Shown here one piece after another: positions 1-64,000 of a stretch of DNA of 64,000 nt. The notes beneath the pieces are model-generated. The model worked only from the letters and a program-made list of their open reading frames with translations. It had not been told where the DNA came from and did no database searches. Position 1 is the stretch's first letter. Every line of letters begins with the position of its first letter. This stretch comes from Aequorivita aquimaris (GTDB lineage: Bacteria; Bacteroidota; Bacteroidia; Flavobacteriales; Flavobacteriaceae). The DNA is taken from positions 1 through 64,000 of the forward strand of contig NZ_JRWG01000005.1 in assembly GCF_001573155.1 (NCBI RefSeq). Direction: 5' to 3'. Both the position numbers and the translations under genes were made by a program.

Positions 1-10
1 GGGGGGGGGG
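1..10. other. Poly-G run at window start
   Basis: Ten consecutive G begin the window. The DNA after it is AT-rich, so the run is out of character. It may be a contig edge, an assembly or sequencing artefact, or a true homopolymer; the sequence alone cannot tell. Confidence 0.5.
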
Positions 11-23
11 GATAGATTATTTC

Positions 24-111
24 TTGCACAAGAAAGTTTAATTTGTTGTACAAGGAAGTTCCATTGGCTGTACAAGAAACGGATGGTGCTTGTACAAGAA
101 AAAATTATATT
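24..111. repeat. Four palindromic TTGTACAAG sites with exact 22-bp period
   Basis: Copies of TTGTACAAGAAA (one or two mismatches allowed) start at 24, 46, 68 and 90, exactly 22 bp apart. The best copy sits in the perfect palindrome CTTGTACAAG (89-98). The 10 bases between cores are not conserved. A spacing near two helical turns puts all sites on one DNA face, which suggests an operator array for a dimeric regulator; that role is inference. The rest of 112-315 is AT-rich leader for the HU-like gene, with no other feature seen. Confidence 0.6.
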
Positions 112-315
112 CAATTTAAGTAGCTTCTTATGTTTACGGAAATATTTCACTCAAAAGGACTAATTACGAGTATATTATACACCGGCTAAATGTTGATAAC
201 TCATGATTAACAATTGAAGATTACTTCGTATTTTTATCACGCAGTCAAGGTGATTGCCACCGCAAGGTGTGTTTACGTTCTTTGAGGTGATTGTTTAATT
301 TAAATTTTTGGTATT

Positions 316-699
316 ATGCAAAAATTTAAGCCTGTACAAAGGCACAATCCGTTGGACCCCCAGGCGCCCAATAAGTTCTACGCTAACCCGGTTTATCTGG
401 GCACGATGAACTTAAAGGAACTTTCTGATGAAGTTGCAGCAAAAAGCTCGCTTACACGAGGTGACTGTTACAATGTAATCCAGAATTTCCTTAGTTCCAT
501 GCAAACTGCGCTGAACAAAGGCTATATAGTCAAGTTGGACGATCTGGGTTCGTTTCGCACTACCCTGAGCAGCTCAGGGGTGGAGACGGCAGAAGAACTG
601 TCATCGGCAAACATCAAAAAAGCGCGTATCCGCTTTTCGCCCGGTGATGAACTCAAAGGTATGCTTGTAAACATGAAGTTTGCAAAAAAAATAGGATAA
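316..699 (+). CDS. HU-related DNA-binding protein (Bacteroidetes long form)
   Basis: This is a nucleoid-type DNA-binding protein of the HU/IHF fold, in the 120-130 aa variant common in Bacteroidetes; classical HU is about 90 aa. A basic N-terminal extension of about 30 residues precedes the helical dimer part (from MNLKELSDEV, residue 31). The beta part follows (VKLDDLGSFRTTL, about 72-84), then a basic C-terminus suited to DNA contact. The ATG at 316 starts a frame that matches the family from its first residues. The gene stands alone, transcribed away from the polysaccharide locus, and is followed by a strong terminator. A general DNA-architecture role is likely; a specific target is not known. 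Confidence 0.85.
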   Translation: MQKFKPVQRHNPLDPQAPNKFYANPVYLGTMNLKELSDEVAAKSSLTRGDCYNVIQNFLSSMQTALNKGYIVKLDDLGSFRTTLSSSGVETAEELSSANIKKARIRFSPGDELKGMLVNMKFAKKIG

Positions 700-1042
700 G
701 CAGGCACTTACCCTATTCTGAATACCTTGTGAGTATTTTAGCAGACCCTCACGACCCATTTTGGGGTAGTGGGGGTTTTTTGTTTTGTACTTCAAATGTA
801 AAACTTTTATAAGTATATGCCTATATTTTTGTGTTAAATGTGGAAGGGATATATAGAACTGCTTTAAGTTGGCGGACACAGTAGTATCTAAAAACTAGAT
901 TAAAAGGCGAAATTATTTTATGAGCGGTCATTTGGCGAATAATAAAAAACGTAGTATCTAATTTTGGTTTTTCATTTTATTGATGTCTTAAATTAATATG
1001 ATGGGCTATACCCCACCGATTGGAAAAACATAATATTTAATA
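700..1042. other. Intergenic region between convergent genes
   Basis: Apart from the terminator, this AT-rich stretch holds a direct repeat of GTAGTATCTAA at 881 and 951, 70 bp apart, between similar GGCG-containing segments. No gene, RNA or promoter was recognised. Confidence 0.5.
745..784 (+). terminator. Rho-independent terminator of the HU-like gene
   Basis: ACCCTCAC at 745-752 pairs with GTGGGGGT at 769-776 (one G-T pair). An inner CCC/GGG stem extends the hairpin and a T-rich tail follows. It lies 46 bp after the stop codon. Confidence 0.75.
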
Positions 1043-1966
1043 TTAATCAGAGATAGGTGGATCGGTATTTTTCAGGTTATTTAACCTACTTTCTTCTATT
1101 TCAGGAATAATTCGGTTGAGCAGTGAAAGCTCTTTGCTAAGATAAACCATTCTTTTAAAATCAAATTTAAGACTGGCCTTGAGCTTTTCTCTTTTCCTTC
1201 TATTACGTAATGAAATAAGCTCATCAAGGTTTTCTAGATTTATATTGGCGTAGGTAACTTTAAGATTTCGCTCTAATTGGTCAAAGTATGCTGTAGAAGC
1301 ATACGCAATCCGTTGCTTTTTTCTTTCTTCCCTATCATGTAGTAAAAAGGCGGTAGGAACTACTCCTATTTTATACCCGTGATATCGAACTCGTTGACAG
1401 TAATTATCATCTTCACCATAATGAAAAAATAGGGGGTCGAAGCCACCTACTGTTTTTAATATTTCTTTGGACAAAAGCCAGCCGGCGGCATTTACGAAAG
1501 GAACTGCATACACTTGTCTTTTGTGTTTATTTAAGACAAAATCTGAATAAAAATCTTCATTTGCATTATAGTTGACGTAGTTGGAAAAATTCTGATCCAA
1601 CTTATTGCCTTGACCATTGAGATGGATAGGACTTAAGATTCCATAGTCTGGATTATCTTTACGTACTGATATAAGCCTTTCTATGCAATCTTCCTGTAAA
1701 TAGGCATCCTGATTAAGCAAAAAAACATATTCTGCACCCTGATTTAAAGCATAGCTTATTCCTAGATTGTTGGCCTGACCGAAGCCGAGGTTTGTAGTCT
1801 GCTGTAACAGTGTAGCGTCAGGATAATGGGATTCTATAAAAGAAACGGTTTCGTCAGAAGAATGATTATCAACCACCACGACAGGATAGTTTTTACTACT
1901 AGCTAAGCATTTTTCGAGCCAAGTCATGCCGTTGTAGGTAACGATAATGATATGCGTGTTAGTCAT
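1043..1966 (-). CDS. Glycosyltransferase family 2 (WbbL/rhamnosyltransferase-like)
   Basis: This is a GT2 enzyme of about 307 aa that should move a sugar from a nucleotide donor onto a growing surface glycan at the cytoplasmic membrane. The N-terminus has the GT-A start (HIIIVTYNGMTWLEKCL), then VVVDNHSSDET with the donor-binding Asp. NLGFGQANNLGI follows near residue 60, and the NQDA variant of the DxD metal motif near 84. That arrangement is typical of WbbL-like rhamnosyltransferases, but donor and acceptor cannot be read from sequence. Its start overlaps the pyruvyl transferase gene upstream by 8 bp, so the two are probably co-translated. It is the last gene of the polysaccharide locus. 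Confidence 0.85.
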   Translation of the reverse strand: MTNTHIIIVTYNGMTWLEKCLASSKNYPVVVVDNHSSDETVSFIESHYPDATLLQQTTNLGFGQANNLGISYALNQGAEYVFLLNQDAYLQEDCIERLISVRKDNPDYGILSPIHLNGQGNKLDQNFSNYVNYNANEDFYSDFVLNKHKRQVYAVPFVNAAGWLLSKEILKTVGGFDPLFFHYGEDDNYCQRVRYHGYKIGVVPTAFLLHDREERKKQRIAYASTAYFDQLERNLKVTYANINLENLDELISLRNRRKREKLKASLKFDFKRMVYLSKELSLLNRIIPEIEESRLNNLKNTDPPISD

Positions 1967-3131
1967 TTATGATGGATTCAAGATTAGATTGCACCATTTG
2001 TTTTTGATTCTCTAATTTTTCTTGATTAAAATTTGTTTTGAAATTATGTAATAACCTCTGAACCTCGGAAACATATACATCGTCAAAATCCAAGCTCTCA
2101 AAGGACTCGCTTATCCAAGTTTTCATATAAGACTCTAATTTTGGCACTTCTTTGTTTAAGCCAATTGCTGGGGTTAAAAAACTCATTGCCGTTATCGCTC
2201 CGTGTAAACTTGTTCCAAGGTAGAGATTTGAATTTGCTATTAAATACATTATTTCAAAAATGTTTTTAGGCATAACAAAATCAAAGTGAGGTTTTAATTT
2301 TTTTAGCCTTTGAAGTATCTTGTGATCTTCATGTCCTGGAGCTAAACCAATTGGACATAAGACAACTTTATTTTGTAATTCTTTCGACAACTGCTCTATA
2401 CGATCTGCAAATTTGATTAAGTTTTTAGGCCCTTTATTTATTCCTAATTGAAGAAAAATATACGCATCAAACTCTAAATCATCTCCAACATATTGCTGTA
2501 AATTTTTCTTAGGATAAAAATCCGAAATTAAAATTGCACTGTCGGGTATTACACGGGCCTTTAATTCAGGGCAATTTGAAAAATAACTTAAGGATCGATT
2601 ATCTCTCACAGAAATTGATTGCGCCGATAACATTCGGCTATATGCCTCATTCTGCATTTTATTGTTTTTGGTTAAAAGATAACCTCCCCCTACACTACTG
2701 TAATACACACGCAATGCTGGCAAATTAAAGTCTGACGCTTTAAATGAAAAAGGAAAATAAACTTGATTTAACGATAACCATCGATTGGCGAACCCAATTT
2801 TATTCTCTAGCTTTCTAAGCTTCTTAAACTGCATTAAATAGTTGAATACTGGATTAATAAAAGCATATAGTGTCGTCCAATTGGCAAACAATACTTCTCC
2901 GCCCCCCACTATTACTTTATCCCCTGCTTCAATTTCAGCTTCCAACGCTCTAAATGACTTGGTTTTGAAAGCACCAAAATGAGCATAATTACTTTTTATA
3001 ATCCCGTAGTTTTCAAACACATAATCGCTATCAATACGCTTCAAAACCTCCTGAAACACCAGAGGGAATAAAAAATCGCCATAATTAATTCTATCCGAAG
3101 CCGATAAAAATCTTATTTTTTTTAGTTCCAT
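1959..3131 (-). CDS. Polysaccharide pyruvyl transferase family protein
   Basis: This 390-aa protein resembles the CsaB/WcaK-type pyruvyl transferase family, which adds ketal-linked pyruvate from PEP to sugars of capsules or secondary cell-wall polymers. Supporting motifs are the early NYGDFLFPLVF segment (the family's 'GD' element), VIVGGGEVLF near 73-82, and the C-terminal LGTSLHGAITAMSF near 305, whose S-x-H-G core is the best family signature. It overlaps the Wzt ATPase gene upstream by 10 bp and the GT2 gene downstream by 8 bp, which indicates one operon. Some family members act on other substrates, so pyruvylation is inferred. Confidence 0.8.
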   Translation of the reverse strand: MELKKIRFLSASDRINYGDFLFPLVFQEVLKRIDSDYVFENYGIIKSNYAHFGAFKTKSFRALEAEIEAGDKVIVGGGEVLFANWTTLYAFINPVFNYLMQFKKLRKLENKIGFANRWLSLNQVYFPFSFKASDFNLPALRVYYSSVGGGYLLTKNNKMQNEAYSRMLSAQSISVRDNRSLSYFSNCPELKARVIPDSAILISDFYPKKNLQQYVGDDLEFDAYIFLQLGINKGPKNLIKFADRIEQLSKELQNKVVLCPIGLAPGHEDHKILQRLKKLKPHFDFVMPKNIFEIMYLIANSNLYLGTSLHGAITAMSFLTPAIGLNKEVPKLESYMKTWISESFESLDFDDVYVSEVQRLLHNFKTNFNQEKLENQKQMVQSNLESIIND

Positions 3132-4375
3132 TCAAATTCACAGTAAAATCCTTTATTCCAAGAAGGCACTATACCCGTTTCATAATAATCGCCTTTTTCC
3201 GACTTTATCCAAATTCCTTGGACAATATGATCCATGAGTTCACTATTGCGTCGCAAATAAAAATTAAAATAGTAATGTCCATTGGTCAATGGCCATTTCG
3301 GAATGCTCAGTTGTGCAATAATCTTACTCTTAGTAGAAATATAAGGTTGATCAAGTACTTCGGTAGAACAATGAAATTGTTGTTCGTCATCTTGAGAATA
3401 TACACCTGCTCCAACATGTATAGGAGCGGTATTATTTAAGTTTGCAATACTAAATTCAATCAGAATATTTTCTCCTGATAATGCAGTATCAATTATTTCA
3501 TTCATGCTGTTACACACTCGAATATTTTCGATGAAAATATCGTTGCTTAACTTTTTTCTATTTTCAGAATTAAATTGAAATCTAATGTTTTGATTTCTAA
3601 TGTAGAAATTGATGGCTTCATCCGTATCACCCTCAAAAACTGTTTTCCCGTGTTCCAACACAATGGCCCGCGTACAAAGATTTTTCACCGCCGCCATATT
3701 ATGACTCACAAACAACACCGTTCTCCCATCACCTTGGCTAATATCCTGCATTTTGCCCACGGCTTTTTTTTGGAATTCGGCATCGCCCACGGCGAGCACT
3801 TCATCCACCACCAAAATATCCGGCTCCAAATGTGCAGCCACAGCAAAAGCCAAGCGAACAGTCATTCCGCTACTGTAACGCTTAACCGGAGTATCAATAT
3901 ACATTTCACAGCCGGAGAATTGAATTATTTCATCCAGCTTTGCGGTTATTTCGGCGCGTGTCATTCCCAGAATGGCTCCGTTTAAATAAATATTTTCACG
4001 TCCCGTAAGCTCGGGATGAAAACCCGTCCCCACTTCCAACAAACTGGCAATCCTTCCCTTTGTTTTAATGATCCCGGTGGTGGGGCTAGTAACGCGCGAA
4101 AGTATTTTGAGCAAAGTAGATTTCCCCGCCCCGTTTTTACCGATAATCCCGAGTACTTCCCCTTCCCGCACTTCAAAATTAATATCGCGCAGTGCCCAAA
4201 CATATTCTTCAGTGGCCTTACTGCTGCGGTCATTCACTGCCCCCACTTTTAAATAAGGATCTTCCTTACCACGTATCTTGTGCCAAAAACGATTAAGGTC
4301 ATGGGAAAGCGTTCCCGTGCCCACGTTGCCGAGGCGGTACTGTTTACTTATATTTTCGGCTTTTAGTATTATCAT
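3122..4375 (-). CDS. Polysaccharide ABC exporter ATPase with C-terminal glycan-binding domain (Wzt-like)
   Basis: This is the ATP-binding subunit of a polysaccharide exporter of the Wzt/TagH/KpsT kind. Walker A (GIIGKNGAGKSTLL) is near 77-90, the signature YSSGMTVRLAFAVA near 165, and Walker B ILVVDEVLAVGD near 190. The insertion before Walker A is typical of this subfamily. About 150 further residues after the nucleotide-binding domain (from about 265) look like the Wzt C-terminal beta-sandwich, which in O-antigen systems recognises the modified glycan end. The gene lies 62 bp after the Wzm-like permease and overlaps the pyruvyl transferase. The exporter may therefore recognise a pyruvylated chain, which is inference. 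Confidence 0.9.
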   Translation of the reverse strand: MIILKAENISKQYRLGNVGTGTLSHDLNRFWHKIRGKEDPYLKVGAVNDRSSKATEEYVWALRDINFEVREGEVLGIIGKNGAGKSTLLKILSRVTSPTTGIIKTKGRIASLLEVGTGFHPELTGRENIYLNGAILGMTRAEITAKLDEIIQFSGCEMYIDTPVKRYSSGMTVRLAFAVAAHLEPDILVVDEVLAVGDAEFQKKAVGKMQDISQGDGRTVLFVSHNMAAVKNLCTRAIVLEHGKTVFEGDTDEAINFYIRNQNIRFQFNSENRKKLSNDIFIENIRVCNSMNEIIDTALSGENILIEFSIANLNNTAPIHVGAGVYSQDDEQQFHCSTEVLDQPYISTKSKIIAQLSIPKWPLTNGHYYFNFYLRRNSELMDHIVQGIWIKSEKGDYYETGIVPSWNKGFYCEFEWN

Positions 4376-4437
4376 TTAATTAATGGTTAATCGCAAATGG
4401 CATTCAACAAAATGGCTTCCTAAGTACTATAAAATTC

Positions 4438-5304
4438 TCAAACGGTATCAATAAAACTTTTTTCGGTTCTATTAAATATGGCCAATCCAATCAGAAAAGT
4501 CACGATGCTTATTATAAAAGTATAAATAAATCCGCTCCAACTGAAAGTGCCTGTATTTAGAACCATATATCTAAATCCTTCAATTATCTGGGAAAGGGGG
4601 TTATAACTTACAAAATCGGCGACAGTCGCTGGCAGCTTTTTTCTCGCCTCGGAAAGCGGATAAGGCACGGCAGAAACGTACATTAATAAAGAAACCGCAA
4701 AACCCACCAAGACATTTAAATCTCGATACTTGGTGGTCATGGAACTGATGGTCATACCAAGGCCCAGCCCCATCAAAGCCATCATTACAATATATACCGG
4801 AAAAAGAAGTAAATGCAAGTTTGGACTTAACTGAAACCCCTGTAATAAATAATAACAATAAAAAATAATAAATATCAATAACTGGATTCCAAATTTCATC
4901 AGGTTGCTAATGGTAACCGACATGGGCATAATGACCCTTGGAAAATACACCTTTCCAAAAATTCCTGCATTGCTCCTAAATGTATTGGAAGTTCCCGTGA
5001 AACAGGCCGTAAAGTAATTCCAGGCGGTAATCCCGGCAAGGTTAAAAAGAAATGGAGGTACACTACCCGTACTAATACTTCCCAAATTGTTGAACACCAA
5101 GGTAAAGATAACCGAAGTAAAAAGAGGCTGGATAAAATACCACAAAGGTCCAAGTATAGTCTGCTTATAGACTGTTGTTATATCCCGTTTTACAAAAAGT
5201 ATAAGCAGGTCGCGGTAGCGCCACACTTCCTTTAGGTTAAGATCAAAAGCTTTCTTTTCAGACGAAATCTCGTAAAGCCAGGTATCGTTTTCTCGGGGAG
5301 TCAA
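4438..5304 (-). CDS. Polysaccharide ABC exporter permease (Wzm/TagG-like)
   Basis: This is a 288-aa ABC-2 type permease with six predicted membrane segments. The N-terminal part (LKEVWRYRDLLILFVKRD) is the typical cytoplasmic lead-in of Wzm/KpsM/TagG proteins, followed by ILGPLWYFIQPLF. With the next gene it should form the inner-membrane channel that exports a lipid-linked polysaccharide. The start is a TTG at 5304: no ATG precedes the conserved region and family members begin at about this place. A TATATTAG sequence (minus strand, 5328-5335) is a weak -7 candidate. The very repetitive 5.3-5.9 kb region lies directly upstream. Confidence 0.88.
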   Translation of the reverse strand: MTPRENDTWLYEISSEKKAFDLNLKEVWRYRDLLILFVKRDITTVYKQTILGPLWYFIQPLFTSVIFTLVFNNLGSISTGSVPPFLFNLAGITAWNYFTACFTGTSNTFRSNAGIFGKVYFPRVIMPMSVTISNLMKFGIQLLIFIIFYCYYLLQGFQLSPNLHLLLFPVYIVMMALMGLGLGMTISSMTTKYRDLNVLVGFAVSLLMYVSAVPYPLSEARKKLPATVADFVSYNPLSQIIEGFRYMVLNTGTFSWSGFIYTFIISIVTFLIGLAIFNRTEKSFIDTV

Positions 5305-5339
5305 TTGTTAGGGTTTTGTTTGGGGGGCTAATATAGGGA

Positions 5340-5527
5340 TTTTGGGGGAGTTGGGATTTGTTAATTTGTTAATTTGTTTATTCGGGATTTGTTGATTGGG
5401 GATTCGGGATTCGTTGATTTGGGATTCGTTGATTCGGGATTTGGGGTTTGTTAATTTGTTAATTCGGGATTCGGGATTCGTTGATTCGGGATTTGGGGTT
5501 TGGGATTTGGGGTTTCTTGTTTTTTGT
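5340..5527. repeat. Mixed 7/8-bp short tandem repeats (GGATTYG / TTNATTYG)
   Basis: The segment is built almost wholly from heptamers such as GGATTCG, GGATTTG and GGGTTTG, interleaved with octamers such as TTAATTTG, TTGATTCG and TTGATTTG. Long forward reading frames cross it only because the units lack stops; the encoded Ile/Arg/Gly/Phe-rich strings are not credible proteins. Confidence 0.85.
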
Positions 5528-5730
5528 TTCTGGTTTCAGGTTTCAGGTTCCAAGTTTCAGGTTTCAGGTTCCAGGTTTCAGATTTCAGGTTTCAGGTTTC
5601 AAGTTTCAGGTTTCAGGTTCCAAGTTTCAGGTTTCAGATTTTAGGTTCCAAGTTTCAGGTTCCAAGTTTCAGGTTTCAGGTTCCAAGTTTCAGGTTTCAG
5701 GTTTCAGGTTTCAGGTTTCAGGTTTCAGGT
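5528..5730. repeat. Heptamer minisatellite (CAGGTTT)n, about 28 units
   Basis: About 200 bp consist of CAGGTTT heptamers, with CAGGTTC, CAAGTTT and CAGATTT variants. Because 7 and 3 share no factor, 21 bp spell the same seven-residue peptide cycle (FQVSGFR-like) in all three forward frames. Three overlapping open frames therefore exist, and none is a gene. Copy number is likely to vary by slippage. It lies about 220 bp upstream of the Wzm-like gene. Confidence 0.95.
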
Positions 5731-5753
5731 GGTTGGTGGTGGGTGATAGATTC

Positions 5754-5781
5754 GAGGCTTGAGGTATGAGGTATGAGGTGT
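5754..5781. repeat. Heptamer repeat (GAGGTAT)4
   Basis: Four consecutive 7-bp units: GAGGCTT, GAGGTAT, GAGGTAT and GAGGTGT. This short tandem repeat differs from the CAGGTTT array next to it. Confidence 0.85.
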
Positions 5782-5851
5782 AAGGTTTTCGTATTTCTAC
5801 TTTCGTATTTTAAGTTTGGTTTAGTGGTTTATAGTTTATTGTTTCGGGTTT

Positions 5852-5875
5852 TCTTGAATCTTGAATCTTGAATCT
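5852..5875. repeat. Heptamer repeat (TCTTGAA)3
   Basis: Three perfect TCTTGAA units followed by a partial one, directly before a C/G-rich hairpin element at 5877. Confidence 0.85.
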
Positions 5876-5876
5876 A

Positions 5877-5904
5877 TCCCCCTTTAGGGGGCAGGGGGAC
5901 TGCT
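5877..5904. repeat. Solo C/G-rich hairpin element, copy 1
   Basis: CCCCCTTTAGGGGG forms a short hairpin and is followed by a second G run (CAGGGGGACTGC). It is related to the hairpin units at 12.2-13.4 kb and almost identical to the copy at 5986. Confidence 0.75.
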
Positions 5905-5985
5905 TTTGGGGTTAGGGGTTACAAGTTTCAAGTTTCAGGTTACAGGTTTTTAAACTATATCCTGGGAATCTTAAAACTAAGTATA

Positions 5986-6013
5986 TTCCCCCTTTAGGGG
6001 GCGGGGGGACTGC
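5986..6013. repeat. Solo C/G-rich hairpin element, copy 2
   Basis: Same design as copy 1: CCCCCTTTAGGGGG, then CGGGGGGACTGC. The rest of 6014-6334 is ordinary AT-rich intergenic sequence without recognisable features. Confidence 0.75.
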
Positions 6014-6334
6014 TCAAGTTCGTTGATATTTAAATTTTTTATGAAATTGGGGATTTGGGTTTATCTGCGATTTCGTTTTCGAAATTGTTTGGGGATTTGG
6101 ATTTCGAAAGCACACGGGATATGATTTCGAGTTCAAAAATTAGCTCCCTTCCGTGGGAAATTCCCAATTGTTTCCAGAATTTAGCAGGATATTTGTTTTA
6201 TAATCCTTATCGGCCCATTTATGTGGCGCGGTAGGTTTGTGGAATAATATATGAAATGCACTGGGATAGTGCTTCCATTTATTGAACATATACTCTCAAA
6301 GTAAATAGGTATCTGTAGAATAAACATCAGAAAA

Positions 6335-7186
6335 ATGAAAAAACTAAAATACATATTTGGAATAATACTTCTTATATTGGTAATATCGCTTGGTTTTGGC
6401 TTTGTATGGCAAGATTCCAAAGAAAAAAAATTCACCAACGGGAACTATACTGTTGAAGCCGAGTGGAAATTGCCCGAAGAGCTCAATGAAATAAGTGGCA
6501 TTGCCTGGCTTTCGGAAAATGAGATAGCTGCGGTCCAGGATGAGGAGGGTGTAATCTTTATCTATGACTTAACACAGAAAAAAATTATAAATAAAATAGA
6601 CTTCGCCGGAGCCGGGGATTACGAAGGGATAGCTTTGCGAGACAAGGATGCCTATGTATTGCGCAGCGATGGTCTTATTTATGAAGTGCTAAACTTCCGG
6701 GAAGCGACACCTACAATAAATACTTTCCAGACAGATTTTTCGGAGGATAACAATATAGAAACGCTAGCATTTGATAAGAAAAATAATTCCTTGATCGTAG
6801 TGCCGAAGGATAGGGACAAAGCTGATGCGTATAAGGGGTTATATTCTATTTCCCTAGATTCAAAAGTCATGCAGCCTGAGCCTGATATTACAATTAAAAT
6901 GAATGATGGGGCATTTAAAGACCTTCAGAAGAAAAAAGTCTATAAAACCTTTAATCCATCAGATCTTGCCATACATCCGAAAACTGGCGAGTATTTTGTA
7001 CTGGAAGGAAAAAATCCAAGCTTATTGATTCTGGATAAGGCCGGTACCATTAAAAAATTATACGAACTGGACGAAGCGAAATTCGCCCAACCCGAAGGTA
7101 TTACTTTTAGCCCTGATGGAATACTCTATATATCCAATGAGGCAGGTGATGCTGAAGCCAACATTTTACGGGTGCGGTTTCACTAA
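6335..7186 (+). CDS. SdiA-regulated-domain beta-propeller protein, membrane-anchored
   Basis: This 283-aa protein begins with one hydrophobic segment (about 5-25), a signal anchor or uncleaved signal, and a periplasmic domain follows. The repeated strands (LNEISGIAWLSENEIAAVQDEEG, GDYEGIALRDKDAYVLRSDG, NPSDLAIHPKTGEYFVLEG, QPEGITFSPDGILYISNEAGD) match the propeller family named after SdiA-regulated proteins. The family is widespread in Bacteroidetes and lacks a firm biochemical role. It stands alone between the repeat-rich region and a convergent gene. Ligand binding or hydrolysis is possible but not shown by the sequence. Confidence 0.8.
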   Translation: MKKLKYIFGIILLILVISLGFGFVWQDSKEKKFTNGNYTVEAEWKLPEELNEISGIAWLSENEIAAVQDEEGVIFIYDLTQKKIINKIDFAGAGDYEGIALRDKDAYVLRSDGLIYEVLNFREATPTINTFQTDFSEDNNIETLAFDKKNNSLIVVPKDRDKADAYKGLYSISLDSKVMQPEPDITIKMNDGAFKDLQKKKVYKTFNPSDLAIHPKTGEYFVLEGKNPSLLILDKAGTIKKLYELDEAKFAQPEGITFSPDGILYISNEAGDAEANILRVRFH

Positions 7187-7286
7187 TGCATATGCGTAGC
7201 TACATTACCTGCATCCGTGTCCATCCTGAACGAATTGGAAAATAGCCCAGCGTTTTGCTTGTGAAAGTAACACCTATATTTTTTGT

Positions 7287-9197
7287 TTATTCCTTTTCTT
7301 CTGAAAGATCAGCTGTAAAAGGTGCGGCATTTTTTCTTTTGATGTTGCTTCTTATCACGGGCTTAACATCTTTCGTTTCCAACTGGATAGCCTCAACTTT
7401 TAAAGGCCCTGGACCTTCTGGTAAGCGGAGACCCACATGTTTTGAAATGATATTTCCATTAGCATCTTTGGAATCGGCTCTATTAGCCACGATTTGCCAG
7501 GAAAAGGAAACATTACTTGTTCCTCCCTGTAACTCTTTTACTGTAAAACCATCACTGGATTTATCGGTAACATACACACCCTTACAATCACCCTCTAGAG
7601 TGACATAAACTTTTAGTGGATGTTGATCATCGATATGCAACGAATGTCTTAATATAGGATCTATACGAATTCTTGCTACTCCATTTGTAAGCTTGCCAAC
7701 ACCATAATCCTGAAAAACAATTTCCGGTGATTCTGGGGCAAACATGATTCTTGGGTTATTATTATGATCGTTAATTAATGTAGAAACAGTACCAGGCCCA
7801 ATAATTTTATAATCCGTACCAGTAGTTCCGTTGGATCCTGTATTGTATCTCAAACCCACGTATGAATAACTGGGTGGGGTGCCAGAGGCATTTTCATTCC
7901 CCCCACTGAAATAACCGCCAAAATAACTATCTGCGACGGGTAGATTGGGCACTCCTCCAGGTCCAGAGGCAGCTATATCATCAAAACCGGCTAAAATTGC
8001 AGTTGCCCTATTGCCATTTGTAGCCGAATTGGTAGTAGGATCATTATCTGAATCCAAAATAAACTCCCCGCCATGGTTCCCTCTATTTCCATTTGCAATG
8101 CTCCCTAATCCAGCATATCCGAAAATTCCTAAAACACTTCCCGAGCCTGCCAAGCCGGAGCCGTTAGGAGAAACCGCAATAGAAGCATTGTTATTTCCCG
8201 AAGCAATCACTCCTGTTCCTGTAGCCGTTAAGGATCGTCCGTACATCCCTGTATTTCCCGAACCTGCCACACCAGATCCACCACCTAAATAATTTCCAAG
8301 AGCATTATTTCCAGATGCAAGTAGGCCAGTACCCGAGCTATTGCTATTGTGTGCTCTCATCCCCATACCTGTACTATTATCTACTATACCATAACTTCCG
8401 TAAAGTACTCCATCACCATAGGTTCCGAAAGAACCAGATCCATAGACTCCATATCTTGCGGCTATTGCCACCATGCCATCATATCCTATACTTTCAGCAA
8501 AGACTCCCACCCCATTAGCGCCAGAAGCATAAGCATTAATTGCATATTCATTATCAGCTCCATGTACGGTAAATCTATCGAACGCATATAATGGATTACC
8601 ATTGAATGATGCTTGCGATGCGGAAAAACCAAGCGTGTTTGCCGATATACGATACATTCCTAAGTCTGTATCTGTCTGCCACGAATAAGTGGGCCGGGCC
8701 GCTGAACCGTTTTCAAAAGCGCGTAATCTACCTCTATTGGCAGCATTACCACTTGAAATTTCAAATTTATCTGAATTATAGGTTCTAAATCTCAACGCCA
8801 TATCGTCAGTAGTGCCTAAAAAATTAGTGTTCGCGACTGTCCCAGCATTTCCAGCTCTAGACCAGTCATCACTTGGAGCATCCGCAGCAAGGCGTACCCA
8901 TTGCGAGCCGTTGTTATAGTAATAGCCGGGGGTGACATCGCCAGCGGTGTTTTTGTTATACACAACCATCCCTTGTACATGGGCCGTCATTGGCGCAAAA
9001 CTGGATGTATTTACAAGGTTTACCCTCGGCAGTAACAAACCTTTTGTGGTTGTAGTGGCATCTCCAATTTCAAGAAGTGCATCGTTATTTGGATTAGTAT
9101 TTCCAATACCAACTTGGGCAAAAGAATTAAATGAAAGAAATAAAAATAGGCAGCAAATACTAAATGCACATGCTTGGGGAAATGACCAATTTTTCAT
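7287..9197 (-). CDS. Large secreted Gly/Ser/Asn-rich fibre-like surface protein
   Basis: This is a 636-aa exported protein. A signal peptide of about 27 residues ends near SFNSFAQ and is followed by VGIGNTNPNNDALLEIGD and KGLLLPRVNL. That opening is common in Bacteroidetes extracellular proteins with tail-fibre-like architecture. The middle (about 220-400) is a low-complexity series of NGSGxxGSGN and ASGNNA-type units, probably an elongated beta or trimeric stalk. The C-terminal third looks globular and ends in a charged tail without a clear T9SS domain. It sits inside the polysaccharide locus on the same strand, so it may be a surface structure anchored in the glycan. No enzyme motif is visible. 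Confidence 0.65.
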   Translation of the reverse strand: MKNWSFPQACAFSICCLFLFLSFNSFAQVGIGNTNPNNDALLEIGDATTTTKGLLLPRVNLVNTSSFAPMTAHVQGMVVYNKNTAGDVTPGYYYNNGSQWVRLAADAPSDDWSRAGNAGTVANTNFLGTTDDMALRFRTYNSDKFEISSGNAANRGRLRAFENGSAARPTYSWQTDTDLGMYRISANTLGFSASQASFNGNPLYAFDRFTVHGADNEYAINAYASGANGVGVFAESIGYDGMVAIAARYGVYGSGSFGTYGDGVLYGSYGIVDNSTGMGMRAHNSNSSGTGLLASGNNALGNYLGGGSGVAGSGNTGMYGRSLTATGTGVIASGNNNASIAVSPNGSGLAGSGSVLGIFGYAGLGSIANGNRGNHGGEFILDSDNDPTTNSATNGNRATAILAGFDDIAASGPGGVPNLPVADSYFGGYFSGGNENASGTPPSYSYVGLRYNTGSNGTTGTDYKIIGPGTVSTLINDHNNNPRIMFAPESPEIVFQDYGVGKLTNGVARIRIDPILRHSLHIDDQHPLKVYVTLEGDCKGVYVTDKSSDGFTVKELQGGTSNVSFSWQIVANRADSKDANGNIISKHVGLRLPEGPGPLKVEAIQLETKDVKPVIRSNIKRKNAAPFTADLSEEKE

Positions 9198-9612
9198 AAA
9201 AAAATCTTTTTAGATTAAAACGAAATTATTATGATAAGGGGCGTAACAATAATATTGAAGGCTTTGTAAAAATGCAAATTTTGTGCGCTATACTTAAGGT
9301 ATGGGGCATTTGGCGGAAAAATTGGCAGAATATCCGTTAAGATGTTTTCAAATTTCGATAAACGCTTTTTTTGTGTAGGAAACTATTGACACCGAAAGCC
9401 TTATCGCATAGAGCTGTTAAAACTTTAACATTTCAAAATTGCCAATTTGAAGCGAAATTCTTCTGGAATTTGAAAAAAGGGGTGTCCTTTAACGATATAT
9501 TTTTCTACTTATCCATTTTAGATATGAACCAATAAAAGCAATGAAGTTTCGTAAAACTTCCATCTCTATTGATTGGATTCTGGAGAAATAATTCCGGGGT
9601 TGAAATGCGGTT
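9198..9612. other. Intergenic region, nothing recognised
   Basis: These 415 bp are AT-rich upstream DNA of the fibre-like gene. No open frame, hairpin, repeat or exact TAnnTTTG promoter stands out. Confidence 0.5.
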
Positions 9613-10587
9613 CTAAAACTGTTCCCAGGTAAGCTGGAGGCCCTGCTTTACGGAAAACAATGGGTTATATTCCAAAAGTTTTCTCGCCTTGTCTATATTC
9701 GCCAAAGAATCGCGCACATCGCCCTTGCGGGGCGGACCATAGGTAGCCGTAATATCGATTCCTGAGATGGATTTAAGGTTTTCCCAAAGCGTATTTAAAC
9801 TTATCCTTTCGCCATAGGCCACATTAAAGACCTCATTAACCGCCTCCTCTTTTGCGAAAAAAGCACGCACATTTGCCTGCACTGCGTTTTGCACGAAGGT
9901 AAAATCGCGTGTCTGTTCGCCATCACCATTTATAGTGGGCGACTTCTTATCTTTTAGCGCCTGCATAAACAGGGGAATGACCGCCGCATAAGCCCCCGTA
10001 GGACTCTGGTTGGGGCCAAACACGTTGAAATAACGCAATCCGATGGTTTCGGTACCATAGGTCTTATGGAACACATCGGCATAAAGTTCGTTTACCAGTT
10101 TGGTAACCGCATAAGGCGAAAGGGGTTTACCTATGGTATCTTCTACTTTTGGAAGGTTTTTGCTATCGCCGTAGGTAGAACTGGAGGCGGCGTACACCAT
10201 ACGTTTTACGGTGTCGCTTTTTTTTTGTGCCACGAGCATATTTAAAAAACCCGTAACGTTCACTTCATTTGAAGTAAGGGGATCATTAATGGAGCGTGGC
10301 ACAGAACCCAAGGCGGCTTGATGCGACACATAATCCATACCCTCCATCGCATTTTTGCAGGTTTCCAAATCGCGAATATCGCCTTCCAGAAATTCAAAGC
10401 TCGGATTATTTTGAAATGCTTCAAGATTCTTCATAAAACCTGTAGCTAGATTATCCAGCACACGAACTTTTTTGGCATTGTTTTCCAATAAATAAGCCAC
10501 AAGATTTGAGCCTATAAAGCCTGCGCCGCCAGTTATTAGGAAAGTATGTTTTGAGAGGTCTGTGGTATGGTATTTTGGAGTTTGCAA
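9613..10587 (-). CDS. UDP-N-acetylglucosamine 4-epimerase-like SDR (WbpP/TviC type)
   Basis: This extended short-chain dehydrogenase of 324 aa has the NAD-binding GGAGFIGSNL (about 20-29), AASSSTYGD, the catalytic YAVTK and LRYFNVFGPNQSPTGAYAAVIP. The last string closely follows the WbpP/TviC/Gne group, which interconverts UDP-GlcNAc and UDP-GalNAc or their uronic acids. The gene upstream encodes a TviB/WbpO-like dehydrogenase. In Vi antigen and Pseudomonas O6 antigen synthesis this pair makes UDP-GalNAc uronic acid. The same product is the best inference here; substrate specificity is not proven by sequence. Confidence 0.82.
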   Translation of the reverse strand: MQTPKYHTTDLSKHTFLITGGAGFIGSNLVAYLLENNAKKVRVLDNLATGFMKNLEAFQNNPSFEFLEGDIRDLETCKNAMEGMDYVSHQAALGSVPRSINDPLTSNEVNVTGFLNMLVAQKKSDTVKRMVYAASSSTYGDSKNLPKVEDTIGKPLSPYAVTKLVNELYADVFHKTYGTETIGLRYFNVFGPNQSPTGAYAAVIPLFMQALKDKKSPTINGDGEQTRDFTFVQNAVQANVRAFFAKEEAVNEVFNVAYGERISLNTLWENLKSISGIDITATYGPPRKGDVRDSLANIDKARKLLEYNPLFSVKQGLQLTWEQF

Positions 10588-10616
10588 AGCGTTAATTGTT
10601 AATTATGGATTTATCT

Positions 10617-10706
10617 TTTAACCACAGAGGACACTGAGTTTTTCACAAATGTCACAAATATTTTCGTAGTGTCCCTTTGTGCCTTCTTTGTGTTCTTTGT
10701 GGTTTA
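10617..10706. repeat. Degenerate inverted/tandem repeat (CTTTGTG-rich element)
   Basis: The minus-strand leader of the epimerase gene carries AACCACAGAGGACACT near one end and AGTGTCC followed by CTTTGTGTT CTTTGTGGTTT at the other. The ends are largely inverted copies, and the right arm contains 9-bp tandem units. It resembles the element at 19850-19905 in style. Confidence 0.5.
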
Positions 10707-10802
10707 CTTTTTATGGAATTCGTAAAATTTTATTTATTAATACAAAAGTCGTCAACAAGCGCATAATTAGACAGCAGAAAACTGACAACCGAGAACCGAA
10801 AA

Positions 10803-12089
10803 CTACAAACATCCATCGACCAATTTTTTTGGAAAAAACGATTTTACGTCGAACACTACCGACGGGGAGGCCCTGTGTTTTTCTACATTAAAATCTGAAA
10901 ACTCCCTATGGCCTACTGCCAAAATAATAGCTTCATAATTTTTCTTTAGCTGTCCTTCCTCGCTTAATAAACGCAGTCCAAACTCATTGGATACTTCGGT
11001 TGCTTTTGCCCACGGATCATAAACATCTATATTGAGGTTGTATTTACGCAACTCTTCTATAACATCTATCACTTTACTGTTACGTATATCGGGGCAGTTT
11101 TCCTTAAAGGTAATACCCATAACGAGTACATGGCCGCCTTTAACCTTACATTCCCTTTGGATCATTAATTTAACCACCTCTTGGGCCACATAATTGCCCA
11201 TCCCGTCGTTCATACGTCTTCCTGCCAAAATAATCTCGGGATTGTAACCTTCCTCCTGTGCTTTCTGTGCCAAGTAATATGGGTCTACGCCTATACAATG
11301 GCCACCTACCAGTCCAGGTGTAAACTTTAAAAAGTTCCATTTGGTGCCCGCAGCCTCCAAAACATCCTGGGTATCTATATCCAACAATCGGAATATTTTT
11401 GAAAGTTCATTTACAAAGGCAATGTTGATATCGCGCTGTGAATTTTCAATTACCTTAGCGGCCTCAGCCACTTTTATGGACGGTGCCAAATGGGTTCCAG
11501 CTGTTATTATTGAAGCATACAATTCATCAATATATTTGGCAGCTTCGAGAGTAGAACCCGATGTAACTTTTAAAATTTTGGTAACCGTATGCTGCTTATC
11601 GCCCGGGTTGATTCTTTCTGGGGAATATCCTGCGTAGAAATCTTTATTAAATTTAAGATTTGAGTATTCTTCTAGAATAGGAACACAAATATCCTCGGTA
11701 ACTCCGGGATAAACTGTGGATTCATAAATAACCACATCGCCTTTTTTCAAAAGTTTCCCAACAGTTTCACTGGCTTTTTGAAGCGGTGTCAATACTGGTT
11801 GGTTGTACTTATTGGTTGGTGTAGGCACTGTAACGATAAAAACCTTAGCCTCAACCATTTTAGAAGCATCGTCCGTAACAATAAGACCAGTAGCTTCGGA
11901 TTGTATTAAGGCTTTATTTAAATCTTCGGAAGAAAGTTCCAAAGTAGTGTCAACTCCTTGCTGTAATTGCTCGATACGTTCAGAATTGATATCGAAACCG
12001 ATCACTTTATATTTTTCAGCGAAAGCGGCGGCAAGCGGCAAGCCAACATAGCCTAAGCCGATTATTGCGATTGTGGGGTTTTGTTTCAT
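10803..12089 (-). CDS. UDP-N-acetyl-D-galactosamine/glucosamine dehydrogenase (TviB/WbpO-like)
   Basis: This is a nucleotide-sugar dehydrogenase of 428 aa. The N-terminal Rossmann domain has AIIGLGYVGLPLAAAF (about 8-23), followed by VPTPTN and YESTVYPGVTE. The catalytic cysteine lies in LVGGHCIGVDPYYL near 265. The C-terminal UDP-binding domain has VLVMGITFKENCPDIRNSK. The TviB/WbpO branch is favoured over UDP-glucose dehydrogenase by the VGGHCIGVDPYY context and by the WbpP-like partner gene. It should oxidise UDP-HexNAc to its uronic acid with two NAD+. A consensus promoter lies about 60 bp upstream. This gene opens the second transcription unit of the polysaccharide locus. Confidence 0.88.
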   Translation of the reverse strand: MKQNPTIAIIGLGYVGLPLAAAFAEKYKVIGFDINSERIEQLQQGVDTTLELSSEDLNKALIQSEATGLIVTDDASKMVEAKVFIVTVPTPTNKYNQPVLTPLQKASETVGKLLKKGDVVIYESTVYPGVTEDICVPILEEYSNLKFNKDFYAGYSPERINPGDKQHTVTKILKVTSGSTLEAAKYIDELYASIITAGTHLAPSIKVAEAAKVIENSQRDINIAFVNELSKIFRLLDIDTQDVLEAAGTKWNFLKFTPGLVGGHCIGVDPYYLAQKAQEEGYNPEIILAGRRMNDGMGNYVAQEVVKLMIQRECKVKGGHVLVMGITFKENCPDIRNSKVIDVIEELRKYNLNIDVYDPWAKATEVSNEFGLRLLSEEGQLKKNYEAIILAVGHREFSDFNVEKHRASPSVVFDVKSFFPKKLVDGCL

Positions 12090-12151
12090 GCTGTAAATGC
12101 TATGATGCTAATTTTAAAAGATTTTTTTCGACTATCGGCATCTTTGGTCGG

Positions 12152-12181
12152 CAAAATTAAGGGTTTTAGCGGAAAGTACAA
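12152..12181 (-). promoter_or_regulatory. Bacteroidetes-type promoter of the TviB/WbpO-like gene
   Basis: On the minus strand TTG (12179-12181) is followed after exactly 19 bp by TAATTTTG (12152-12159). This fits the TTG-N19-TAnnTTTG consensus. The start codon is about 60 bp downstream. Confidence 0.75.
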
Positions 12182-12197
12182 CTGTAAATGTAGAAAA

Positions 12198-12935
12198 CAT
12201 CCCTCCCCCGCCTCCCTTCGAAGGGAGGGGCTAGATTTGGAAATAACTTATGTTTTGTTATACGCATCAAAAGTCCCCCTTACAAGAAAGAGAGTTCCTC
12301 ACTAAAGAACATCCCTCCCAACCTCCCTTCAAAGGGAGGGGCCGTTTTCGGAAATGAATTATGTTTTGTTATAAATATGAAAAGTTCCCCATACAAGAAA
12401 AAGAGTTCCTCTCTAAAGAACATCCCTCCCAACCTCCCTTCAAAGGGAGGGGCCGTTTTCGGAAATGAATTATGTTTTGTTATAAATATGAAAAGTTCCC
12501 CATACAAGAAAAAGAGTTCCTCTCTAAAGAACATCCCTCCCAACCTCCCTTCAAAGGGAGGGGCCGTTTTCGGAAATGAATTATGTTTTGTTATACGCAT
12601 CAAAAGTCCCCCTTTGAAGGGGGATTTAGGGGGATGTCAATCAGAATTTTAATTAAAAAGAAGGTTCTACTCAAAAAAACATCCCTCCCCCGCCTCCCTT
12701 CGAAGGGAGGGGCTAGATTTGGAAATAACTTATGTTTTATTTAAGCATCAAAAGTCCCCCTTCGAAGGGGGATTTAGGGGGATGTCAATCAGAATTTTAA
12801 TTAAAAAGAAGGTTCTACTCGAAAAAACATCCCTCCCCCGCCTCCCTTCGAAGGGAGGGGCTAGTTTCGGAATGACCTACGTTTTGTTATAAATATCAAA
12901 AGTCCCCCTTTGAAGGGGGATTTAGGGGGATGTTT
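12198..12935. repeat. Tandem array of 111/148-bp units with C/G-rich hairpins
   Basis: CATCCCTCCC-type hairpin units begin at 12198, 12310, 12421, 12532, 12680 and 12828, giving spacings of 112, 111, 111, 148 and 148 bp. Each contains CTCCCTTCRAAGGGAG. The long form also contains CCCCCTTYGAAGGGGG followed by ATTTAGGGGGATGT; in the short form this second hairpin is degenerate (GTTCCCCATACAAG). Since 111 is a multiple of 3, long open frames arise on both strands, but they only repeat a 37-residue string and are not credible genes. The array ends where the DUF559 gene begins. The TviB-like gene lies on the other side. Confidence 0.9.
12897..12935. repeat. Left hairpin end bracketing the DUF559 gene
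   Basis: AAAAGTCCCCCTTTGAAGGG and a second G run end in GGGGGATGTTTTTA. The last bases touch the stop codon of the minus-strand DUF559 gene. GGGATGTTTTTA is inverted at the other side of the gene (TAAAAACATCCC near 13313). Confidence 0.8.
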
Positions 12936-13298
12936 TTAACTGTTTTCTCTTATATAACTCTTTATGATCTTAATTACACTTTCAGTATTGTTTAGAATCT
13001 CATTATTCGTAAATCTTAAAAAGTGAAGTCCCTGCGCCTCCATTTTACCTTGTCGTTCTGCATCCTCAAGAAAATTATGTTCGTGGATATTCCCATCGAC
13101 TTCTATAACCAGACCAATTTCATGGCAATAAAAATCTACAATAAAATTTAAAATTGGAACCTGTCTATGGAATTCTAGACCTAAGGATTTTTTTCTAATA
13201 CCCTCCCATAACAATTTTTCAGCAGGAGTCATATTTTTACGAAGTTCCCTAGCCATCGCTTTCAGATGTTTATTATATGGAAGTATTTTGTTAGCCAT
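12936..13298 (-). CDS. DUF559 domain protein, Vsr-like PD-(D/E)xK endonuclease fold
   Basis: This 120-aa protein of the DUF559 family has a fold related to very-short-patch-repair and restriction-like nucleases. ARELRKNMTPAEKLLWEGI (about 15-33) is the usual helical start. The core FIVDFYCHEIGLVIEVDG (about 52-69) supplies the Asp and the Glu-Val-Asp metal-binding residues, followed by H at 72. The catalytic residues look intact, so DNA cleavage or nicking is plausible but unproven. It is not part of a restriction operon. It is bracketed by inverted C/G-rich hairpins and sits beside the tandem hairpin array, suggesting that it serves the spread or upkeep of these repeats. Confidence 0.85.
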   Translation of the reverse strand: MANKILPYNKHLKAMARELRKNMTPAEKLLWEGIRKKSLGLEFHRQVPILNFIVDFYCHEIGLVIEVDGNIHEHNFLEDAERQGKMEAQGLHFLRFTNNEILNNTESVIKIIKSYIRENS

Positions 13299-13309
13299 GT
13301 AATAAATAT

Positions 13310-13421
13310 AGTAAAAACATCCCTCCCCGCCTCCCTTCGAAGGGAGGGGGTAGATTTGGACTTAATTTAGGTATTATCGTCAAAAAAAAGCCCCCCTATT
13401 GGGAAGAGGGGGGTTGGGGGA
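13310..13421. repeat. Right hairpin end bracketing the DUF559 gene, plus a variant hairpin
   Basis: TAAAAACATCCCTCCC followed by CTCCCTTCGAAGGGAG lies just upstream of the DUF559 start and is the inverted counterpart of the left end. A second variant (AAAGCCCCCCTATTGGGAAG followed by further G runs) fills 13389-13421 and ends five bases before the stop codon of the Wzc-like gene. Confidence 0.8.
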
Positions 13422-13425
13422 AATG

Positions 13426-15900
13426 TTATTTTCGTCTAAAAATCCTTTTTGCTCTATCCCAAACTGTAGGTGGTTTTATGTGTTCGTGATATCCGTTGCC
13501 GTAATTGCCATAGGTACCGTAGCCGTAACCATAGCCGTACCCATAGCCGTAACCATAACCGTAGCCTTTTCCTGCTTTTTCAACATAGCCATTCAAGACA
13601 ATGCTAATATGTTTAACTTCGCCGGTCTTGTATTTTTCGTTAACAAAAGTGAACATATTTTTATGTGTATAATTGAAACGGGCCATATAAAGCGTGGCGT
13701 CAACGTGTTTCATAAGTTCCAACGAATCGGAAACAAGACCCAATGGCGGGGAGTCCAGAATAATATAATCATAGCGCTCCTTGAGAGCATCAATCAAATT
13801 ATCCAATTTTTCACTGATCAATAATTCGGAGGGGTTTGGGGGTATTGGTCCAGAAGGGATTACATCCAAATGCGCTATTTCGGTTTTTTGAATTACGGTG
13901 TCAATATCTGCTTCATCTATGAGAAAATTCACTACTCCCACATCATTGTTGATATTGAAATCTCCAAAAATCTTAGGCTTTCTAAGGTCAAGCCCCACCA
14001 AAACCGTATTTTTTTCACTTAGTGCAAATACCGAAGCAAGGTTTATCGAGCAAAACGTTTTTCCCTCCCCACTGACGGAACTAGTTACCAAAACTGTTTT
14101 GGCTCCTTTTATGCCCTGCTTTTTATATATGAACTGCAAGCTTGACCGCAGTGCCCTAAACGCTTCGGCCATAGCCGATTTTGGCTTGGTAAGAACTACC
14201 AAGTTGCTGTCAATTGGACTTTTCCCTATAATGCCCAAAAGCGGAATGGAAGTAATCCGTTCCAGATCCTTTACGTTGCTTATTTTGGTATCAAAGAATA
14301 CGCGTAAGAATACAAAGACCAAGGGAAAGAATAATCCAAGTAGGCCGGCCATCATATAGTTTAACTGGGTATTAGGGCCAATTTGTCCGCCACCTGTATC
14401 CTTTGCGGAATCTATCACCATCACATCACTTACATTGGCAGCCTTTACTAGGCCTGCTTCACTGCGTTTGGCCAAAAACAGGTTGTAGGTGCCTTGGCTC
14501 AGATTATAGCGGCGCTCAATGTTCAATAGATCCTGTTGCTCCTTTGGAAGTTTTCGTATCTCTCCTTCATATCTCCCAATATCGCGGTTGATGGAAGTAA
14601 GTTCCTGGTTTTTTAAGCTTTTTGAGGAACGAATATTTTCCAGCAATACAGTTTTGACTGCATCAATCTGACGGTCAATATCATTAAAAATTGGGGCGCC
14701 TTCCTTAAAGGAATACTGAAGCTTGTTACGCTCTTCCGCAAGGGCAACGATCTTTCCTACCCCTGATACTACACTAGCTTCTGAAATACCTGCTACTGAG
14801 GGCGCGGGTACATCTCTATAATCGGAACGGTTTATAAGATAATCCTGAAGTGTGTTATAATAATTAAGTTCACGGTTTACGGATTCTTTTCGCAAATCCA
14901 ATTCATTCAATTTAGCATTTATCTCAGAGCCTTCGCTCTCCAGATTAAAGATGGCATTTTTGTTTTTGAATTGGTTAAGCTCATCTTCCACAGTAGAAAG
15001 TTCGGCTGATTTTATGGCAAGGCTGCTATCAATAAATTTAATGGTTTTTGTGGCGAACAAGTTTTTGCGCTCCAGCATGTCTTCGCTTAACACTTCAACC
15101 GAAGTATTTAAGTAATCGACCAACTGTGCCTTGTTATTGCCCGTAAGCCTCATTCTAAGCACGGAGGAACCTTTACTTTCTGGATCTACGCGTACCCCGA
15201 GATACCTCTTTACAATACCATCGTAATTTCGGAATACAATGTAATATGGGGTTCCCGGTTTCGAAATCACCTCGGGGTTGGGCATTAAAACCCCGTTAAA
15301 AAAAGGAAGGCGTATGGGTTCGCCAATTTTGAAATTCTGTGAAAACTCGCCAGCATCCACAAACCTCGAGCTTCTTTCTTTAGTGCTGTAATTTTGAAGA
15401 TTGATGTTTCCTGCTTCCTCAAAGGCTACACTTAGGTTAAAATTTACCGAATCCTTAAAAACAATCTTGATTTGTTTATTCAGCATTTGTGATTTGGTAG
15501 TATCTACTTCCACAAAGAAGGGAGTCTGCTTATAGGCATTTACCTGCTGATATTTTCCATCGCGCAGATAATCCATATAATATTGCAAACGCTCCACCAC
15601 CTTTTCGTTATGGGATCGGGATTGCAGGGTGATAACGGCTGTATTCACCTTATCCGTAGTACCTCCCCAATTAAAGGTTAGACTGGTATTGGAAGTAAAA
15701 AAGGGGTTTTGGTCGTCCTTAATGGAAACCATATTTTCCATTTGGTAAATAGGTAGTTTACGGACGTTGATATAATAAGCTATGGAAAAAGCAATAATCA
15801 GAGAAACCAAAAACAGTGGCCAATGGTGCACAAGCCTAAATAGAAAACCTTTAAAATCAAAGGTGGTATGGGTTTCGTTTATTTCGAATTCCTCGCTCAT
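13426..15900 (-). CDS. Polysaccharide co-polymerase / BY-type tyrosine autokinase (Wzc-like)
   Basis: This 824-aa Wzc-type protein controls chain length and export of capsule or exopolysaccharide. A Wzz domain follows the first membrane segment (about 29-48), then a long periplasmic coiled-coil region and a second membrane segment (about 520-545). The cytoplasmic kinase has Walker A SVSGEGKTF (about 608), Walker A' LVGLDLRKPK (about 637) and Walker B YIILDSPPLG (about 712). The C-terminus carries a run of alternating Gly-Tyr (about 775-803), the expected autophosphorylation cluster, encoded by 6-bp repeats. The Wza-like gene is 5 bp upstream, so the two are co-transcribed. Confidence 0.93.
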   Translation of the reverse strand: MSEEFEINETHTTFDFKGFLFRLVHHWPLFLVSLIIAFSIAYYINVRKLPIYQMENMVSIKDDQNPFFTSNTSLTFNWGGTTDKVNTAVITLQSRSHNEKVVERLQYYMDYLRDGKYQQVNAYKQTPFFVEVDTTKSQMLNKQIKIVFKDSVNFNLSVAFEEAGNINLQNYSTKERSSRFVDAGEFSQNFKIGEPIRLPFFNGVLMPNPEVISKPGTPYYIVFRNYDGIVKRYLGVRVDPESKGSSVLRMRLTGNNKAQLVDYLNTSVEVLSEDMLERKNLFATKTIKFIDSSLAIKSAELSTVEDELNQFKNKNAIFNLESEGSEINAKLNELDLRKESVNRELNYYNTLQDYLINRSDYRDVPAPSVAGISEASVVSGVGKIVALAEERNKLQYSFKEGAPIFNDIDRQIDAVKTVLLENIRSSKSLKNQELTSINRDIGRYEGEIRKLPKEQQDLLNIERRYNLSQGTYNLFLAKRSEAGLVKAANVSDVMVIDSAKDTGGGQIGPNTQLNYMMAGLLGLFFPLVFVFLRVFFDTKISNVKDLERITSIPLLGIIGKSPIDSNLVVLTKPKSAMAEAFRALRSSLQFIYKKQGIKGAKTVLVTSSVSGEGKTFCSINLASVFALSEKNTVLVGLDLRKPKIFGDFNINNDVGVVNFLIDEADIDTVIQKTEIAHLDVIPSGPIPPNPSELLISEKLDNLIDALKERYDYIILDSPPLGLVSDSLELMKHVDATLYMARFNYTHKNMFTFVNEKYKTGEVKHISIVLNGYVEKAGKGYGYGYGYGYGYGYGYGTYGNYGNGYHEHIKPPTVWDRAKRIFRRK

Positions 15901-15905
15901 ATTTT

Positions 15906-16700
15906 TTATAATCGGGTAAACAACAAAATGGTCGTAACCAAAGCCGTTGTAATGGAAATGATAGTTGTGAATGATTGCAGTCCAGTGGTACCCGTACCCA
16001 ACGATTTTTGCGGCAGTGGGTTAATCAAAATTAGGTCGTTCGGTTTTACGTAATAATACGGCGAATTCATTGCATCAAGTTTTGTAAGGTCTATGTGGTG
16101 TACCTTCTGCCCTGCCGGATATTGGCGGATAATTACTACATCGGTCCTATCGCCCGTAAGGGTGATATCGCCACTGTTGGCGATGGCTTCCATAATGCTT
16201 ACTTGGTCGCGATAGATAATTTTTGACCCAGGGCTGCCTATTTCACCATTGATAGTGTAACGAATACCCGCCAATTTTACAGTAACAAAAACATTTGCCT
16301 CGGCCTTAAAATAATCCCTTAACAGAATTTCCTCCAAGCGTTCGCGGACCTCATCAACAGTATATCCCAAAACGTTCATCTCGCCTAAACTCGGAATGCG
16401 GATATTACCGTGGTCGTCCACCACAAAACCGTCGTAATACAGTCTTTCCTCACCTGTAGCGTTGGGATTGGCATCGCTTATCGGATTAAAGATACCAACT
16501 GTTTCCTGGTCCAAAGCCTTTACCCGGATACTCAAGAGATCATTTATTTGAAGTCTATAGGGTTCCTGTCTTTTTCGCAAAAGTGCCAAAGTATCGGTAC
16601 TACTGGTGTTTTCCTGCAAATAGGTAAGCTGTTTTGTTGTTACACAGGAAGTAGCGCACAGAGCGAAAATTAAAAATAGCAATACATACGTAAGCTTCAT
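15906..16700 (-). CDS. Polysaccharide export outer-membrane lipoprotein (Wza-like)
   Basis: This 264-aa export protein has a lipoprotein signal (MKLTYVLLFLIFALCATSC, lipid-modified Cys 19). The poly-export domain (about 45-140) contains YRLQINDLLSIRV, and an SLBB-type segment follows (RYTINGEIGSPGSKI, about 150). The last 25 residues are hydrophobic (FTTIISITTALVTTILL) and match the position of the Wza C-terminal helix that crosses the outer membrane. It should form the export pore that works with the downstream Wzc-like kinase. A TATATTTG -7 element lies 23 bp upstream of the start. It is the first gene of the polysaccharide locus. Confidence 0.9.
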   Translation of the reverse strand: MKLTYVLLFLIFALCATSCVTTKQLTYLQENTSSTDTLALLRKRQEPYRLQINDLLSIRVKALDQETVGIFNPISDANPNATGEERLYYDGFVVDDHGNIRIPSLGEMNVLGYTVDEVRERLEEILLRDYFKAEANVFVTVKLAGIRYTINGEIGSPGSKIIYRDQVSIMEAIANSGDITLTGDRTDVVIIRQYPAGQKVHHIDLTKLDAMNSPYYYVKPNDLILINPLPQKSLGTGTTGLQSFTTIISITTALVTTILLFTRL

Positions 16701-16722
16701 AAAAGATAGGGTTGTTAACGGA

Positions 16723-16730
16723 CAAATATA
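16723..16730 (-). promoter_or_regulatory. Promoter -7 element of the Wza-Wzc unit
   Basis: TATATTTG on the minus strand fits TAnnTTTG. At the -33 position the sequence is TTC instead of TTG, so the match is partial. Confidence 0.5.
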
Positions 16731-16913
16731 AAGTAACGCATTTAATAATGAAACATTTTTTCAGAAAGGAACATTTTCAGAAAATTGTTGTTGAAATTAA
16801 ATGTCCAACAGCATTAAATCAAACTATAACCCCTGTAAGCTATTAAACGCGGAGTTCTATTTCTTAGAAATAAAAAACTTATTTTTGAAGAGTTTACTAT
16901 AATAATCATACCG

Positions 16914-17348
16914 ATGAAATATTCCGTATCAATTACCATAGACAAACCCGTGGATGAGGTTATTGCTCTTTTTGACAATGTTGACAATATGAAAAAGTGG
17001 ATGGAAGGCCTTGAAAGTATTGAACATATAAGCGGAACGCCCGGGGAAGTAGGCGCAAAATCGCGAATGGAATTCAAGATGGGAAAGCGGGAAATTGAAA
17101 TGATAGAAACCATAACCGCCAAAAATCTACCCGAAGAATTTACAACAACCTATGAGGCCAAAGGGGTTTTCAATATTGTAAAAAACAGTTTTGAACCATT
17201 GCCAGACAATAAAACCAAGTATAGCACCGAACAGGAATTTCAGTTTAAGGGCTTTATGAAATTGATTGGTCTGTTGATGCCCGGCGCTTTTAAAAAGCAA
17301 TCGATGAAATATTTAAAGGATTTTAAAACCTTTGTGGAAAGCCAATAA
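16914..17348 (+). CDS. SRPBCC-family protein (polyketide cyclase/START-like)
   Basis: This 144-aa single-domain protein has the helix-grip fold. The N-terminus YSVSITIDKPVDEVIALFDN and the following MKKWMEGLESIEHISGTPGEVGAKSRM form the usual first strand and helices, and the C-terminal helix (FKKQSMKYLKDFKTFVESQ) closes the cavity. Such proteins bind hydrophobic ligands; no catalytic residues can be assigned. The ATG at 16914 lies right at the family N-terminus. The next gene starts 3 bp after its stop, so the two are probably co-expressed. Confidence 0.75.
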   Translation: MKYSVSITIDKPVDEVIALFDNVDNMKKWMEGLESIEHISGTPGEVGAKSRMEFKMGKREIEMIETITAKNLPEEFTTTYEAKGVFNIVKNSFEPLPDNKTKYSTEQEFQFKGFMKLIGLLMPGAFKKQSMKYLKDFKTFVESQ

Positions 17349-17351
17349 TTA

Positions 17352-17873
17352 GTGAGTATGGGCAAAGAAAAGTTGATTAAAAGATTGCGTTGGTACTACC
17401 CTTTGGAGAAGTTCCACGCTTTTTTCACATTTCCATTGTTAGCCATCTATTTTTTAACACTACATCCCTTTTTAAAAAGTATCTGGTTTCTGTATGGCAT
17501 ACTGGTGTGTATTTTTATTCTTTATCAAGGCCAAAAGTATTGGCAGCTCAAGTTATGGCAGATGGAAGGGAAGCCGTTTTCACAAGTGAAAAATTTAAAA
17601 TTCTTTAAAAAGGCAAAACGCATTAATTTCCTTTTGATAATGGGCATGCCTGTTATTTTAGTTGTCCAGTTATTAATTGTGAACTGGAATGAGTCTGATA
17701 TGGATATTGTATTGTGGTCTTTTGCGGCAAACCTTTTCGCCGTTTTGGAGTACATAAATTACTATCACAAGCAATTAATGGTTGATAACACTTCAGATTT
17801 AGCATATATTCTTCGGAATAAAAGGTTGAAAACCGCCAGTTTGGCGAAGGATTTAAAGGAGAATCGTTTTTAA
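17352..17873 (+). CDS. Hypothetical inner-membrane protein
   Basis: This protein of 171-173 aa has four hydrophobic segments (about 23-40, 44-60, 92-110 and 120-137) and a basic C-terminus. No family was recognised with confidence. The start is either GTG at 17352 or ATG at 17358; the ATG gives MGKEKLIKRLRWYYPLEKF and is as plausible. It follows the SRPBCC gene by 3 bp and shares its transcript. Confidence 0.6.
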   Translation: MSMGKEKLIKRLRWYYPLEKFHAFFTFPLLAIYFLTLHPFLKSIWFLYGILVCIFILYQGQKYWQLKLWQMEGKPFSQVKNLKFFKKAKRINFLLIMGMPVILVVQLLIVNWNESDMDIVLWSFAANLFAVLEYINYYHKQLMVDNTSDLAYILRNKRLKTASLAKDLKENRF

Positions 17874-17926
17874 AAATTGTTATCCAACAAATTCTTCATT
17901 CCCTGTCAATCATTAAACATTTGCAG

Positions 17927-17934
17927 TACTTTTG
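17927..17934 (+). promoter_or_regulatory. Promoter -7 element of the ABC-F gene
   Basis: TACTTTTG matches TAnnTTTG, 15 bp upstream of the GTG start. No TTG is seen at -33. The same octamer occurs before DUF2795, GT2 (35981) and grpE. Confidence 0.5.
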
Positions 17935-17949
17935 CCGAAAATATAAACC

Positions 17950-19821
17950 GTGAACTACCTTTCAGTAGAAAATATCTCAAAGTCCTTCGGGATGCGGGTT
18001 TTGTTTGAAAATATTTCCTTTGGAATAAACGAAGGGCAAAAAATAGGTTTCGTAGCCAAAAACGGCACCGGAAAAACTTCGCTGTTGAATATCATTGCCG
18101 GAAACGACAAGGCCGATACCGGAAATGTCGTATTCCGAAAAGGCTTAAAAATTGCGTATCTACCTCAAGAACCGGATTTGGATCCGAAATTAACGGTAGA
18201 ACAAACCATTTTTTCTTCAGACAATCCCATTCTAAAAATAATCGAGAATTACGAGCACGCAATCGAAAACCCTGACGATTCCGAAGCATACCAAAAAGCC
18301 TTTGACGCTATGGATGCGCATCACGCTTGGGATTTTGAGACTCGCTATAAACAGATTCTTTTTAAACTGAAACTTGAAGACTTGCACGCCAAAGTGGGCA
18401 ACCTCAGTGGCGGGCAGAAAAAACGTCTCGCCTTGGCCAATGCGTTGCTCACAACCCCAGATTTGCTGATCATGGACGAGCCCACCAACCACTTAGACTT
18501 GGAAATGATAGAATGGCTGGAAAATCTATTTGCCAAGGAAAATTTCACGCTGTTTATGGTTACGCACGACCGTTATTTTTTGGAGCGGGTTTGTAATGAA
18601 ATTGTGGAATTGGACGAAGGTACGCTTTACAGCTATAAGGGCAATTACAGCTATTACCTCGAAAAGCGTGAGGCTAGAATAGAAAACGAAGCCACCGAAA
18701 CGGGAAAGGCGAAGCAACTTTTCAAAAAAGAATTGGAGTGGATGCGCCGCCAACCTAAGGCACGGACCACAAAAAGCAAAAGCCGGATTGACGATTTCCA
18801 CGAAATAAAAGCACGCGCCAGCAAACGTCGCAACGACCACCAAGTGCAACTGGAACTGAATATGGAGCGCATGGGCACCAAGGTGGTGGAGCTTCACAAC
18901 GTTTCAAAATCGTTTGGCGATAAAAAAATGCTGGAGAAGTTTGAATACAATTTCAACCGTGGTGAACGTGTAGGGATTATCGGGAAAAACGGAACCGGGA
19001 AATCTACTTTTTTAAATATTCTCACAGGAGCATTAAAACCCGATTCGGGGAAAGTAGTTGTGGGCGAAACTGTGCAATTTGGTTACTATACCCAAGCCGG
19101 GATCAACATAAAGGAAGGCCAAAAAGTAATTGATGTGATCCGCGAATACGGCGATTATATTCCGTTGAAAAAGGGAAGGCAGATTTCTGCCTCACAGCTT
19201 TTGGAACGTTTTCTTTTCGACCCAAAAAAACAATATGATTTTGTGGAAAAACTGAGCGGGGGTGAACGTAAACGCCTTTATTTATGCACGGTTTTAATCA
19301 AAAATCCCAACTTTTTGATACTCGATGAGCCTACCAACGATCTGGATATTATAACCTTAAATGTTTTGGAAAGTTTTCTTTTGGATTTTCCAGGCTGCCT
19401 TTTGGTAGTTAGCCACGACCGGTATTTTATGGATAAAATTGTGGACCATCTTTTTGTTTTCAGAGGAAATGCCGAGGTTGAGGATTTCCCCGGAAATTAT
19501 ACAGATTTTAGAGTTTACGAAGACAGTAATATACAGGAAAAACGCGAGGCCAGCGAAGCAGCACCAAAGGTTAAAAAAGACTGGAAGCAGGATAGTACTC
19601 CTGCAAAACTGAGCTATAACGAGCAGAAGGAATATCAAAAACTGGAAAAGGAAATAGCCAATCTGGAAAAGGAGCGCGAAGAACTTCAAAATAAATTTGC
19701 CACGGAAAACTGGGACGGCGAAGAGATTGATAAGCAATCCATAAAACTACAGGAGATTATAGATACCATTGAAGCAAAGGAAGAACGTTGGTTTGAGCTT
19801 TCGGCGAAAATGGAGGGATAA
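17950..19821 (+). CDS. ABC-F family ATPase (Uup-like)
   Basis: This is a soluble protein of 623 aa with two ABC domains and no membrane segments. The first has FVAKNGTGKTSLL, LSGGQKKRLALANAL and LLIMDEPTNHLDLEM. The second has IIGKNGTGKSTFL, LSGGERKRLYLCTVL and FLILDEPTNDLDI. A charged C-terminal coiled coil (about 550-620) follows, as in Uup. ABC-F proteins act on ribosomes or, for Uup, also in DNA-related processes; which applies here cannot be told. The start is GTG at 17950, since the conserved NYLSVENISKSFG follows immediately and a promoter element lies just upstream. Confidence 0.92.
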   Translation: MNYLSVENISKSFGMRVLFENISFGINEGQKIGFVAKNGTGKTSLLNIIAGNDKADTGNVVFRKGLKIAYLPQEPDLDPKLTVEQTIFSSDNPILKIIENYEHAIENPDDSEAYQKAFDAMDAHHAWDFETRYKQILFKLKLEDLHAKVGNLSGGQKKRLALANALLTTPDLLIMDEPTNHLDLEMIEWLENLFAKENFTLFMVTHDRYFLERVCNEIVELDEGTLYSYKGNYSYYLEKREARIENEATETGKAKQLFKKELEWMRRQPKARTTKSKSRIDDFHEIKARASKRRNDHQVQLELNMERMGTKVVELHNVSKSFGDKKMLEKFEYNFNRGERVGIIGKNGTGKSTFLNILTGALKPDSGKVVVGETVQFGYYTQAGINIKEGQKVIDVIREYGDYIPLKKGRQISASQLLERFLFDPKKQYDFVEKLSGGERKRLYLCTVLIKNPNFLILDEPTNDLDIITLNVLESFLLDFPGCLLVVSHDRYFMDKIVDHLFVFRGNAEVEDFPGNYTDFRVYEDSNIQEKREASEAAPKVKKDWKQDSTPAKLSYNEQKEYQKLEKEIANLEKEREELQNKFATENWDGEEIDKQSIKLQEIIDTIEAKEERWFELSAKMEG

Positions 19822-19849
19822 TTTATTGTTTATTGTTATTATTTATTGA

Positions 19850-19905
19850 AAGCTCTGCGTTCTCTGAGCCTCTGCGGTGCTATTTCACCGCAAAAGCGCA
19901 AAGAG
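19850..19905. repeat. Degenerate 9-bp repeat with inverted CACCGC arms
   Basis: CTCTG recurs at 9-bp spacing and is followed by GCGGTG ... CACCGC, which can form a hairpin. The element lies just after the ABC-F stop codon. A TTTATTG-rich stretch precedes it (19823-19848). Confidence 0.5.
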
Positions 19906-19937
19906 AAGAAAAGAATTATATTTGAATTATGCTTCTA

Positions 19938-19986
19938 CACTTAACACTTAACACTTAACGCTTACCACTTAACGCTTAACGCCTAA
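19938..19986. repeat. Heptamer repeat (CACTTAA)7
   Basis: Seven consecutive 7-bp units: three CACTTAA, then CGCTTAC, CACTTAA, CGCTTAA and CGCCTAA. The array ends 16 bp before the GTG start of the methyltransferase gene. Confidence 0.95.
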
Positions 19987-20002
19987 CCATTAAATTCCCC
20001 CT

Positions 20003-20773
20003 GTGATCCACCAATCAAAAAGCTACATAAAATTCATCCGCCTTTCCAAAAACCGGCACGGCGTGCATTCGCCATTTGTATATGATTTGGTGACGAAGTG
20101 TTTTAATGACAAAAAAATATACCCCGAATACGAAATTCTGAAATCGCACCGAAAAGCCTTGCGAAGTGATTCTTCAATGGTAGAAATGAAAGATTTTGGC
20201 CAAGGCTCAAGGGTGTTTAAAGGCAATGCCCGCAAGGTTTCCGCAGTGGTAAAAAATGCCGGGATGAAAAAGAAACGGCAAAAACTGCTCTTCCGTTTGT
20301 CGAAATATTTTAAAAGTGAAACTGTTTTGGAATTGGGCACCTCTCTGGGTTTGGGAACGGTGGCCCTATCGCTTTCCAATGAGTTTTCCGCAATCCAGAC
20401 AGTGGAAGGTTGCCCAAATACCTTGCAAAAAGCGCAGGAATATTTTGAGAAATTCAACCTGCACAATATTCAGATACACCAAGAGCTTTTTAGTGAATTT
20501 TTAGAAAATACTTCAACACAATTTAATTTGATTTTTATTGACGGCGATCATAATGGCGAGCGAACATTGGGTTATTTCAATTCACTTTTAAATAAGGTAC
20601 ACAACGATTCCCTAATTATTTTTGACGATATTTATTGGAGCAAGGATATGACCGTTGCTTGGCAAAAAATAATTGCAAACGAAAAAGTAACGGTAAGCAT
20701 CGATACTTTTCAATGGGGATTGGTTTTTTTCAGAAAAGAGCAACCGAAACAGCATTTTGTGATAAGGATTTGA
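20003..20773 (+). CDS. Class I SAM-dependent O-methyltransferase-like protein
   Basis: This 256-aa methyltransferase has the SAM-binding motif I VLELGTSLGLGTVALSLS (about 110-127). Acidic motif LIFIDGDHNGERTLGYF (about 179-195) and IIFDDIYWSKDM (about 205-216) complete the Rossmann core, as in O-methyltransferases of the tRNA-uridine/catechol type. The substrate is unknown. The start is a GTG at 20003, because the conserved HQSKSYIKFIRLSKNRHGVHSPF segment starts at once and no ATG precedes it. A (CACTTAA)7 repeat sits just upstream. It is flanked by unrelated genes on the same strand. Confidence 0.82.
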   Translation: MIHQSKSYIKFIRLSKNRHGVHSPFVYDLVTKCFNDKKIYPEYEILKSHRKALRSDSSMVEMKDFGQGSRVFKGNARKVSAVVKNAGMKKKRQKLLFRLSKYFKSETVLELGTSLGLGTVALSLSNEFSAIQTVEGCPNTLQKAQEYFEKFNLHNIQIHQELFSEFLENTSTQFNLIFIDGDHNGERTLGYFNSLLNKVHNDSLIIFDDIYWSKDMTVAWQKIIANEKVTVSIDTFQWGLVFFRKEQPKQHFVIRI

Positions 20774-20779
20774 TGAATG

Positions 20780-20824
20780 GATACTATGGTTACTGTGGTT
20801 ACTGTAGATTCTATTGTTTATTGA
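20780..20824. repeat. Nonamer repeat (GATACTATG-like), 5 units
   Basis: Units are GATACTATG, GTTACTGTG, GTTACTGTA, GATTCTATT and GTTTATTGA, exactly 9 bp each. It starts 7 bp after the methyltransferase stop. The same unit types recur at 57497-57550. Confidence 0.8.
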
Positions 20825-20852
20825 ATATTTTGTAACACTACGTTTATCTTTG
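20821..20852 (+). promoter_or_regulatory. Promoter of the LolD/MacB-type ATPase gene
   Basis: TTG (20821-20823), a 21-bp spacer and TATCTTTG (20845-20852) fit the Bacteroidetes consensus. The start codon lies 60 bp downstream, past a hairpin. Confidence 0.6.
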
Positions 20853-20879
20853 CGTCTTACAAGCGATGATTAATTTAAA

Positions 20880-20910
20880 AAAAGTCCTCCTTTGGAGGAT
20901 TTAGGGGGCT
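20880..20910. repeat. Hairpin element in the leader of the ABC ATPase gene
   Basis: GTCCTCCTTTGGAGGATTTA and a following GGGGGC are a diverged copy of the C/G-rich hairpin family. TCCTCC pairs with GGAGGA. The element ends one base before the ATG, so a messenger from the promoter at 20821 would carry the hairpin directly before its start codon. Confidence 0.7.
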
Positions 20911-20911
20911 T

Positions 20912-21616
20912 ATGAGTTTAGTAATTAAAATCCGAAATATCACGAGAGACTTTCCACTTGGGAATGAAGTGGTTAAAGTTTTAAAGGGAATAGATCTGGA
21001 CATTGAGCGCGGCGAATACGTAGCGCTGATGGGGCCTTCCGGCTCGGGAAAATCTACATTGATGAATCTTTTGGGATGTTTGGATACGCCCACTTCCGGT
21101 AGTTATGAGCTAAACGGAAAGGACGTGAGCAATATGAGCGATGACGAATTGGCGGAAATAAGAAATAAGGAAATAGGGTTTGTATTTCAAACCTTTAACC
21201 TGTTGCCACGTACTACTGCGCTTGAAAATGTGGCGCTACCGATGGTTTATGCAGGTGCCTCAAAAAGCGAACGCACCGAACGCGCCAAAGAAGTTTTAAC
21301 AAATGTGGGACTAGCTGACCGAATGGACCATAAACCCAACCAACTTTCCGGTGGGCAGCGCCAACGGGTAGCAGTAGGAAGAGCTTTGGTAAATAAGCCT
21401 TCCATCATTTTGGCAGATGAGCCTACGGGGAATTTGGATTCAAAGACCTCGAAAGAAATAATGAATCTTTTTAATGAAATACACAAGGCTGGCAATACAG
21501 TGATTCTCGTTACCCACGAAGAGGATATTGCTGAAAATGCCCACAGAATTATTCGATTGCGGGATGGAATTGTGGAAAGTGATACTAAAAAAGTCGCGGT
21601 TGACAGTCGCAGTTGA
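20912..21616 (+). CDS. ABC transporter ATP-binding protein, LolD/MacB type
   Basis: This 234-aa ATPase belongs to the MacB/LolD/FtsE class. It has Walker [18 protein letters not shown] (about 39-55), Q-loop [10 protein letters not shown], signature [15 protein letters not shown] and Walker [13 protein letters not shown], with the switch His in LVTHEE. Such ATPases power MacB-like efflux or lipoprotein release, but no permease gene is adjacent, so the partner must be encoded elsewhere. The last codons run into a direct repeat of TTGACAGTCGCAG, which suggests that the 3' end was reshaped by a repeat. Confidence 0.9.
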
Positions 21617-21630
21617 CAGTCGCAGTTTTC
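21598..21630. repeat. 13-bp direct repeat at the end of the ABC ATPase gene
   Basis: TTGACAGTCGCAG occurs twice in tandem, overlapping the last codons and the stop of the gene, and is preceded by a diverged GTCGCGG unit. Confidence 0.75.
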
Positions 21631-21680
21631 AGTAAAAATGTTTTAAAAGTGAATTCGTTAATTCGTATCATTATATTTCA

Positions 21681-21712
21681 ATCGTAAATCGTAAATCTGC
21701 AATCGTAAATTT
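21681..21712. repeat. Heptamer repeat (ATCGTAA)4
   Basis: Units ATCGTAA, ATCGTAA, ATCTGCA and ATCGTAA are exactly 7 bp each. The array ends 8 bp before the ATG of a small membrane-protein gene. Confidence 0.85.
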
Positions 21713-21719
21713 CTTGAAT

Positions 21720-21890
21720 ATGGAACTTTCGAACCCCATTGTTTTAATAATTGGCGGAATCCTGCTGCTAGCAATTCTCTATTTTTGGAACAAACGCAAT
21801 GCTTCAAGCCAAAAGGCGCGTCGTAATAGAAATTTCCGCAGTAGCTATTACGAGCGGAAAAAGGAACGGGAGAAGGACAATAATCAGTAA
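21720..21890 (+). CDS. Small single-pass membrane protein (56 aa)
   Basis: This short reading frame begins with ATG at 21720 and ends with TAA at 21888-21890. The product starts MELSNPIVLIIGGILLLAIL, a clear membrane segment, and continues with YFWNKRN and a strongly basic, Tyr- and Arg-rich tail (NFRSSYYERKKEREKD). That pattern of one helix with a positive cytoplasmic tail is typical of real small membrane proteins and unlikely by chance. Codon use matches the neighbours. No family was recognised. It lies between the ABC ATPase and the PduO-type gene on the same strand, with a heptamer repeat just upstream. Confidence 0.6.
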   Translation: MELSNPIVLIIGGILLLAILYFWNKRNASSQKARRNRNFRSSYYERKKEREKDNNQ

Positions 21891-22019
21891 ATCAGTACGC
21901 AGTAATTAGCATGCTCGTGATTTATTGTGTGCCCAGATTTTGAATTTTTCGTTTGTCAATTCTTATATTTTTTTCTTTGGGACTTTGCGGCTTTACGAGC
22001 ATTTTAAAACAGTTATTCG

Positions 22020-22027
22020 TAAATTTG
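22020..22027 (+). promoter_or_regulatory. Promoter -7 element of the PduO-type gene
   Basis: TAAATTTG matches TAnnTTTG, 40 bp upstream of the start. No TTG is visible at -33. A short tandem repeat lies between it and the start codon. Confidence 0.45.
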
Positions 22028-22031
22028 CAAA

Positions 22032-22066
22032 AACCTCATACCTCACCCCCTAAAACCTCAAACCTA
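22032..22066. repeat. Degenerate heptamer repeat (AACCTCA/AAACCTA)
   Basis: CCT recurs at 7, 7, 8 and 7-bp steps in units AACCTCA, TACCTCA, CCCCCTA, AAACCTC and AAACCTA. It ends one base before the ATG of the adenosyltransferase gene. Confidence 0.6.
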
Positions 22067-22067
22067 A

Positions 22068-22640
22068 ATGAAAATATATACTAAAACCGGCGATACAGGC
22101 ACCACTGCCCTTTTCGGCGGTACACGTGTTCCCAAGCACAACATCCGGATTGAAAGTTATGGCACCGTTGATGAACTAAACTCCTATTTGGGCTTGGTGC
22201 GCACCCAGGAAATTGACCCGCGCAGCAAAGAAATTTTGACACACATACAAGATAGATTATTTACACTAGGAGCCATTTTAGCGACAGACCCCGCAAAGGC
22301 CACGCTGAAAAGTGGAAAGGAACGGCTGAATATTCCAAAAATAACCGAGGAGAATATAACCCTCTTGGAAAATGAAATGGACCGAATGAACGATGCCCTG
22401 CCACCCATGACACATTTCATTTTGCCCGGCGGAAATACTACGGTGTCATATTGTCACATTGCCCGGACGGTCTGCCGCCGAGCCGAACGCCGCGCCACAC
22501 TACTAAATGAAAATGAACCCATTGACGAAATGGTCCTTAAGTATTTAAACCGACTATCTGACTACCTATTTGTGCTGGCACGGAAGTTGTCTAAAGACAC
22601 CAACGCTGAAGAGACACAATGGATACCTAAGAAGTTGTGA
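22068..22640 (+). CDS. Cob(I)alamin adenosyltransferase, PduO type
   Basis: This 190-aa enzyme converts cob(I)alamin and ATP to adenosylcobalamin. The N-terminal ATP-binding stretch (MKIYTKTGDTGTTALFGGTR) is the hallmark of the PduO family. The conserved RIESYGTVDELNSYLG and FILPGGNT with RTVCRRAERR and LNRLSDYLFVLAR follow in the right order, and the length is normal. Adenosylcobalamin is the cofactor of methylmalonyl-CoA mutase; the mutase chaperone MeaB is encoded 11 kb away. No cobalamin riboswitch was seen upstream. Confidence 0.92.
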   Translation: MKIYTKTGDTGTTALFGGTRVPKHNIRIESYGTVDELNSYLGLVRTQEIDPRSKEILTHIQDRLFTLGAILATDPAKATLKSGKERLNIPKITEENITLLENEMDRMNDALPPMTHFILPGGNTTVSYCHIARTVCRRAERRATLLNENEPIDEMVLKYLNRLSDYLFVLARKLSKDTNAEETQWIPKKL

Positions 22641-22784
22641 GTTGTCCTTTGTGAAAAATGACAAAACATATTGATTTTTAATATTTTCGCTAAATAACTT
22701 AGCTACAAACTAATTTTCAAATAACTCACAATCAATTAGTTAAAAACGTTCTTTAAAATAGTGCAGAAATAATTTGGATTTTTC

Positions 22785-22814
22785 TTGACTTTTTAATCTA
22801 AAAAATTACTTTTG
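22785..22814 (+). promoter_or_regulatory. Consensus Bacteroidetes promoter of the DUF2795 gene
   Basis: TTG (22785-22787), exactly 19 bp, then TACTTTTG (22807-22814): a full match to TTG-N19-TAnnTTTG. The ATG is 24 bp downstream. It is one of the two best promoters in the window. Confidence 0.8.
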
Positions 22815-22838
22815 CAGAAAATTAAAACCTAAAGTGCT

Positions 22839-23060
22839 ATGTACTGGACATTAGAATTGGCATCCTATTTAAGCGATGCGCCCTGGCCCGCAACCAAAGA
22901 CGAATTGATTGATTACGCGATCAGGACCGGTGCTCCACTGGAAGTAGTGGAAAACCTTCAGGCTATTGAAGACGAGGGAGACTCCTACGACTCTATTGAA
23001 GAGATTTGGGCAGACTACCCGACCGACGATGATTATCTTTGGAACGAAGATGAATATTAA
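22839..23060 (+). CDS. Small acidic DUF2795 family protein
   Basis: This 73-aa, very acidic protein starts MYWTLELASYLSDAPWPATK and ends in a string of Asp, Glu and Tyr. It matches a small conserved flavobacterial family listed under DUF2795. The helical middle (ELIDYAIRTGAPLEVVENLQ) contains the domain. No function is known. It has its own consensus promoter and its own terminator, so it is an independent, probably strongly expressed unit, and it lies just upstream of secA. Confidence 0.8.
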   Translation: MYWTLELASYLSDAPWPATKDELIDYAIRTGAPLEVVENLQAIEDEGDSYDSIEEIWADYPTDDDYLWNEDEY

Positions 23061-23096
23061 TCCCAAGATTTTGGGAAACAATTAAAAAATAATATA

Positions 23097-23126
23097 AAAA
23101 GTCTCTTTTAAGGGGCTTTTTTTTAT
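23097..23126 (+). terminator. Terminator after the DUF2795 gene
   Basis: AAAGTCTCTT pairs with AAGGGGCTTT, including G-T pairs, and a run of T follows. It lies 37 bp past the stop. Confidence 0.65.
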
Positions 23127-23148
23127 TTAAAAAGTATTGAAAAAGAAA

Positions 23149-23215
23149 ACCACCAATACACGAATTGTATAAATAATTATTCGTGTACCTGCCTGCCGGC
23201 AGGCAGGTTCGTGGT
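23149..23215. repeat. Dispersed inverted repeat carrying a 20-bp palindrome insertion
   Basis: The left arm ACCACCAATACACGAATT (23149-23166) and right arm ATTCGTGTA/TTCGTGGT match the perfect inverted repeat at 39577-39624. Here the right arm is split by CCTGCCTGCCGGCAGGCAGG (23188-23207), a perfect palindrome, with no base lost on either side. It lies in the leader of secA. Confidence 0.85.
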
Positions 23216-23348
23216 AAGAAAACATAAATAGTTCTTCGAGTTCCTATTGCTGAAAGGAAGCTTACGTTTCCAATGCTGCTCGAACGGACAAAAATTATAA
23301 ATTGACAAAATAGTGCTGCCCGGCAACACTTCAAAATAAATTTACATC

Positions 23349-26300
23349 ATGGGAATATTAGATAACGTATTAAAAGTTTTTGTAGGCGATAAATCAAAAA
23401 AAGACATCAGCCAAATACAGCCACTTGTAAATGAAATAAAAAAACACGAAGCAGCCATAGAAAAACTCTCCCACGATGAACTGCGGGCAAAGTCAGATTT
23501 TTTCAGAAAAGAAATAAAAGCAGCACAAAAAGATGTTCAGGACCAAATTGACAGCCTTGAAAAACAATCTGAGGAAGAGCAGGACATCAACAAAAAAGAA
23601 GAATACTACAACCAGATAGACAAACTAAAGGATGATCGCTACGAAATTGAAAAAGCGACCCTTACTAAAATACTTCCCGAAGCTTTTGCCGTGATGAAAG
23701 AAACCGCAAAACGCTTTAAAGACAACGAAACCATTACCGTTACGGCGAGTCCTTTTGACCGGGAAATTTCTGCAGACAAAGACTATGTAACCCTTGAAGA
23801 TGACAAAGCCATTTGGAAAAACTCTTGGGATGCCGCCGGAAAACCCATTACTTGGGATATGGTGCACTACGATGTTCAGTTAATTGGTGGTGTGGCACTT
23901 CACCAAGGGAAAGTAGCCGAAATGCAAACGGGTGAAGGTAAAACCTTGGTTGCTACACTACCCATGTACTTAAACGCCCTTGCCGGAAACGGCGTTCACC
24001 TTGTAACCGTGAATGATTATCTTGCAAAGCGTGACAGCGCGTGGATGGCTCCCTTGTTTGAATTCCACGGAATGACAGTAGATTGTATTGACAACCACCG
24101 CCCCAATTCCGCAGCACGAAGAAAAGCCTATCTCTCTGATATAACTTATGGAACCAATAACGAATTTGGTTTTGATTATCTGCGTGATAATATGGCGCAT
24201 TCGCCAGACGATCTTGTACAGCGTCCGCACCACTATGCCATTGTAGATGAGGTGGATTCGGTATTGATTGACGATGCCCGTACCCCGCTTATCATTTCTG
24301 GGCCCGTGCCCGAAGGCGACCGTCACGAATTCAACGAGCTAAAGCCAAAAATCAGCAATATTGTTGACGTTCAGAAAAAATACTTGACCGGCGTTTTGGC
24401 CGAAGCCAAAAGGCTTATAAAGGAAGGTGATGAAAAAGAAGGTGGCTTCCAATTGCTACGCGTTTATCGCGGGTTGCCAAAGAATAAGGCACTTATAAAA
24501 TTTCTTTCGGAAGAAGGAGTAAAACAAATTCTCCAAAAAACCGAAAACCACTACATGAGCGACAACAACCGCGAAATGCCAAAGGTTGATGCCGAGCTCT
24601 ACTTTGTTATAGATGAAAAGAACAATCAGATAGAACTTACCGATAAAGGTGTGGATTATCTTTCGGGCGAAGGCGATCCCGATTTCTTCGTAATGCCAGA
24701 AATTGGAACCGAAATAGCCAAGATTGAAAGCAAAGGACTTTCAAAAGAAGAAGAAGTTGCCGAAAAAGAAGAGCTTTTCCGTGATTTTTCGGTAAAAAGT
24801 GAACGTATTCACACGATGAACCAACTCTTGAAAGCCTATACGCTTTTTGAAAAGGACGACCAATATGTGGTGATGGACAACAAGGTTTTGATCGTGGATG
24901 AGCAAACGGGCCGTATTATGGACGGTCGCCGTTACAGCGACGGACTTCACCAAGCTATTGAGGCTAAGGAGGATGTGAAGATTGAGGCCATGACCCAAAC
25001 CTTCGCGACCATTACGCTTCAGAATTACTTCAGAATGTACCGCAAACTCTCAGGGATGACGGGTACAGCGGTTACAGAGGCTGGCGAACTTTGGGAAATC
25101 TACAAACTTGATGTGGTAGAAATTCCTACCAACCGCCCCATTGCCCGCCATGACCGTGAGGATAAAATTTACAAAACCAAACGTGAAAAATACAATGCCG
25201 TTGCGGAAGAGGTTACGGCGCTTTCAAAAGCTGGAAGACCTGTTTTGATCGGTACTACTTCGGTGGAAATTTCAGAATTGTTGAGCCGTATGTTGAGTAT
25301 TCGCAATATTCCGCACAACGTTTTGAATGCAAAACTCCATAAGCGAGAGGCCGACATAGTTGCCGAAGCAGGAAAGAGTGGTATAGTTACCATTGCTACC
25401 AACATGGCCGGTCGTGGTACGGATATTAAACTGAGTAAAGAAGTAAAAGAAGCTGGCGGACTTGCGATTGTAGGTACCGAAAGGCACGATAGCCGTCGTG
25501 TGGACAGACAGTTGCGCGGACGTAGTGGTCGTCAAGGAGATCCAGGAAGCTCGCAGTTTTATGTTTCCTTGGAAGACAACCTGATGCGTCTTTTCGGAAG
25601 TGAGCGAATTGCTAAGATGATGGACCGTATGGGCTTGAAGGAAGGCGAGGTTATTCAGCACAGTATGATTTCAAAATCCATTGAACGCGCGCAGAAAAAG
25701 GTGGAAGAAAACAACTTTGGAATCCGTAAACGTTTGCTGGAATATGATGATGTAATGAACGCCCAACGGGAGGTGGTTTACAAACGTAGATACCACGCAT
25801 TGTTTGGCGATAGACTTCGTGTGGATATTGCAAATATGATTTACGACACTGCCGAAGTAATTGCCGAGAGCAACAAAATGGCGCAGGATTATAAGAATTT
25901 TGAATTTGAATTAATTCGTTTCTTCTCCATGAGCTCCCCTATTTCCGAAAAGGAATTTGAGAAAATGGATGCCCGCGAAATTGCCGGAAAAATATACAAA
26001 GCGGCCTATGTTCACTATCAGGATAAAATGGCCCGTAACGCCGAAATGGCTTTCCCGGTTATCAAAAATGTTTATGAAACCCAAAAGGATAAATACAAAC
26101 GAATCTTGGTTCCATTTACAGATGGTGTAAAAACGCTGAACGTGGCTACCGATCTTGAAAGAGCATACGAAACCGAAGGAAAGCAATTGGTGAATGATTT
26201 TGAGAAAAATATCACCCTTGCAATTATTGACGATTCGTGGAAAACGCATCTTCGTAAAATGGACGAGTTGAAACAATCCGTACAGCTGGCGGTCCATGAG

Positions 26301-26708
26301 CAGAAAGATCCTTTGCTTATCTATAAATTTGAGGCTTTTGAACTCTTTAAAGCGATGATTGAAAAGGTAAACAAAGATGTTATTTCGTTCCTTTTTAAAG
26401 GAGAGCTTCCACAGGAAAACCAGCAACAAATACAGGAAGCACGCGAGGTAAAAAGAAAAGAAAACCTTAGTGAGCAAAAAGACGAAATTCCAAATATGGA
26501 CGAGCGAGCTGCACAGTCACGCGCCGCTGGAAACACACAACCCCAGCGCCAACAAGTAACAGAAACCATTACTCGTGAGCGCCCTAAAATAAACCGCAAC
26601 GATAAAGTTACTATTAAGCACGTGATGAGCGGTGAAAACAAAACCTTGAAATTCAAGCAGGCCATTCCCTTGCTTGATAAGGGTGATTGGGTTTTGGTTG
26701 ATGAGTAA
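23349..26708 (+). CDS. secA: Preprotein translocase ATPase SecA
   Basis: This 1119-aa motor protein drives proteins through SecYEG. Walker [12 protein letters not shown] (about 196-206), the DEAD-like [19 protein letters not shown] (about 302-320), GRGTDIKL and [17 protein letters not shown] define the two RecA-like domains and the preprotein cross-linking region. At 1119 aa it is longer than E. coli SecA (901 aa) because of insertions usual in Bacteroidetes. The C-terminal zinc motif (CxCxSGx8C) is absent; the chain ends in [16 protein letters not shown]...LVDE. The start at ATG 23349 begins the family N-terminus. A stem-loop terminator follows. Confidence 0.97.
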
Positions 26709-26749
26709 GATGAAAGTTTAGATTTTAAACATTTTTAAAATATTGAAAT

Positions 26750-26780
26750 AAATCCCGAAGCAAATACTTCGGGATTTTTT
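26750..26780 (+). terminator. Terminator of secA
   Basis: AATCCCGAAG ... CTTCGGGATT followed by a T run. The same stem design recurs at 28196 and 29031. Confidence 0.85.
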
Positions 26781-26888
26781 ATTGATTAAAAAGATAAAGA
26801 TCATTTAATTTGCTATTTCCATTATTTTGTTTCATTTTAGCAAAACCATAACTCCCCAATTAGAAGTATAATTTAAACTTTTAATGTT

Positions 26889-27583
26889 ATGAAACAAAGT
26901 ACCCCCCCCCACCGAAGAATAGTGTTTTTACTATTTTTTATGATTACCTGCGCTGCCACGGCACAAACTTTTATGGATAACGTACGTGCCGAGATCCAAA
27001 CCAAAATCCAACATTTAAATCAAAACGATGTTCCTACACGCATACTTTATGACAGGACGCTACCCCATTCAAATCTTTTAGGTTATGGCACCCCTTCCGG
27101 TTTCGCACCTTTAGTGCCTAGTGTGCCAAACAGTAGTGCCGGACATTATTTTTTGGCAATGGAGGATCTTTATAGGATTGGTTTTCAAGCGGTAGCACTT
27201 TGGTCTTCCATTATATGAACAAAAATTTTGATTCGGTCATTGATTTCCGGTTCACAGTAACTAATGAGTGCGGCAACCCACAATATACCCCGGTACGGTT
27301 CATTATTGTGGAGGACGGGGGACGGCCACAACCTTTTGAGAATTTTGTGATCTATCCCGTTCCTGCAAAGGATATGATTACCATTACCAATACTCAAAGT
27401 GAATCTCCCGTAAATGGTGCTGTACTATATGATATGTTTGGACAGGAAAAAACAGCAAGCCAAACCGTGAGCAACAATTCTATAATTTTGGACGTTGGTA
27501 ATATAACTGAAGGTATTTATATCTTAAAGATTACAGGGAATAATGGAATCGAGGTTACAAAACACATAAGTATAAAAAGATAA
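26889..27583 (+). pseudogene. T9SS cargo protein gene with a frameshift and a poly-C tract
   Basis: Two adjoining frames form one gene. The first (from 26889) encodes a signal peptide (IVFLLFFMITCAATAQ) and about 75 residues. It then stops at 27216-27218. The second frame holds the remainder, ending in a type IX secretion sorting domain (FVIYPVPAKDMITI ... GAVLYDMFGQEKTASQ ... GIYILKITGNNG). Adding one T in the T4 run at 27182-27185 joins the frames into DLYRIGFSSGSTLVFHYMN, about 231 residues in all. A run of nine C at codons 5-8 (26902-26910) is a second slippage-prone site. It may be a true pseudogene, a phase-variable gene or a sequencing error. Function unknown beyond secretion. Confidence 0.7.
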
Positions 27584-27601
27584 TTTTAAAAATATAAAAA
27601 A

Positions 27602-28180
27602 ATGAAGAAAATGATAATATTAAAAGTGTTTGTAATATTCGCTTTGATGACAACGGGTTGCAATAAAGACGATGATAACAAGGAGGAGCAGGGCTGTGTA
27701 AAAGAAGAGAATGTTTTTGAGGCACAGTTTGATGATGAGACTATTGAACCGCATTATGCCCAAGGCGGAGGATTTGGTTTGTATACATTAAATTTTCAGC
27801 GATGTCCCTCCAATGATAACAATTGGAATTTATCAGTTAACACTGATGCTAACAGAAGTTTATTTATCTATCTAATAGGTGTAAATTCTACAGGAAATTA
27901 TATTCTTACTTCTGGTGATCCAAACCATGTTGCAATACAATGTTTTGAATCTAACTCAATATATATTTTGGATGAAACGACATATACCTATTCGTTTATT
28001 AGTTCCTCCAATGGAACCATTGAAATTACGGAGTACGACAGTGGGTATGGAATACTCGTGGGCACTTTTAGCGCTGAAATGGTAAGTACTGCCGATCCTA
28101 CTGTAAAGAAAACTATAACCGGAGCGTTCAATCTTAATAAATCTACCTTGGATAATACGCAAAGACCTTGTTGGCTTTAA
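27602..28180 (+). CDS. Surface-type lipoprotein, unknown function
   Basis: This 192-aa protein has a lipoprotein signal (MKKMIILKVFVIFALMTTGC, Cys 20) followed by NKDDDNKEE. Acidic residues just after the lipidated Cys are the known surface-export signal of Bacteroidetes lipoproteins, so exposure on the cell surface is likely. The mature part is beta-rich and has three cysteines; no family was recognised. It lies 18 bp after the T9SS gene and shares its terminator, so the two probably form one operon. Confidence 0.65.
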   Translation: MKKMIILKVFVIFALMTTGCNKDDDNKEEQGCVKEENVFEAQFDDETIEPHYAQGGGFGLYTLNFQRCPSNDNNWNLSVNTDANRSLFIYLIGVNSTGNYILTSGDPNHVAIQCFESNSIYILDETTYTYSFISSSNGTIEITEYDSGYGILVGTFSAEMVSTADPTVKKTITGAFNLNKSTLDNTQRPCWL

Positions 28181-28195
28181 TAGGTAGTAAAAATT

Positions 28196-28230
28196 AAAAA
28201 TCCCGAAGCAAATGTTTCGGGATTTTTTTA
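28196..28230 (+). terminator. Terminator after the surface lipoprotein gene
   Basis: AAATCCCGAAGCAAATG followed by TTCGGGATTTTTTT; nearly identical in stem to the secA terminator. Confidence 0.85.
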
Positions 28231-28354
28231 GGATGAATGTCTTAAACCTTTGCAGGTACCCAAATCTCTTTTTGTTTAAATATCAGTTATTTATAAAGAT
28301 AAAATTAAGAAAATCAGGAAGTTTTTCATAATTTTAGATTTCAAAATCAACATT

Positions 28355-29005
28355 ATGAAAAAAGCACTATTTACATTAGTATGTTTATCGCTAGTATTTA
28401 TTTCCTGTAACGATAACACAAAAGAAAAAATGGTAACGGAAGACACTACCGTAGTGGCAGACACAACTGCTACTGAAGAACCCGAAATGATAGAAGAACC
28501 TATGGATTCTATCGCGATGCAAAAAGCTTGGGAGGCCTATATGACCCCTGGCGAGCCACATAAAATGATGACCGAAGAAGTAGGCAAATGGAACAACGAA
28601 ATGACTTTCTGGATGGGGCCAGAGGAAGAAAAAGCCACCTCAACTGCCGATATAAAAATGATCATGGGCGGTCGCTATCAAGTGGGTAACTATTCAGGTA
28701 AAATGATGGGAATGGACTTTGAGGGCCAATCTACACTTGCCTATGACAATGCCAGCGACGAATATATATCTACCTGGATAGACAATATGGGTACCGGATT
28801 GGGCGTACTACGCGGAACGTACGACGAAGCAACAAAAGCCACTACACTAAACGGCACTATGGTTGATCCCATGACCGGCAAAGACAAGCAGGTACGCGAG
28901 GTATATACTATAGTGGATGAGAACACCCGCCGAATGGAAATGTACGAAATCGGGGCTGATGGCAAGGAAGTAAAAACCATGGAAATCTTGATGAAAAGAG
29001 CGTAA
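28355..29005 (+). CDS. DUF1579 family lipoprotein
   Basis: This 216-aa lipoprotein (signal MKKALFTLVCLSLVFISC, Cys 18) has a Thr/Glu-rich linker to about residue 50 and then a DUF1579 domain. Family features are GKWNNEMTFWMGPEEE, IMGGRYQVGNYSG, and FEGQSTLAYDNASDEYISTWIDNMGTG read in order. The domain is lipocalin-like and its function is unknown. The mature N-terminus (CNDNTKEKM) is less acidic than the surface-export signal, so the side of the outer membrane is uncertain. It has its own terminator. Confidence 0.8.
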   Translation: MKKALFTLVCLSLVFISCNDNTKEKMVTEDTTVVADTTATEEPEMIEEPMDSIAMQKAWEAYMTPGEPHKMMTEEVGKWNNEMTFWMGPEEEKATSTADIKMIMGGRYQVGNYSGKMMGMDFEGQSTLAYDNASDEYISTWIDNMGTGLGVLRGTYDEATKATTLNGTMVDPMTGKDKQVREVYTIVDENTRRMEMYEIGADGKEVKTMEILMKRA

Positions 29006-29030
29006 TTTTTAATTCCAAACAATTATTTTC

Positions 29031-29062
29031 AAATCCCGAGCTAAGTTTCTCGGGATTTTTTA
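29031..29062 (+). terminator. Terminator after the DUF1579 gene
   Basis: AAATCCCGAG ... CTCGGGATTT plus T run, the third copy of this stem type within 2.3 kb. Confidence 0.85.
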
Positions 29063-29104
29063 TTGGGAAAATGGAGTATCTTTAAACTCAAAAATAAGAC
29101 TACT

Positions 29105-29581
29105 ATGAAAAAGATTTTCATCGAGTTTAAATGGGCAGTCATTTTCACCATCACCATGCTTTCGTGGATGTTACTTGAAAAAACGCTTGGTTGGCACGAA
29201 GAGCAGATTGCGGACCATCAGTGGCTCACCATGCTTTTTGCACCCTTTGCCATTCTAATGTACTTGTTGGAAATGCGCGAAAAAAGAAGAAGGGTTTACG
29301 GCGGAAAAATGACTTGGCTACAAGGCTTTATTTCTGGAATTATTCTCAGCGTTTTTGTTGCATTGCTTTCGCCATTGGCACAATACATTACCCACAATTA
29401 TATTACACCCCAGTACTTCAATAATGTGATAGAATATTCCGTGACCAATGACTTGATGACGCGTGAAAAAGCCAATGAATATTTCAACATAAACAGCTAT
29501 ATGTGGCAATCTGCTATTGGGGCTTTTGGTTTTGGGGTAATTACAGCTGCAGTGGTTGCAATCTTTGTGAGAAAAAAGTAA
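29105..29581 (+). CDS. DUF4199 family membrane protein
   Basis: This 158-aa protein has four predicted membrane segments (about 8-25, 38-53, 70-95 and 133-153) and the layout of the Bacteroidetes DUF4199 family, including the basic MREKRRRVYGGKMTWLQGF loop. Function unknown. The start is placed at ATG 29105 (MKKIFIEFKWAVIF), although the frame stays open upstream to 29063, because the extra residues would overlap the preceding terminator T run. A TATCTTTA sequence just before the start is a near-match to a -7 element. Confidence 0.78.
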   Translation: MKKIFIEFKWAVIFTITMLSWMLLEKTLGWHEEQIADHQWLTMLFAPFAILMYLLEMREKRRRVYGGKMTWLQGFISGIILSVFVALLSPLAQYITHNYITPQYFNNVIEYSVTNDLMTREKANEYFNINSYMWQSAIGAFGFGVITAAVVAIFVRKK

Positions 29582-29813
29582 TTTAAATAGTGGAAATTTG
29601 ATTTTTAAAAACTATTTAAAATAATTGCTATACCAGTATTTAACAAAACTTTTGTTGTCAATATGATTCGAAAAATGAATGGCGTTTTTCGATAAAGGTA
29701 TGCCAAAATATAATTATTGATGACTTAAAAATTGTAAAGCAATAAGCAGATTCCTTTTTTTACTGTAGCTGCAAGCCCTTTTCATTTGGAAAGTAATTTC
29801 AAATCATACACGA

Positions 29814-31232
29814 CTATTGAAGTGAAACATTACTGTACGTAGAATTTATAGTGATGGTTTTGTTAGAACCATTATTTTGATTAAACCCTTTCACTACTAC
29901 CCTATCAGCACTTTTGGATTCTTTAAGCTGAAGTGATTTAGGATACTTCAAGGTAGATTTTTTACCCGTAAAGTAAAACGAAAATGAACCTGTAGGCACT
30001 TTCACTTTTGCATCGGTATTCTCTAAACGTATATCAAGCGTTTCAAAGCCGTCAGAGACTTTATCAATTTTTAAGTTCCCAAAAGATCCCGACAGGAATG
30101 CCTGATTGGATACGTTACCAATACGTACGTCGCTGGAATTCGCTTGAAGGTTTATGTTCTGAACATTATCAATTTTACAATTATCTACATATTTTACATT
30201 CAAGCCGCCTTGTTTCCATACATTCACTATAACCGGGGCATAAGATGCATTGATGAGGGTTTGCCCCCCATCAATGCTATTTGCCGTAAATGGCGTGTAA
30301 TTTAAGTTGGCTTTTATATTATTGGCGTCTGCCATTTTCAGGTCGCCGTGGCGTACATTAACCTCCGTTTTGCTATTCTTGGGAAGACGGATTATAATGG
30401 TTTTCTTAACATTGGTATTATTCCCAGTACTGCTGCGATTTCCCTGAATAACGATAGCGGTGCCATTGGGGCTTTTGGTAACTGTTTTGGTGTAATTGCC
30501 TCCTTCATTTTCATATTTCTTTTCAATTTCGTTTGCCCAAGCTTCCATTCTTTTACCGTATTCTTCACCCCAGACTTCCATTCGTTTTCCAAAATCTTCG
30601 CCCCAGGCTTCCATTCTTTTTCCATAGGCTTCGCCTATGCTGTCTGCTCGTTTTTCATCCCAGGCTTCCTCAAAACGTTTGCCCCATTCCTCCATTCGTT
30701 TTTCAAAATCCTTTCCAAACTTTTTGTCCATTTGAGCTTCAAACTTTTTCATATAACCCTCTTCGTCTTTTTGAAACTCTTCATAGTCAAACTGAATGTC
30801 GCCTATATTTTCCAATAAATCTTCAGGTAGTGGCGGCACATTTATATTTTGCATCATAGGCATAACCATATTTTCCATTAACGGACCAATAAAGTCAAGA
30901 TTAGGCATATCGTTTATTGCAAAGGGTTGGCTTCCGGAATTGGAGGTTACATTTATTTTCTTACTGTTTCCAGTTACTTCCAAATCCCAATTTTTCATCA
31001 GTTGTTCCTTCTGACTGTCAGAAAGGTTATCTCCTTCAATAAAAGCCTCAACTTCTACCTTGTTTTTGTTCCAGGTTTCAAATACCACATTTGTAAAAGA
31101 TGTATTTACGGAGACCTCTACATTGTCGGACACATTGAAACTCTCCACATATTTTTTTTGTGAATAGCCAAAGGTGGTAACCAGTGTTAGTACAATAAGG
31201 GTACTAAGTTTGTATAGTTTTAAATTCTTCAT
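29814..31232 (-). CDS. Secreted adhesin-like protein with amphipathic 11-residue repeats, sigma-operon member
   Basis: This 472-aa exported protein has a signal peptide of about 24 residues ending in TFGYSQ. The N-terminal beta domain (VSDNVEVSVNTSFTNVVFETW) and the C-terminal half (about 290-470) resemble the DUF4097-type beta-helical 'putative adhesin'. Between them (about 160-245) lies a charged helical region with units such as YGKRMEAWGED, FGKRMEVWGEE and YGKRMEAWANE at an 11-residue period, a design seen in membrane-binding amphipathic helices. Its start overlaps the anti-sigma-like gene by 29 bp, and that gene overlaps the ECF sigma factor. It is probably part of an envelope-stress operon. 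Confidence 0.7.
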   Translation of the reverse strand: MKNLKLYKLSTLIVLTLVTTFGYSQKKYVESFNVSDNVEVSVNTSFTNVVFETWNKNKVEVEAFIEGDNLSDSQKEQLMKNWDLEVTGNSKKINVTSNSGSQPFAINDMPNLDFIGPLMENMVMPMMQNINVPPLPEDLLENIGDIQFDYEEFQKDEEGYMKKFEAQMDKKFGKDFEKRMEEWGKRFEEAWDEKRADSIGEAYGKRMEAWGEDFGKRMEVWGEEYGKRMEAWANEIEKKYENEGGNYTKTVTKSPNGTAIVIQGNRSSTGNNTNVKKTIIIRLPKNSKTEVNVRHGDLKMADANNIKANLNYTPFTANSIDGGQTLINASYAPVIVNVWKQGGLNVKYVDNCKIDNVQNINLQANSSDVRIGNVSNQAFLSGSFGNLKIDKVSDGFETLDIRLENTDAKVKVPTGSFSFYFTGKKSTLKYPKSLQLKESKSADRVVVKGFNQNNGSNKTITINSTYSNVSLQ

Positions 31233-31821
31233 TGTTTTGATTTTTAAGTTCTTTTAATTTGTTTTTAAGTTTGAACAGCAAATCCAAACGAAGTTTCAAA
31301 TTGTCAATCAATGCGGTTACGGTGGCTTCGGTGGGGCCTACCCTGCCCAGTTCGGCATTCAGCGCGGTGTATTCCCTATCCAGTTCGGCAAGCCGCTGCA
31401 TATAGCCGTCTACCAAGTCTTTATTTTCATCGGTTATCTTAAGTGAAGCCAATTGTACATTTATCCCCGCCATATAATATTCCTCCACTTTTTTTAGGTC
31501 TGGCGAAATATCCGCAAGTGTGAGTTTGGGGGCATCAGTGTTATCTCCAGTTTCAGAAGTGTTATCCACAACAGTGTTATTTGAATCGATGATGGCATTG
31601 TTTTTTGACAATTGCTGATATCCAAAAAAGCTTATTGCCAAAAGCACCACTACCATTGCAGCTATCTTAAGCCAGGGGATGGAAGTGTTTTTCTCTTCAG
31701 AAATATTCTCTGAAAAAGCCTTGTCCAGCTTGGCTTCAAAGCGAGACTGATGCCCTTCCCTAAGTTTAGGAGTTTTGGGGTCATCATAATTTTCAAACAT
31801 TTTTTTAATATCCTGTGCCAT
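31204..31821 (-). CDS. Anti-sigma-factor-like membrane protein
   Basis: This 205-aa protein has one membrane helix (WLKIAAMVVVLLAISFFGY, about 50-68). The cytoplasmic N-terminus (about 1-48) holds RFEAKLDKAFSE, and the periplasmic part is predicted helical. Position and topology suit an anti-sigma factor for the ECF sigma encoded just upstream, with a 17-bp overlap. No zinc-binding HxxxCxxC motif is present, so the sequence itself does not prove this role. Its stop overlaps the next gene by 29 bp. Confidence 0.65.
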   Translation of the reverse strand: MAQDIKKMFENYDDPKTPKLREGHQSRFEAKLDKAFSENISEEKNTSIPWLKIAAMVVVLLAISFFGYQQLSKNNAIIDSNNTVVDNTSETGDNTDAPKLTLADISPDLKKVEEYYMAGINVQLASLKITDENKDLVDGYMQRLAELDREYTALNAELGRVGPTEATVTALIDNLKLRLDLLFKLKNKLKELKNQNNEEFKTIQT

Positions 31822-32350
31822 AGCGCGAGTGTTTAAGTGTTTCTTTCAATTTTGTTTTTCCCCGGTGCAGATAGGTTCTCGAGGCGTTTTCAGAAATCTG
31901 CAGTATCTCTGAAATTTCCTGATGGTCATATCCCTCAATCAAAAACAACTTTACGGTTGCCCTATAATTTTCCGGTAGCTCCTCAATGGCTGAAAGCACT
32001 TCGGAAATAGATATTTCATCAGAAATAGACCAATCCGATTCGTCTTCCACCATTGTAAAGACTTCTTCGTTTAAAGATTGCAATTCCAACTTTCTGGACT
32101 TTAAGGTGTCCAAACAGGTATTTATCACAATCCGTTTTAGCCAAGCCCCAAAAGTGACGTCTCCTTTAAACTGGCTTAACTTTTTGAAAGCTTTAATAAA
32201 AGCTTCCTGCATCGCGTCTTCCGCGGCCGCGGTGTCCTTTAAATACCTATGGGCTATTACAAACATGCCTTCGCAATATTTGTCATAAAGCGCCATTTGC
32301 GCCTTTCTATTGCATTGTTTGCATTGCTCGATAAGTAGTGAATCGGACAA
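31805..32350 (-). CDS. ECF-family RNA polymerase sigma factor
   Basis: This 181-aa sigma-70-family protein has region 2 at about 10-85 (ALYDKYCEGMFVIAHRYLKD, AEDAMQEAFIKAFKKL) and region 4 at about 120-172 (LPENYRATVKLFLIEGYDHQ followed by EISEILQISENASRTYLHRG, a helix-turn-helix). No additional domains. It heads an operon with a membrane protein and an adhesin-like protein whose genes all overlap, as expected for an envelope-responsive sigma/anti-sigma pair. A TATCTTTTG sequence about 42 bp upstream (minus strand) is a loose promoter match. Confidence 0.9.
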   Translation of the reverse strand: MSDSLLIEQCKQCNRKAQMALYDKYCEGMFVIAHRYLKDTAAAEDAMQEAFIKAFKKLSQFKGDVTFGAWLKRIVINTCLDTLKSRKLELQSLNEEVFTMVEDESDWSISDEISISEVLSAIEELPENYRATVKLFLIEGYDHQEISEILQISENASRTYLHRGKTKLKETLKHSRYGTGY

Positions 32351-32703
32351 ACTTGATGGTTTTTTTTGGTTGCTGTTCCCTTAAAGGACGACAAAAGATA
32401 AACGATGTTGCAGATTTTGACTTTTTTTTCTTGAAATTTTTCTCCAAAACAGTGTCAAACCAGGCTGTTAAACTTACGGAGCCACAGCAAAACAATTTGC
32501 GGGAACCATTTAAATTTTTGTATCTTATTCGCAAATACACTTTGTAATTTTACCGAAATTTTACTCCCCGATAATTTTTGGCATACATTATGTCTAAATA
32601 TTTGAGAATTAGCTTATAAATTACTGTTAACTATTCATAAAAAAGTGTTTAGATTTTAGAAAGCAGTTATTTTTTATGCTAAATTTGATAAAATCATCAA
32701 CCT
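32351..32703. other. Divergent intergenic region
   Basis: This AT-rich control region lies between the ECF operon and the DUF2383 gene. It has a loose TATCTTTTG promoter element for the minus strand (32392-32400) and the TAAATTTG element for the plus strand (32680-32687). Nothing else was recognised. Confidence 0.5.
32680..32687 (+). promoter_or_regulatory. Promoter -7 element of the DUF2383 gene
   Basis: TAAATTTG fits TAnnTTTG, 16 bp upstream of the ATG; no TTG at -33. Confidence 0.45.
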
Positions 32704-33237
32704 ATGAAAAAGAAATACGCAGATTTTGACAAATTGAACCGCTTGCTCGTGGCCTGTTTTGAGGCCGAGAAGCTGTACTACAATGCCGCGCAGGATGCCC
32801 AAACTACAGATTTGAAGCGGTTTTTAAACTATATGGCAGTGGAGCGAAACCGAATGAGCCACGATATTTCAAACGAGCTTCACTCACGCGACATAGAACC
32901 TCTAAAGCAGGATTCTGAAAAAGGAAACCTGGACCGTACCTGGCAGGAAATCAAGGACGCCTTGGAATATTTTGATGCCGATGCCATTGTGAAGTCCTGC
33001 ATAAGCCGGGACCGTAATAATATTAAAAGATATGACGAGCTTTTGGAGCGCAGGGAACTGCCGGATACTATTTTGGAATTACTCGAAAAGCAAAAGTATC
33101 AATTGGAATGGTATATAAAACAAGCGGCACAGCAGACCAAGAAAAGCCCCTTTGTGGAAACCCCAAAAGAAGAAAAAAAAGAAGAGCCCAGTAAGGAAAA
33201 TGACGGGGGAAAAGTGATAAATTTAAAGGCAATGTAA
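32704..33237 (+). CDS. PA2169-type four-helix-bundle protein (DUF2383)
   Basis: This 177-aa protein is predicted to be a four-helix bundle of the PA2169/DUF2383 family (ferritin-like shape). The first helix starts near DKLNRLLVACFEAEKLYYNAA, and further helices run to about 142. A charged Lys/Glu-rich tail follows (about 143-170). Family members are often stress-induced, and their function is unknown. Metal-binding residues of true ferritins are not obvious. The gene is alone and ends in a bidirectional terminator shared with the convergent ohr-like gene. Confidence 0.8.
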   Translation: MKKKYADFDKLNRLLVACFEAEKLYYNAAQDAQTTDLKRFLNYMAVERNRMSHDISNELHSRDIEPLKQDSEKGNLDRTWQEIKDALEYFDADAIVKSCISRDRNNIKRYDELLERRELPDTILELLEKQKYQLEWYIKQAAQQTKKSPFVETPKEEKKEEPSKENDGGKVINLKAM

Positions 33238-33242
33238 AAAAG

Positions 33243-33274
33243 TAAAGCCCCGAAATTTCGGGGCTTTTTTTTTA
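33243..33274. terminator. Bidirectional terminator between convergent genes
   Basis: AAAGCCCCGAAATTTCGGGGCTTT is a near-perfect palindrome followed by a T run and preceded by A residues. It can end transcription of both flanking genes. Confidence 0.9.
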
Positions 33275-33285
33275 TAGTTTAATGA

Positions 33286-33714
33286 CTATTCGTCAAGCAG
33301 GAGATTAAGGGTTACGGTAATATTATCCCGCGTAGCTCGGGAATAAGGGCAAACCTCGTGAGCCTTATTTACAAGGTCTTCACCTGTCTTAACATCTACC
33401 CCCGGCAGATAGCAGTCCAAGGTAGCGCGCAGTTGCAGATCGCCGTCCTTGGTCTTTCCTATTTCAATATTTGCGGTTACGCTCATATCGTCGCCCAATT
33501 TTATTTTTTTGCTTTCGGCAACCATTTGTACCGCGCCCCCAAAACAGGCGGCATAAGCGCTGCCAAAAAGTTGCTCTGGGTTGGTTCCCTTTCCGCCGTC
33601 ACCGCCTAGACCCTTTGGTACAGAAAGTTCCATATCAATTTTACCGTCATCGGTAGTTACGTGACCTTTTCTTCCACCCACAGCGGTTGACGAAGCTTCA
33701 TATAAGATTTTCAT
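33286..33714 (-). CDS. Organic hydroperoxide resistance protein (Ohr/OsmC family)
   Basis: This 142-aa thiol peroxidase reduces organic hydroperoxides. The two redox cysteines lie in GSAYAACFGGAVQ (about 53-65) and KAHEVCPYSRATRDN (about 116-130), and the conserved Arg/Glu are in place. The frame is open to 33747, but the start is set at ATG 33714 (MKILYEASSTAVGGRKGHV), where Ohr proteins normally begin. The subfamily is Ohr rather than OsmC because of the GGRKGHV and CPYSRATR contexts. No Ohr regulator is adjacent. Confidence 0.9.
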   Translation of the reverse strand: MKILYEASSTAVGGRKGHVTTDDGKIDMELSVPKGLGGDGGKGTNPEQLFGSAYAACFGGAVQMVAESKKIKLGDDMSVTANIEIGKTKDGDLQLRATLDCYLPGVDVKTGEDLVNKAHEVCPYSRATRDNITVTLNLLLDE

Positions 33715-33808
33715 TTTTTTCTGAGTTTTAAAATTATTAAATTTCAAGATACTACCTAAAACCCGTTTCTAAAAGAACATATTCATAAAATTGTCCTAAA
33801 TTCACACT

Positions 33809-34888
33809 GTGGCAGAAAACAAAAAAAATAAAAGCGCATTGGCTGAACGGGAAGGTGTCCCTCAACCCACAACCCTAAACCTAAAAGTGGTAGAAGGCCT
33901 GAAAAAATTCAGGAAAAAAACTCCTTCCGTGGAAAGCCTACTCAAAGGCATTCTAAATCAAGACCAGGGCGCATTGAGCCAAGCCATAACCCTTATTGAA
34001 AGTACGGCATTAAAACACCAACAGCAGGCCAAACAAATTATTGAGGGTTGTCTTCCCCACGCCAATAAATCTATTCGCGTAGGTATAACAGGCGTTCCCG
34101 GCGTAGGGAAAAGCACATTTATTGAAAGCTTCGGAAAGCTACTGATTTCCAAAGGAAAAAAAGTGGCCGTACTCACCGTAGATCCCAGCAGTAGCATTAG
34201 TGGTGGCAGTATTCTTGGCGACAAAACCCGAATGGAGGAATTGGTAAAAGAGCCCAATGCCTTTATCCGCCCCTCCGCCAGCGGCGATACCTTGGGCGGC
34301 GTTGCCCGAAAAACCCGAGAAACCATCATCCTCTGCGAAGCCGCAGGTTTTGATGTAATCCTGATTGAAACCGTGGGCGTGGGCCAAAGTGAGACCGCAG
34401 TCCATTCTATGACAGATTTCTTCCTGTTGCTAAAACTTGCCGGTGCCGGCGATGAACTGCAGGGCATAAAACGCGGCATTATGGAAATGGCAGATTCCAT
34501 TGTTATCAACAAGGCCGATGGCGACAATTTGAAGGCTGCAAAGATGGCGAAAAACGAATTTAACCGCGCCTTGCACCTTTATCCGGCAAAGGAAAGTGGA
34601 TGGGCACCAAAAACACTTTTGTGCAGCGCCCTTAAAAATGAAGGTATTGCTGAAATCTGGGAAGTGGTTTCAAATTATTTTGAAACTGTAAAAGGCAACG
34701 GCTATTTTCAGTATAAGAGAAAAGAGCAAAATAAATTCTGGCTGATGCAGACCATTGAAAGCCGATTAAAAAGTGAGTTTTACGCAAATCCTTCTGTAAA
34801 AGTAGAATTGGAAAAACAGCTGAAAGCAATAGATGAAAATAAAACCACACCTTTTGCGGCGGCGGAAATACTCTTAAACCTGAAATAG
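33809..34888 (+). CDS. meaB: Methylmalonyl-CoA mutase-associated GTPase (MeaB/ArgK family)
   Basis: This 359-aa G3E-family GTPase guards methylmalonyl-CoA mutase and helps load adenosylcobalamin. The P-loop is GVPGVGKSTFIE (about 94-105). The family strings VDPSSSISGGSILGDKTRM, ETVGVGQSE and NKADGDN follow in order. The start is GTG at 33809; no ATG lies upstream in frame. The mutase genes are not in this window. Together with the PduO-type adenosyltransferase it indicates a working B12-dependent propionate/succinate branch. Confidence 0.93.
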   Translation: MAENKKNKSALAEREGVPQPTTLNLKVVEGLKKFRKKTPSVESLLKGILNQDQGALSQAITLIESTALKHQQQAKQIIEGCLPHANKSIRVGITGVPGVGKSTFIESFGKLLISKGKKVAVLTVDPSSSISGGSILGDKTRMEELVKEPNAFIRPSASGDTLGGVARKTRETIILCEAAGFDVILIETVGVGQSETAVHSMTDFFLLLKLAGAGDELQGIKRGIMEMADSIVINKADGDNLKAAKMAKNEFNRALHLYPAKESGWAPKTLLCSALKNEGIAEIWEVVSNYFETVKGNGYFQYKRKEQNKFWLMQTIESRLKSEFYANPSVKVELEKQLKAIDENKTTPFAAAEILLNLK

Positions 34889-34893
34889 TTTAG

Positions 34894-35832
34894 TTAAAAA
34901 TTATTTTTAAACCATTCGGTCTGTGCTTCCAATCCCGCTTTTAAAGTAGTCTGTGGGTTATAGTTCAATAATTTTCTGGCCTTGTCTATGTTCGCCTTGG
35001 TTCGCGATTGATCGCCGGCGCGGGGCGGTTTCCTTTCGGTTGCAATTTTTGTTTTGAGTATTTCTTCAACCGTTGCAATGCCTTGTGCCGTGGTGCTTTC
35101 GGTTTCGGTGCCGAGGTTGAAAATTTCTCCGTTGCAAATTTTTTCCTTTCCAAAAACACTTACAATACCGTCCACTATATCTTGCACATACGTGAAACTG
35201 CGCAAATGCTTTTCGCTGCCCTCAAAAAGTGGGAAGACTTTGTTGTTCAAACCGCAATCTATCAGTCGGGTATAAAGTTTGTCAGGCCTTTCGCGCGGGC
35301 CATACACGGAAAAGAGCCGAAAGGACGTGCCCTGCAATTTCTTTTCGCGGGTTTTTGCAAGTACCAATTGCTCTGCGGCGAGCTTGGTAACGCCGTACCA
35401 CGAAGCAGGTTTTGGTGGAACGCTTTCAGGGAAAGTCGCCTCCAAACCGTAAATTGAAGAAGTGGCAATGTTTACAAAAAATGGTCGCTTCTGAAGCTTT
35501 TCAGCAAACTCAAGCAAACGCTGCGTGGCCAAAATATTATTGCTGAAATAATCCTCAAAAGTAGATTTATCCGAGATTCCGGGATGGGCGGCAAAGTGGA
35601 AAATATAGTCGAAGCCGTTTGTAAGTTTTGCGGCCAAATTATCCGTTCGCAAATCCAAATTATATACTTCAATGTTTTTTTCGGACAGCGCCTTTGCGTT
35701 CAGCTTCTTCAGCCCAAGATCGTAATAGGGCGAAAAATTATCGATGCCGATTACCTCGTAACCCAGTTTCTTCAATCTTTCCGCAGTGTGGGAGCCGATG
35801 AAACCAGCCGCGCCCGTAACAAGTACTTTCAT
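34894..35832 (-). CDS. NAD-dependent epimerase/dehydratase (UDP-glucuronate 4-epimerase-like)
   Basis: This 312-aa extended SDR has the NAD site VTGAAGFIGSHTAERL (about 4-19), then NFSPYYDLGLK, a string typical of UDP-glucuronate/galacturonate epimerases. The catalytic YGVTK and FRLFSVYGPRERPDK follow. The start is set at ATG 35832 (MKVLVTGAAGF), and the upstream extension to 35874 is rejected. It probably makes a sugar nucleotide for surface glycan. It converges with meaB and diverges from the GT2 operon. Confidence 0.82.
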   Translation of the reverse strand: MKVLVTGAAGFIGSHTAERLKKLGYEVIGIDNFSPYYDLGLKKLNAKALSEKNIEVYNLDLRTDNLAAKLTNGFDYIFHFAAHPGISDKSTFEDYFSNNILATQRLLEFAEKLQKRPFFVNIATSSIYGLEATFPESVPPKPASWYGVTKLAAEQLVLAKTREKKLQGTSFRLFSVYGPRERPDKLYTRLIDCGLNNKVFPLFEGSEKHLRSFTYVQDIVDGIVSVFGKEKICNGEIFNLGTETESTTAQGIATVEEILKTKIATERKPPRAGDQSRTKANIDKARKLLNYNPQTTLKAGLEAQTEWFKNNF

Positions 35833-35912
35833 AAAATCTGTTTCAGTTGCAAAAATAGCATCTTTTTTAAGCAATCACTTTTATTATTATGAATTATCCG
35901 AAATACACACAT

Positions 35913-35944
35913 AAACTTTTAAACCTGTAAACTTCTAAACTAAA
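35913..35944. repeat. Octamer repeat (TAAACTTT-like), 4 units
   Basis: AAAC recurs at 35913, 35921, 35929 and 35937, exactly 8 bp apart. The same kind of 8-bp array occurs at 57572-57603. Confidence 0.7.
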
Positions 35945-35949
35945 AAAAT

Positions 35950-35957
35950 TACTTTTG
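35950..35957 (+). promoter_or_regulatory. Promoter -7 element of the GT2/LAB_N/GT39 operon
   Basis: TACTTTTG in the context AATTACTTTTGCAGAAA, nearly identical to that of the DUF2795 promoter. CTG stands near the -33 position. Confidence 0.55.
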
Positions 35958-35980
35958 CAGAAACCTTTTCAAAAACCTCA

Positions 35981-36691
35981 ATGTACGAATTCACCATAAT
36001 TGTACCCGTTTACAACGAAGAAGAAAACCTGCAACGGGTGGAAAAGGAACTATTAGCCTACACACAAATTGCTACCAAAAAAACTTCTATCCTTTTTGTA
36101 AACGATGGTTCAAAGGACAACAGCCAAGCGTTGATTGAAGACATCTGCAACCGAAACCAAGCTTTTCATTTCATTTCTTTTAAGGAAAATCGTGGCCTCA
36201 GCGCTGCCATAAAAGCGGGTTTTGATTATGCTGAAAGTCCGTTGGTGGGTTATATTGACAGCGATTTGCAAACCGACCCGAAAGATTTCAACCTGTTGCT
36301 GGAACACATTGGCGAATACGATTTGGTAACGGGCGTCCGCGCCGACAGAAAGGACAAGTTTGTGAAAAATATGTCGTCCAAAATTGCAAACGGCATTCGT
36401 CGCGCCTTTACCCACGACGGCATGGACGATACGGGCTGCCCGTTGAAAGTGATAAAGACCGATTACGCCAAACGCATCCCAATGTTTAAAGGGCTTCACC
36501 GGTTTCTGCCTGCGATGATTCTTTTGCAAAACGGCAAAATAGTGCAGATTCCCGTAAAACATTTTCCACGTATGGCTGGTACGGCCAAGTTTGGGCTTTG
36601 GAACCGATTGATAGGTCCCTTGATGGACTGTTTCGCCTATCTTTGGATGAAGAAAAAATACATCAACTACGAGATTAAAAGCAAGGGATGA
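35981..36691 (+). CDS. Glycosyltransferase family 2 (ArnC/DPM1-like polyprenyl-phosphate transferase)
   Basis: This 236-aa GT2 enzyme has the GT-A opening FTIIVPVYNEEENLQ, FVNDGSKDNSQ and the DxD-type IDSDLQTDP near 90. RGLSAAIKAGFDYA is typical of dolichyl/undecaprenyl-phosphate sugar transferases. It lacks the C-terminal membrane helices of ArnC. It should load a sugar onto undecaprenyl phosphate on the cytoplasmic side. The next gene overlaps its stop by 4 bp (ATGA), indicating translational coupling with a LAB_N membrane protein and a GT39 transferase. Confidence 0.87.
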   Translation: MYEFTIIVPVYNEEENLQRVEKELLAYTQIATKKTSILFVNDGSKDNSQALIEDICNRNQAFHFISFKENRGLSAAIKAGFDYAESPLVGYIDSDLQTDPKDFNLLLEHIGEYDLVTGVRADRKDKFVKNMSSKIANGIRRAFTHDGMDDTGCPLKVIKTDYAKRIPMFKGLHRFLPAMILLQNGKIVQIPVKHFPRMAGTAKFGLWNRLIGPLMDCFAYLWMKKKYINYEIKSKG

Positions 36692-37320
36692 GCAACTGGA
36701 TTGTGTACAGCATCGGCTTTTTGGCACAAATCCTTTTCAGCGGAAGGTTGATCGTGCAATGGATCCTTTCCGAAAAAAGCAAACGCATCATCACGCCTTC
36801 CACATTTTGGAAACTGAGTCTGCTCGCTTCATTTCTGCTTTTTGTGTATGGGCATTTACGCGACGATTTCGCTATTATGCTCGGGCAGGCACTTACGTAT
36901 TATATATACATTCGAAATCTTCAATTGCAGGGCGAATGGCAGAAATCGCCAAAATGGCTGCGCGTTTTCCTGTTTATTTTTCCAATTTTGATAGTTGTTT
37001 ACGCTTACAACAATGGCGAATACGATATAGACAAACTTTTCAGAAACGACGCCATCCCGCTGTGGCTCTTGCTTTTGGGCATAATTTCACAAATACTTTT
37101 TACATTGCGGTTTGTCTATCAATGGATCGTTTCCGAAAAAACGAAAACCTCGCAATTGCCCGTGGGCTTTTGGCGGATGAGCGTTTTGGGAGCTTCGCTG
37201 ATTTTAACCTATGCCATTTTCAGAAAAGACCCCGTGCTTTTTGTGGGCCATATAGCAGGTTTGATTATTTATGTGAGAAATATTTTTATTTGGAAAAAAC
37301 AGGCACGTTATGAAATTTGA
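36688..37320 (+). CDS. Tandem LAB_N-domain membrane protein
   Basis: This 210-aa integral membrane protein is made of two similar halves. Each resembles the lipid-A-disaccharide-synthase N-terminal domain (LAB_N). Half one has GFLAQILFSGRLIVQWILSE (about 8-27), half two GIISQILFTLRFVYQWIVSE (about 127-146). Each is followed by FWxxSxLxxxxxxxYxxxRxD and a GxxxxxxIYxRNxxxxx stretch. It sits between a GT2 and a GT39 gene and overlaps both by a few bases. It may act in membrane handling or flipping of the lipid-linked sugar, as small multi-helix proteins do in the Arn pathway; this is inference. Confidence 0.78.
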   Translation: MSNWIVYSIGFLAQILFSGRLIVQWILSEKSKRIITPSTFWKLSLLASFLLFVYGHLRDDFAIMLGQALTYYIYIRNLQLQGEWQKSPKWLRVFLFIFPILIVVYAYNNGEYDIDKLFRNDAIPLWLLLLGIISQILFTLRFVYQWIVSEKTKTSQLPVGFWRMSVLGASLILTYAIFRKDPVLFVGHIAGLIIYVRNIFIWKKQARYEI

Positions 37321-38935
37321 AAGAAACTATCTGCTACTTCTTTTGCTCACCTGCGCCGCTATTTTCTTCGTGAATTTAAACTCGCTGCCGGTAAACATTA
37401 TGGAAGCGCGAAATTTTATCACTGCCCGCGAAATGCTGAACGATGGCCATTGGCTGCTCACAACCATCAACGGCGAACCGCGTTACCAAAAACCCCCGCT
37501 TCCCACTTGGCTTACTGCTTTTTCGGCAGCAATCTTTGGAATAAAAAGCATTTGGGCACTGCGGCTGCCAGCGGCGATTATGACGCTTTTTCTCGTGCTG
37601 TTTTCCTATAAACTCGCCAAAAAACTTACTTCGGAAAAGTTATATGCTTTTATAAGTTCGCTGATAATGGCGACCTCCTTTTACATCGTTGCCTCCGCCC
37701 GCGATGGGCAGTGGGATATCTACACCCACGGGTTTATGGCAATCTGTATCTATCTGCTTTACTTATTTTTCACAAAAGAAACCCACAAATACCGAAACGC
37801 AATTCTCGCAGGACTTTTCTTTGGCTGTTCGTTTTTAAGCAAAGGGCCCGTTTCGCTCTACGCCCTGCTCCTTCCCTTTTTGATTTCCTTTGGGATTGTT
37901 TACAAATACAGGAATTTCAGAAAGCGATGGGTTCCGTTGCTAGTTTTTTTGGTGGTTTCCACGGTGGTTTCGGGGTGGTGGCATTGGTACACGATGACCT
38001 TTGATCCGGCGGCGGCGGAAATTACCAAAAAAGAAACCACCAACTGGATAAGCTACGAAATAAAACCGTTTTATTATTACTGGAGCTTTTTCACCCAAAG
38101 CGGGGTTTGGACCATTCCCGCATTTATAGCCCTGCTCTACCCCTATTTAAAAAATCGTGTTTTCAATAAAAAGGCATATCTGTTTACCTTTCTTTGGACG
38201 ATGCTTTCGGTGATTTTACTTTCCCTGATTCCCGAGAAAAAGTCGCGCTATCTCTTGCCAGTTTTGATTCCGATGGCCCTAAATACGGGTTTTTATATCG
38301 AATATCTCTTCCGAAGATTTAAAGAGTTGAAAGATAAACGCGAAACGATTCCGGTGTATTTCAACTTCGGTTTAATAGGTTTTATAGGAATTGCCTTTCC
38401 CATTGGCGGCTATATTTTTCTGAAAGATGGACTTGCAGGAAATTGGGTTTGGTTCGTGCTGCTTTCCCTCGCTTTGTTTTCCATCGGAATTTTTATGTTC
38501 CGAAATCTTTTCCGAAGAAAAATTGCAACCGTTTTTTATTTAACCATTGCTTTTATTGTTGCCGTAATTTGGTTCGGCCTACCGCTGAGCAAGGCCATAA
38601 CCATAAACCCAGATTACAAACCGTTTTCTGAATTGCATAATTTTGAAGAAAAAGAGAACATAAAAATCTACGAATTTTCAGGAATGACGCCCGAACTTAT
38701 TTGGGATTACGGCGAAAAGATGGAAATGCTAAATAAAGACGGCGAATTTATTACCCCTGTCGAAGACCGTTTTGGCGTATTGGTTTCGGAGGAAAGTTTA
38801 GAGCATTTTAAGGAAGTTTACCCCAACTTCAAAAGAGAGCATATTGCGCGTTACGATATGAATCCGAAGGGACCGGACAGCCGCACGCATAAAACGAGAC
38901 TATATCGGGAATTGTTTATTGTTTCTAAGAAGTGA
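37310..38935 (+). CDS. GT39-family lipid-linked sugar transferase (ArnT-like)
   Basis: This polytopic membrane protein of 541 aa is in the ArnT/PMT superfamily. The first periplasmic loop carries the conserved acidic motif (LPVNIMEARNFITAREML), with the catalytic-type Glu, and RYQKPPLPTWLTA, a signature of ArnT-like enzymes. About ten to twelve further helices follow, then a soluble C-terminal domain (about 430-541). It would transfer a sugar from undecaprenyl phosphate to lipid A or another envelope acceptor. It overlaps the LAB_N gene by 11 bp and ends at a strong terminator. Confidence 0.87.
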   Translation: MKFERNYLLLLLLTCAAIFFVNLNSLPVNIMEARNFITAREMLNDGHWLLTTINGEPRYQKPPLPTWLTAFSAAIFGIKSIWALRLPAAIMTLFLVLFSYKLAKKLTSEKLYAFISSLIMATSFYIVASARDGQWDIYTHGFMAICIYLLYLFFTKETHKYRNAILAGLFFGCSFLSKGPVSLYALLLPFLISFGIVYKYRNFRKRWVPLLVFLVVSTVVSGWWHWYTMTFDPAAAEITKKETTNWISYEIKPFYYYWSFFTQSGVWTIPAFIALLYPYLKNRVFNKKAYLFTFLWTMLSVILLSLIPEKKSRYLLPVLIPMALNTGFYIEYLFRRFKELKDKRETIPVYFNFGLIGFIGIAFPIGGYIFLKDGLAGNWVWFVLLSLALFSIGIFMFRNLFRRKIATVFYLTIAFIVAVIWFGLPLSKAITINPDYKPFSELHNFEEKENIKIYEFSGMTPELIWDYGEKMEMLNKDGEFITPVEDRFGVLVSEESLEHFKEVYPNFKREHIARYDMNPKGPDSRTHKTRLYRELFIVSKK

Positions 38936-38942
38936 TGCTCTC

Positions 38943-38978
38943 AAACCTAACAGGTTTTGAAAACCTGTTAGGTTTTTT
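38943..38978. terminator. Perfect-palindrome terminator between convergent genes
   Basis: AAACCTAACAGGTTTT is followed by its reverse complement and a T run. It overlaps the last codons of the convergent PAP2 gene and probably serves the GT39 operon. Confidence 0.85.
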
Positions 38979-39543
38979 GTGTTTTAAACTTCCGCTGCCC
39001 CCACTTCTGTATAAGATAAAACAACCAACCCGTCAACCCACCAAAGGCCATTCCCGAAATTACATCCAATGGATAGTGAACGCCAAGATAAATTCGGCTA
39101 TAGCCCGTAATCACTGCCCAAAGCAATAAAAGAAAAGGCAGATATTTATACCATTTCTGAAGGCTCAACCCAAGAAAAACGGCTGCGGCCATGGAGCTTG
39201 CAGCGTGGGCGGAAAAATAACCAAACCTACCGCAACCATCCGCAACGTAACGCATTAAGGGTTGCAGTTCTTCCACTTTGCACGGTCTTGGGCGCTTTAT
39301 TCCGTATTTAAAAAGGCTGGCAATTTGGTCGGTGGCCGTAATCATTAATGCAACGCAAACTATGATTACCAAAGTGCCTTTCCAGCCGTAATGTTTAAAG
39401 ACCAAATACAGAAGAAATGCGTACAACGGAATTGACGACCATTTTTCAGTAACAAACCGCCAAAAGCCGTCCCAAGAAGTGTTTCCGAGATTGTTTAGAA
39501 AAAGGAAGAGTTCGGTGTCGTATTTTAGGAGTTCGTCGAGCAT
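38968..39543 (-). CDS. PAP2-family membrane phosphatase
   Basis: This 191-aa integral membrane protein has the acid-phosphatase motifs KYGIKRPRP (C1, about 79-87), YFSAHAASSMA (C2 with catalytic His, about 109-119) and SRIYLGVHYPLD (C3, about 149-160). Five or six helices surround them. Likely substrates are undecaprenyl pyrophosphate, phosphatidic acid or lipid A phosphates; sequence does not decide. It converges on the lipid-glycosylation operon, and a link to lipid-carrier recycling is plausible but inferred. Confidence 0.88.
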   Translation of the reverse strand: MLDELLKYDTELFLFLNNLGNTSWDGFWRFVTEKWSSIPLYAFLLYLVFKHYGWKGTLVIIVCVALMITATDQIASLFKYGIKRPRPCKVEELQPLMRYVADGCGRFGYFSAHAASSMAAAVFLGLSLQKWYKYLPFLLLLWAVITGYSRIYLGVHYPLDVISGMAFGGLTGWLFYLIQKWGQRKFKTQKT

Positions 39544-39576
39544 TATTCTGTAGTTCTAAAAGTCAATAAAATTCTC

Positions 39577-39624
39577 ACCACGAATACACGAATTATTATG
39601 TTAAAACATTCGTGTATTCGTGGT
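39577..39624. repeat. Dispersed perfect inverted repeat (ACCACGAATACACGAAT)
   Basis: ACCACGAATACACGAAT (39577-39593) and its exact reverse complement ATTCGTGTATTCGTGGT (39608-39624) flank a 14-base loop. A second copy with an inserted palindrome lies at 23149-23215. Confidence 0.9.
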
Positions 39625-39633
39625 TATTTAAAT

Positions 39634-39864
39634 TTAATCCTCATCATACCGCGCAATCTCCCGATCGTAAAAATCGTTTGCACCCTGTATTAAATTTTCG
39701 GCCTCCGTCTCCAGTTCCTTTTGGTCCTGCGCATCAAAATCTTCCAGCCATTCCACCTCATCGTTTTCCAAATTAATTATGAAACGCGGAAATTCAGTAT
39801 GTATTACGAAAATCGCAGTGGGATAATCGCTGTTGTCGCCGAGAAGGTATTTTGGGAAATCCAT
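39634..39864 (-). CDS. Small acidic conserved protein
   Basis: This 76-aa protein is rich in Asp and Glu. It starts MDFPKYLLGDNSDYPTAIFV and includes FPRFIINLENDEVEWLEDF, which looks like a two-strand beta unit, then a helical tail. It resembles small hypothetical proteins of Flavobacteriia; no function is known. Codon use is normal and no competing gene exists. A (TTTATTG)5 repeat lies 8 bp before its ATG. Confidence 0.68.
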   Translation of the reverse strand: MDFPKYLLGDNSDYPTAIFVIHTEFPRFIINLENDEVEWLEDFDAQDQKELETEAENLIQGANDFYDREIARYDED

Positions 39865-39872
39865 TTTTTTGA

Positions 39873-39907
39873 TTTATTGTTTATTGTTTATTGTTTATTG
39901 TTTATTG
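39873..39907. repeat. Heptamer repeat (TTTATTG)5
   Basis: Five perfect TTTATTG units directly upstream of the small acidic protein gene. Similar TTTATTG pairs occur at 19823-19848. Confidence 0.95.
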
Positions 39908-39968
39908 TTAGTGGATGTTGAAAACTGAAAATCAAATCCTTCAAAAAGCACCCGTCATCCAGCATCCC

Positions 39969-41348
39969 TCATCCAGCACCAAGCCGTATCAATTTCTTCG
40001 AAAGATAATTAAATCTGATGAATAACATAATGCCGCTTGCCGAAAGCCCTGCCAGCAACCCGATCCAAATGCCCATACTTTCCAAGGAAGTTTCCATACT
40101 TAGGTAATACGAAATTGGAAACCCAATAATCCAATAGGCAACAAAGGTGATGACCGTTGGAATCTTTACATCCTGCATTCCCCGAAGGGCTCCAAGTGCC
40201 ACCACTTGTAAGGCATCAGTAAACTGAAAGATGGCTGCAATAATCAACAACTGGGCGGCAATGGCAACCACTTCGTGATTGTCGGCAAAGTCGGTCACGC
40301 TGTTATAATCGAGGAATATTTTCGGCAATTCGCCATTAAATAGAATAAAGAAAATTGCAAATACCAATGCCAATATGGATGTCAGCAATACAATTGAAAT
40401 TGCAACACGACGCAATTCCCGAAAGTTTTTCAAGCCTTTTTGGTTGCCCACGCGTATCATCGCCGCCACGCTAAAGCCCATCGCCACCATAAAGGTCATC
40501 GAGGCAAGATTGAGCGCAATTTGGTTTGCCGCTTGCGGGTTCTTTCCCAAGATTCCCGAAAGCCACACCGCCGAAGTAAAAATACCCACTTCAAAAAACA
40601 TCTGCATGGCCGAGGGAAAGCCGAGGTTCAGCAGTTTTTTCAACATTGCTTTGCTGAGGGTAAAGATTTTTATATTCGTAACAAAATAGCGCGATTTTTC
40701 TTTTCGGCTTAAGAGATACCACAGATAGCCCACCATTACCACGCGGGATACCAACGTACCGATGGCAGCACCGACCACCCCCAGTTCGGGCGCGCCAAAC
40801 TTTCCGAAGATGAACATATAGTTGAGCAGCACATTCACCAAATTCGCCACAATAGTTGCATACATAGGGAAACGCGTCATGGACATACCATCACTAAACT
40901 GCTTAAACCCCTGAAAAATAATCAAGGGTACCAAGGATGCGGCGACCAAGGTAAGATAAGGCATTGCCAAATCGACCACTTCTGGCGGTTGTTTCATCAC
41001 ATACATCAACGGTTTGGCGAGCATTACCGACGCAAAAAGCGCCAACCCCAGGACGATACATAAAAACAGCCCGTGCTTAAAGGAAGATTTTCCCCTTTCG
41101 CGATTTCCTTCGCCATCGGCCTCCGCTACCAATGGTGTGATTGCCGTGGAAAAACCAACGCCCAAACTCATGGCCACAAACATAAAGCTGTTTCCCAGTG
41201 AAACAGCGGCCAGCTCGGCACTGCCCAACTGCCCCACCATAATATTGTCCACCAGCGCAACCACTTGGTGGCCCAACATGCCCAAAATTACGGGAGTTGC
41301 CAGTTTAGTGTTATACTTAAATTCCTTTGTGTAGTCGGAAAGGGCCAA
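39969..41348 (-). CDS. MATE-family multidrug/Na+ efflux transporter
   Basis: This membrane protein of about 459 aa has twelve helices and the MATE pattern: VILGMLGHQVVALVDNIMVGQLG, then LGNSFMFVAMSLGVGFSTAITPLVAEADG, with an internal repeat in the second half. It should export drugs or metabolites by ion antiport. The frame is open from a TTG at 41369, but that codon lies inside a TATCTTTG promoter element. The start is therefore placed at the next in-frame TTG, 41348 (reads M-A-LSDYTKEFKYN), where MATE proteins normally begin. The start remains uncertain. Confidence 0.85.
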   Translation of the reverse strand: MALSDYTKEFKYNTKLATPVILGMLGHQVVALVDNIMVGQLGSAELAAVSLGNSFMFVAMSLGVGFSTAITPLVAEADGEGNRERGKSSFKHGLFLCIVLGLALFASVMLAKPLMYVMKQPPEVVDLAMPYLTLVAASLVPLIIFQGFKQFSDGMSMTRFPMYATIVANLVNVLLNYMFIFGKFGAPELGVVGAAIGTLVSRVVMVGYLWYLLSRKEKSRYFVTNIKIFTLSKAMLKKLLNLGFPSAMQMFFEVGIFTSAVWLSGILGKNPQAANQIALNLASMTFMVAMGFSVAAMIRVGNQKGLKNFRELRRVAISIVLLTSILALVFAIFFILFNGELPKIFLDYNSVTDFADNHEVVAIAAQLLIIAAIFQFTDALQVVALGALRGMQDVKIPTVITFVAYWIIGFPISYYLSMETSLESMGIWIGLLAGLSASGIMLFIRFNYLSKKLIRLGAG

Positions 41349-41366
41349 GTCGGAAAAAATTTTGCG

Positions 41367-41374
41367 CAAAGATA
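41367..41374 (-). promoter_or_regulatory. Promoter -7 element of the MATE gene (decides its start)
   Basis: TATCTTTG on the minus strand. Its last three bases are the TTG that would start the longest frame, so translation must begin further downstream. Confidence 0.6.
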
Positions 41375-41393
41375 GTAGTTGTGTTTTTTAGAA

Positions 41394-41401
41394 TAGCTTT
41401 G
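41394..41401 (+). promoter_or_regulatory. Promoter -7 element toward the ABC exporter gene
   Basis: TAGCTTTG fits TAnnTTTG and lies back to back with the MATE promoter; no TTG at the ideal -33 spacing. Confidence 0.4.
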
Positions 41402-41416
41402 TATTTCATTAAAAAA

Positions 41417-41479
41417 GTTAAGAGTTAAAAGTTAGGCGTTATTGGTTTCAACTCATAACTCTTAACCCATACTCTTAAC
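41417..41479. repeat. Heptamer repeats in inverted arrangement (GTTAAGA / AACTCTT)
   Basis: GTTAAGA, GTTAAAA, GTTAGGC and GTTATTG (41417-41444) are 7-bp units. The second half holds AACTCAT, AACTCTT and AACCCAT, also 7 bp, then ACTCTTAAC. The halves are roughly reverse complements, so a long imperfect hairpin can form. It ends 13 bp before the ATG of the ABC exporter gene. Confidence 0.75.
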
Positions 41480-41492
41480 GTAAACCTTGAGA

Positions 41493-43331
41493 ATGCCCAG
41501 ACCCCAACTAAAATCCATTACCGAAAAAGAAAAGAAGACCAGCGTCAAGGATTCCTTTAAAGCGCTAAAGACCATCCCGCGGTTTTTTAGGGAAATCTAT
41601 CGCAGCAGCCCGAAATTGTTTCTGCTGAATACTTTTGCCAGGCTCATAAATGCCTTCACGCCCGTGGTAATACTGTGGGTTGGGAAAATGATTATTGATG
41701 AAATCATCCTACAGGTTTCCCTGGAAAATCAAGACTTCACACAACTCTGGAACCTTGTAATCATCGAGTTTTGCGTGGCGGTCCTTTCCGACCTTTTGGG
41801 AAGGTTGATAAACCTGACCGACGGCCTTTTGGGCGACCTCTATTCCAATATGTCTTCCGAAAAAATAATCCGCAAGACCGCCGAGCTCACCATTGCCCAA
41901 CTGGAAGACCCAGAATTTTACGACAAACTGGAACGCGCCCGTACCCAAACCAACAGTCGGGTAGATTTAATGAGCAACGCCCTGGGCCAAGCCGAAAGCC
42001 TTATCTCGATGATATCCCTCATTGCGGGCTTGATATATTTTGAACCTATTTTAATACTCATCCTCATCCTCAGTATCATTCCCTCGTTTATCAACGAGGC
42101 CAAGTTCAGCAGTACGCGCTATTCGTTGGCACGCAGTTGGACCGCCGAACGCCGCGAACTGGATTACCTGCGCTTCATCGGCGCCAACAACCAAACCGCC
42201 AAGGAAATAAAACTCTTCGGTCTGACCGATTTTATTGCGGAACGCTTTAAAAAACTTTCGAACGACTATTACCTCATCAACAAAAAGCTGTCGCTCAAGC
42301 AGAGTCTTTACGGCTCGCTGTTCAACATTCTCGGCGTGCTCAGCTATTACGGCGCCTATGTGTATATTATTCTGCGGGTGCTTACTGGCGTTATTACCAT
42401 TGGGGAACTTACCTTCCTTTCCGGTTCGTTTAACAGGCTGCGCAACAACCTGCAGGGCTTCTTTTCGCGCTTTACCCGCATTTCCGAAAGCGCGCTGTAC
42501 TTGCAGGACTACTTCGACTTTATCGATTTGACTATTGAGCAAAATGCCGAAACTAAAACGCCTATGCCCAAAACCATTAAAGAAGGGTTTCAGGTGAACA
42601 ATCTACACTTTGCCTACCCCGGCAGCGAGGGCGAAGTGTTGAAAGGCGTTACCTTTTCCCTAAAGGCAGGTGAAAAAATGGCTTTCGTGGGCCAAAACGG
42701 CGCAGGCAAGACCACGCTTATTAAACTCTTCCTCCGTTTTTATGAACCCACCCAAGGCGAAATCCTTTTGGACGGCATCAATATAAACAAGTTTGATGTG
42801 GACGAATACCGAAAACGTTTTGGCGTGATCTTTCAGGACTTTTTTAAATATGAATTCACCCTGCGCGAAAACATAGCCGTGGGCAATATAGACCAAGTGC
42901 AGAACGACGAAGTAATACACTACGCTGCCAGCAAAAGCCTCGCGGAACAAGTAGTGACCGAAATGAAGGACGGCCTAGAACAACGCCTGGGCAGAAGGTT
43001 TTACAAAGGCACCGAACTTAGCGGCGGGCAGTGGCAAAAAGTGGCCCTGGCCCGCGCCTATATGAAGGATGCCGATGTTATGGTGCTGGACGAACCCACC
43101 AGCGCGCTGGATGCCCAAGCAGAGTTTGATGTTTTTGAACGCTTTATCGCCCTTACCAAAGGCAAGACCAGCATTATTATTAGCCACCGTTTTAGCACCG
43201 TGCGTATGGCAGACCGTATTTTGGTTTTGCAGGACGGCCGTGTGCTGGAACTAGGCACCCACCAAGAGTTGATGGCAAACCCAAAACTGTATGCCGAGTT
43301 GTTTAAGTTGCAGGCGGCGGGGTATCGGTAA
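41493..43331 (+). CDS. ABC exporter half-transporter (fused membrane and ATPase domains)
   Basis: This 612-aa protein has six N-terminal membrane helices (about 40-330) and a C-terminal ATPase: Walker A VGQNGAGKTTLIKLF (about 389), signature LSGGQWQKVALARAY, Walker B VMVLDEPTSALD and switch His SHRFSTV. It should work as a homodimer exporting a lipid, peptide or drug; the substrate is unknown. The start is ATG 41493; a TTG two codons upstream also fits. It is divergent from the MATE gene and followed after 41 bp by the AT-rich accessory island. Confidence 0.9.
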   Translation: MPRPQLKSITEKEKKTSVKDSFKALKTIPRFFREIYRSSPKLFLLNTFARLINAFTPVVILWVGKMIIDEIILQVSLENQDFTQLWNLVIIEFCVAVLSDLLGRLINLTDGLLGDLYSNMSSEKIIRKTAELTIAQLEDPEFYDKLERARTQTNSRVDLMSNALGQAESLISMISLIAGLIYFEPILILILILSIIPSFINEAKFSSTRYSLARSWTAERRELDYLRFIGANNQTAKEIKLFGLTDFIAERFKKLSNDYYLINKKLSLKQSLYGSLFNILGVLSYYGAYVYIILRVLTGVITIGELTFLSGSFNRLRNNLQGFFSRFTRISESALYLQDYFDFIDLTIEQNAETKTPMPKTIKEGFQVNNLHFAYPGSEGEVLKGVTFSLKAGEKMAFVGQNGAGKTTLIKLFLRFYEPTQGEILLDGININKFDVDEYRKRFGVIFQDFFKYEFTLRENIAVGNIDQVQNDEVIHYAASKSLAEQVVTEMKDGLEQRLGRRFYKGTELSGGQWQKVALARAYMKDADVMVLDEPTSALDAQAEFDVFERFIALTKGKTSIIISHRFSTVRMADRILVLQDGRVLELGTHQELMANPKLYAELFKLQAAGYR

Positions 43332-43372
43332 GTTAGTCAGAAAAGAATATATTTGATAAATTTTAATTATTT

Positions 43373-44209
43373 ATGAAACAATTATTCACATCATTATTTA
43401 GCAATACCGAAGAAAAAATTAAAAATCCTTTTATTGGAGCGTTTATGACTTCCTGGGTTGTATTTAATTGGAAGCCTATTTTTTTACTAATATTTTCTAA
43501 ATCTACTGTTGAGAATAAAATTTTATTTATTGAAAAAAATTATACTGATATCTGGTTTATTTTTATATATCCTTTATTGGCGGCTTTATTTTATGTACTC
43601 GTTTTACCGTATTTAGGTTTATTATTTGATGAAATCTTGAAATATTCGATTATTAAAAGAAATAATAAACTTATAAAAAATCAAAAACAATCTATAGAAA
43701 ATCAAAAAGAATTGGCAATAGAAGAAATTAAATTAGAAGAAGCAAAAACCGAATTTAGGGAAAGAAATACACATAATAAGCTAGTTGAAAAATTACAAAA
43801 GGAAATTGAAAATTTACAAAATCAAATTTTACAAGAGAAGGAGAAGAATCTACAAGCCGTTAATGAATTTAAAAAGCAATTATCTGAGAGAAATGAAATT
43901 AGTAATCAAGAGAATAAAGATTTACAGATTATGTATAATGAAATAAGATCTGATGTTAATAAACTAAATAAGATTATACACAATAAAAATATGGAAATCC
44001 AAAACCTTCAATCTGTAATTAATTCTGGAAATTTCAATTCAAGTTTAAAATCATTAATAACATTTGACAATGGTATGGAAATAGAAGAGCGAATAATAAA
44101 TAATAAGAAAGTTTATTATAACCCAGAAAACAATACTTTTTATGATGAAAGAGATGTTCAGAATTTAATGAAGAATCACAGTTATACCAGCTCAAGTAAT
44201 AAACCTTAA
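43373..44209 (+). CDS. Unrecognised membrane-anchored coiled-coil protein
   Basis: This 278-aa protein belongs to no family recognised here. Residues 15-95 contain two membrane segments (FMTSWVVFNWKPIFLLIFS and FIFIYPLLAALFYVLVLPYLG) separated by a short loop. Residues 100-225 form a long Lys/Glu/Gln/Asn-rich coiled coil. The last 50 residues (LITFDNGMEIEERIINNKK onward) look like a small globular domain. Codon use is strongly AT-biased (Lys AAA, Asn AAT, Ile ATT), unlike the ABC gene just before it, which suggests transfer. It is followed 16 bp later by a second small AT-rich gene. A membrane-bound sensor or scaffold is conceivable; no function can be assigned. Confidence 0.65.
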   Translation: MKQLFTSLFSNTEEKIKNPFIGAFMTSWVVFNWKPIFLLIFSKSTVENKILFIEKNYTDIWFIFIYPLLAALFYVLVLPYLGLLFDEILKYSIIKRNNKLIKNQKQSIENQKELAIEEIKLEEAKTEFRERNTHNKLVEKLQKEIENLQNQILQEKEKNLQAVNEFKKQLSERNEISNQENKDLQIMYNEIRSDVNKLNKIIHNKNMEIQNLQSVINSGNFNSSLKSLITFDNGMEIEERIINNKKVYYNPENNTFYDERDVQNLMKNHSYTSSSNKP

Positions 44210-44225
44210 ATTTATCATCAATATT

Positions 44226-44438
44226 ATGTACGAAAAAGATGAATATTATAAAGCCTTGCAAGAATCAATAGATATGTTATCTATTGATGATGATGCTAAT
44301 TATGAAAAATTTAAACTACTAAAGGGAATATGCTCTGGATTGTTAAATGAGATAGAAATATTATCTAGTGAGATTGAAAATATTTCTGTTTTGAATAGAG
44401 AAATTGTTGAAACCTTGAAAAATATATCTTCCAGATAA
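44226..44438 (+). CDS. Unrecognised small helical protein, partner of the coiled-coil gene
   Basis: This 70-aa acidic protein is predicted to be entirely helical (MYEKDEYYKALQESIDMLS, then LLNEIEILSSEIENISVLN with heptad-like spacing). It is preceded by the AT-rich coiled-coil gene and has the same AT-biased codon use. The pair probably moved together. A cassette-like repeat begins 3 bases past its stop. No family recognised. Confidence 0.55.
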   Translation: MYEKDEYYKALQESIDMLSIDDDANYEKFKLLKGICSGLLNEIEILSSEIENISVLNREIVETLKNISSR

Positions 44439-44441
44439 ACC

Positions 44442-44484
44442 CCGCTACCGCACGTTTGCAACGTGTGCCCGCAACAGTGAGAAA
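44442..44484. repeat. Cassette-like CACGTTTGCAACGTG element, copy 1
   Basis: CACGTTTGCAACGTG is a 6-bp stem with a 3-base loop, followed by TGCCCGCAACAGTGAGA. The 32-base core (44451-44482) is identical at 31 positions to 45771-45802. It directly follows the stop of the 70-aa gene. Confidence 0.8.
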
Positions 44485-44487
44485 ATA

Positions 44488-44634
44488 ATGATCCTACTAA
44501 ACGCCACTCCTAACGGTCCAATTATAGACCCAAGATTTTTAAGCACTATTGATGTTCCATTTATTCTATTTGCTATCGTTCTGCTTGTAATCATGTATTT
44601 TAAAGTTCGGAAGGAAAAACGAAAGACTAGCTAG
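44488..44634 (+). CDS. Small single-pass membrane protein (48 aa)
   Basis: ATG at 44488 begins right after the cassette-like repeat and the frame ends with TAG at 44632-44634. The product has a short polar start (MILLNATPNGPIIDPRF), one hydrophobic helix (VPFILFAIVLLVIMYF) and a basic tail (KVRKEKRKTS). That is a believable single-pass protein with its tail inside the cell. It is too short to be certain, and no family was recognised. Confidence 0.4.
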   Translation: MILLNATPNGPIIDPRFLSTIDVPFILFAIVLLVIMYFKVRKEKRKTS

Positions 44635-44684
44635 AACACATTTCAAACACAAGTATAAAACTTCGATAGAAATTATATTCAATC

Positions 44685-45734
44685 TTGAAAAAATTAATAA
44701 TAACAATTTTCATTTTTCTAAATATTTCATCTTGTGTTTTTGCGCAGTTTGAAAAAGCAGATCTCTTGGGAAGTTGGACTAATACCCATACCGAAATGAA
44801 GGATGGGAGTAAACTAATACCTGTTTACCCAGATTACATAGCACATTTCGAAATAATTTTTTTTAATCAAGAATATGAAATTGATTATTACCCTGCTCAA
44901 AAAAAGGAAAATTCTAGAATTCCTTACAAATTAAAAAACAACAAAGTTGATGTCAATAACAACTTTGAATATCAAATTGAGAAATTAACTAATGACAGCC
45001 TAATAATTGTAGAGCAAATGCCTTGGTTGGCAGACGACCAACTCAAAAGATTTTATTTAGTAAGAAAAGAGAAAATTCAAGCAATTGAAAAATCAAAACA
45101 ACAAGGCAATCATTTAATCGCAAACCCTTATTTAACCCCCATATTTGATGGAAATATAGACTTCTATTTAAATAAAGGATTAAACAAGAAACAAACAAAC
45201 CTTAAACTTATAGGAAAGTTAGTCATCCTGCCGAATGAAAAGCGCTTAGCTGTAGAAATAAACTATCGGGACAATAAAGATCTATTTCAGGAACAAATAA
45301 TTACTAAATTACTTGAAAAATCCTTTAAGAAATGGAATCTAAAAGGGTTTGAAGATTATTCCAATATAACCATTGATTTTGTAATAATAATGGAAAAAAC
45401 AAAGACATATCGAGGGTTGAAAATAGGTCTTAATACAAATTCATTTACACAACTACTTGGAATGTATGGACTGACTTACAAACAACAATTTGACGGAAAC
45501 AAACTTTTTAATTTAGGCTTAGAAAGCTTTCAGGCTGGCAATTATGAAAATGCCATAAATTATTTCACAAAATCATTTGAATTAAATCATACGAAGGTAG
45601 AAGCGCTCTATAATCGCGCTGCAACATATTTATTACTTGAAAAATATGATGAAGCCTGTTTGGATTGGAAAAAATTAAAAGATTTAGGACAAAAAGAGGG
45701 TGAAAAGTTGTTTAATGAAAACTGTAATAATTAA
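44685..45734 (+). CDS. Secreted protein with C-terminal TPR repeats
   Basis: This 349-aa protein starts with a TTG at 44685, chosen because it gives a good signal peptide (MKKLIITIFIFLNISSCVFAQ). A lipocalin-like opening (LLGSWTNTHTEMKDGSK) follows, then a TonB-C-terminal-like segment (about 165-230) with GKLVILPNEKRLAVEINYRDN. Two TPR motifs are at about 270-335 (NLGLESFQAGNYENAINYF, ALYNRAATYLLLEKYDEAC). The function is unknown; a periplasmic protein-protein contact role is likely. The gene is AT-rich and lies between two copies of the cassette-like repeat. Confidence 0.68.
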   Translation: MKKLIITIFIFLNISSCVFAQFEKADLLGSWTNTHTEMKDGSKLIPVYPDYIAHFEIIFFNQEYEIDYYPAQKKENSRIPYKLKNNKVDVNNNFEYQIEKLTNDSLIIVEQMPWLADDQLKRFYLVRKEKIQAIEKSKQQGNHLIANPYLTPIFDGNIDFYLNKGLNKKQTNLKLIGKLVILPNEKRLAVEINYRDNKDLFQEQIITKLLEKSFKKWNLKGFEDYSNITIDFVIIMEKTKTYRGLKIGLNTNSFTQLLGMYGLTYKQQFDGNKLFNLGLESFQAGNYENAINYFTKSFELNHTKVEALYNRAATYLLLEKYDEACLDWKKLKDLGQKEGEKLFNENCNN

Positions 45735-45754
45735 AAAAACTACTCTTCTCCTAA

Positions 45755-45850
45755 CGCGCCCCAGCTAGCACACGTTTGCAACGTCTGCCCGCAACAGTGA
45801 GAACACAACCAAAAACCCCTCTGGCGCGCTTTTGCAAAGCGTGCTCATCT
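45755..45850. repeat. Cassette-like element, copy 2, plus a diverged third copy
   Basis: CACGTTTGCAACGTCTGCCC and CGCAACAGTGAGA (45771-45802) repeat copy 1 with one change. A diverged version with the stem GCGCTTTTGCAAAGCG-like core lies at 45824-45846. Both follow the stop of the TPR gene. Confidence 0.75.
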
Positions 45851-45919
45851 AATTGGAGCATTGGCAATGCGAACTTTCCCAATTACAGAACATAGATTAC
45901 TAAAAGTACAATAAACATT

Positions 45920-46138
45920 ACCAATTACAACTCCCTCAAAGCCAATTGTAACTCCCTCAAAGCCAATTGCAACTCCCGCAAAGCCATTTGCAACTCCCGC
46001 AAAGCCAATTACAACTCCCTCAAAGCCAATTGCAACTCCCTCAAAGCCAATTGCAACTCCCGCAAAGCCAATTGCAACTCCCGCAAAGCCATTTGCAACT
46101 CCCGCAAAGCCAATTGCAAATCCGTTAAAACCAATTGC
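45920..46138. repeat. 21-bp minisatellite, 10 units
   Basis: Units of AACTCCCTCAAAGCCAATTG plus one base (variants with CCCG and CATTTGC) start every 21 bp from 45929 to 46118. On the minus strand two overlapping frames stay open: one repeats GFAGVAI, the other LQLALRE, a leucine heptad. Both are probably chance effects of a stop-free 21-bp unit, because neither has a credible start, promoter or flanking domain. The remainder of 45735-46265 holds only the cassette-like elements and unstructured sequence. Confidence 0.92.
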
Positions 46139-46265
46139 CCCACTATCGCGAGCGTTCTGCTTATAGTATTGAAGAATAAACCTACCAAACACCAAACATA
46201 TTTATCAACTATATTCCATACTTTTAACCCATCTAAAGCAACAACAATCACACTTCTTTCGCTAA

Positions 46266-46646
46266 ATGAAACCATATAAATCGCTTAAAGCCACCGTTCT
46301 CTTTCTCGCTATCACAACACTCCTATCCTGCAACAACGACGAAAAAAATAACAATGCAGAATCAACCAAAAGCTTACTTGGCGTATGGCAACGCAGCGAC
46401 TTTAGCGCGGAATATGACTATAAACTGTATTTTAATACCGAAGGCAACGGCTACAGTACCGAATACATAGCCCAGCCAGACGGCACCGCAATCTCAAACC
46501 TTCGGCCCTTTAGCTGGAGCAGCAGCGAAGCCACCCTTACCCTAGATTATGACGACGGCGCTACCAATGCCACCCCCTTTACCATAAACGCCGCCGGACA
46601 ATTGGTGGCGTCGGGTATAAGCAATTTACCTTTTAACAAATTATAG
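46266..46646 (+). CDS. Small lipoprotein with lipocalin-like domain
   Basis: This 126-aa protein has a lipoprotein signal (ATVLFLAITTLLSC, Cys 22). NNDEKNNN follows the Cys, which resembles a surface-export context. The LLGVWQRSDFSAEYDYKLYFN segment is typical of Bacteroidetes lipocalin-like lipoproteins. It ends abruptly after PFNKL, shorter than most such domains, so a C-terminal truncation is possible. It lies at the edge of the accessory island. Confidence 0.6.
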   Translation: MKPYKSLKATVLFLAITTLLSCNNDEKNNNAESTKSLLGVWQRSDFSAEYDYKLYFNTEGNGYSTEYIAQPDGTAISNLRPFSWSSSEATLTLDYDDGATNATPFTINAAGQLVASGISNLPFNKL

Positions 46647-46908
46647 TTTTACAGGCTTTAAAAATAGTAGCGCCATAGCCAGAATTGCTTAATCGAGCTT
46701 CTCCCTCAATAATTTACTAAAACGTTCCCAATGGCTGGCATATGCCACATGAAGGCCCCTTAAATAGTGCAGATTTTATTCGGAGGACTCTAGAATTTTT
46801 AAATGGTGATTGGAATAGACAAGACTAAAAAAAACCAGACAACCTGAATATTACCTATCAATTAATTGTCTACATTTAGCATACCTCTACAATCTCGTAT
46901 AGCATTGT

Positions 46909-47643
46909 ATGAAAGCAATTGTACCACTTCGCGCAAAGCGCAAAAAACCTTCCTTTTTCTTTGTAATGGCCATTGTCGCTATGCTGGCAGTTTTTATAGG
47001 TTTTTCAAAAACATTTTTTATTCCAGTAGGCGAAGGAACTTTTACAGCCCCTTGGCCCGTACACCTGCATGGCGTTTTTGCCTTTTTGTGGATTATTCTA
47101 TTTCTGGTACAAAGTAGTTTGATTCAGTTCAAAAAATATTATTTCCACCAAATACTCGGTATGCTTGGCATTTTTGTAGCCGCAGGCGTATTTATAACCA
47201 TGGTGCCCGTGGGGCTTTTCGCTGTTAAAAAGGAGTTGGGTTTAGGTTTGGGTCCTACTGCCTATTCGGGATTTGTTGGCGTACTCACTTCGGGACTTAT
47301 GTTTTTCAGTTTGGTGGTCGCGGGCATTTATAATAGAAAAAAACCGAACTTGCATAAACGCCTTATGCTTCTTGCTACAATTGTAGTGCTGTGGCCTGCG
47401 TGGTTTCGGTTCCGCCACTTCTTTCCCAATATTCCTAATCCTGAAATTTGGTTTGCTGTAGTGCTAGCAGATAGCCTCATAATTGTGGCTTGGATTTGGG
47501 ACAAGTTGAGAAACGGAAAGGTACACCCTATTCTATTATATATTGGTTTGTTTATCATACTTGAACATACTTTTGAGGTTTTGGCATTTGATAGTGCCCT
47601 GTGGAGAAAGTTAGCGATTTGGTTTTACGCTATTTTTACGTGA
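46909..47643 (+). CDS. Conserved multi-pass membrane protein
   Basis: This 244-aa protein has seven or so hydrophobic segments. Histidines sit at helix ends (PVHLHGVFAFLW about 44-55, FHQILGMLG about 79-87, LHKRLMLLATIVVLWPAWFR about 145-164), an arrangement reminiscent of DUF2306 or cytochrome-b561-like proteins, but a firm family was not assigned. The 262 bp before it contain nothing recognisable. The ATG at 46909 follows GTATAGCATTGT and no better start exists. Confidence 0.65.
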   Translation: MKAIVPLRAKRKKPSFFFVMAIVAMLAVFIGFSKTFFIPVGEGTFTAPWPVHLHGVFAFLWIILFLVQSSLIQFKKYYFHQILGMLGIFVAAGVFITMVPVGLFAVKKELGLGLGPTAYSGFVGVLTSGLMFFSLVVAGIYNRKKPNLHKRLMLLATIVVLWPAWFRFRHFFPNIPNPEIWFAVVLADSLIIVAWIWDKLRNGKVHPILLYIGLFIILEHTFEVLAFDSALWRKLAIWFYAIFT

Positions 47644-47754
47644 GAGGTAATAATTTTCCACTACCATAAGTTGTCAACACGTTACAAAACTCTTAAATCA
47701 TCTTTAAAAAAATCAATTTAATGTAACTTGCCGCCCTATAAAAAAGTGAAAAAT

Positions 47755-49599
47755 ATGCAAGACGCCCAAATGCACAATTATATAAAAGACGTATTAAATA
47801 ATATGCCTTCAGACTGGCTAAACCTCACCACCCACAGGCTTGATATTTATGATGAAAGCTTGGCAAAAACGCAGTTTCTTCAGCAATTCGAAACCCTTTA
47901 CAATGAAAATAATGCCGAAACTGCATCCCTAAAACAATTGCCCACCGCCTACGATTATATCCGCTTGGGGCATCCGCTTTCAAGTGTATTGGAATGGGCG
48001 ATTGCGAAGGCAAACAATCTAAAACCCGGGAACGTCATCAGTTTTGCCTCAAAAACGGCGCCTATCCTGGCAATCCTTCGGAAGAATTTATTGGCAGAAA
48101 AGAACACCCAAATTCTTTATACTGATGCCCTGCCCTCGTTTTTCGATGCTGAAATAATTGGAAATGTATATGGGTATAATTTTGAATTGAAACAGCTTGA
48201 TTCCCCTTCAGCCATTCCCAAGTTTGAAGGCACAACCGTTTTCATTTCACAAAAAGATGAAATTGGAAAGCTAGACCTCAACCCCAACGTAGATTTTCTC
48301 ATAAATCTTTACGGCACCCTCGGAAGCATTATAACGGTAAATGGCGAAAGAAACGAAGCTTATATTTCCGAAATACAGCACGTTCGCAGAAGGGAAACCA
48401 TCGCCATGACGCCCGCCAATTGCCTTGTGGCCCTTAAGGCGCTGGTTGAGAAAACGTCCATTACCGAACCCAAAAGCAATGTTGCGGAAGATAAAAAGAG
48501 CGTTCTAAACTCCATAAAGGAAATTACCGGCTCCCCCACAGCTGCACTCGTTGGTTCCAGCGGACTCTCTATTCAGTACGCAATTATGATGGGCCTCATC
48601 CACGATGCGCAGGAAAAACACAAAGGGAAAGCCATCAAATTTATTGTCCCTCCAAATTGTTACGGCGGCACAAACGATCAGGCAAGACGTGTGGCAGCTT
48701 GCCTTGATAATGTTGAAATAGTAGATTTATTGGTTGATGGCGATAATGAAATGGTGCAAAGTATCGATAGCGTGTTAACTAAAATTGCCCACGAAGATGC
48801 CGTTCCTTACATCATTGCTGAAATCCCAACCAATCCCAGAGTTGAAGTCCCGGATCTGCAAGAATTGAAAGCTGTTTTAAGCAAAGAGCGCAAAACCGCA
48901 ACGGGTGAAACTGCTATAGACCCTGTTTTTATTTTGGATCAAACCTTTTGCCCCAACTATCACTTCTTGGGCGAAGGGGAAATACTTTCAACGGTGCGGG
49001 CCATTTCGTATGCCAGTGGTTCAAAATTCCCAAGTGGCGGAAAATGCACGGCAGGTTATGTGGTAGGAAATACAAAAACGGCAGCCTTGATGGAAAAAAT
49101 AGAGTTGCATCTAACCCTCTGCGATAACGAGGCTAAAGCGCTTCAATATGAAATTCTGGCAAAGCAATTGCCTTCCATGAACAAACGGATTATTGATGCT
49201 TATTACAATACGCGTGAGTTTGTAAACTTCATCCACGAAACCTTACCGGAAGCAAAGATCAATTTTGTTTCAGAAAGTTTAGCTGCCCAAGGCTTTACCC
49301 CTTCTGTGTTTTCATTGGACCTTCCAACAAAGGGAAATACTGCTGAAGAAAAGGAAACCTACAAAAGAGCGTTGAATTTGAAGCTAATCAATTTAATGAT
49401 TACAAAAATTCCTGATGAATGTAAGTTCTGCGTGAGCTATGGCCAGTTAAAAGGAAGTTACTGGACCATCCCTGCAACCTCAACCCAAGGGACAACCAAG
49501 GAAGGCGACAAGGATTATATTGTTCGTGTATCACTTTCAGGAAATATGGACCTTGACCTTCATAAAAAAGTGTTTCTGGAATTTGTTGAAAACATCTAG
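47755..49599 (+). CDS. PLP-dependent Cys/Met-metabolism-type enzyme, long form
   Basis: This 614-aa protein has a C-terminal two-thirds resembling fold-type I PLP enzymes of the cystathionine gamma-synthase group. The phosphate-contact region is SPTAALVGSSGLSIQYAIM, the Asp that holds the pyridine N lies in FILDQTFCPNY, and the probable Schiff-base Lys in YASGSKFPSGGKCTAGY. An extra N-terminal domain of about 230 residues has its own Rossmann-like pattern (LKPGNVISFASKTAPILAIL). The reaction is unknown; sulfur amino-acid chemistry is the family default. The start is ATG 47755 (MQDAQMHNYIKD), preferred over a TTG at 47728. Confidence 0.72.
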   Translation: MQDAQMHNYIKDVLNNMPSDWLNLTTHRLDIYDESLAKTQFLQQFETLYNENNAETASLKQLPTAYDYIRLGHPLSSVLEWAIAKANNLKPGNVISFASKTAPILAILRKNLLAEKNTQILYTDALPSFFDAEIIGNVYGYNFELKQLDSPSAIPKFEGTTVFISQKDEIGKLDLNPNVDFLINLYGTLGSIITVNGERNEAYISEIQHVRRRETIAMTPANCLVALKALVEKTSITEPKSNVAEDKKSVLNSIKEITGSPTAALVGSSGLSIQYAIMMGLIHDAQEKHKGKAIKFIVPPNCYGGTNDQARRVAACLDNVEIVDLLVDGDNEMVQSIDSVLTKIAHEDAVPYIIAEIPTNPRVEVPDLQELKAVLSKERKTATGETAIDPVFILDQTFCPNYHFLGEGEILSTVRAISYASGSKFPSGGKCTAGYVVGNTKTAALMEKIELHLTLCDNEAKALQYEILAKQLPSMNKRIIDAYYNTREFVNFIHETLPEAKINFVSESLAAQGFTPSVFSLDLPTKGNTAEEKETYKRALNLKLINLMITKIPDECKFCVSYGQLKGSYWTIPATSTQGTTKEGDKDYIVRVSLSGNMDLDLHKKVFLEFVENI

Positions 49600-49766
49600 G
49601 GAAGCCGTAAGATGTTGAGGGCAAAACTTGGCAATAGCCCTTTATAATTAGCAAGCCACACCTTAAACGCCTGACTACTTGTGTTTTGGTAGCTGTTTTT
49701 TTGTATATTCGAGTATGAAAACGCTGCCATAAGTTCTCCTCTGCTTTGGCCATATATTTTTATATT

Positions 49767-52700
49767 ATGAAAAATTGGCTTGAAAAAGGTATAAATTATT
49801 GGGTTGTAGGCTGGGTAGTCATTTCCTTGCTTTTAATAATCATCAGTGCTGCCTTTCGCATCAATAGTTATATAGAAACTCCACAACACGGGCATTTTGA
49901 CAATTTTGAAGCAGTAAACGCACTTATCTTCAGCCCTGAAAATTCTGGGAAAATAATTTATTATCACGCCTTTTTCATTTTTGATATTATATGGGCAGCG
50001 CTCTTGTTGAGTATTATCGGCTATCTGATCCGCGATTTGTTTAAGGACAAATTCATTAATTGGGATCGGCTTAAAATTCTTATTACCATACAGCAGGCGT
50101 TTTTGTTCTTTGCCGCATTAGCACTGCTTGCAGATGTTTTGGAGGGCTTTGGTTACGAATTTAAATCGGTACGGGACTTTATTAGTTTAAAATACATCAC
50201 TCCTGTAAAAGTTTCGCTTTATGCAGTTTGTTTCATGTTCTTGATGTATTGGTTTCTTAAAACCGTCTTTTTACCACACATCAAAACTTTGATTCGGTTT
50301 ATACAGACTGCTTTATTGAGCATCCTTTTCATCATCATTATTTATGTAATGGTAACGTTTATGGAGCAAGGCGGCACGCTGATAGTTGACCTTTTTTATA
50401 GGCCCGTAAATATTGTGATTCTCTTCTTTTTGCTCAGTTTTTTGGCGCTGGTGCTTTCACACTTTCCAGTGTATAATGATATTTGGCTTTACGGGAACAG
50501 AGATTGTGTGAGCCTTGAAATGCCTAAAGACAAAAAGGGTTGGTTGGGCCTTAATATTATATATTTTGACACCAGTAAGGCCAAGCCAGGTTCAAGTGTT
50601 ACTTTTGATAATGAAGCTGTTAAAAACCTTCGGCGCAGTTTGGGAGTCCTCATTTACATAGCGATGTTCCAAATATTCCTGTTGATGATTCCCCGTTATT
50701 TTGGAGTGAATTTTAATGCGTCATACATTTCGGCTTTCTTGCTTCTCATTACATTAATCGTTTATAATTATTGGGGAAAGCGTTATAACAAATGGAAAAA
50801 AAACCTAAAAGAAGGCGATGAAGCAACCAAAAAGGAAACCGTTTTATTTATTCTTAAATATGTAAGCAGGTTTCCTCGCTATTATCTGGCTTGTATAATT
50901 ATGGTTCTTATAACCGCTATTCTCGTAGCCATCTTTAAATGGGACCGCATTCCCTTCACTGCGTTTCTTATCACTTTGGGTTGCCAAATGTATCTCTATG
51001 TATATTTCAAAATATGCCGAACCTATTTTAAATACGTATTTTTTTCGAAAGAACTTCACACCGAAAAAAAGGAAATGTTCAATGAAGATATCTTGAAACT
51101 CTTTGACAAATATGGCAATGTTGAAAGCCAAAAACTTCCTAAGTATTTGAAGTTTTTCGGGAAGTTAAGCGATAACGTGTTTTATTTAAATTTTATGAGG
51201 TACAGCGGAATATTCTCCTTGATTTGCCTCATTCTTGCCAATAGCTTTTTTGCGATTGCCAGTTGGTTCAGCCCCTTGGTTATTATTTGTCTCTATATTA
51301 TTGTTATTTATTCAATCCTCATCATTCTCTTCAAGCATCTATTGTATTATCATAGATTGGAAGAACCGAAGGAAGTAGATGGAATAAAGGATAAAAAGAA
51401 AAAAAGTGGCCCAAAGAATTTTTATAAATATTGGTTGCCACTGCTGATTATCTTTTTGTTTTCCGGAGCCATCTATATGACTTCCTTTGAAAATGACCTT
51501 CACGAACTCACTGAAGTCAAAACCCTTAATCCTATGGGTTTTGAGGAGTTCATGAGAAATGAAACCAGCAATTCCTTTAAAAAAGACAATTACTTTTTTG
51601 TGGGTTCCTATGGCGGGGGACTAAAGGCCAATCTGTGGAATTTATTATTGTTTAACCAATTGGATTCCTTAAGTCAAGGTGAATTTTTTGACCGCAGCAT
51701 TGTGCTTTCCGGTGTTTCCGGTGGTGCGGTGGGCATAGGCAATTATGCTGCCCTGCGCAATTATCACGCCCAGAACGAAAACTTGGATGATGAAATATTT
51801 AAAATAGGAAAATCCAATGTATTATCAAATGAACTCACTTACCTCTTGGGGCGCGATATGATTCGGGAATACTTACCGTTCATCAATTTTCACGGCAAGG
51901 ATCGCTCCTACAAAAGTATGAAGCTGCACGCCAAAAACACAGGCATGCCCATGGATGACTTCCAAAACCTAAGTTATCTAGATTTATGGCGCAATCTTTA
52001 TAAAAAACGAGAAGGTAAATTCCCTGCGCTTATAATGAATTCCACCTCAGTGGCTGGAAGGCAGGGTGTTGTTTCAACGGTTCAGTTTCCTGACAGTACT
52101 TTTGCGGGAGCCGATAATCTTTCAATATTCAAGAATGGTCCTGACTCTGTAGCGCTCACTTATTTTGGTGCAGTATCAACCACCAATCGTTTTCCGCTGT
52201 TCAGCCCTACGGCTAAAATCCGTCAAAAAGGAAATTATCTGGATGGCGGCTATTTTGAAAACAGTGGGATGCTCAGCGCATTGGAAGTATATGACGCAAT
52301 TGAACGCGAAGCGGAATTTAAACAAAAAGTGCAACCTATCTTTATAAATATCATCAATTCTGGCGATTTCTATATTAGGCAAAAGTTGTTTCTGTGGAAA
52401 TTTTCTTCAAAAACCGTTAAGGAATCAGGAGAATTTGCTTCCATAATTGAAACCGTTACTTCCATTGATAAACTTCCAGGATATATTTATGAGAAAATAA
52501 AAAATCGCGGATTTGCAGTTGTTCCTTTAATGATGCCACATAAAATGACCTATGAAAAAGTACGCGCTATTCTAAAAGCAGATGTGGACAACCCATTGGC
52601 GCTTATGGACAGCATCCAAAAAAACAATGAAGCCATTGATAAAGCCCTCAAGGATTATAAGGACTATGAATTTGAAAAATGGGGAGTTGTAGAGCCTCCC

Positions 52701-52901
52701 TTGGCACGTTTGCTGAGCGAACCCGCTGTGCAATACCAAAAGGCTATGGTCTATAAGCATCCAGAAGTTCAAGAAACCTTAGAGCTTATCCTCGATTTCA
52801 TAAAAACCGATACTGTGGTTACCAATATAAACCAATATAAAGTGCGACGACCTGTCTCAAAAAACATGGGTGAAAAAATAATTAAAAATGATTCGCTTTA
52901 G
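49767..52901 (+). CDS. Large membrane protein with patatin-like phospholipase domain
   Basis: The product is 1044 aa. The N-terminal 590 residues contain about a dozen membrane segments in several groups. The C-terminal part is a patatin-type lipase: oxyanion glycines GSYGGGLKA (about 613), nucleophile VLSGVSGGAVG (G-x-S-x-G, about 650) and the catalytic-dyad Asp in YLDGGYFENSGM (about 830). It would hydrolyse membrane lipids or acylglycerols at the inner membrane; the side is not certain. The start is ATG 49767. The gene is monocistronic and unusually long for the family. Confidence 0.8.
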   Translation: MKNWLEKGINYWVVGWVVISLLLIIISAAFRINSYIETPQHGHFDNFEAVNALIFSPENSGKIIYYHAFFIFDIIWAALLLSIIGYLIRDLFKDKFINWDRLKILITIQQAFLFFAALALLADVLEGFGYEFKSVRDFISLKYITPVKVSLYAVCFMFLMYWFLKTVFLPHIKTLIRFIQTALLSILFIIIIYVMVTFMEQGGTLIVDLFYRPVNIVILFFLLSFLALVLSHFPVYNDIWLYGNRDCVSLEMPKDKKGWLGLNIIYFDTSKAKPGSSVTFDNEAVKNLRRSLGVLIYIAMFQIFLLMIPRYFGVNFNASYISAFLLLITLIVYNYWGKRYNKWKKNLKEGDEATKKETVLFILKYVSRFPRYYLACIIMVLITAILVAIFKWDRIPFTAFLITLGCQMYLYVYFKICRTYFKYVFFSKELHTEKKEMFNEDILKLFDKYGNVESQKLPKYLKFFGKLSDNVFYLNFMRYSGIFSLICLILANSFFAIASWFSPLVIICLYIIVIYSILIILFKHLLYYHRLEEPKEVDGIKDKKKKSGPKNFYKYWLPLLIIFLFSGAIYMTSFENDLHELTEVKTLNPMGFEEFMRNETSNSFKKDNYFFVGSYGGGLKANLWNLLLFNQLDSLSQGEFFDRSIVLSGVSGGAVGIGNYAALRNYHAQNENLDDEIFKIGKSNVLSNELTYLLGRDMIREYLPFINFHGKDRSYKSMKLHAKNTGMPMDDFQNLSYLDLWRNLYKKREGKFPALIMNSTSVAGRQGVVSTVQFPDSTFAGADNLSIFKNGPDSVALTYFGAVSTTNRFPLFSPTAKIRQKGNYLDGGYFENSGMLSALEVYDAIEREAEFKQKVQPIFINIINSGDFYIRQKLFLWKFSSKTVKESGEFASIIETVTSIDKLPGYIYEKIKNRGFAVVPLMMPHKMTYEKVRAILKADVDNPLALMDSIQKNNEAIDKALKDYKDYEFEKWGVVEPPLARLLSEPAVQYQKAMVYKHPEVQETLELILDFIKTDTVVTNINQYKVRRPVSKNMGEKIIKNDSL

Positions 52902-53028
52902 TTTGTTAAGTATCTTAGTAATTGTTGTTAAATAAAGTAGCAATTCTTACCTGCTGCCTATCTTGCTAGTCTTTTAAAAGTATTTATTTACAGACCTAAA
53001 AAAAGTAAGTGTAAATTCTTATAAAAAA

Positions 53029-53379
53029 ATGAAAAACGAAAGAATCTATAAAATGTCCTTCGCGAGTGTTTATCCTCACTATGTAACCAAAGCAGAAAAA
53101 AAGGGACGCACCGCAGAAGAAGTAGATACCATAATCCAGTGGCTAACTGGTTATGACCAAAAAGGATTAAAAAAACAGTTAGACACCAAAGTTACCTTTG
53201 AAACCTTTTTTGACGAAGCCCCACAATTAAACCCCAACGTTTCAAAAATAACAGGTGTAATTTGTGGCTACCGAGTAGAGGAAATAGAAGAGCCGCTAAT
53301 GCAAAAAATTCGTTATCTGGATAAGCTGGTGGACGAACTGGCAAAAGGCAAGGCAATGGAAAAGATTTTAAGGAAATAG
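53029..53379 (+). CDS. DUF2200 family protein
   Basis: This 116-aa protein matches the DUF2200 family along its length: [36 protein letters not shown], and [40 protein letters not shown]. It is a small, probably cytoplasmic helical protein of unknown role. The frame starts near the family N-terminus, and a poor in-frame alternative (MSFASVYP) is eight residues downstream. Confidence 0.85.
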
Positions 53380-53414
53380 CTTAGCAATTAGCAAAATTCT
53401 AAAAATCCAACAAC

Positions 53415-53756
53415 TTACTTCCGTTTTCTAAAAATATAACTCATCCACACCGGGTCGTTATCTTCAGAAACTACAGACTGCCTGTCCAAAAACTCCCAGT
53501 CGTGGGAATTCATATAATTCAGTAAGGTAGAAGTTTCCTCGATATCCTCTATTTCATCAATAGAAATATTTTGCCCAATCAGCGAAGTCTGCTCCTCCAC
53601 TTTTATACGTTTTACCTTTCCGCGGTTGTTCGCTTTTTGAACTACAATTACTTCAAGAAAATCGTATTTGGTAATCTCCTGCGAATGTCCTTCCAAGGTA
53701 AATAGAAAGAATAAGGCAATTATGGAAAGTGTTTTAAATATTCTCATTGTTCTCAA
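53415..53756 (-). CDS. Small exported protein, unknown function
   Basis: This 113-aa protein has a signal peptide (TLSIIALFFLFTLEGHSQ) and a mature part of about 88 residues with an alpha/beta pattern (YDFLEVIVVQKANNRGKVKR; TSLLNYMNSHDWEFLDRQS-like C-terminal half). No family was recognised. It converges with the DUF2200 gene, and codon use is normal. Confidence 0.6.
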   Translation of the reverse strand: MRTMRIFKTLSIIALFFLFTLEGHSQEITKYDFLEVIVVQKANNRGKVKRIKVEEQTSLIGQNISIDEIEDIEETSTLLNYMNSHDWEFLDRQSVVSEDNDPVWMSYIFRKRK

Positions 53757-53836
53757 ATTTTATGGGAAAGTACAATTATAATTTTTTGCAACAAAAAGCA
53801 ATAAGGTACACATTAAAAAAATCACTAAAATTCTTT

Positions 53837-53844
53837 TAACTTTG
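53837..53844 (+). promoter_or_regulatory. Promoter -7 element of the DUF1801 gene
   Basis: TAACTTTG matches TAnnTTTG, 25 bp upstream of the ATG; no TTG at -33. Confidence 0.45.
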
Positions 53845-53869
53845 AAACTTAAGCTTTAAACCTCAAAAA

Positions 53870-54325
53870 ATGCAATCCAAAGCCACTACGCCAGACCAAT
53901 ACATTGCCGAACTGCCCGAGGACCGAAAGGAAATAATGCAGAAGCTACGCGAAACAGTAAAGAAAAACCTTCCGAAAGGTTTCGAGGAAACCATGCAGTA
54001 CGGGATGTTGGGCTATGTAGTTCCGCACAGCATTTACCCTGATGGCTATCATTGCAATCCGAAAGACGCGCTTCCGTTTATGGCGTTGGCATCGCAGAAA
54101 AACCACATAGGTTTTTACCATATGGGCATTTATAACGATCCAGATTTGATGAAATGGTTTACGGAAGAATACCCCAAACACGCCAGTAATAAGCTGGATA
54201 TGGGCAAGAGTTGCATCCGCTTTAAAAACCCTAAAAACATTCCGTTTGAATTGTTGGGAGAACTAACTACAAAAGTTTCCGTTGATGAACGGATTGCGAA
54301 ATATGAAAGTGTTATAAAACGGTAG
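53870..54325 (+). CDS. DUF1801 (YdhG-like) family protein
   Basis: This 151-aa single-domain protein starts with PDQYIAELPEDRKEIMQKLRE. GFEETMQYGMLGYVVP and HIGFYHMGIYNDPDLMKWF follow, all typical of the DUF1801 family (frataxin-like fold). Some members are linked to iron handling, but the evidence is thin. The length is normal. The DUF1853 gene follows after 53 bp, with a GTG start, and may be co-transcribed. Confidence 0.82.
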   Translation: MQSKATTPDQYIAELPEDRKEIMQKLRETVKKNLPKGFEETMQYGMLGYVVPHSIYPDGYHCNPKDALPFMALASQKNHIGFYHMGIYNDPDLMKWFTEEYPKHASNKLDMGKSCIRFKNPKNIPFELLGELTTKVSVDERIAKYESVIKR

Positions 54326-54378
54326 TCATCAAAACAACCAGCATTGTACAGCATTTCAAAAACACTCCAGATTTAAAA

Positions 54379-55128
54379 GTGAATTCGGAGAAATATCCAT
54401 TTAAAAATTTCGTCTTTTCAGCTGAAAACATAGACAAGAGCAACTTTATCTTTCCGAAGGATTCAGTACTGGGCCTACAAGCGGAAGCTTGTTTTGAAGC
54501 CTATTTAAAGCAATCAAAAAACTTTGAATTGCTTGCTGCAAACCTTCAAATTCATGGTGAAAAGCAAACCTTGGGTGAATTGGATTATATAGTTCGAAAT
54601 CTTCAAACTGATGAAGTGCTTCATATTGAATTGGCGTGTAAGTTTTATTTGTACGATGAAAACGCAGGTGAGTCAGAAGAGCAAAAATGGATTGGCCCAA
54701 ACCGAAAGGACAGTCTGTATGAAAAACTGGAAAAGGTAAAACACAAACAATTTCCGTTACTCCAAACTTCCGAAACCTCAAACTTGCTGGCATCCTTGGA
54801 AATCCCAAAACCTACTTCACAGGAATTATGTTTAAAAGCTTTTCTATTTCTTCCAAAGGAATTAAGTGCTGAAACATTTCCAAAGCATATAAAAGAGTGC
54901 ATCGTGGGCCATTACCTTAAACCAGAAGATTTAGTTGAAAACGTAGATGTACACTATGCAATTCCTTCCAAAAAAGAATGGCTATTGCCCATAAACTTAA
55001 TTACCCAATGGTATTCTTTTTCAGAAATAAAACCATTGATAGACGCTCAATTAAGGTTGAAAAAATCTCCGTTAATCTATAGAAAAACGCCCCATAAGCT
55101 GGAGCGGTTCTTTGTGGTGTGGTGGTAA
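54379..55128 (+). CDS. DUF1853 family protein
   Basis: This 249-aa protein starts at GTG 54379 (MNSEKYPFKNFVF). The conserved core LGELDYIVRNLQTDEVLHIE with LACKFYL places Asp and Glu-x-Cys-Lys in the pattern of PD-(D/E)xK-type nucleases, which agrees with the family's possible nuclease-like fold. The C-terminal half (YAIPSKKEWLLPI, then RKTPHKLERFFVVWW) closes the family match. The function is unknown; a role on DNA or RNA is a guess. Confidence 0.75.
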   Translation: MNSEKYPFKNFVFSAENIDKSNFIFPKDSVLGLQAEACFEAYLKQSKNFELLAANLQIHGEKQTLGELDYIVRNLQTDEVLHIELACKFYLYDENAGESEEQKWIGPNRKDSLYEKLEKVKHKQFPLLQTSETSNLLASLEIPKPTSQELCLKAFLFLPKELSAETFPKHIKECIVGHYLKPEDLVENVDVHYAIPSKKEWLLPINLITQWYSFSEIKPLIDAQLRLKKSPLIYRKTPHKLERFFVVWW

Positions 55129-55167
55129 TTATAATTAACTGCTTACTGCAACTGAATACTGAACACT

Positions 55168-56559
55168 CTACTCGGTTCCGTATTTATCGAATAAATATAC
55201 CAAGCTTGCCATAGTGGCAGCCCCCAGTTCCAGTTCGCGTTTGTTAACGGCATCAAAGGTATCGTTGGCCGCGTGGTGATAGTCAAAATACCGCTGGCTA
55301 TCGGGCCGCAGCCCTGCAAGCACGTTGATATTTCCCTTTAATGGACCGATATCGGCACCGCCATATCCTTTTTCAAAATAGTGAATCAAATAAGGCTTAA
55401 ACAAACCTTCCCAAGACTGCACTTTTTGGAAATTTGCGGCATCGGTATCAAATGTAAACCCTCGCGGCGTAAACCCGCCGGCATCGCTTTCCAAGGCAAA
55501 ACGATGGGTTTCGTTCTTTCTTTTCGCTTCTTCAGCATATTTCTTTCCACCGCGCAGGCCGTTTTCCTCATTCATAAAAAGCACCACGCGAATGGTGTGG
55601 TTTGGCCTATAACCCACTTTTTTGAAAAGGCGCAATACTTCCATACTCTGCACGCAGCCGGCACCGTCATCGTGAGCGCCATCGGCGAGGTCCCAACTGT
55701 CCAAATGGCCACCTACCACCATATATTCATTGGGTTTGGTGCTGCCCGTAATTTCCCCGATTACATTATAGGATTGCACATCGTCAAAAGTCTTGCAATT
55801 CTGTTTGAAGTAAAACAACAGATTGGGCTGCAATTTCAGGAGACTGCTTAAATATTCGGCTCCGTTGGTGCTAATTGCCGCGGCCGGTATGCGTTGGTTT
55901 ACGGGAGTATCGCCATAGCTCATCGCGCCCGTATGTGGAAAATCGTCCATTCTCAAGCTCAGCGAGCGGACAATAACCCCCACGGCGCCAAACTTGGCCG
56001 CTTCGGCAGCGCCGGAATAGCGTTGGTCCACGCAGCCGCCGTAGGCTTCAAAAGTTTGTATTAATTCGGGCTGCATCGGTCTGTTATAGAAAACAATTTT
56101 TCCCTCCAGCTTTTCCCTTCCCAAGGCAGCCAATTCCTCCAGACCTTTTACCTCAACAACTTCCGCCTTTATTCCCAAATTTGGCGTAGGCACGGAACCT
56201 CCCAAGGCGCAGATGTTCGTTATGGTTTTATCTCCGGTAGGCGATTCTATATAGGCGTATTCCTTAAAGCCGCGCGTCCATTTCGGGACCATCACGGGTT
56301 GAAGCCACACTTTGTCCAAACCGAGTTCCTTCAGTTCTGCCTCGGTATATTTTACCGCAAGTTCAGCTTCATAGGAACCCGAGAGCCTGCCACCTATTTC
56401 ATTGGAAAGATAATCCAGCCAATCGTACGCCTTCCCATCGGTTAGAGCGGTGGTGTACAATTTTTTCAGCATAACGGAATCCTGAACGGCGTTCTGCGAA
56501 ATACTTACGGAAGAAATGAATAATGTGAAAAGTAATGTGGGGAGGAGCGAAATTTTCAT
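55168..56559 (-). CDS. Secreted M28-family metallopeptidase (carboxypeptidase Q-like)
   Basis: This 463-aa exopeptidase has a signal peptide of about 22 residues. A protease-associated insert (about 130-245) precedes the di-zinc domain. Metal ligands are H in VVGGHLDSWD, D in GAHDDGAG, E-E in FMNEENGLRGG, D in LESDAGGF and H in YHHAANDTFD. The usual five ligands are all present, so it should be active. It probably releases amino acids from peptides in the periplasm or outside the cell. It stands between convergent and same-strand genes with no clear operon. Confidence 0.88.
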   Translation of the reverse strand: MKISLLPTLLFTLFISSVSISQNAVQDSVMLKKLYTTALTDGKAYDWLDYLSNEIGGRLSGSYEAELAVKYTEAELKELGLDKVWLQPVMVPKWTRGFKEYAYIESPTGDKTITNICALGGSVPTPNLGIKAEVVEVKGLEELAALGREKLEGKIVFYNRPMQPELIQTFEAYGGCVDQRYSGAAEAAKFGAVGVIVRSLSLRMDDFPHTGAMSYGDTPVNQRIPAAAISTNGAEYLSSLLKLQPNLLFYFKQNCKTFDDVQSYNVIGEITGSTKPNEYMVVGGHLDSWDLADGAHDDGAGCVQSMEVLRLFKKVGYRPNHTIRVVLFMNEENGLRGGKKYAEEAKRKNETHRFALESDAGGFTPRGFTFDTDAANFQKVQSWEGLFKPYLIHYFEKGYGGADIGPLKGNINVLAGLRPDSQRYFDYHHAANDTFDAVNKRELELGAATMASLVYLFDKYGTE

Positions 56560-56610
56560 TTATAAAATTTTATGGGAATCAATTCTTTGTTGCACTAAAG
56601 GGATGCTAAA

Positions 56611-57489
56611 TTAATCATTTTTAAGCCGTTCGCGGTATTCCGAAATCTTGGCCTTTATTTCATCATCCAGTTCCGGTTCTTTTATGTCTTTGTATTTTTT
56701 TAGTTCCTGCAGCATAATTTCGGCCACGATTACCCGCGAGGTTTCCTTGTCATCCGCAGGAATAATGTACCAAGGCGCGTGCGGCTTTGAGGTGCGGTTG
56801 ATGGCTTCCTCATAACATTTTCTGTAATCTTCCCAAAGTTCCCTTTCATCCAAATCTCCCGGAGAGAATTTCCAGTTTTTTTCGGGTTTGTCCAGCCTGC
56901 GGAGTTGGCGGTGCTTTTGTTCATCTTTGGAAAGGTTTAAAAAGAATTTGAAAATAATGGTCCCGTTCTGCTGAATGGTCTTTTCAAAATCGTTTATCTG
57001 CTGAAAACGCCTGTCCCAAAAAGCTTCGTCAATATCATCCAAACTATTTACATCGGGCAAATTTTCACCGAGAATATATTCGGGATGCACACGCGTTACC
57101 AAAACATTTTCATAGTGCGTTCTGTTAAAAACCCCAAACTTTCCGCGTTCGGGCAAGGCCACATAGTGTCGCCAAAGATAATCGTGTCTTTTTTCAAGCG
57201 CGGTGGGCGTTTTAAAACTGTGCACCACCACCCCACGGGCGTTGAAATCCTTAAACACTTCGCGAATAAGGCTGTCCTTGCCTGCCGTATCCATACCCTG
57301 CAGACAAACCAACACGGCATATTTTCCGTGGGCGTAAAGCGTATCCTGGAGCTTGCCCAATTTTTTACGGGTGTCCTCCAAATGGTCTTCCAACTCTTTT
57401 TCGGAAGCGTCCAAATCCCAATCGTTTTTAGTGCCGTCCAGTTTAATGGGCCCAGTAACTTTAAAGTCTTCGATTTTTACGTCTTTCAT
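56611..57489 (-). CDS. Polyphosphate kinase 2 family protein
   Basis: This 292-aa PPK2 has Walker A LQGMDTAGKDSLIREVF (about 62-78). The lid motif FNARGVVVHSFKTPTALEKR and the conserved RTHYENVLVTRVHPE and FKFFLNLSKDEQKHR follow. Walker B-like KPHAPWYIIPADDK lies near the C-terminus. It moves phosphate between polyphosphate and nucleotides (ADP/GDP/AMP); the exact class is not clear from sequence. A nonamer repeat sits directly upstream of its ATG. The NtrC-type gene lies 110 bp further upstream on the same strand. Confidence 0.9.
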   Translation of the reverse strand: MKDVKIEDFKVTGPIKLDGTKNDWDLDASEKELEDHLEDTRKKLGKLQDTLYAHGKYAVLVCLQGMDTAGKDSLIREVFKDFNARGVVVHSFKTPTALEKRHDYLWRHYVALPERGKFGVFNRTHYENVLVTRVHPEYILGENLPDVNSLDDIDEAFWDRRFQQINDFEKTIQQNGTIIFKFFLNLSKDEQKHRQLRRLDKPEKNWKFSPGDLDERELWEDYRKCYEEAINRTSKPHAPWYIIPADDKETSRVIVAEIMLQELKKYKDIKEPELDDEIKAKISEYRERLKND

Positions 57490-57496
57490 GCTTTTA

Positions 57497-57550
57497 GATT
57501 CTATGGATACTATTGGTTCTGTTGTTTCTTTGGTTGCTGTTGATTTTTTG
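57497..57550. repeat. Nonamer repeat (GATTCTATG-like), 6 units
   Basis: Units GATTCTATG, GATACTATT, GGTTCTGTT, GTTTCTTTG, GTTGCTGTT and GATTTTTTG, exactly 9 bp each, begin 7 bp upstream of the PPK2 start (minus strand). GATACTAT and GATTCTAT units also occur at 20780-20824. Confidence 0.8.
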
Positions 57551-57571
57551 AAAAAATGTGGAACTATATTT

Positions 57572-57603
57572 AACCGTTTAAACTTTTAAACCCATAAACT
57601 TAT
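57572..57603. repeat. Octamer repeat (TTTAAACT-like), 4 units
   Basis: AAAC recurs at 57580, 57588 and 57596 with a TAAC at 57572, an exact 8-bp step. It lies just past the stop of the NtrC-type gene and resembles the array at 35913. Confidence 0.65.
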
Positions 57604-58763
57604 TTACTCGCAAAGAGTTTTACATCTTCCTCGCTTATTTCCTTTCCGCCCAAAATAATTAGGCGTTCCACTACATTTCGCAATTCGCGGATATTTCCTG
57701 TCCAGTCGTATTCCTGCAATAGCTTTATTGCTTTTGAAGAGAATTTCTTCTTTGCCGTACCGTGTTCGGAACTGATTTTTTCGGAAAAATAATCTACCAA
57801 CAGCGGTATGTCCTCCCTCCTATCATTCAATGACGGAACCTTGATGAGTATCACAGCCAAACGATGATAAAGGTCTTCGCGAAAATTGCCTTCCTCTATC
57901 TCCTTCTTTAAATTTTTATTGGTGGCGGTTATCACCCGCACATCTACCTTTATATCTTTATCGCTGCCCACGCGCTGCACCTTGTTTTCCTGTAAGGCAC
58001 GCAGTACCTTGGCTTGCGCGGAAAGGCTCATATCGCCCACTTCGTCCAAGAAAATGGTGCCTCCATTTGCAGCCTCAAATTTTCCGGCCCGGTCTTTATT
58101 TGCCGAGGTAAACGCACCTTTCACATGGCCGAAAAGCTCGCTCTCAATCAATTCACTTGGGATTGCGGCACAGTTCACCTCAATCATCGGGCCGTTGCTG
58201 CGCTCACTTTTTTGATGGAGCCAATGTGCCACGAGTTCTTTTCCGGTTCCATTTGGGCCCGTTATTAAAACGCGAGCTTCGGTGGGCGCCACTTTCTCAA
58301 TCATATCCTTAATCTGAACAATGGCAGGCGATTCCCCGACCATTTCATAATTTTTGGAAACCTTCTTTTTAAGGCGGGTGTTTTCCACTACCAGTTCCTT
58401 TCGGTCGAGAGCGATGCGTACCGTATTTAGCAAACGGTTTAAATCCGGCGGTTTAGAAATATAGTCGAATGCGCCCAACTTCATCGTATTTACGGCGGTT
58501 TCAAGATCTCCGTGGCCGGAAATCATAACCATCGGTATTTCGGGTTTTATTTTCTTTACGGCTTCCAAGACCTCCACGCCGTCCATTTTGGGCATTTTTA
58601 TATCGCAAAGCACCAAATCGAAATCTTCCTTTTTGAGGATTTCCATTCCGGCAAGGCCATCTTCGGCCTCAAAAACCTCGTAACCCTGGTTTTCTTCGGA
58701 AAGGATCTTCACCAAAACTCTTCGTATTGCTGCTTCGTCTTCTATTATTAGTATTCTTGCCAT
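57600..58763 (-). CDS. Sigma-54-dependent response regulator without DNA-binding domain
   Basis: This 387-aa NtrC-type regulator has a receiver domain (about 1-120) with phospho-acceptor Asp in LVLCDIKMPKMDG. The AAA+ domain follows: Walker A ITGPNGTGKELVAHWLH (about 168-184), ELFGHVKGAFTSANKDR (sigma-54 loop, GAFTSA in place of GAFTGA) and Walker B GGTIFLDEVGDM. It ends soon after the AAA+ domain (RLIILGGKEISEEDVKLFASK), without the usual Fis-type helix-turn-helix. It may therefore act from solution. Its ATG overlaps the stop of the outer-membrane protein gene (TAATG), indicating translational coupling. Confidence 0.88.
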   Translation of the reverse strand: MARILIIEDEAAIRRVLVKILSEENQGYEVFEAEDGLAGMEILKKEDFDLVLCDIKMPKMDGVEVLEAVKKIKPEIPMVMISGHGDLETAVNTMKLGAFDYISKPPDLNRLLNTVRIALDRKELVVENTRLKKKVSKNYEMVGESPAIVQIKDMIEKVAPTEARVLITGPNGTGKELVAHWLHQKSERSNGPMIEVNCAAIPSELIESELFGHVKGAFTSANKDRAGKFEAANGGTIFLDEVGDMSLSAQAKVLRALQENKVQRVGSDKDIKVDVRVITATNKNLKKEIEEGNFREDLYHRLAVILIKVPSLNDRREDIPLLVDYFSEKISSEHGTAKKKFSSKAIKLLQEYDWTGNIRELRNVVERLIILGGKEISEEDVKLFASK

Positions 58764-59680
58764 TAATATTTAAATTTGAATCCTGCCCTAAAATAAGGGG
58801 AATTTTCCGTATTTATCTTATAGATTTTTTTTCCATCGCCATCTTCCAACCTAAAGTCATTGTAAACCGAATGCGCTGCATAGCCGTAAAAAAGGAGGTG
58901 GTCTGTAAAGAAATGTTCGTAGCCCAATCCAACAAGACCAATTGTCATCTGGATACTTTCCGCCAGTTTTGCTTCTGAATTTTGATCGGAAATAGGAACA
59001 AAATTCTGCTGTATGTTGGCATACACATTATCTAACGTTAAAAAGGCCTGGAGTGCGTCTTTGTGGGTATCATTTAAATAATGGCGCACATTTGTTTTCG
59101 GCACACCCAAGGTATAGGTCCAATTGGGATGGAACTCTTTGTAATAATTCAGAATGGGCAATGGGTACCATCTACCAGGTGTAGTTGAATAGGTAAGACC
59201 TGCAATAAAACGATATGGCTTTTTGCCTTCTTCAGGATTTTTCTTTTTATCCTTTATGGCGTAAGCTCCCACTTCATAAATAAAGTCATCGCTTACCAAA
59301 CTGCCTTCAAAGTCACTTTGAATTTTTACGCCTCCCTTGACCCCAAAGCGCCAATCATCGTTTTGTTTCCAAACATAACCTAGATAGGCGTCCATTTGTT
59401 GGGTGGAGGTTACTATGTTATCATTAAAAGCAAATACATCTTCCGTATCCTCAATATTTACATCTACATATCTATATTCCAGCCCCACAACAAATATCTT
59501 TTTCCTTTCTTTATCCAAAGGAATTGGTACTTGTACTAAGGCGCGATAGCGATTGATTGAGTTGTCTGATTTTGAAAAAGGCAATGCTAGATATTCTACT
59601 CGTGCCAAATCTGTAGTTTGGGCCGATATACCAAAAGCAAATAGCAAAATGCAGACGGTTATAAATGATTTTCTTTTCAT
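58763..59680 (-). CDS. Outer-membrane beta-barrel protein (DUF6268-like)
   Basis: This 305-aa exported protein has a signal peptide (SFITVCILLFAFGISAQ). The mature chain is a series of amphipathic strands (LVQVPIPLDKERKKIFVVGLE, AYLGYVWKQNDDWRFGVKGG, YFRAGFKFKY at the end with a terminal aromatic), as expected for a beta-barrel. It resembles Bacteroidetes DUF6268 proteins, whose role is unknown. Its stop overlaps the start of the NtrC-type regulator, and the NatAB genes lie upstream on the same strand. Confidence 0.72.
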   Translation of the reverse strand: MKRKSFITVCILLFAFGISAQTTDLARVEYLALPFSKSDNSINRYRALVQVPIPLDKERKKIFVVGLEYRYVDVNIEDTEDVFAFNDNIVTSTQQMDAYLGYVWKQNDDWRFGVKGGVKIQSDFEGSLVSDDFIYEVGAYAIKDKKKNPEEGKKPYRFIAGLTYSTTPGRWYPLPILNYYKEFHPNWTYTLGVPKTNVRHYLNDTHKDALQAFLTLDNVYANIQQNFVPISDQNSEAKLAESIQMTIGLVGLGYEHFFTDHLLFYGYAAHSVYNDFRLEDGDGKKIYKINTENSPYFRAGFKFKY

Positions 59681-59734
59681 AATTTTTCTTTTTTAATATT
59701 TCCGAATGCATAGCAACATTCGTAATACTTTCTG

Positions 59735-61042
59735 TTAATATTTAAGCCACTTAAAAATTTCCTTATAAGTAGGCTTCTTTCCATACATTAAGATACCTAC
59801 CCTATAAATTTTGGCCGCAAACCAAACCATAGCAATAAAGCTTGCGAACAGGATAAGTACAGAAATAATCTGTTGCCAAAGTGGCACCCCAAAAGGAATA
59901 CGCATGAGCATTACCACGGGCGAAGTAAAGGGAATGTATGAAAAAACTTGTGAAACCGTTCCGTGCGGATTATCAATAACAGTGAAAAAACCTACATAGA
60001 CTGCCAGTATTAAAGGCATTAATATAGGCATCATAAATTGTTGGGTATCGGTCTCACTATCAACTGCGGCACCCACCGAAGCGTATAGGGAGGCGTAAAG
60101 CAAGTAACCGCCAACAAAAAAGAGGATGAACATAATTATCAAATTGGTAATGGGGAGATTATTGATCTCCATCATAACATCCTGCAAAATCTGCTGCGTG
60201 CCACCGTTGACACTATTATCCAAAACTTGTTGGGATGGTGTAGCTGAAGCGGGATCAATTCCGAAAATAGAGGTTACAACGGTCATTAAAACCAGAATAA
60301 GCACCACCCAGACTACAAACTGTGTAATTCCGGCAAGCGTGGTTCCGAAGATTTTTCCAAGAAGCAGTAACCTCGGTTTTACTGATGAAATAATAACTTC
60401 AATCACACGGCTGGTTTTTTCTTCGATTACGCTGCGCATAATCATATTACCATAAATAATGATAAACATGAACAATAGATACCCTGCAAGACCTCCAAAG
60501 ATTAATTTTAAACCGGAGCCCAGTTTTGATGTTTCTTTCCCTTTAAAAGTTTCTTGATTGGCACTTATATTTATGTGAAGATTTTTAATGGTTTCTGAAT
60601 CAATTCCTGCTTCCTTAAGTTTTAGCGTGTTTACTTTATTCTCGAGTAAATCATTTATATCGCCCATCAAGGAAAGCGAGGGGGAATCTTCGGAATAAAA
60701 AGTTATTTCTTTTGAAAGATCCTCAAGTCTGTCAATTTTCGGAATATACAACAAACCGTAAACCTCCTCTTTTTCAGCTTCTTCCTTTGCATTCTGTAGT
60801 GTAGTTTCGCCCAAGAGCTTATACTGCAAATGCGGAGAGCTGTTGAATTCATCCTTAAATAGACCGCTTTCGTCCAAAACCGAAATCTTGCGAACCGTAT
60901 CGTTATTTAGGCTGGACAAATAGGCGACTAATGCAAAGATACCCACAAAAATAAGTGGGCTTAAAAAAGTCATAATAATGAACGACTTGTTGCGTACCTT
61001 GGTGAGGTATTCCCTTTTTATGATGAGCGGTAGATGATTCAT
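59735..61042 (-). CDS. ABC-2 type exporter permease (NatB-like)
   Basis: This 435-aa permease has one N-terminal helix (IMTFLSPLIFVGIFALVAY), a large extracytoplasmic domain (about 45-170) and five or six C-terminal helices, the NatB/YhaP layout. VIEEKTSRVIEVIISSVKPRLLLLGKIFG is the conserved cytoplasmic coupling loop. It pairs with the ATPase encoded 7 bp upstream. The substrate is unknown; Na+ export is the namesake function but not shown. The start at ATG 61042 is preferred over the open frame extending to 61108, which overlaps the ATPase gene. Confidence 0.87.
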   Translation of the reverse strand: MNHLPLIIKREYLTKVRNKSFIIMTFLSPLIFVGIFALVAYLSSLNNDTVRKISVLDESGLFKDEFNSSPHLQYKLLGETTLQNAKEEAEKEEVYGLLYIPKIDRLEDLSKEITFYSEDSPSLSLMGDINDLLENKVNTLKLKEAGIDSETIKNLHINISANQETFKGKETSKLGSGLKLIFGGLAGYLLFMFIIIYGNMIMRSVIEEKTSRVIEVIISSVKPRLLLLGKIFGTTLAGITQFVVWVVLILVLMTVVTSIFGIDPASATPSQQVLDNSVNGGTQQILQDVMMEINNLPITNLIIMFILFFVGGYLLYASLYASVGAAVDSETDTQQFMMPILMPLILAVYVGFFTVIDNPHGTVSQVFSYIPFTSPVVMLMRIPFGVPLWQQIISVLILFASFIAMVWFAAKIYRVGILMYGKKPTYKEIFKWLKY

Positions 61043-61049
61043 TTCTGGG

Positions 61050-61976
61050 TTAGTTTTTTTGGATGGTTTCAATAAAAATATCGCTGGCAGAAGGTACAAC
61101 CTCAACAAAATGGGTGAGTTGCCCCAAGGAAGTCAAGTAACTTACAAAGTCATTAGACGATACCGAATCCGGTATTCTTACCTTGTATTGCAGCTCGTTA
61201 TTTATACTTTTAAAGGTTGCCGGCGAAATTTCAAATTTATCCTTTAGCATCGCAGTGGTTGAGGCGTGGTCCTGGGTGATTAAACCAATTTCAAAAGTGT
61301 TGTTTTTATATTGGCGCTTAATATCAATCAATTTACCATCGAGTATTTTATTCGATTTGTGAATCAAAGCAATATGGTCGCACATTTCCTCAACAGATTC
61401 CATACGGTGGGTGGAGAAAATGACGGTGGCACCCTCGTCCCGCAGCTTTAGAATTTCATCTTTTATGAGATTGGCATTTATGGGATCAAAGCCGCTGAAA
61501 GGTTCGTCAAAAATCAACAGTTTTGGTTTGTGGAGAACCGTTACCACAAATTGGATTTTCTGTGCCATTCCCTTTGATAGTTCCTGTATTTTTTTATCCC
61601 ACCAATCGCCGATTTCCAAACGGTCAAACCAATATTTCAGCCGTTCCTTGGCTTCCTGTTTTGAAAGTCCCTTAAGCTGGGCCAGATATAGGGCTTGTTC
61701 CCCAACTTTCATAGATTTATAGAGGCCGCGCTCTTCGGGCAAATAGCCAATGTACTTTATATGGTGGGGTTGGAGCGGCTCCCCATCCAGAATAACCGAA
61801 CCGGTATCGGGCATGGTAATTTGGTTTATGATTCTGATCAAGGTTGTTTTTCCGGCACCATTGGGGCCCAATAGTCCAAATATGCTTCCTTTCTCTACCT
61901 CTATGGATGCGTTGTTGAGCGCTTTATAACCCCCATAGGTTTTGGAAACATTGTTGACCACTAAAAGTTTTTCCAT
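61050..61976 (-). CDS. ABC exporter ATP-binding protein (NatA-like)
   Basis: This 308-aa ATPase has Walker A LLGPNGAGKTTLIRII (about 33-48). The signature LSKGMAQKIQFVVTV has K in place of the usual G-G, as is common in NatA/DrrA types. Walker B is LLIFDEPFSGFDP, with the switch His in STHRM. About 90 residues of the C-terminal regulatory part follow. It begins the operon that continues with NatB, the beta-barrel gene and the NtrC-type regulator. Confidence 0.9.
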   Translation of the reverse strand: MEKLLVVNNVSKTYGGYKALNNASIEVEKGSIFGLLGPNGAGKTTLIRIINQITMPDTGSVILDGEPLQPHHIKYIGYLPEERGLYKSMKVGEQALYLAQLKGLSKQEAKERLKYWFDRLEIGDWWDKKIQELSKGMAQKIQFVVTVLHKPKLLIFDEPFSGFDPINANLIKDEILKLRDEGATVIFSTHRMESVEEMCDHIALIHKSNKILDGKLIDIKRQYKNNTFEIGLITQDHASTTAMLKDKFEISPATFKSINNELQYKVRIPDSVSSNDFVSYLTSLGQLTHFVEVVPSASDIFIETIQKN

Positions 61977-62106
61977 GAATTTAATTTGAAGAATGTAAAT
62001 ATATTGATTTGACCGTGAAGCATTATAACTATTAAGAGTATTTTAAGTGAATGGCACGACTATTACAATTGTTAATAGTGGTAAAATAAACCTTATAAAA
62101 GCAAAA

Positions 62107-62135
62107 CCCACCCAAAAACGAAATTCTTGGGTGGG
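62107..62135 (-). terminator. Terminator of the grpE-dnaJ operon
   Basis: CCCACCCAA pairs with TTGGGTGGG across a short loop. On the minus strand a T-rich tail follows. It lies about 90 bp past the dnaJ stop. Confidence 0.75.
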
Positions 62136-62223
62136 AAAAAAATTGCTATGAAAAAGAAAAATTATCACTTCTAAGATGAAGCGACTTTTCAAATATATAT
62201 AAAAATATTTATTTAACGTTTAT

Positions 62224-63333
62224 TTAAGAGAACATATCTTTCACTTTTTCAAAAAATGATTTGTCCTCCTTTTCGGGTTTTGGCTGAAAATGTTCGTCAT
62301 TATTCATTTTTTCGAAAAACTCCCGTTGCTCTTTTGATAAAGATTTTGGAGTCCAAACATTGACATGTACAAGCAAATCTCCTGTTCCGTAACCATTTAT
62401 ACTTGGAATGCCTTTATTTCGAAGTCTCAAAATTTTTCCGCTCTGTGCTCCACTGTCAATTTTGATACGTACTTTTCCTGTAACGGTCTCAATTTCTTTG
62501 GAGGTTCCCAAGGCGGCTTCAGAAAAGCTTATGTATAGATCATAATGTAGATTGTCTCCTTCACGTTGCAATGTTTCGTGGGGCTTCTCTTCAATCGCAA
62601 CCAATAGATCGCCTGCAATTCCATTGCCCGGCGCGTCATTTCCTTTTCCGGATACTTTCAGTTGCATACCATCTACTACACCTGCTGGAATTTTGATAGA
62701 AACTGTTTCTTCAGTAATCAGCATGCCTTCGGCATCTGCATTTGCGGGTTTTGAATCTACAATCTGGCCCAAGCCTCCGCAAGAACTACAGGTAGCCGAA
62801 GTTTGCATACGGCCCAAAATAGTATTTTGAATGCGCGTAACCTGCCCCTGGCCGTTACAGGTGGAACAGGTTTTATAAGTAGTTCCCTTGGCTAATTTTT
62901 TCCGCTTAACCTTTATTTTCTTCTCAACGCCGTTGGCAATTTCTTCTAAAGTTAGTTGCACGCGAATACGCAGGTTGCTTCCTTTAACGGTTCTGCGGCC
63001 ACCGCCACCAAAACCGCCCCCGAAACCACCGCCAAAGGCACCGCCAAAAATATCTCCAAACTGGCTGAAAATATCTTCCATGTTCATGCCACCGCCGCCG
63101 AAGCCGCCGCCTTCAAAGGCACGATGCCCAAACTGGTCATAACGCGAACGTTTATTTGGGTCGCTAAGGACTTCATAAGCTTCGGCAGATTTTTTAAACA
63201 TTGCCTCTGCTTCGTGATCGCCTGGGTTTTTATCGGGATGGTATTGTAGCGCTTTTTTTCGATATGCCTTTTTAATTTCGGCAGCCGTGGCACTTTTTGA
63301 TATTCCTAAAATTTCGTAATAATCTTCCTTCAT
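62224..63333 (-). CDS. dnaJ: Chaperone protein DnaJ lacking zinc centre I
   Basis: This 369-aa Hsp40 has a J domain (about 4-68) with the HPD motif in [11 protein letters not shown], which stimulates DnaK. A Gly/Phe-rich linker follows (about 75-110), with long GGGFGGGF-type strings. The zinc region has only two CxxCxGxG motifs (CSTCNGQG and CSSCGGLG), which align with motifs 2 and 3 of E. coli DnaJ. The positions of motifs 1 and 4 read KGTTYKT and [11 protein letters not shown], so zinc centre I is missing. The C-terminal client-binding domains are normal. The gene lies 1 bp after grpE. Confidence 0.95.
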
Positions 63334-63334
63334 A

Positions 63335-63886
63335 TTATTGTCCTATAACCACTTTTGGGTAGCGGATTATCTTGTCGCCCAAAGTATATCCTTTTTCCAC
63401 TACATCTATAATTTTGCCTTTCAGTTTATCTTCGGGTGCTGGAATTTGGGTAATTGCTTCGTGCGAATCTGCATCAAATGCATCACCCGGTTTTACATCC
63501 ATTAAATGAAGTCCCTTAGATTTAAGGGTCTCACGCAGTTTGTTATGAATAAGCTCCACACCCTTGTGAAGACTGTCGTCCTCACTTTTTTCTATTTCTT
63601 TCAAGGCACGCTCAAAGTCGTCCAAAACTGGCAATAAAGAACCAATTACATCGGCACCTGCAGTTTTAAACATATCTACCCGTTCACGGGCAGTACGTTT
63701 TTTGAAATTTTCAAACTCTGCAAAAAGACGAAGATAGCGATCCTTTTCACGCTGAAATTCTTCCTGCAATTCGGCAAGTGCATCGGTTACTTTTTCCTCA
63801 GCGGCTTCTTGTTCACTTATATCCGTTTCGTCAAAACCTACTTCTTCTTCATATTCGGTTTCTTTCATTTTATCTTTTTTGCCCAT
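63335..63886 (-). CDS. grpE: Nucleotide exchange factor GrpE
   Basis: This 183-aa protein releases ADP from DnaK. The acidic N-terminus leads into a long coiled coil ([23 protein letters not shown]). The conserved helix pair ([30 protein letters not shown]) and the C-terminal beta domain ([38 protein letters not shown]) follow. The frame is open to 63934, but the promoter lies inside that extension. The start is therefore set at ATG 63886 ([12 protein letters not shown]). It is the first gene of the grpE-dnaJ operon; no CIRCE element was seen. Confidence 0.94.
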
Positions 63887-63919
63887 AATAGCGTTTCTTT
63901 CAATTTTTTCTGAAGGGAG

Positions 63920-63951
63920 CAAAAGTACTGCCATTTGTTTTAAAATGTCAA
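63920..63951 (-). promoter_or_regulatory. Promoter of grpE-dnaJ (decides the grpE start)
   Basis: On the minus strand TTG (63949-63951), a 21-bp spacer and TACTTTTG (63920-63927) fit the Bacteroidetes consensus. They lie upstream of ATG 63886 but inside the longest open frame, which rules out the upstream start. Confidence 0.7.
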
Positions 63952-64000
63952 AATGTCACAGCATTTTAATTTAATATAACTTTAAGAAAATTCATTTTGT

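Follow-up and report, generated by a model that had tools for sequence, protein, structure and literature searches.

The window, a 64,000-nucleotide stretch of the Aequorivita aquimaris genome, carries on its forward strand the gene for SecA (23349..26708; 1119 aa; NF009536 SecA equivalog, 1943 bits), and in the leader of this gene lies an inverted repeat whose right arm is interrupted by a perfect 20-bp palindrome. This palindrome, CCTGCCTGCCGGCAGGCAGG, which we call P, occupies 23188..23207 and stands 141 bases upstream of the secA start. As read in the window, the left arm of the host repeat (23149..23165, + strand) and the first piece of its right arm (23179..23187, +) lie to the left of the insertion point and the remaining piece (23208..23215, +) to its right, and the order through 23149-23215 is ACCACCAATACACGAAT, TGTATAAATAATT, ATTCGTGTA, P and TTCGTGGT. 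An uninterrupted copy of the same repeat, identified by comparison of the arms, is found at 39577..39624 (+) and reads ACCACGAATACACGAAT...ATTCGTGTATTCGTGGT. When 23188-23207 is removed in silico the right arm becomes exactly ATTCGTGTATTCGTGGT, with no base lost, none duplicated and a junction that cannot slide, as the original prediction had proposed for a perfect palindrome set into one arm. The copy of the host repeat here is imperfect: its left arm has C for G (CACCAAT), one mismatch off the 39.6-kb arm. The prediction had also taken the 39.6-kb copy for the state before insertion; it is actually a paralogous repeat, and the real empty alleles are the orthologous secA leaders of five other genomes (G020, G014, G001, G012 and G005), against which P fills an exact gap of 20 columns. 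Allowing at most 3 mismatches, P occurs once in the window and in none of 100 shuffles. Its own genome (3.15 Mb) holds a single exact copy of P and likewise of the 12-mer core CCTGCCGGCAGG; the host repeat is multicopy there, with 29 arm matches at one mismatch or fewer.

To follow the insertion point through relatives, a genus set was used in which 27 of 28 genomes gave matches to the SecA N-terminus and leaders were read for 24 of the 27, with G019, G023 and G026 omitted. A P-like insert is present in three of the 24. In an alignment of eight leaders, those of G000 and G022 carry P at the same point, the G022 copy with 1 mismatch, and that of G025 has a decayed 20-nt copy, with 5 mismatches, at this point as well. 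The five empty leaders named above complete the alignment; their arm is uninterrupted and slightly varied, and the G020 leader has most of the loop in common with the filled leader. Because G000, G022 and G025 sit in separated branches of a rough two-gene tree, the history of the spot involves either repeated entry of P, or exact loss, or exchange of alleles. The tree itself is poorly resolved and probably mixed by recombination, and therefore we build no argument about polarity on it. The secA leader (23131-23330 in the window) is also a hot spot in a broader sense: relatives (leaders L087, L094, L095 and L097) have there either other dispersed repeats or a long extra insertion within the inverted repeat.

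Filled and empty states are found at further kinds of site. In Longitalea luteola (G117), a genome with 29 copies, P interrupts tandem repeats of the form GCGTTNN, and the 7-bp register is regained by removing 20 bp at 10 of the 14 testable sites, 19 bp at three and 21 bp at one. Eleven loci each hold both a P-filled tRNA-like copy and its uninterrupted twin (L008, L071, L075, L124, L170, L204, L337, L412, L416, L441 and L013); the first three represent one tRNA in three congeners. These twins differ from the filled copy by 0-5 mismatches in 24 bases and their junctions are clean; poorer twins, with 4-6 mismatches, occur at L114, L213 and L122. P is also found nested in another P or P-like palindrome (L127:467, L183:4234).

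A protein gene provides another kind of pair. In G013 and G025, gpmI (independent phosphoglycerate mutase, named from partial NCBIfam matches below the whole-protein cut-off) contains a 21-nt variant of P, CCGTGCCTGCCGGCAGGCAGG; the remaining 25 of 27 genomes lack these 21 nt in the alignment, with the gpmI DNA read for 23 of the 27. This insert is asymmetric, 21 nt rather than 20. The flank TCCGAAGG, or a near form of it, is already present in many of the empty genes read, and for gpmI only, the aligned sequences establish that TCCGAAG is target and not part of the element. Twenty copies of the variant and its derivatives (L342-L361) were fetched from the listed part of the 63 places in G013 with at most 3 mismatches. 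Position 2 is G in 18 of these and A in two, TCCGAAG precedes 12, and 19 lie within, or touch, a reading frame of at least 60 open codons, 16 of these 19 being read as AVPAGRQ or a near form. The G013 variant has been amplified, mostly within protein frames after TCCGAAG, adding AVPAGRQ-like residues to unrelated proteins, and its amplification with a change of its own is best read as copies made from copies. Across secA leaders, gpmI, tRNA twins and 7-bp repeats, then, the insertion reading of the original prediction has gained further filled/empty pairs, and the outcome that it had set against this reading, that no other pairs exist, did not occur.

What kind of DNA does P enter? We counted sites with identical or reverse-complementary 24-nt flanks once, which gave 176 sites in an earlier set and 253 in a later one; 36 stretches (L192-L227) are absent from the flank, hairpin, motif and ARAGORN analyses and from the ORF survey below. 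P sites are enriched about tenfold in tRNA-like sequence, which spans the junction at 13 of 253 P sites versus 10 of 2016 random ones (p 1.3e-7). In a second group of 40 loci, of which 38 are new (L445 and L448 repeat the discovery loci L122 and L145), tRNA-like sequence was present at 4 of 48 sites versus 2 of 960 random; one of the four, L445, had already been in the discovery set. An uninterrupted twin is present in the same locus at 9 of 166 sites (loci of at least 2 kb) versus 8 of 828 random 30-mers, and junction 24-mers recur uninterrupted in another genome at 11 of 253 sites, a case of P within P among them, but at 0 of 191 random ones.

Hairpins are not favoured as targets in general. 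Only 78 of 174 sites are enclosed by at least 5 pairs, versus 85 expected, and energies of the joined flanks are no lower than in random windows (p 0.34; two of the 176 sites were dropped for short flanks). In G124 alone, with 12 sites, the joined-flank energies fall below the control; as a general rule the hairpin-target idea was rejected, and with it the site preference for hairpin arms that the original prediction had suggested. A search for a common target motif by expectation-maximisation over 213 sites yielded a weak R^T preference, with the strongest position, +1 T, at 0.58 bits; where motifs were strong, in G117 and G130, they stem from the repeats that these two genomes carry, and several of the G130 sites are dependent, being copies of one larger repeat that contains P. 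The idea that P is a tRNA intron was likewise rejected, since ARAGORN placed P inside a complete tRNA at 1 of 216 sites (a viral-contig tRNA-Met) and P mostly sits in tRNA remnants that have an uninterrupted twin close by. When 10 loci were scanned with Rfam, the tRNA copies that bear P at L076 and L148 also scored just over the cut-off. The viral-contig tRNA-Met (L330:2239-2330), in which P lies between the anticodon and T arms, is still called a tRNA by both ARAGORN and Rfam.

The search of this genome and its relatives that the original prediction called for returned the single copy noted above, but P is present in 15 of 99 genomes (the relatives and the genome itself), with 16 copies in G013. 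It occurs in 24 of 296 evenly drawn genomes of the same phylum, the present genome included, a phylum that we infer to be Bacteroidota. An even draw of 286 Patescibacteria, centred on the Uhrbacteria genome G109, which was picked since it bears P, gave 65 carriers, G109 among them. A scan of 84,980 species genomes recovered at least 116 stretches with P, some sharing one genome (L163 and L219, for example), and the titles of these records span more than 10 phyla. Among the matches listed, the titles most often name Patescibacteria/CPR (44), Bacteroidota (29), Omnitrophota (12), Nitrospirota (7) and Ignavibacteria (3), with two stretches each from Elusimicrobia, Planctomycetes, Verrucomicrobia, Chloroflexi and Deltaproteobacteria/Desulfobacteraceae, one each from PVC, WOR-1 and Lindowbacteria, and eight without a named phylum; no title from Gammaproteobacteria, Bacillota or Actinomycetota is among the matches listed from these at least 116 stretches. 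Copy number ranges from 1 to 43 in 35 of these genomes, and a reversed-pattern control gave 0 in every genome listed for the 99-genome, 35-genome, 286-genome and 296-genome samples. With up to 3 mismatches allowed, the counts rise from 16 to 63 in G013, from 39 to 73 in G109 and from 26 to 46 in G124. P is also present in the single-contig genomes G001 and G002 and in the complete chromosome of Maribacter halichondriae, and viral contigs include 33 stretches with P, whereas two palindromes made by scrambling its letters occur 0 times and once. In P loci totalling 1.01 Mb, the arms (8+8 nt) surround the exact centre in 215 cases and a different centre in 12, and variants with a longer loop were on this count rejected as a parent element. 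A search of the open-access literature found the full letters of P in no paper and, among the papers listed for shorter pieces or for the theme, no description of it.

When the ORFs around P were surveyed without a preset family (7152 in all, 1574 within 400 bp), a small GIY-YIG endonuclease came out as the top recurrent neighbour, near P in 6 genomes and far from it in one; the next family was near in 3. A profile made from these proteins and run over all 237 loci found 7 GIY-YIG ORFs near P and 2 far from it (at 1.7 and 5 kb), although near DNA accounts for 194 kb out of 1.21 Mb (p 7e-5), with two of the 7 near loci (L008 and L071) coming from congeners. As this profile had been built on near copies, it was therefore tested on the further 40 loci, where GIY-YIG ORFs were near in 3 (L412, L416 and L441, all new) and far in none, the near DNA making up 37.6 of 302.8 kb. 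Two cut-off GIY-YIG-like frames seen by eye at a locus end (L155 and L148) were excluded from the counts. All 5 neighbour proteins scanned score over the cut-off for PF01541, the GIY-YIG catalytic domain, and neither of the 2 scanned against NCBIfam matches any model. By site, a GIY-YIG ORF lies within 400 bp at 9 of 253 (7 loci); none was found within that distance at the other 244, and therefore the nuclease would have to work in trans. The 64-kb window itself yielded no GIY-YIG ORF.

The arrangement common to these neighbourhoods, with variation, is an intact tRNA with the GIY-YIG gene and, bearing P, either a second copy of the tRNA or a remnant of one. Such genes, of about 80 aa, sit by an intact tRNA and a P-bearing duplicated tRNA piece in several phyla and on one viral contig (L008, L071, L075, L124, L170, L204, L337, L412, L416 and L441), and in this setting they look like a putative tRNA-targeting homing cassette. 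A different arrangement is seen at L287:401-967, where a GIY-YIG ORF lies between two exact copies of P, each in a dispersed repeat of the GTCATCGCGA type, and tRNA is absent. Candidate relatives of the endonuclease were found in four Sinorhizobium plasmid records; among viral contigs only the contig already in the set was recovered, and among phages none.

Clean, duplication-free insertion of P into a dispersed inverted repeat, 7-bp tandem repeats and duplicated tRNA pieces is established by sequence comparison, as is that of the 21-nt variant into the protein gene gpmI. On these comparisons P is very probably a mobile insertion. The fuller explanation, in which P moves as a very small non-coding mobile element and the GIY-YIG endonuclease is the lead candidate for its partner, we consider probable. 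P would travel between sites and genomes with the aid of a trans-acting protein; the small endonuclease (about 80 aa) encoded next to duplicated tRNA pieces would cut tRNA-like and other DNA, and P, from a donor of DNA or RNA, would be joined into the nuclease break, in a way comparable to the handling of REP palindromes by RAYT enzymes. In this scheme the cutting, the donor and the passage from phylum to phylum are all hypothetical. As the mobiliser itself, the GIY-YIG endonuclease is a tentative candidate, which leads on two grounds: its recurrence next to P, and the adjoining tRNA remnants, which provide the clearest filled/empty pairs. Its recurrence fits the 'nuclease-assisted' insertion of the original prediction, and leaves it unproven. 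More doubtful still is that P and the tRNA-seated mini GIY-YIG gene form a two-part mobile system, the GIY-YIG counterpart of RAYT/REP, in which a nuclease gene beside a working tRNA gene and a P-plugged tRNA remnant would move P in trans, and nuclease and palindrome would pass as a pair between phyla. Conversely, P in the tRNA remnants beside GIY-YIG genes may merely survive there, the remnants being free of selection.

A different protein could serve P. If P were a REP-type palindrome handled by a Y1/HUH transposase (RAYT, TnpA-REP), it would enter cleanly via single-stranded DNA, and a duplication-free hairpin insertion suits this chemistry; passages of PMC6006769 also describe foot-less REP types, mostly in Bacteroidetes. 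At the level of whole genomes the two go together to a degree: PF01797 is present in 11 of 16 P-bearing genomes searched, and among the 286 Patescibacteria, 43 have both P and Y1, 22 P alone, 94 Y1 alone and 127 neither (odds ratio 2.6, p 0.001, uncorrected for shared ancestry). The loci tell otherwise. Among 40 Y1 loci, mostly read for 0.8-1.1 kb a side and less at contig ends, P with at most 3 mismatches lies within 1 kb in 2 (L245 and L389); at L244 it is 1.0 kb and at L229 2.4 kb from the Y1 gene. Two Y1 loci viewed closely carry other palindromes (L228; L389 by eye), a fixed flank motif is absent over the 213 sites, and no Y1 was found in the P-rich genomes G232 (23 copies) and G354 (15), nor in G000, some of which assembly gaps could explain. 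RAYT was thus rejected as a cis partner and kept as a trans rival given the co-occurrence in genomes, and in that role we think it unlikely. At L228:1478-2000, in G013, another palindromic pair, GGGTCGTGCCGCTGGCACTT with its complement, recurs in several copies after a RAYT-like Y1 gene. Spread through an RNA copy, with the hairpin RNA reverse-transcribed into DNA, is unlikely too. It would account for the enrichment of tRNA-like targets and, P being self-complementary, either strand could serve; yet no reverse transcriptase was recognised among the ORF-survey clusters listed, and the tRNA copies struck are DNA remnants with adjoining non-tRNA sequence. tRNAs are abundant RNAs and common primers, and spread by RNA copy was reportedly proposed for the SDRs of Nostoc by Elhai in 2008.

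The remaining alternatives dispense with movement. P is a palindrome of CCTG/CAGG tetramers that could grow by slippage, but its local making by replication slippage or template switching at hairpins is strongly disfavoured: the same 20 letters stand in records titled to more than 10 phyla, viral contigs are rich in P and not in its scrambled counterparts, and P sites are not rich in hairpins. The deletion reading, named in the original prediction as its alternative, has P ancestral at its sites and lost elsewhere. It can draw on the separated branches that bear P-filled secA leaders and is not formally excluded at that locus, but it needs exact removal of 20 bp (or 21 nt) many times over, with 25 of 27 gpmI genes and the tRNA twins lacking the insert, and is highly improbable. 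We give least credence to an artefact of assembly or sequencing, or to a functional site, for example a terminator, kept by conservation. P is a GC-rich hairpin and metagenome bins are numerous among its hosts; the single-contig genomes and the complete Maribacter chromosome nevertheless contain it, the insert in secA leaders is common to several species and decays between them, and one function of a site would not account for its presence in tandem repeats, in tRNA remnants and, for the variant, in genes.

At 20 bp, P has no room for a gene and yet appears to be mobile, and it bears on the lower size limit of mobile DNA. Its identity in streamlined Patescibacteria and ordinary Bacteroidota raises the question of how it multiplies and passes from one phylum to another. 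With the filled/empty pairs, some of them a few hundred bases apart in one locus, and with isolates such as Longitalea luteola, movement of the SDR or RPE kind can be put to a direct test, for which the GIY-YIG neighbour is a suspect mobiliser with a name. If the two-part system were true, it would include the smallest mobile element common to several phyla, to our knowledge.

In its features P conforms to a very small mobile repeat: a 20-bp hairpin palindrome in many copies, inserted precisely, with filled and empty sites. Neither the secA leader nor the 11 tRNA twins show a target-site duplication, which sets P apart from MITEs, recognised by terminal inverted repeats with a duplication. The SDRs of Nostoc punctiforme and its relatives, as reportedly described by Elhai et al. 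in 2008, are hairpins of about 20 nt, nested in repeats and in 7-bp tandem repeats, and are said to be confined to a cyanobacterial subgroup. P resembles them, by description and not by sequence, in size, hairpin, nesting, 7-bp repeats and precise insertion; unlike them it is exact across phyla (Patescibacteria, Bacteroidota, Omnitrophota and others), without cyanobacterial confinement, and has tRNA and GIY-YIG neighbours. SDR5, for instance, inserts precisely between nucleotides 3 and 4 of HIP1, according to a passage in PMC4390886. REP and REPIN sequences are described, in parts of PMC6006769 and PMC3116915, as dispersed palindromes for which a nuclease gene is believed to act in trans; the former also mentions REP insertions that can preserve reading frames and atypical REPs without GT[AG]G. 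Canonical REPs have a GT[AG]G foot and their own flanking tnpA gene, whereas P has no fixed foot over 213 sites, does not flank a Y1 gene in the manner of a REPtron (it lies within 1 kb at 2 of 40 Y1 loci), and has GIY-YIG as its recurrent neighbour. The short, optional palindromes of organelles (Volvox palindromes, Fusarium palindromic microsatellites and Allomyces double hairpins), thought mobile in passages of PMC7218506 and PMC2670323, are similar to P but organellar, and those of Fusarium are A/T runs. Rickettsia palindromic elements (RPEs), as portrayed in sections of PMC10969869 and PMC2229807, are Rickettsia-specific, measure 105-150 bp and lie in frame in unrelated protein genes. The 21-nt variant is like them in lying in frame in protein genes, as judged against orthologues for gpmI only, and P differs in being widespread and, at 20-21 nt, far from the RPE length. 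P thus works most like the Nostoc SDRs, and within genes like the RPEs, and its exact sharing across phyla is the new feature.
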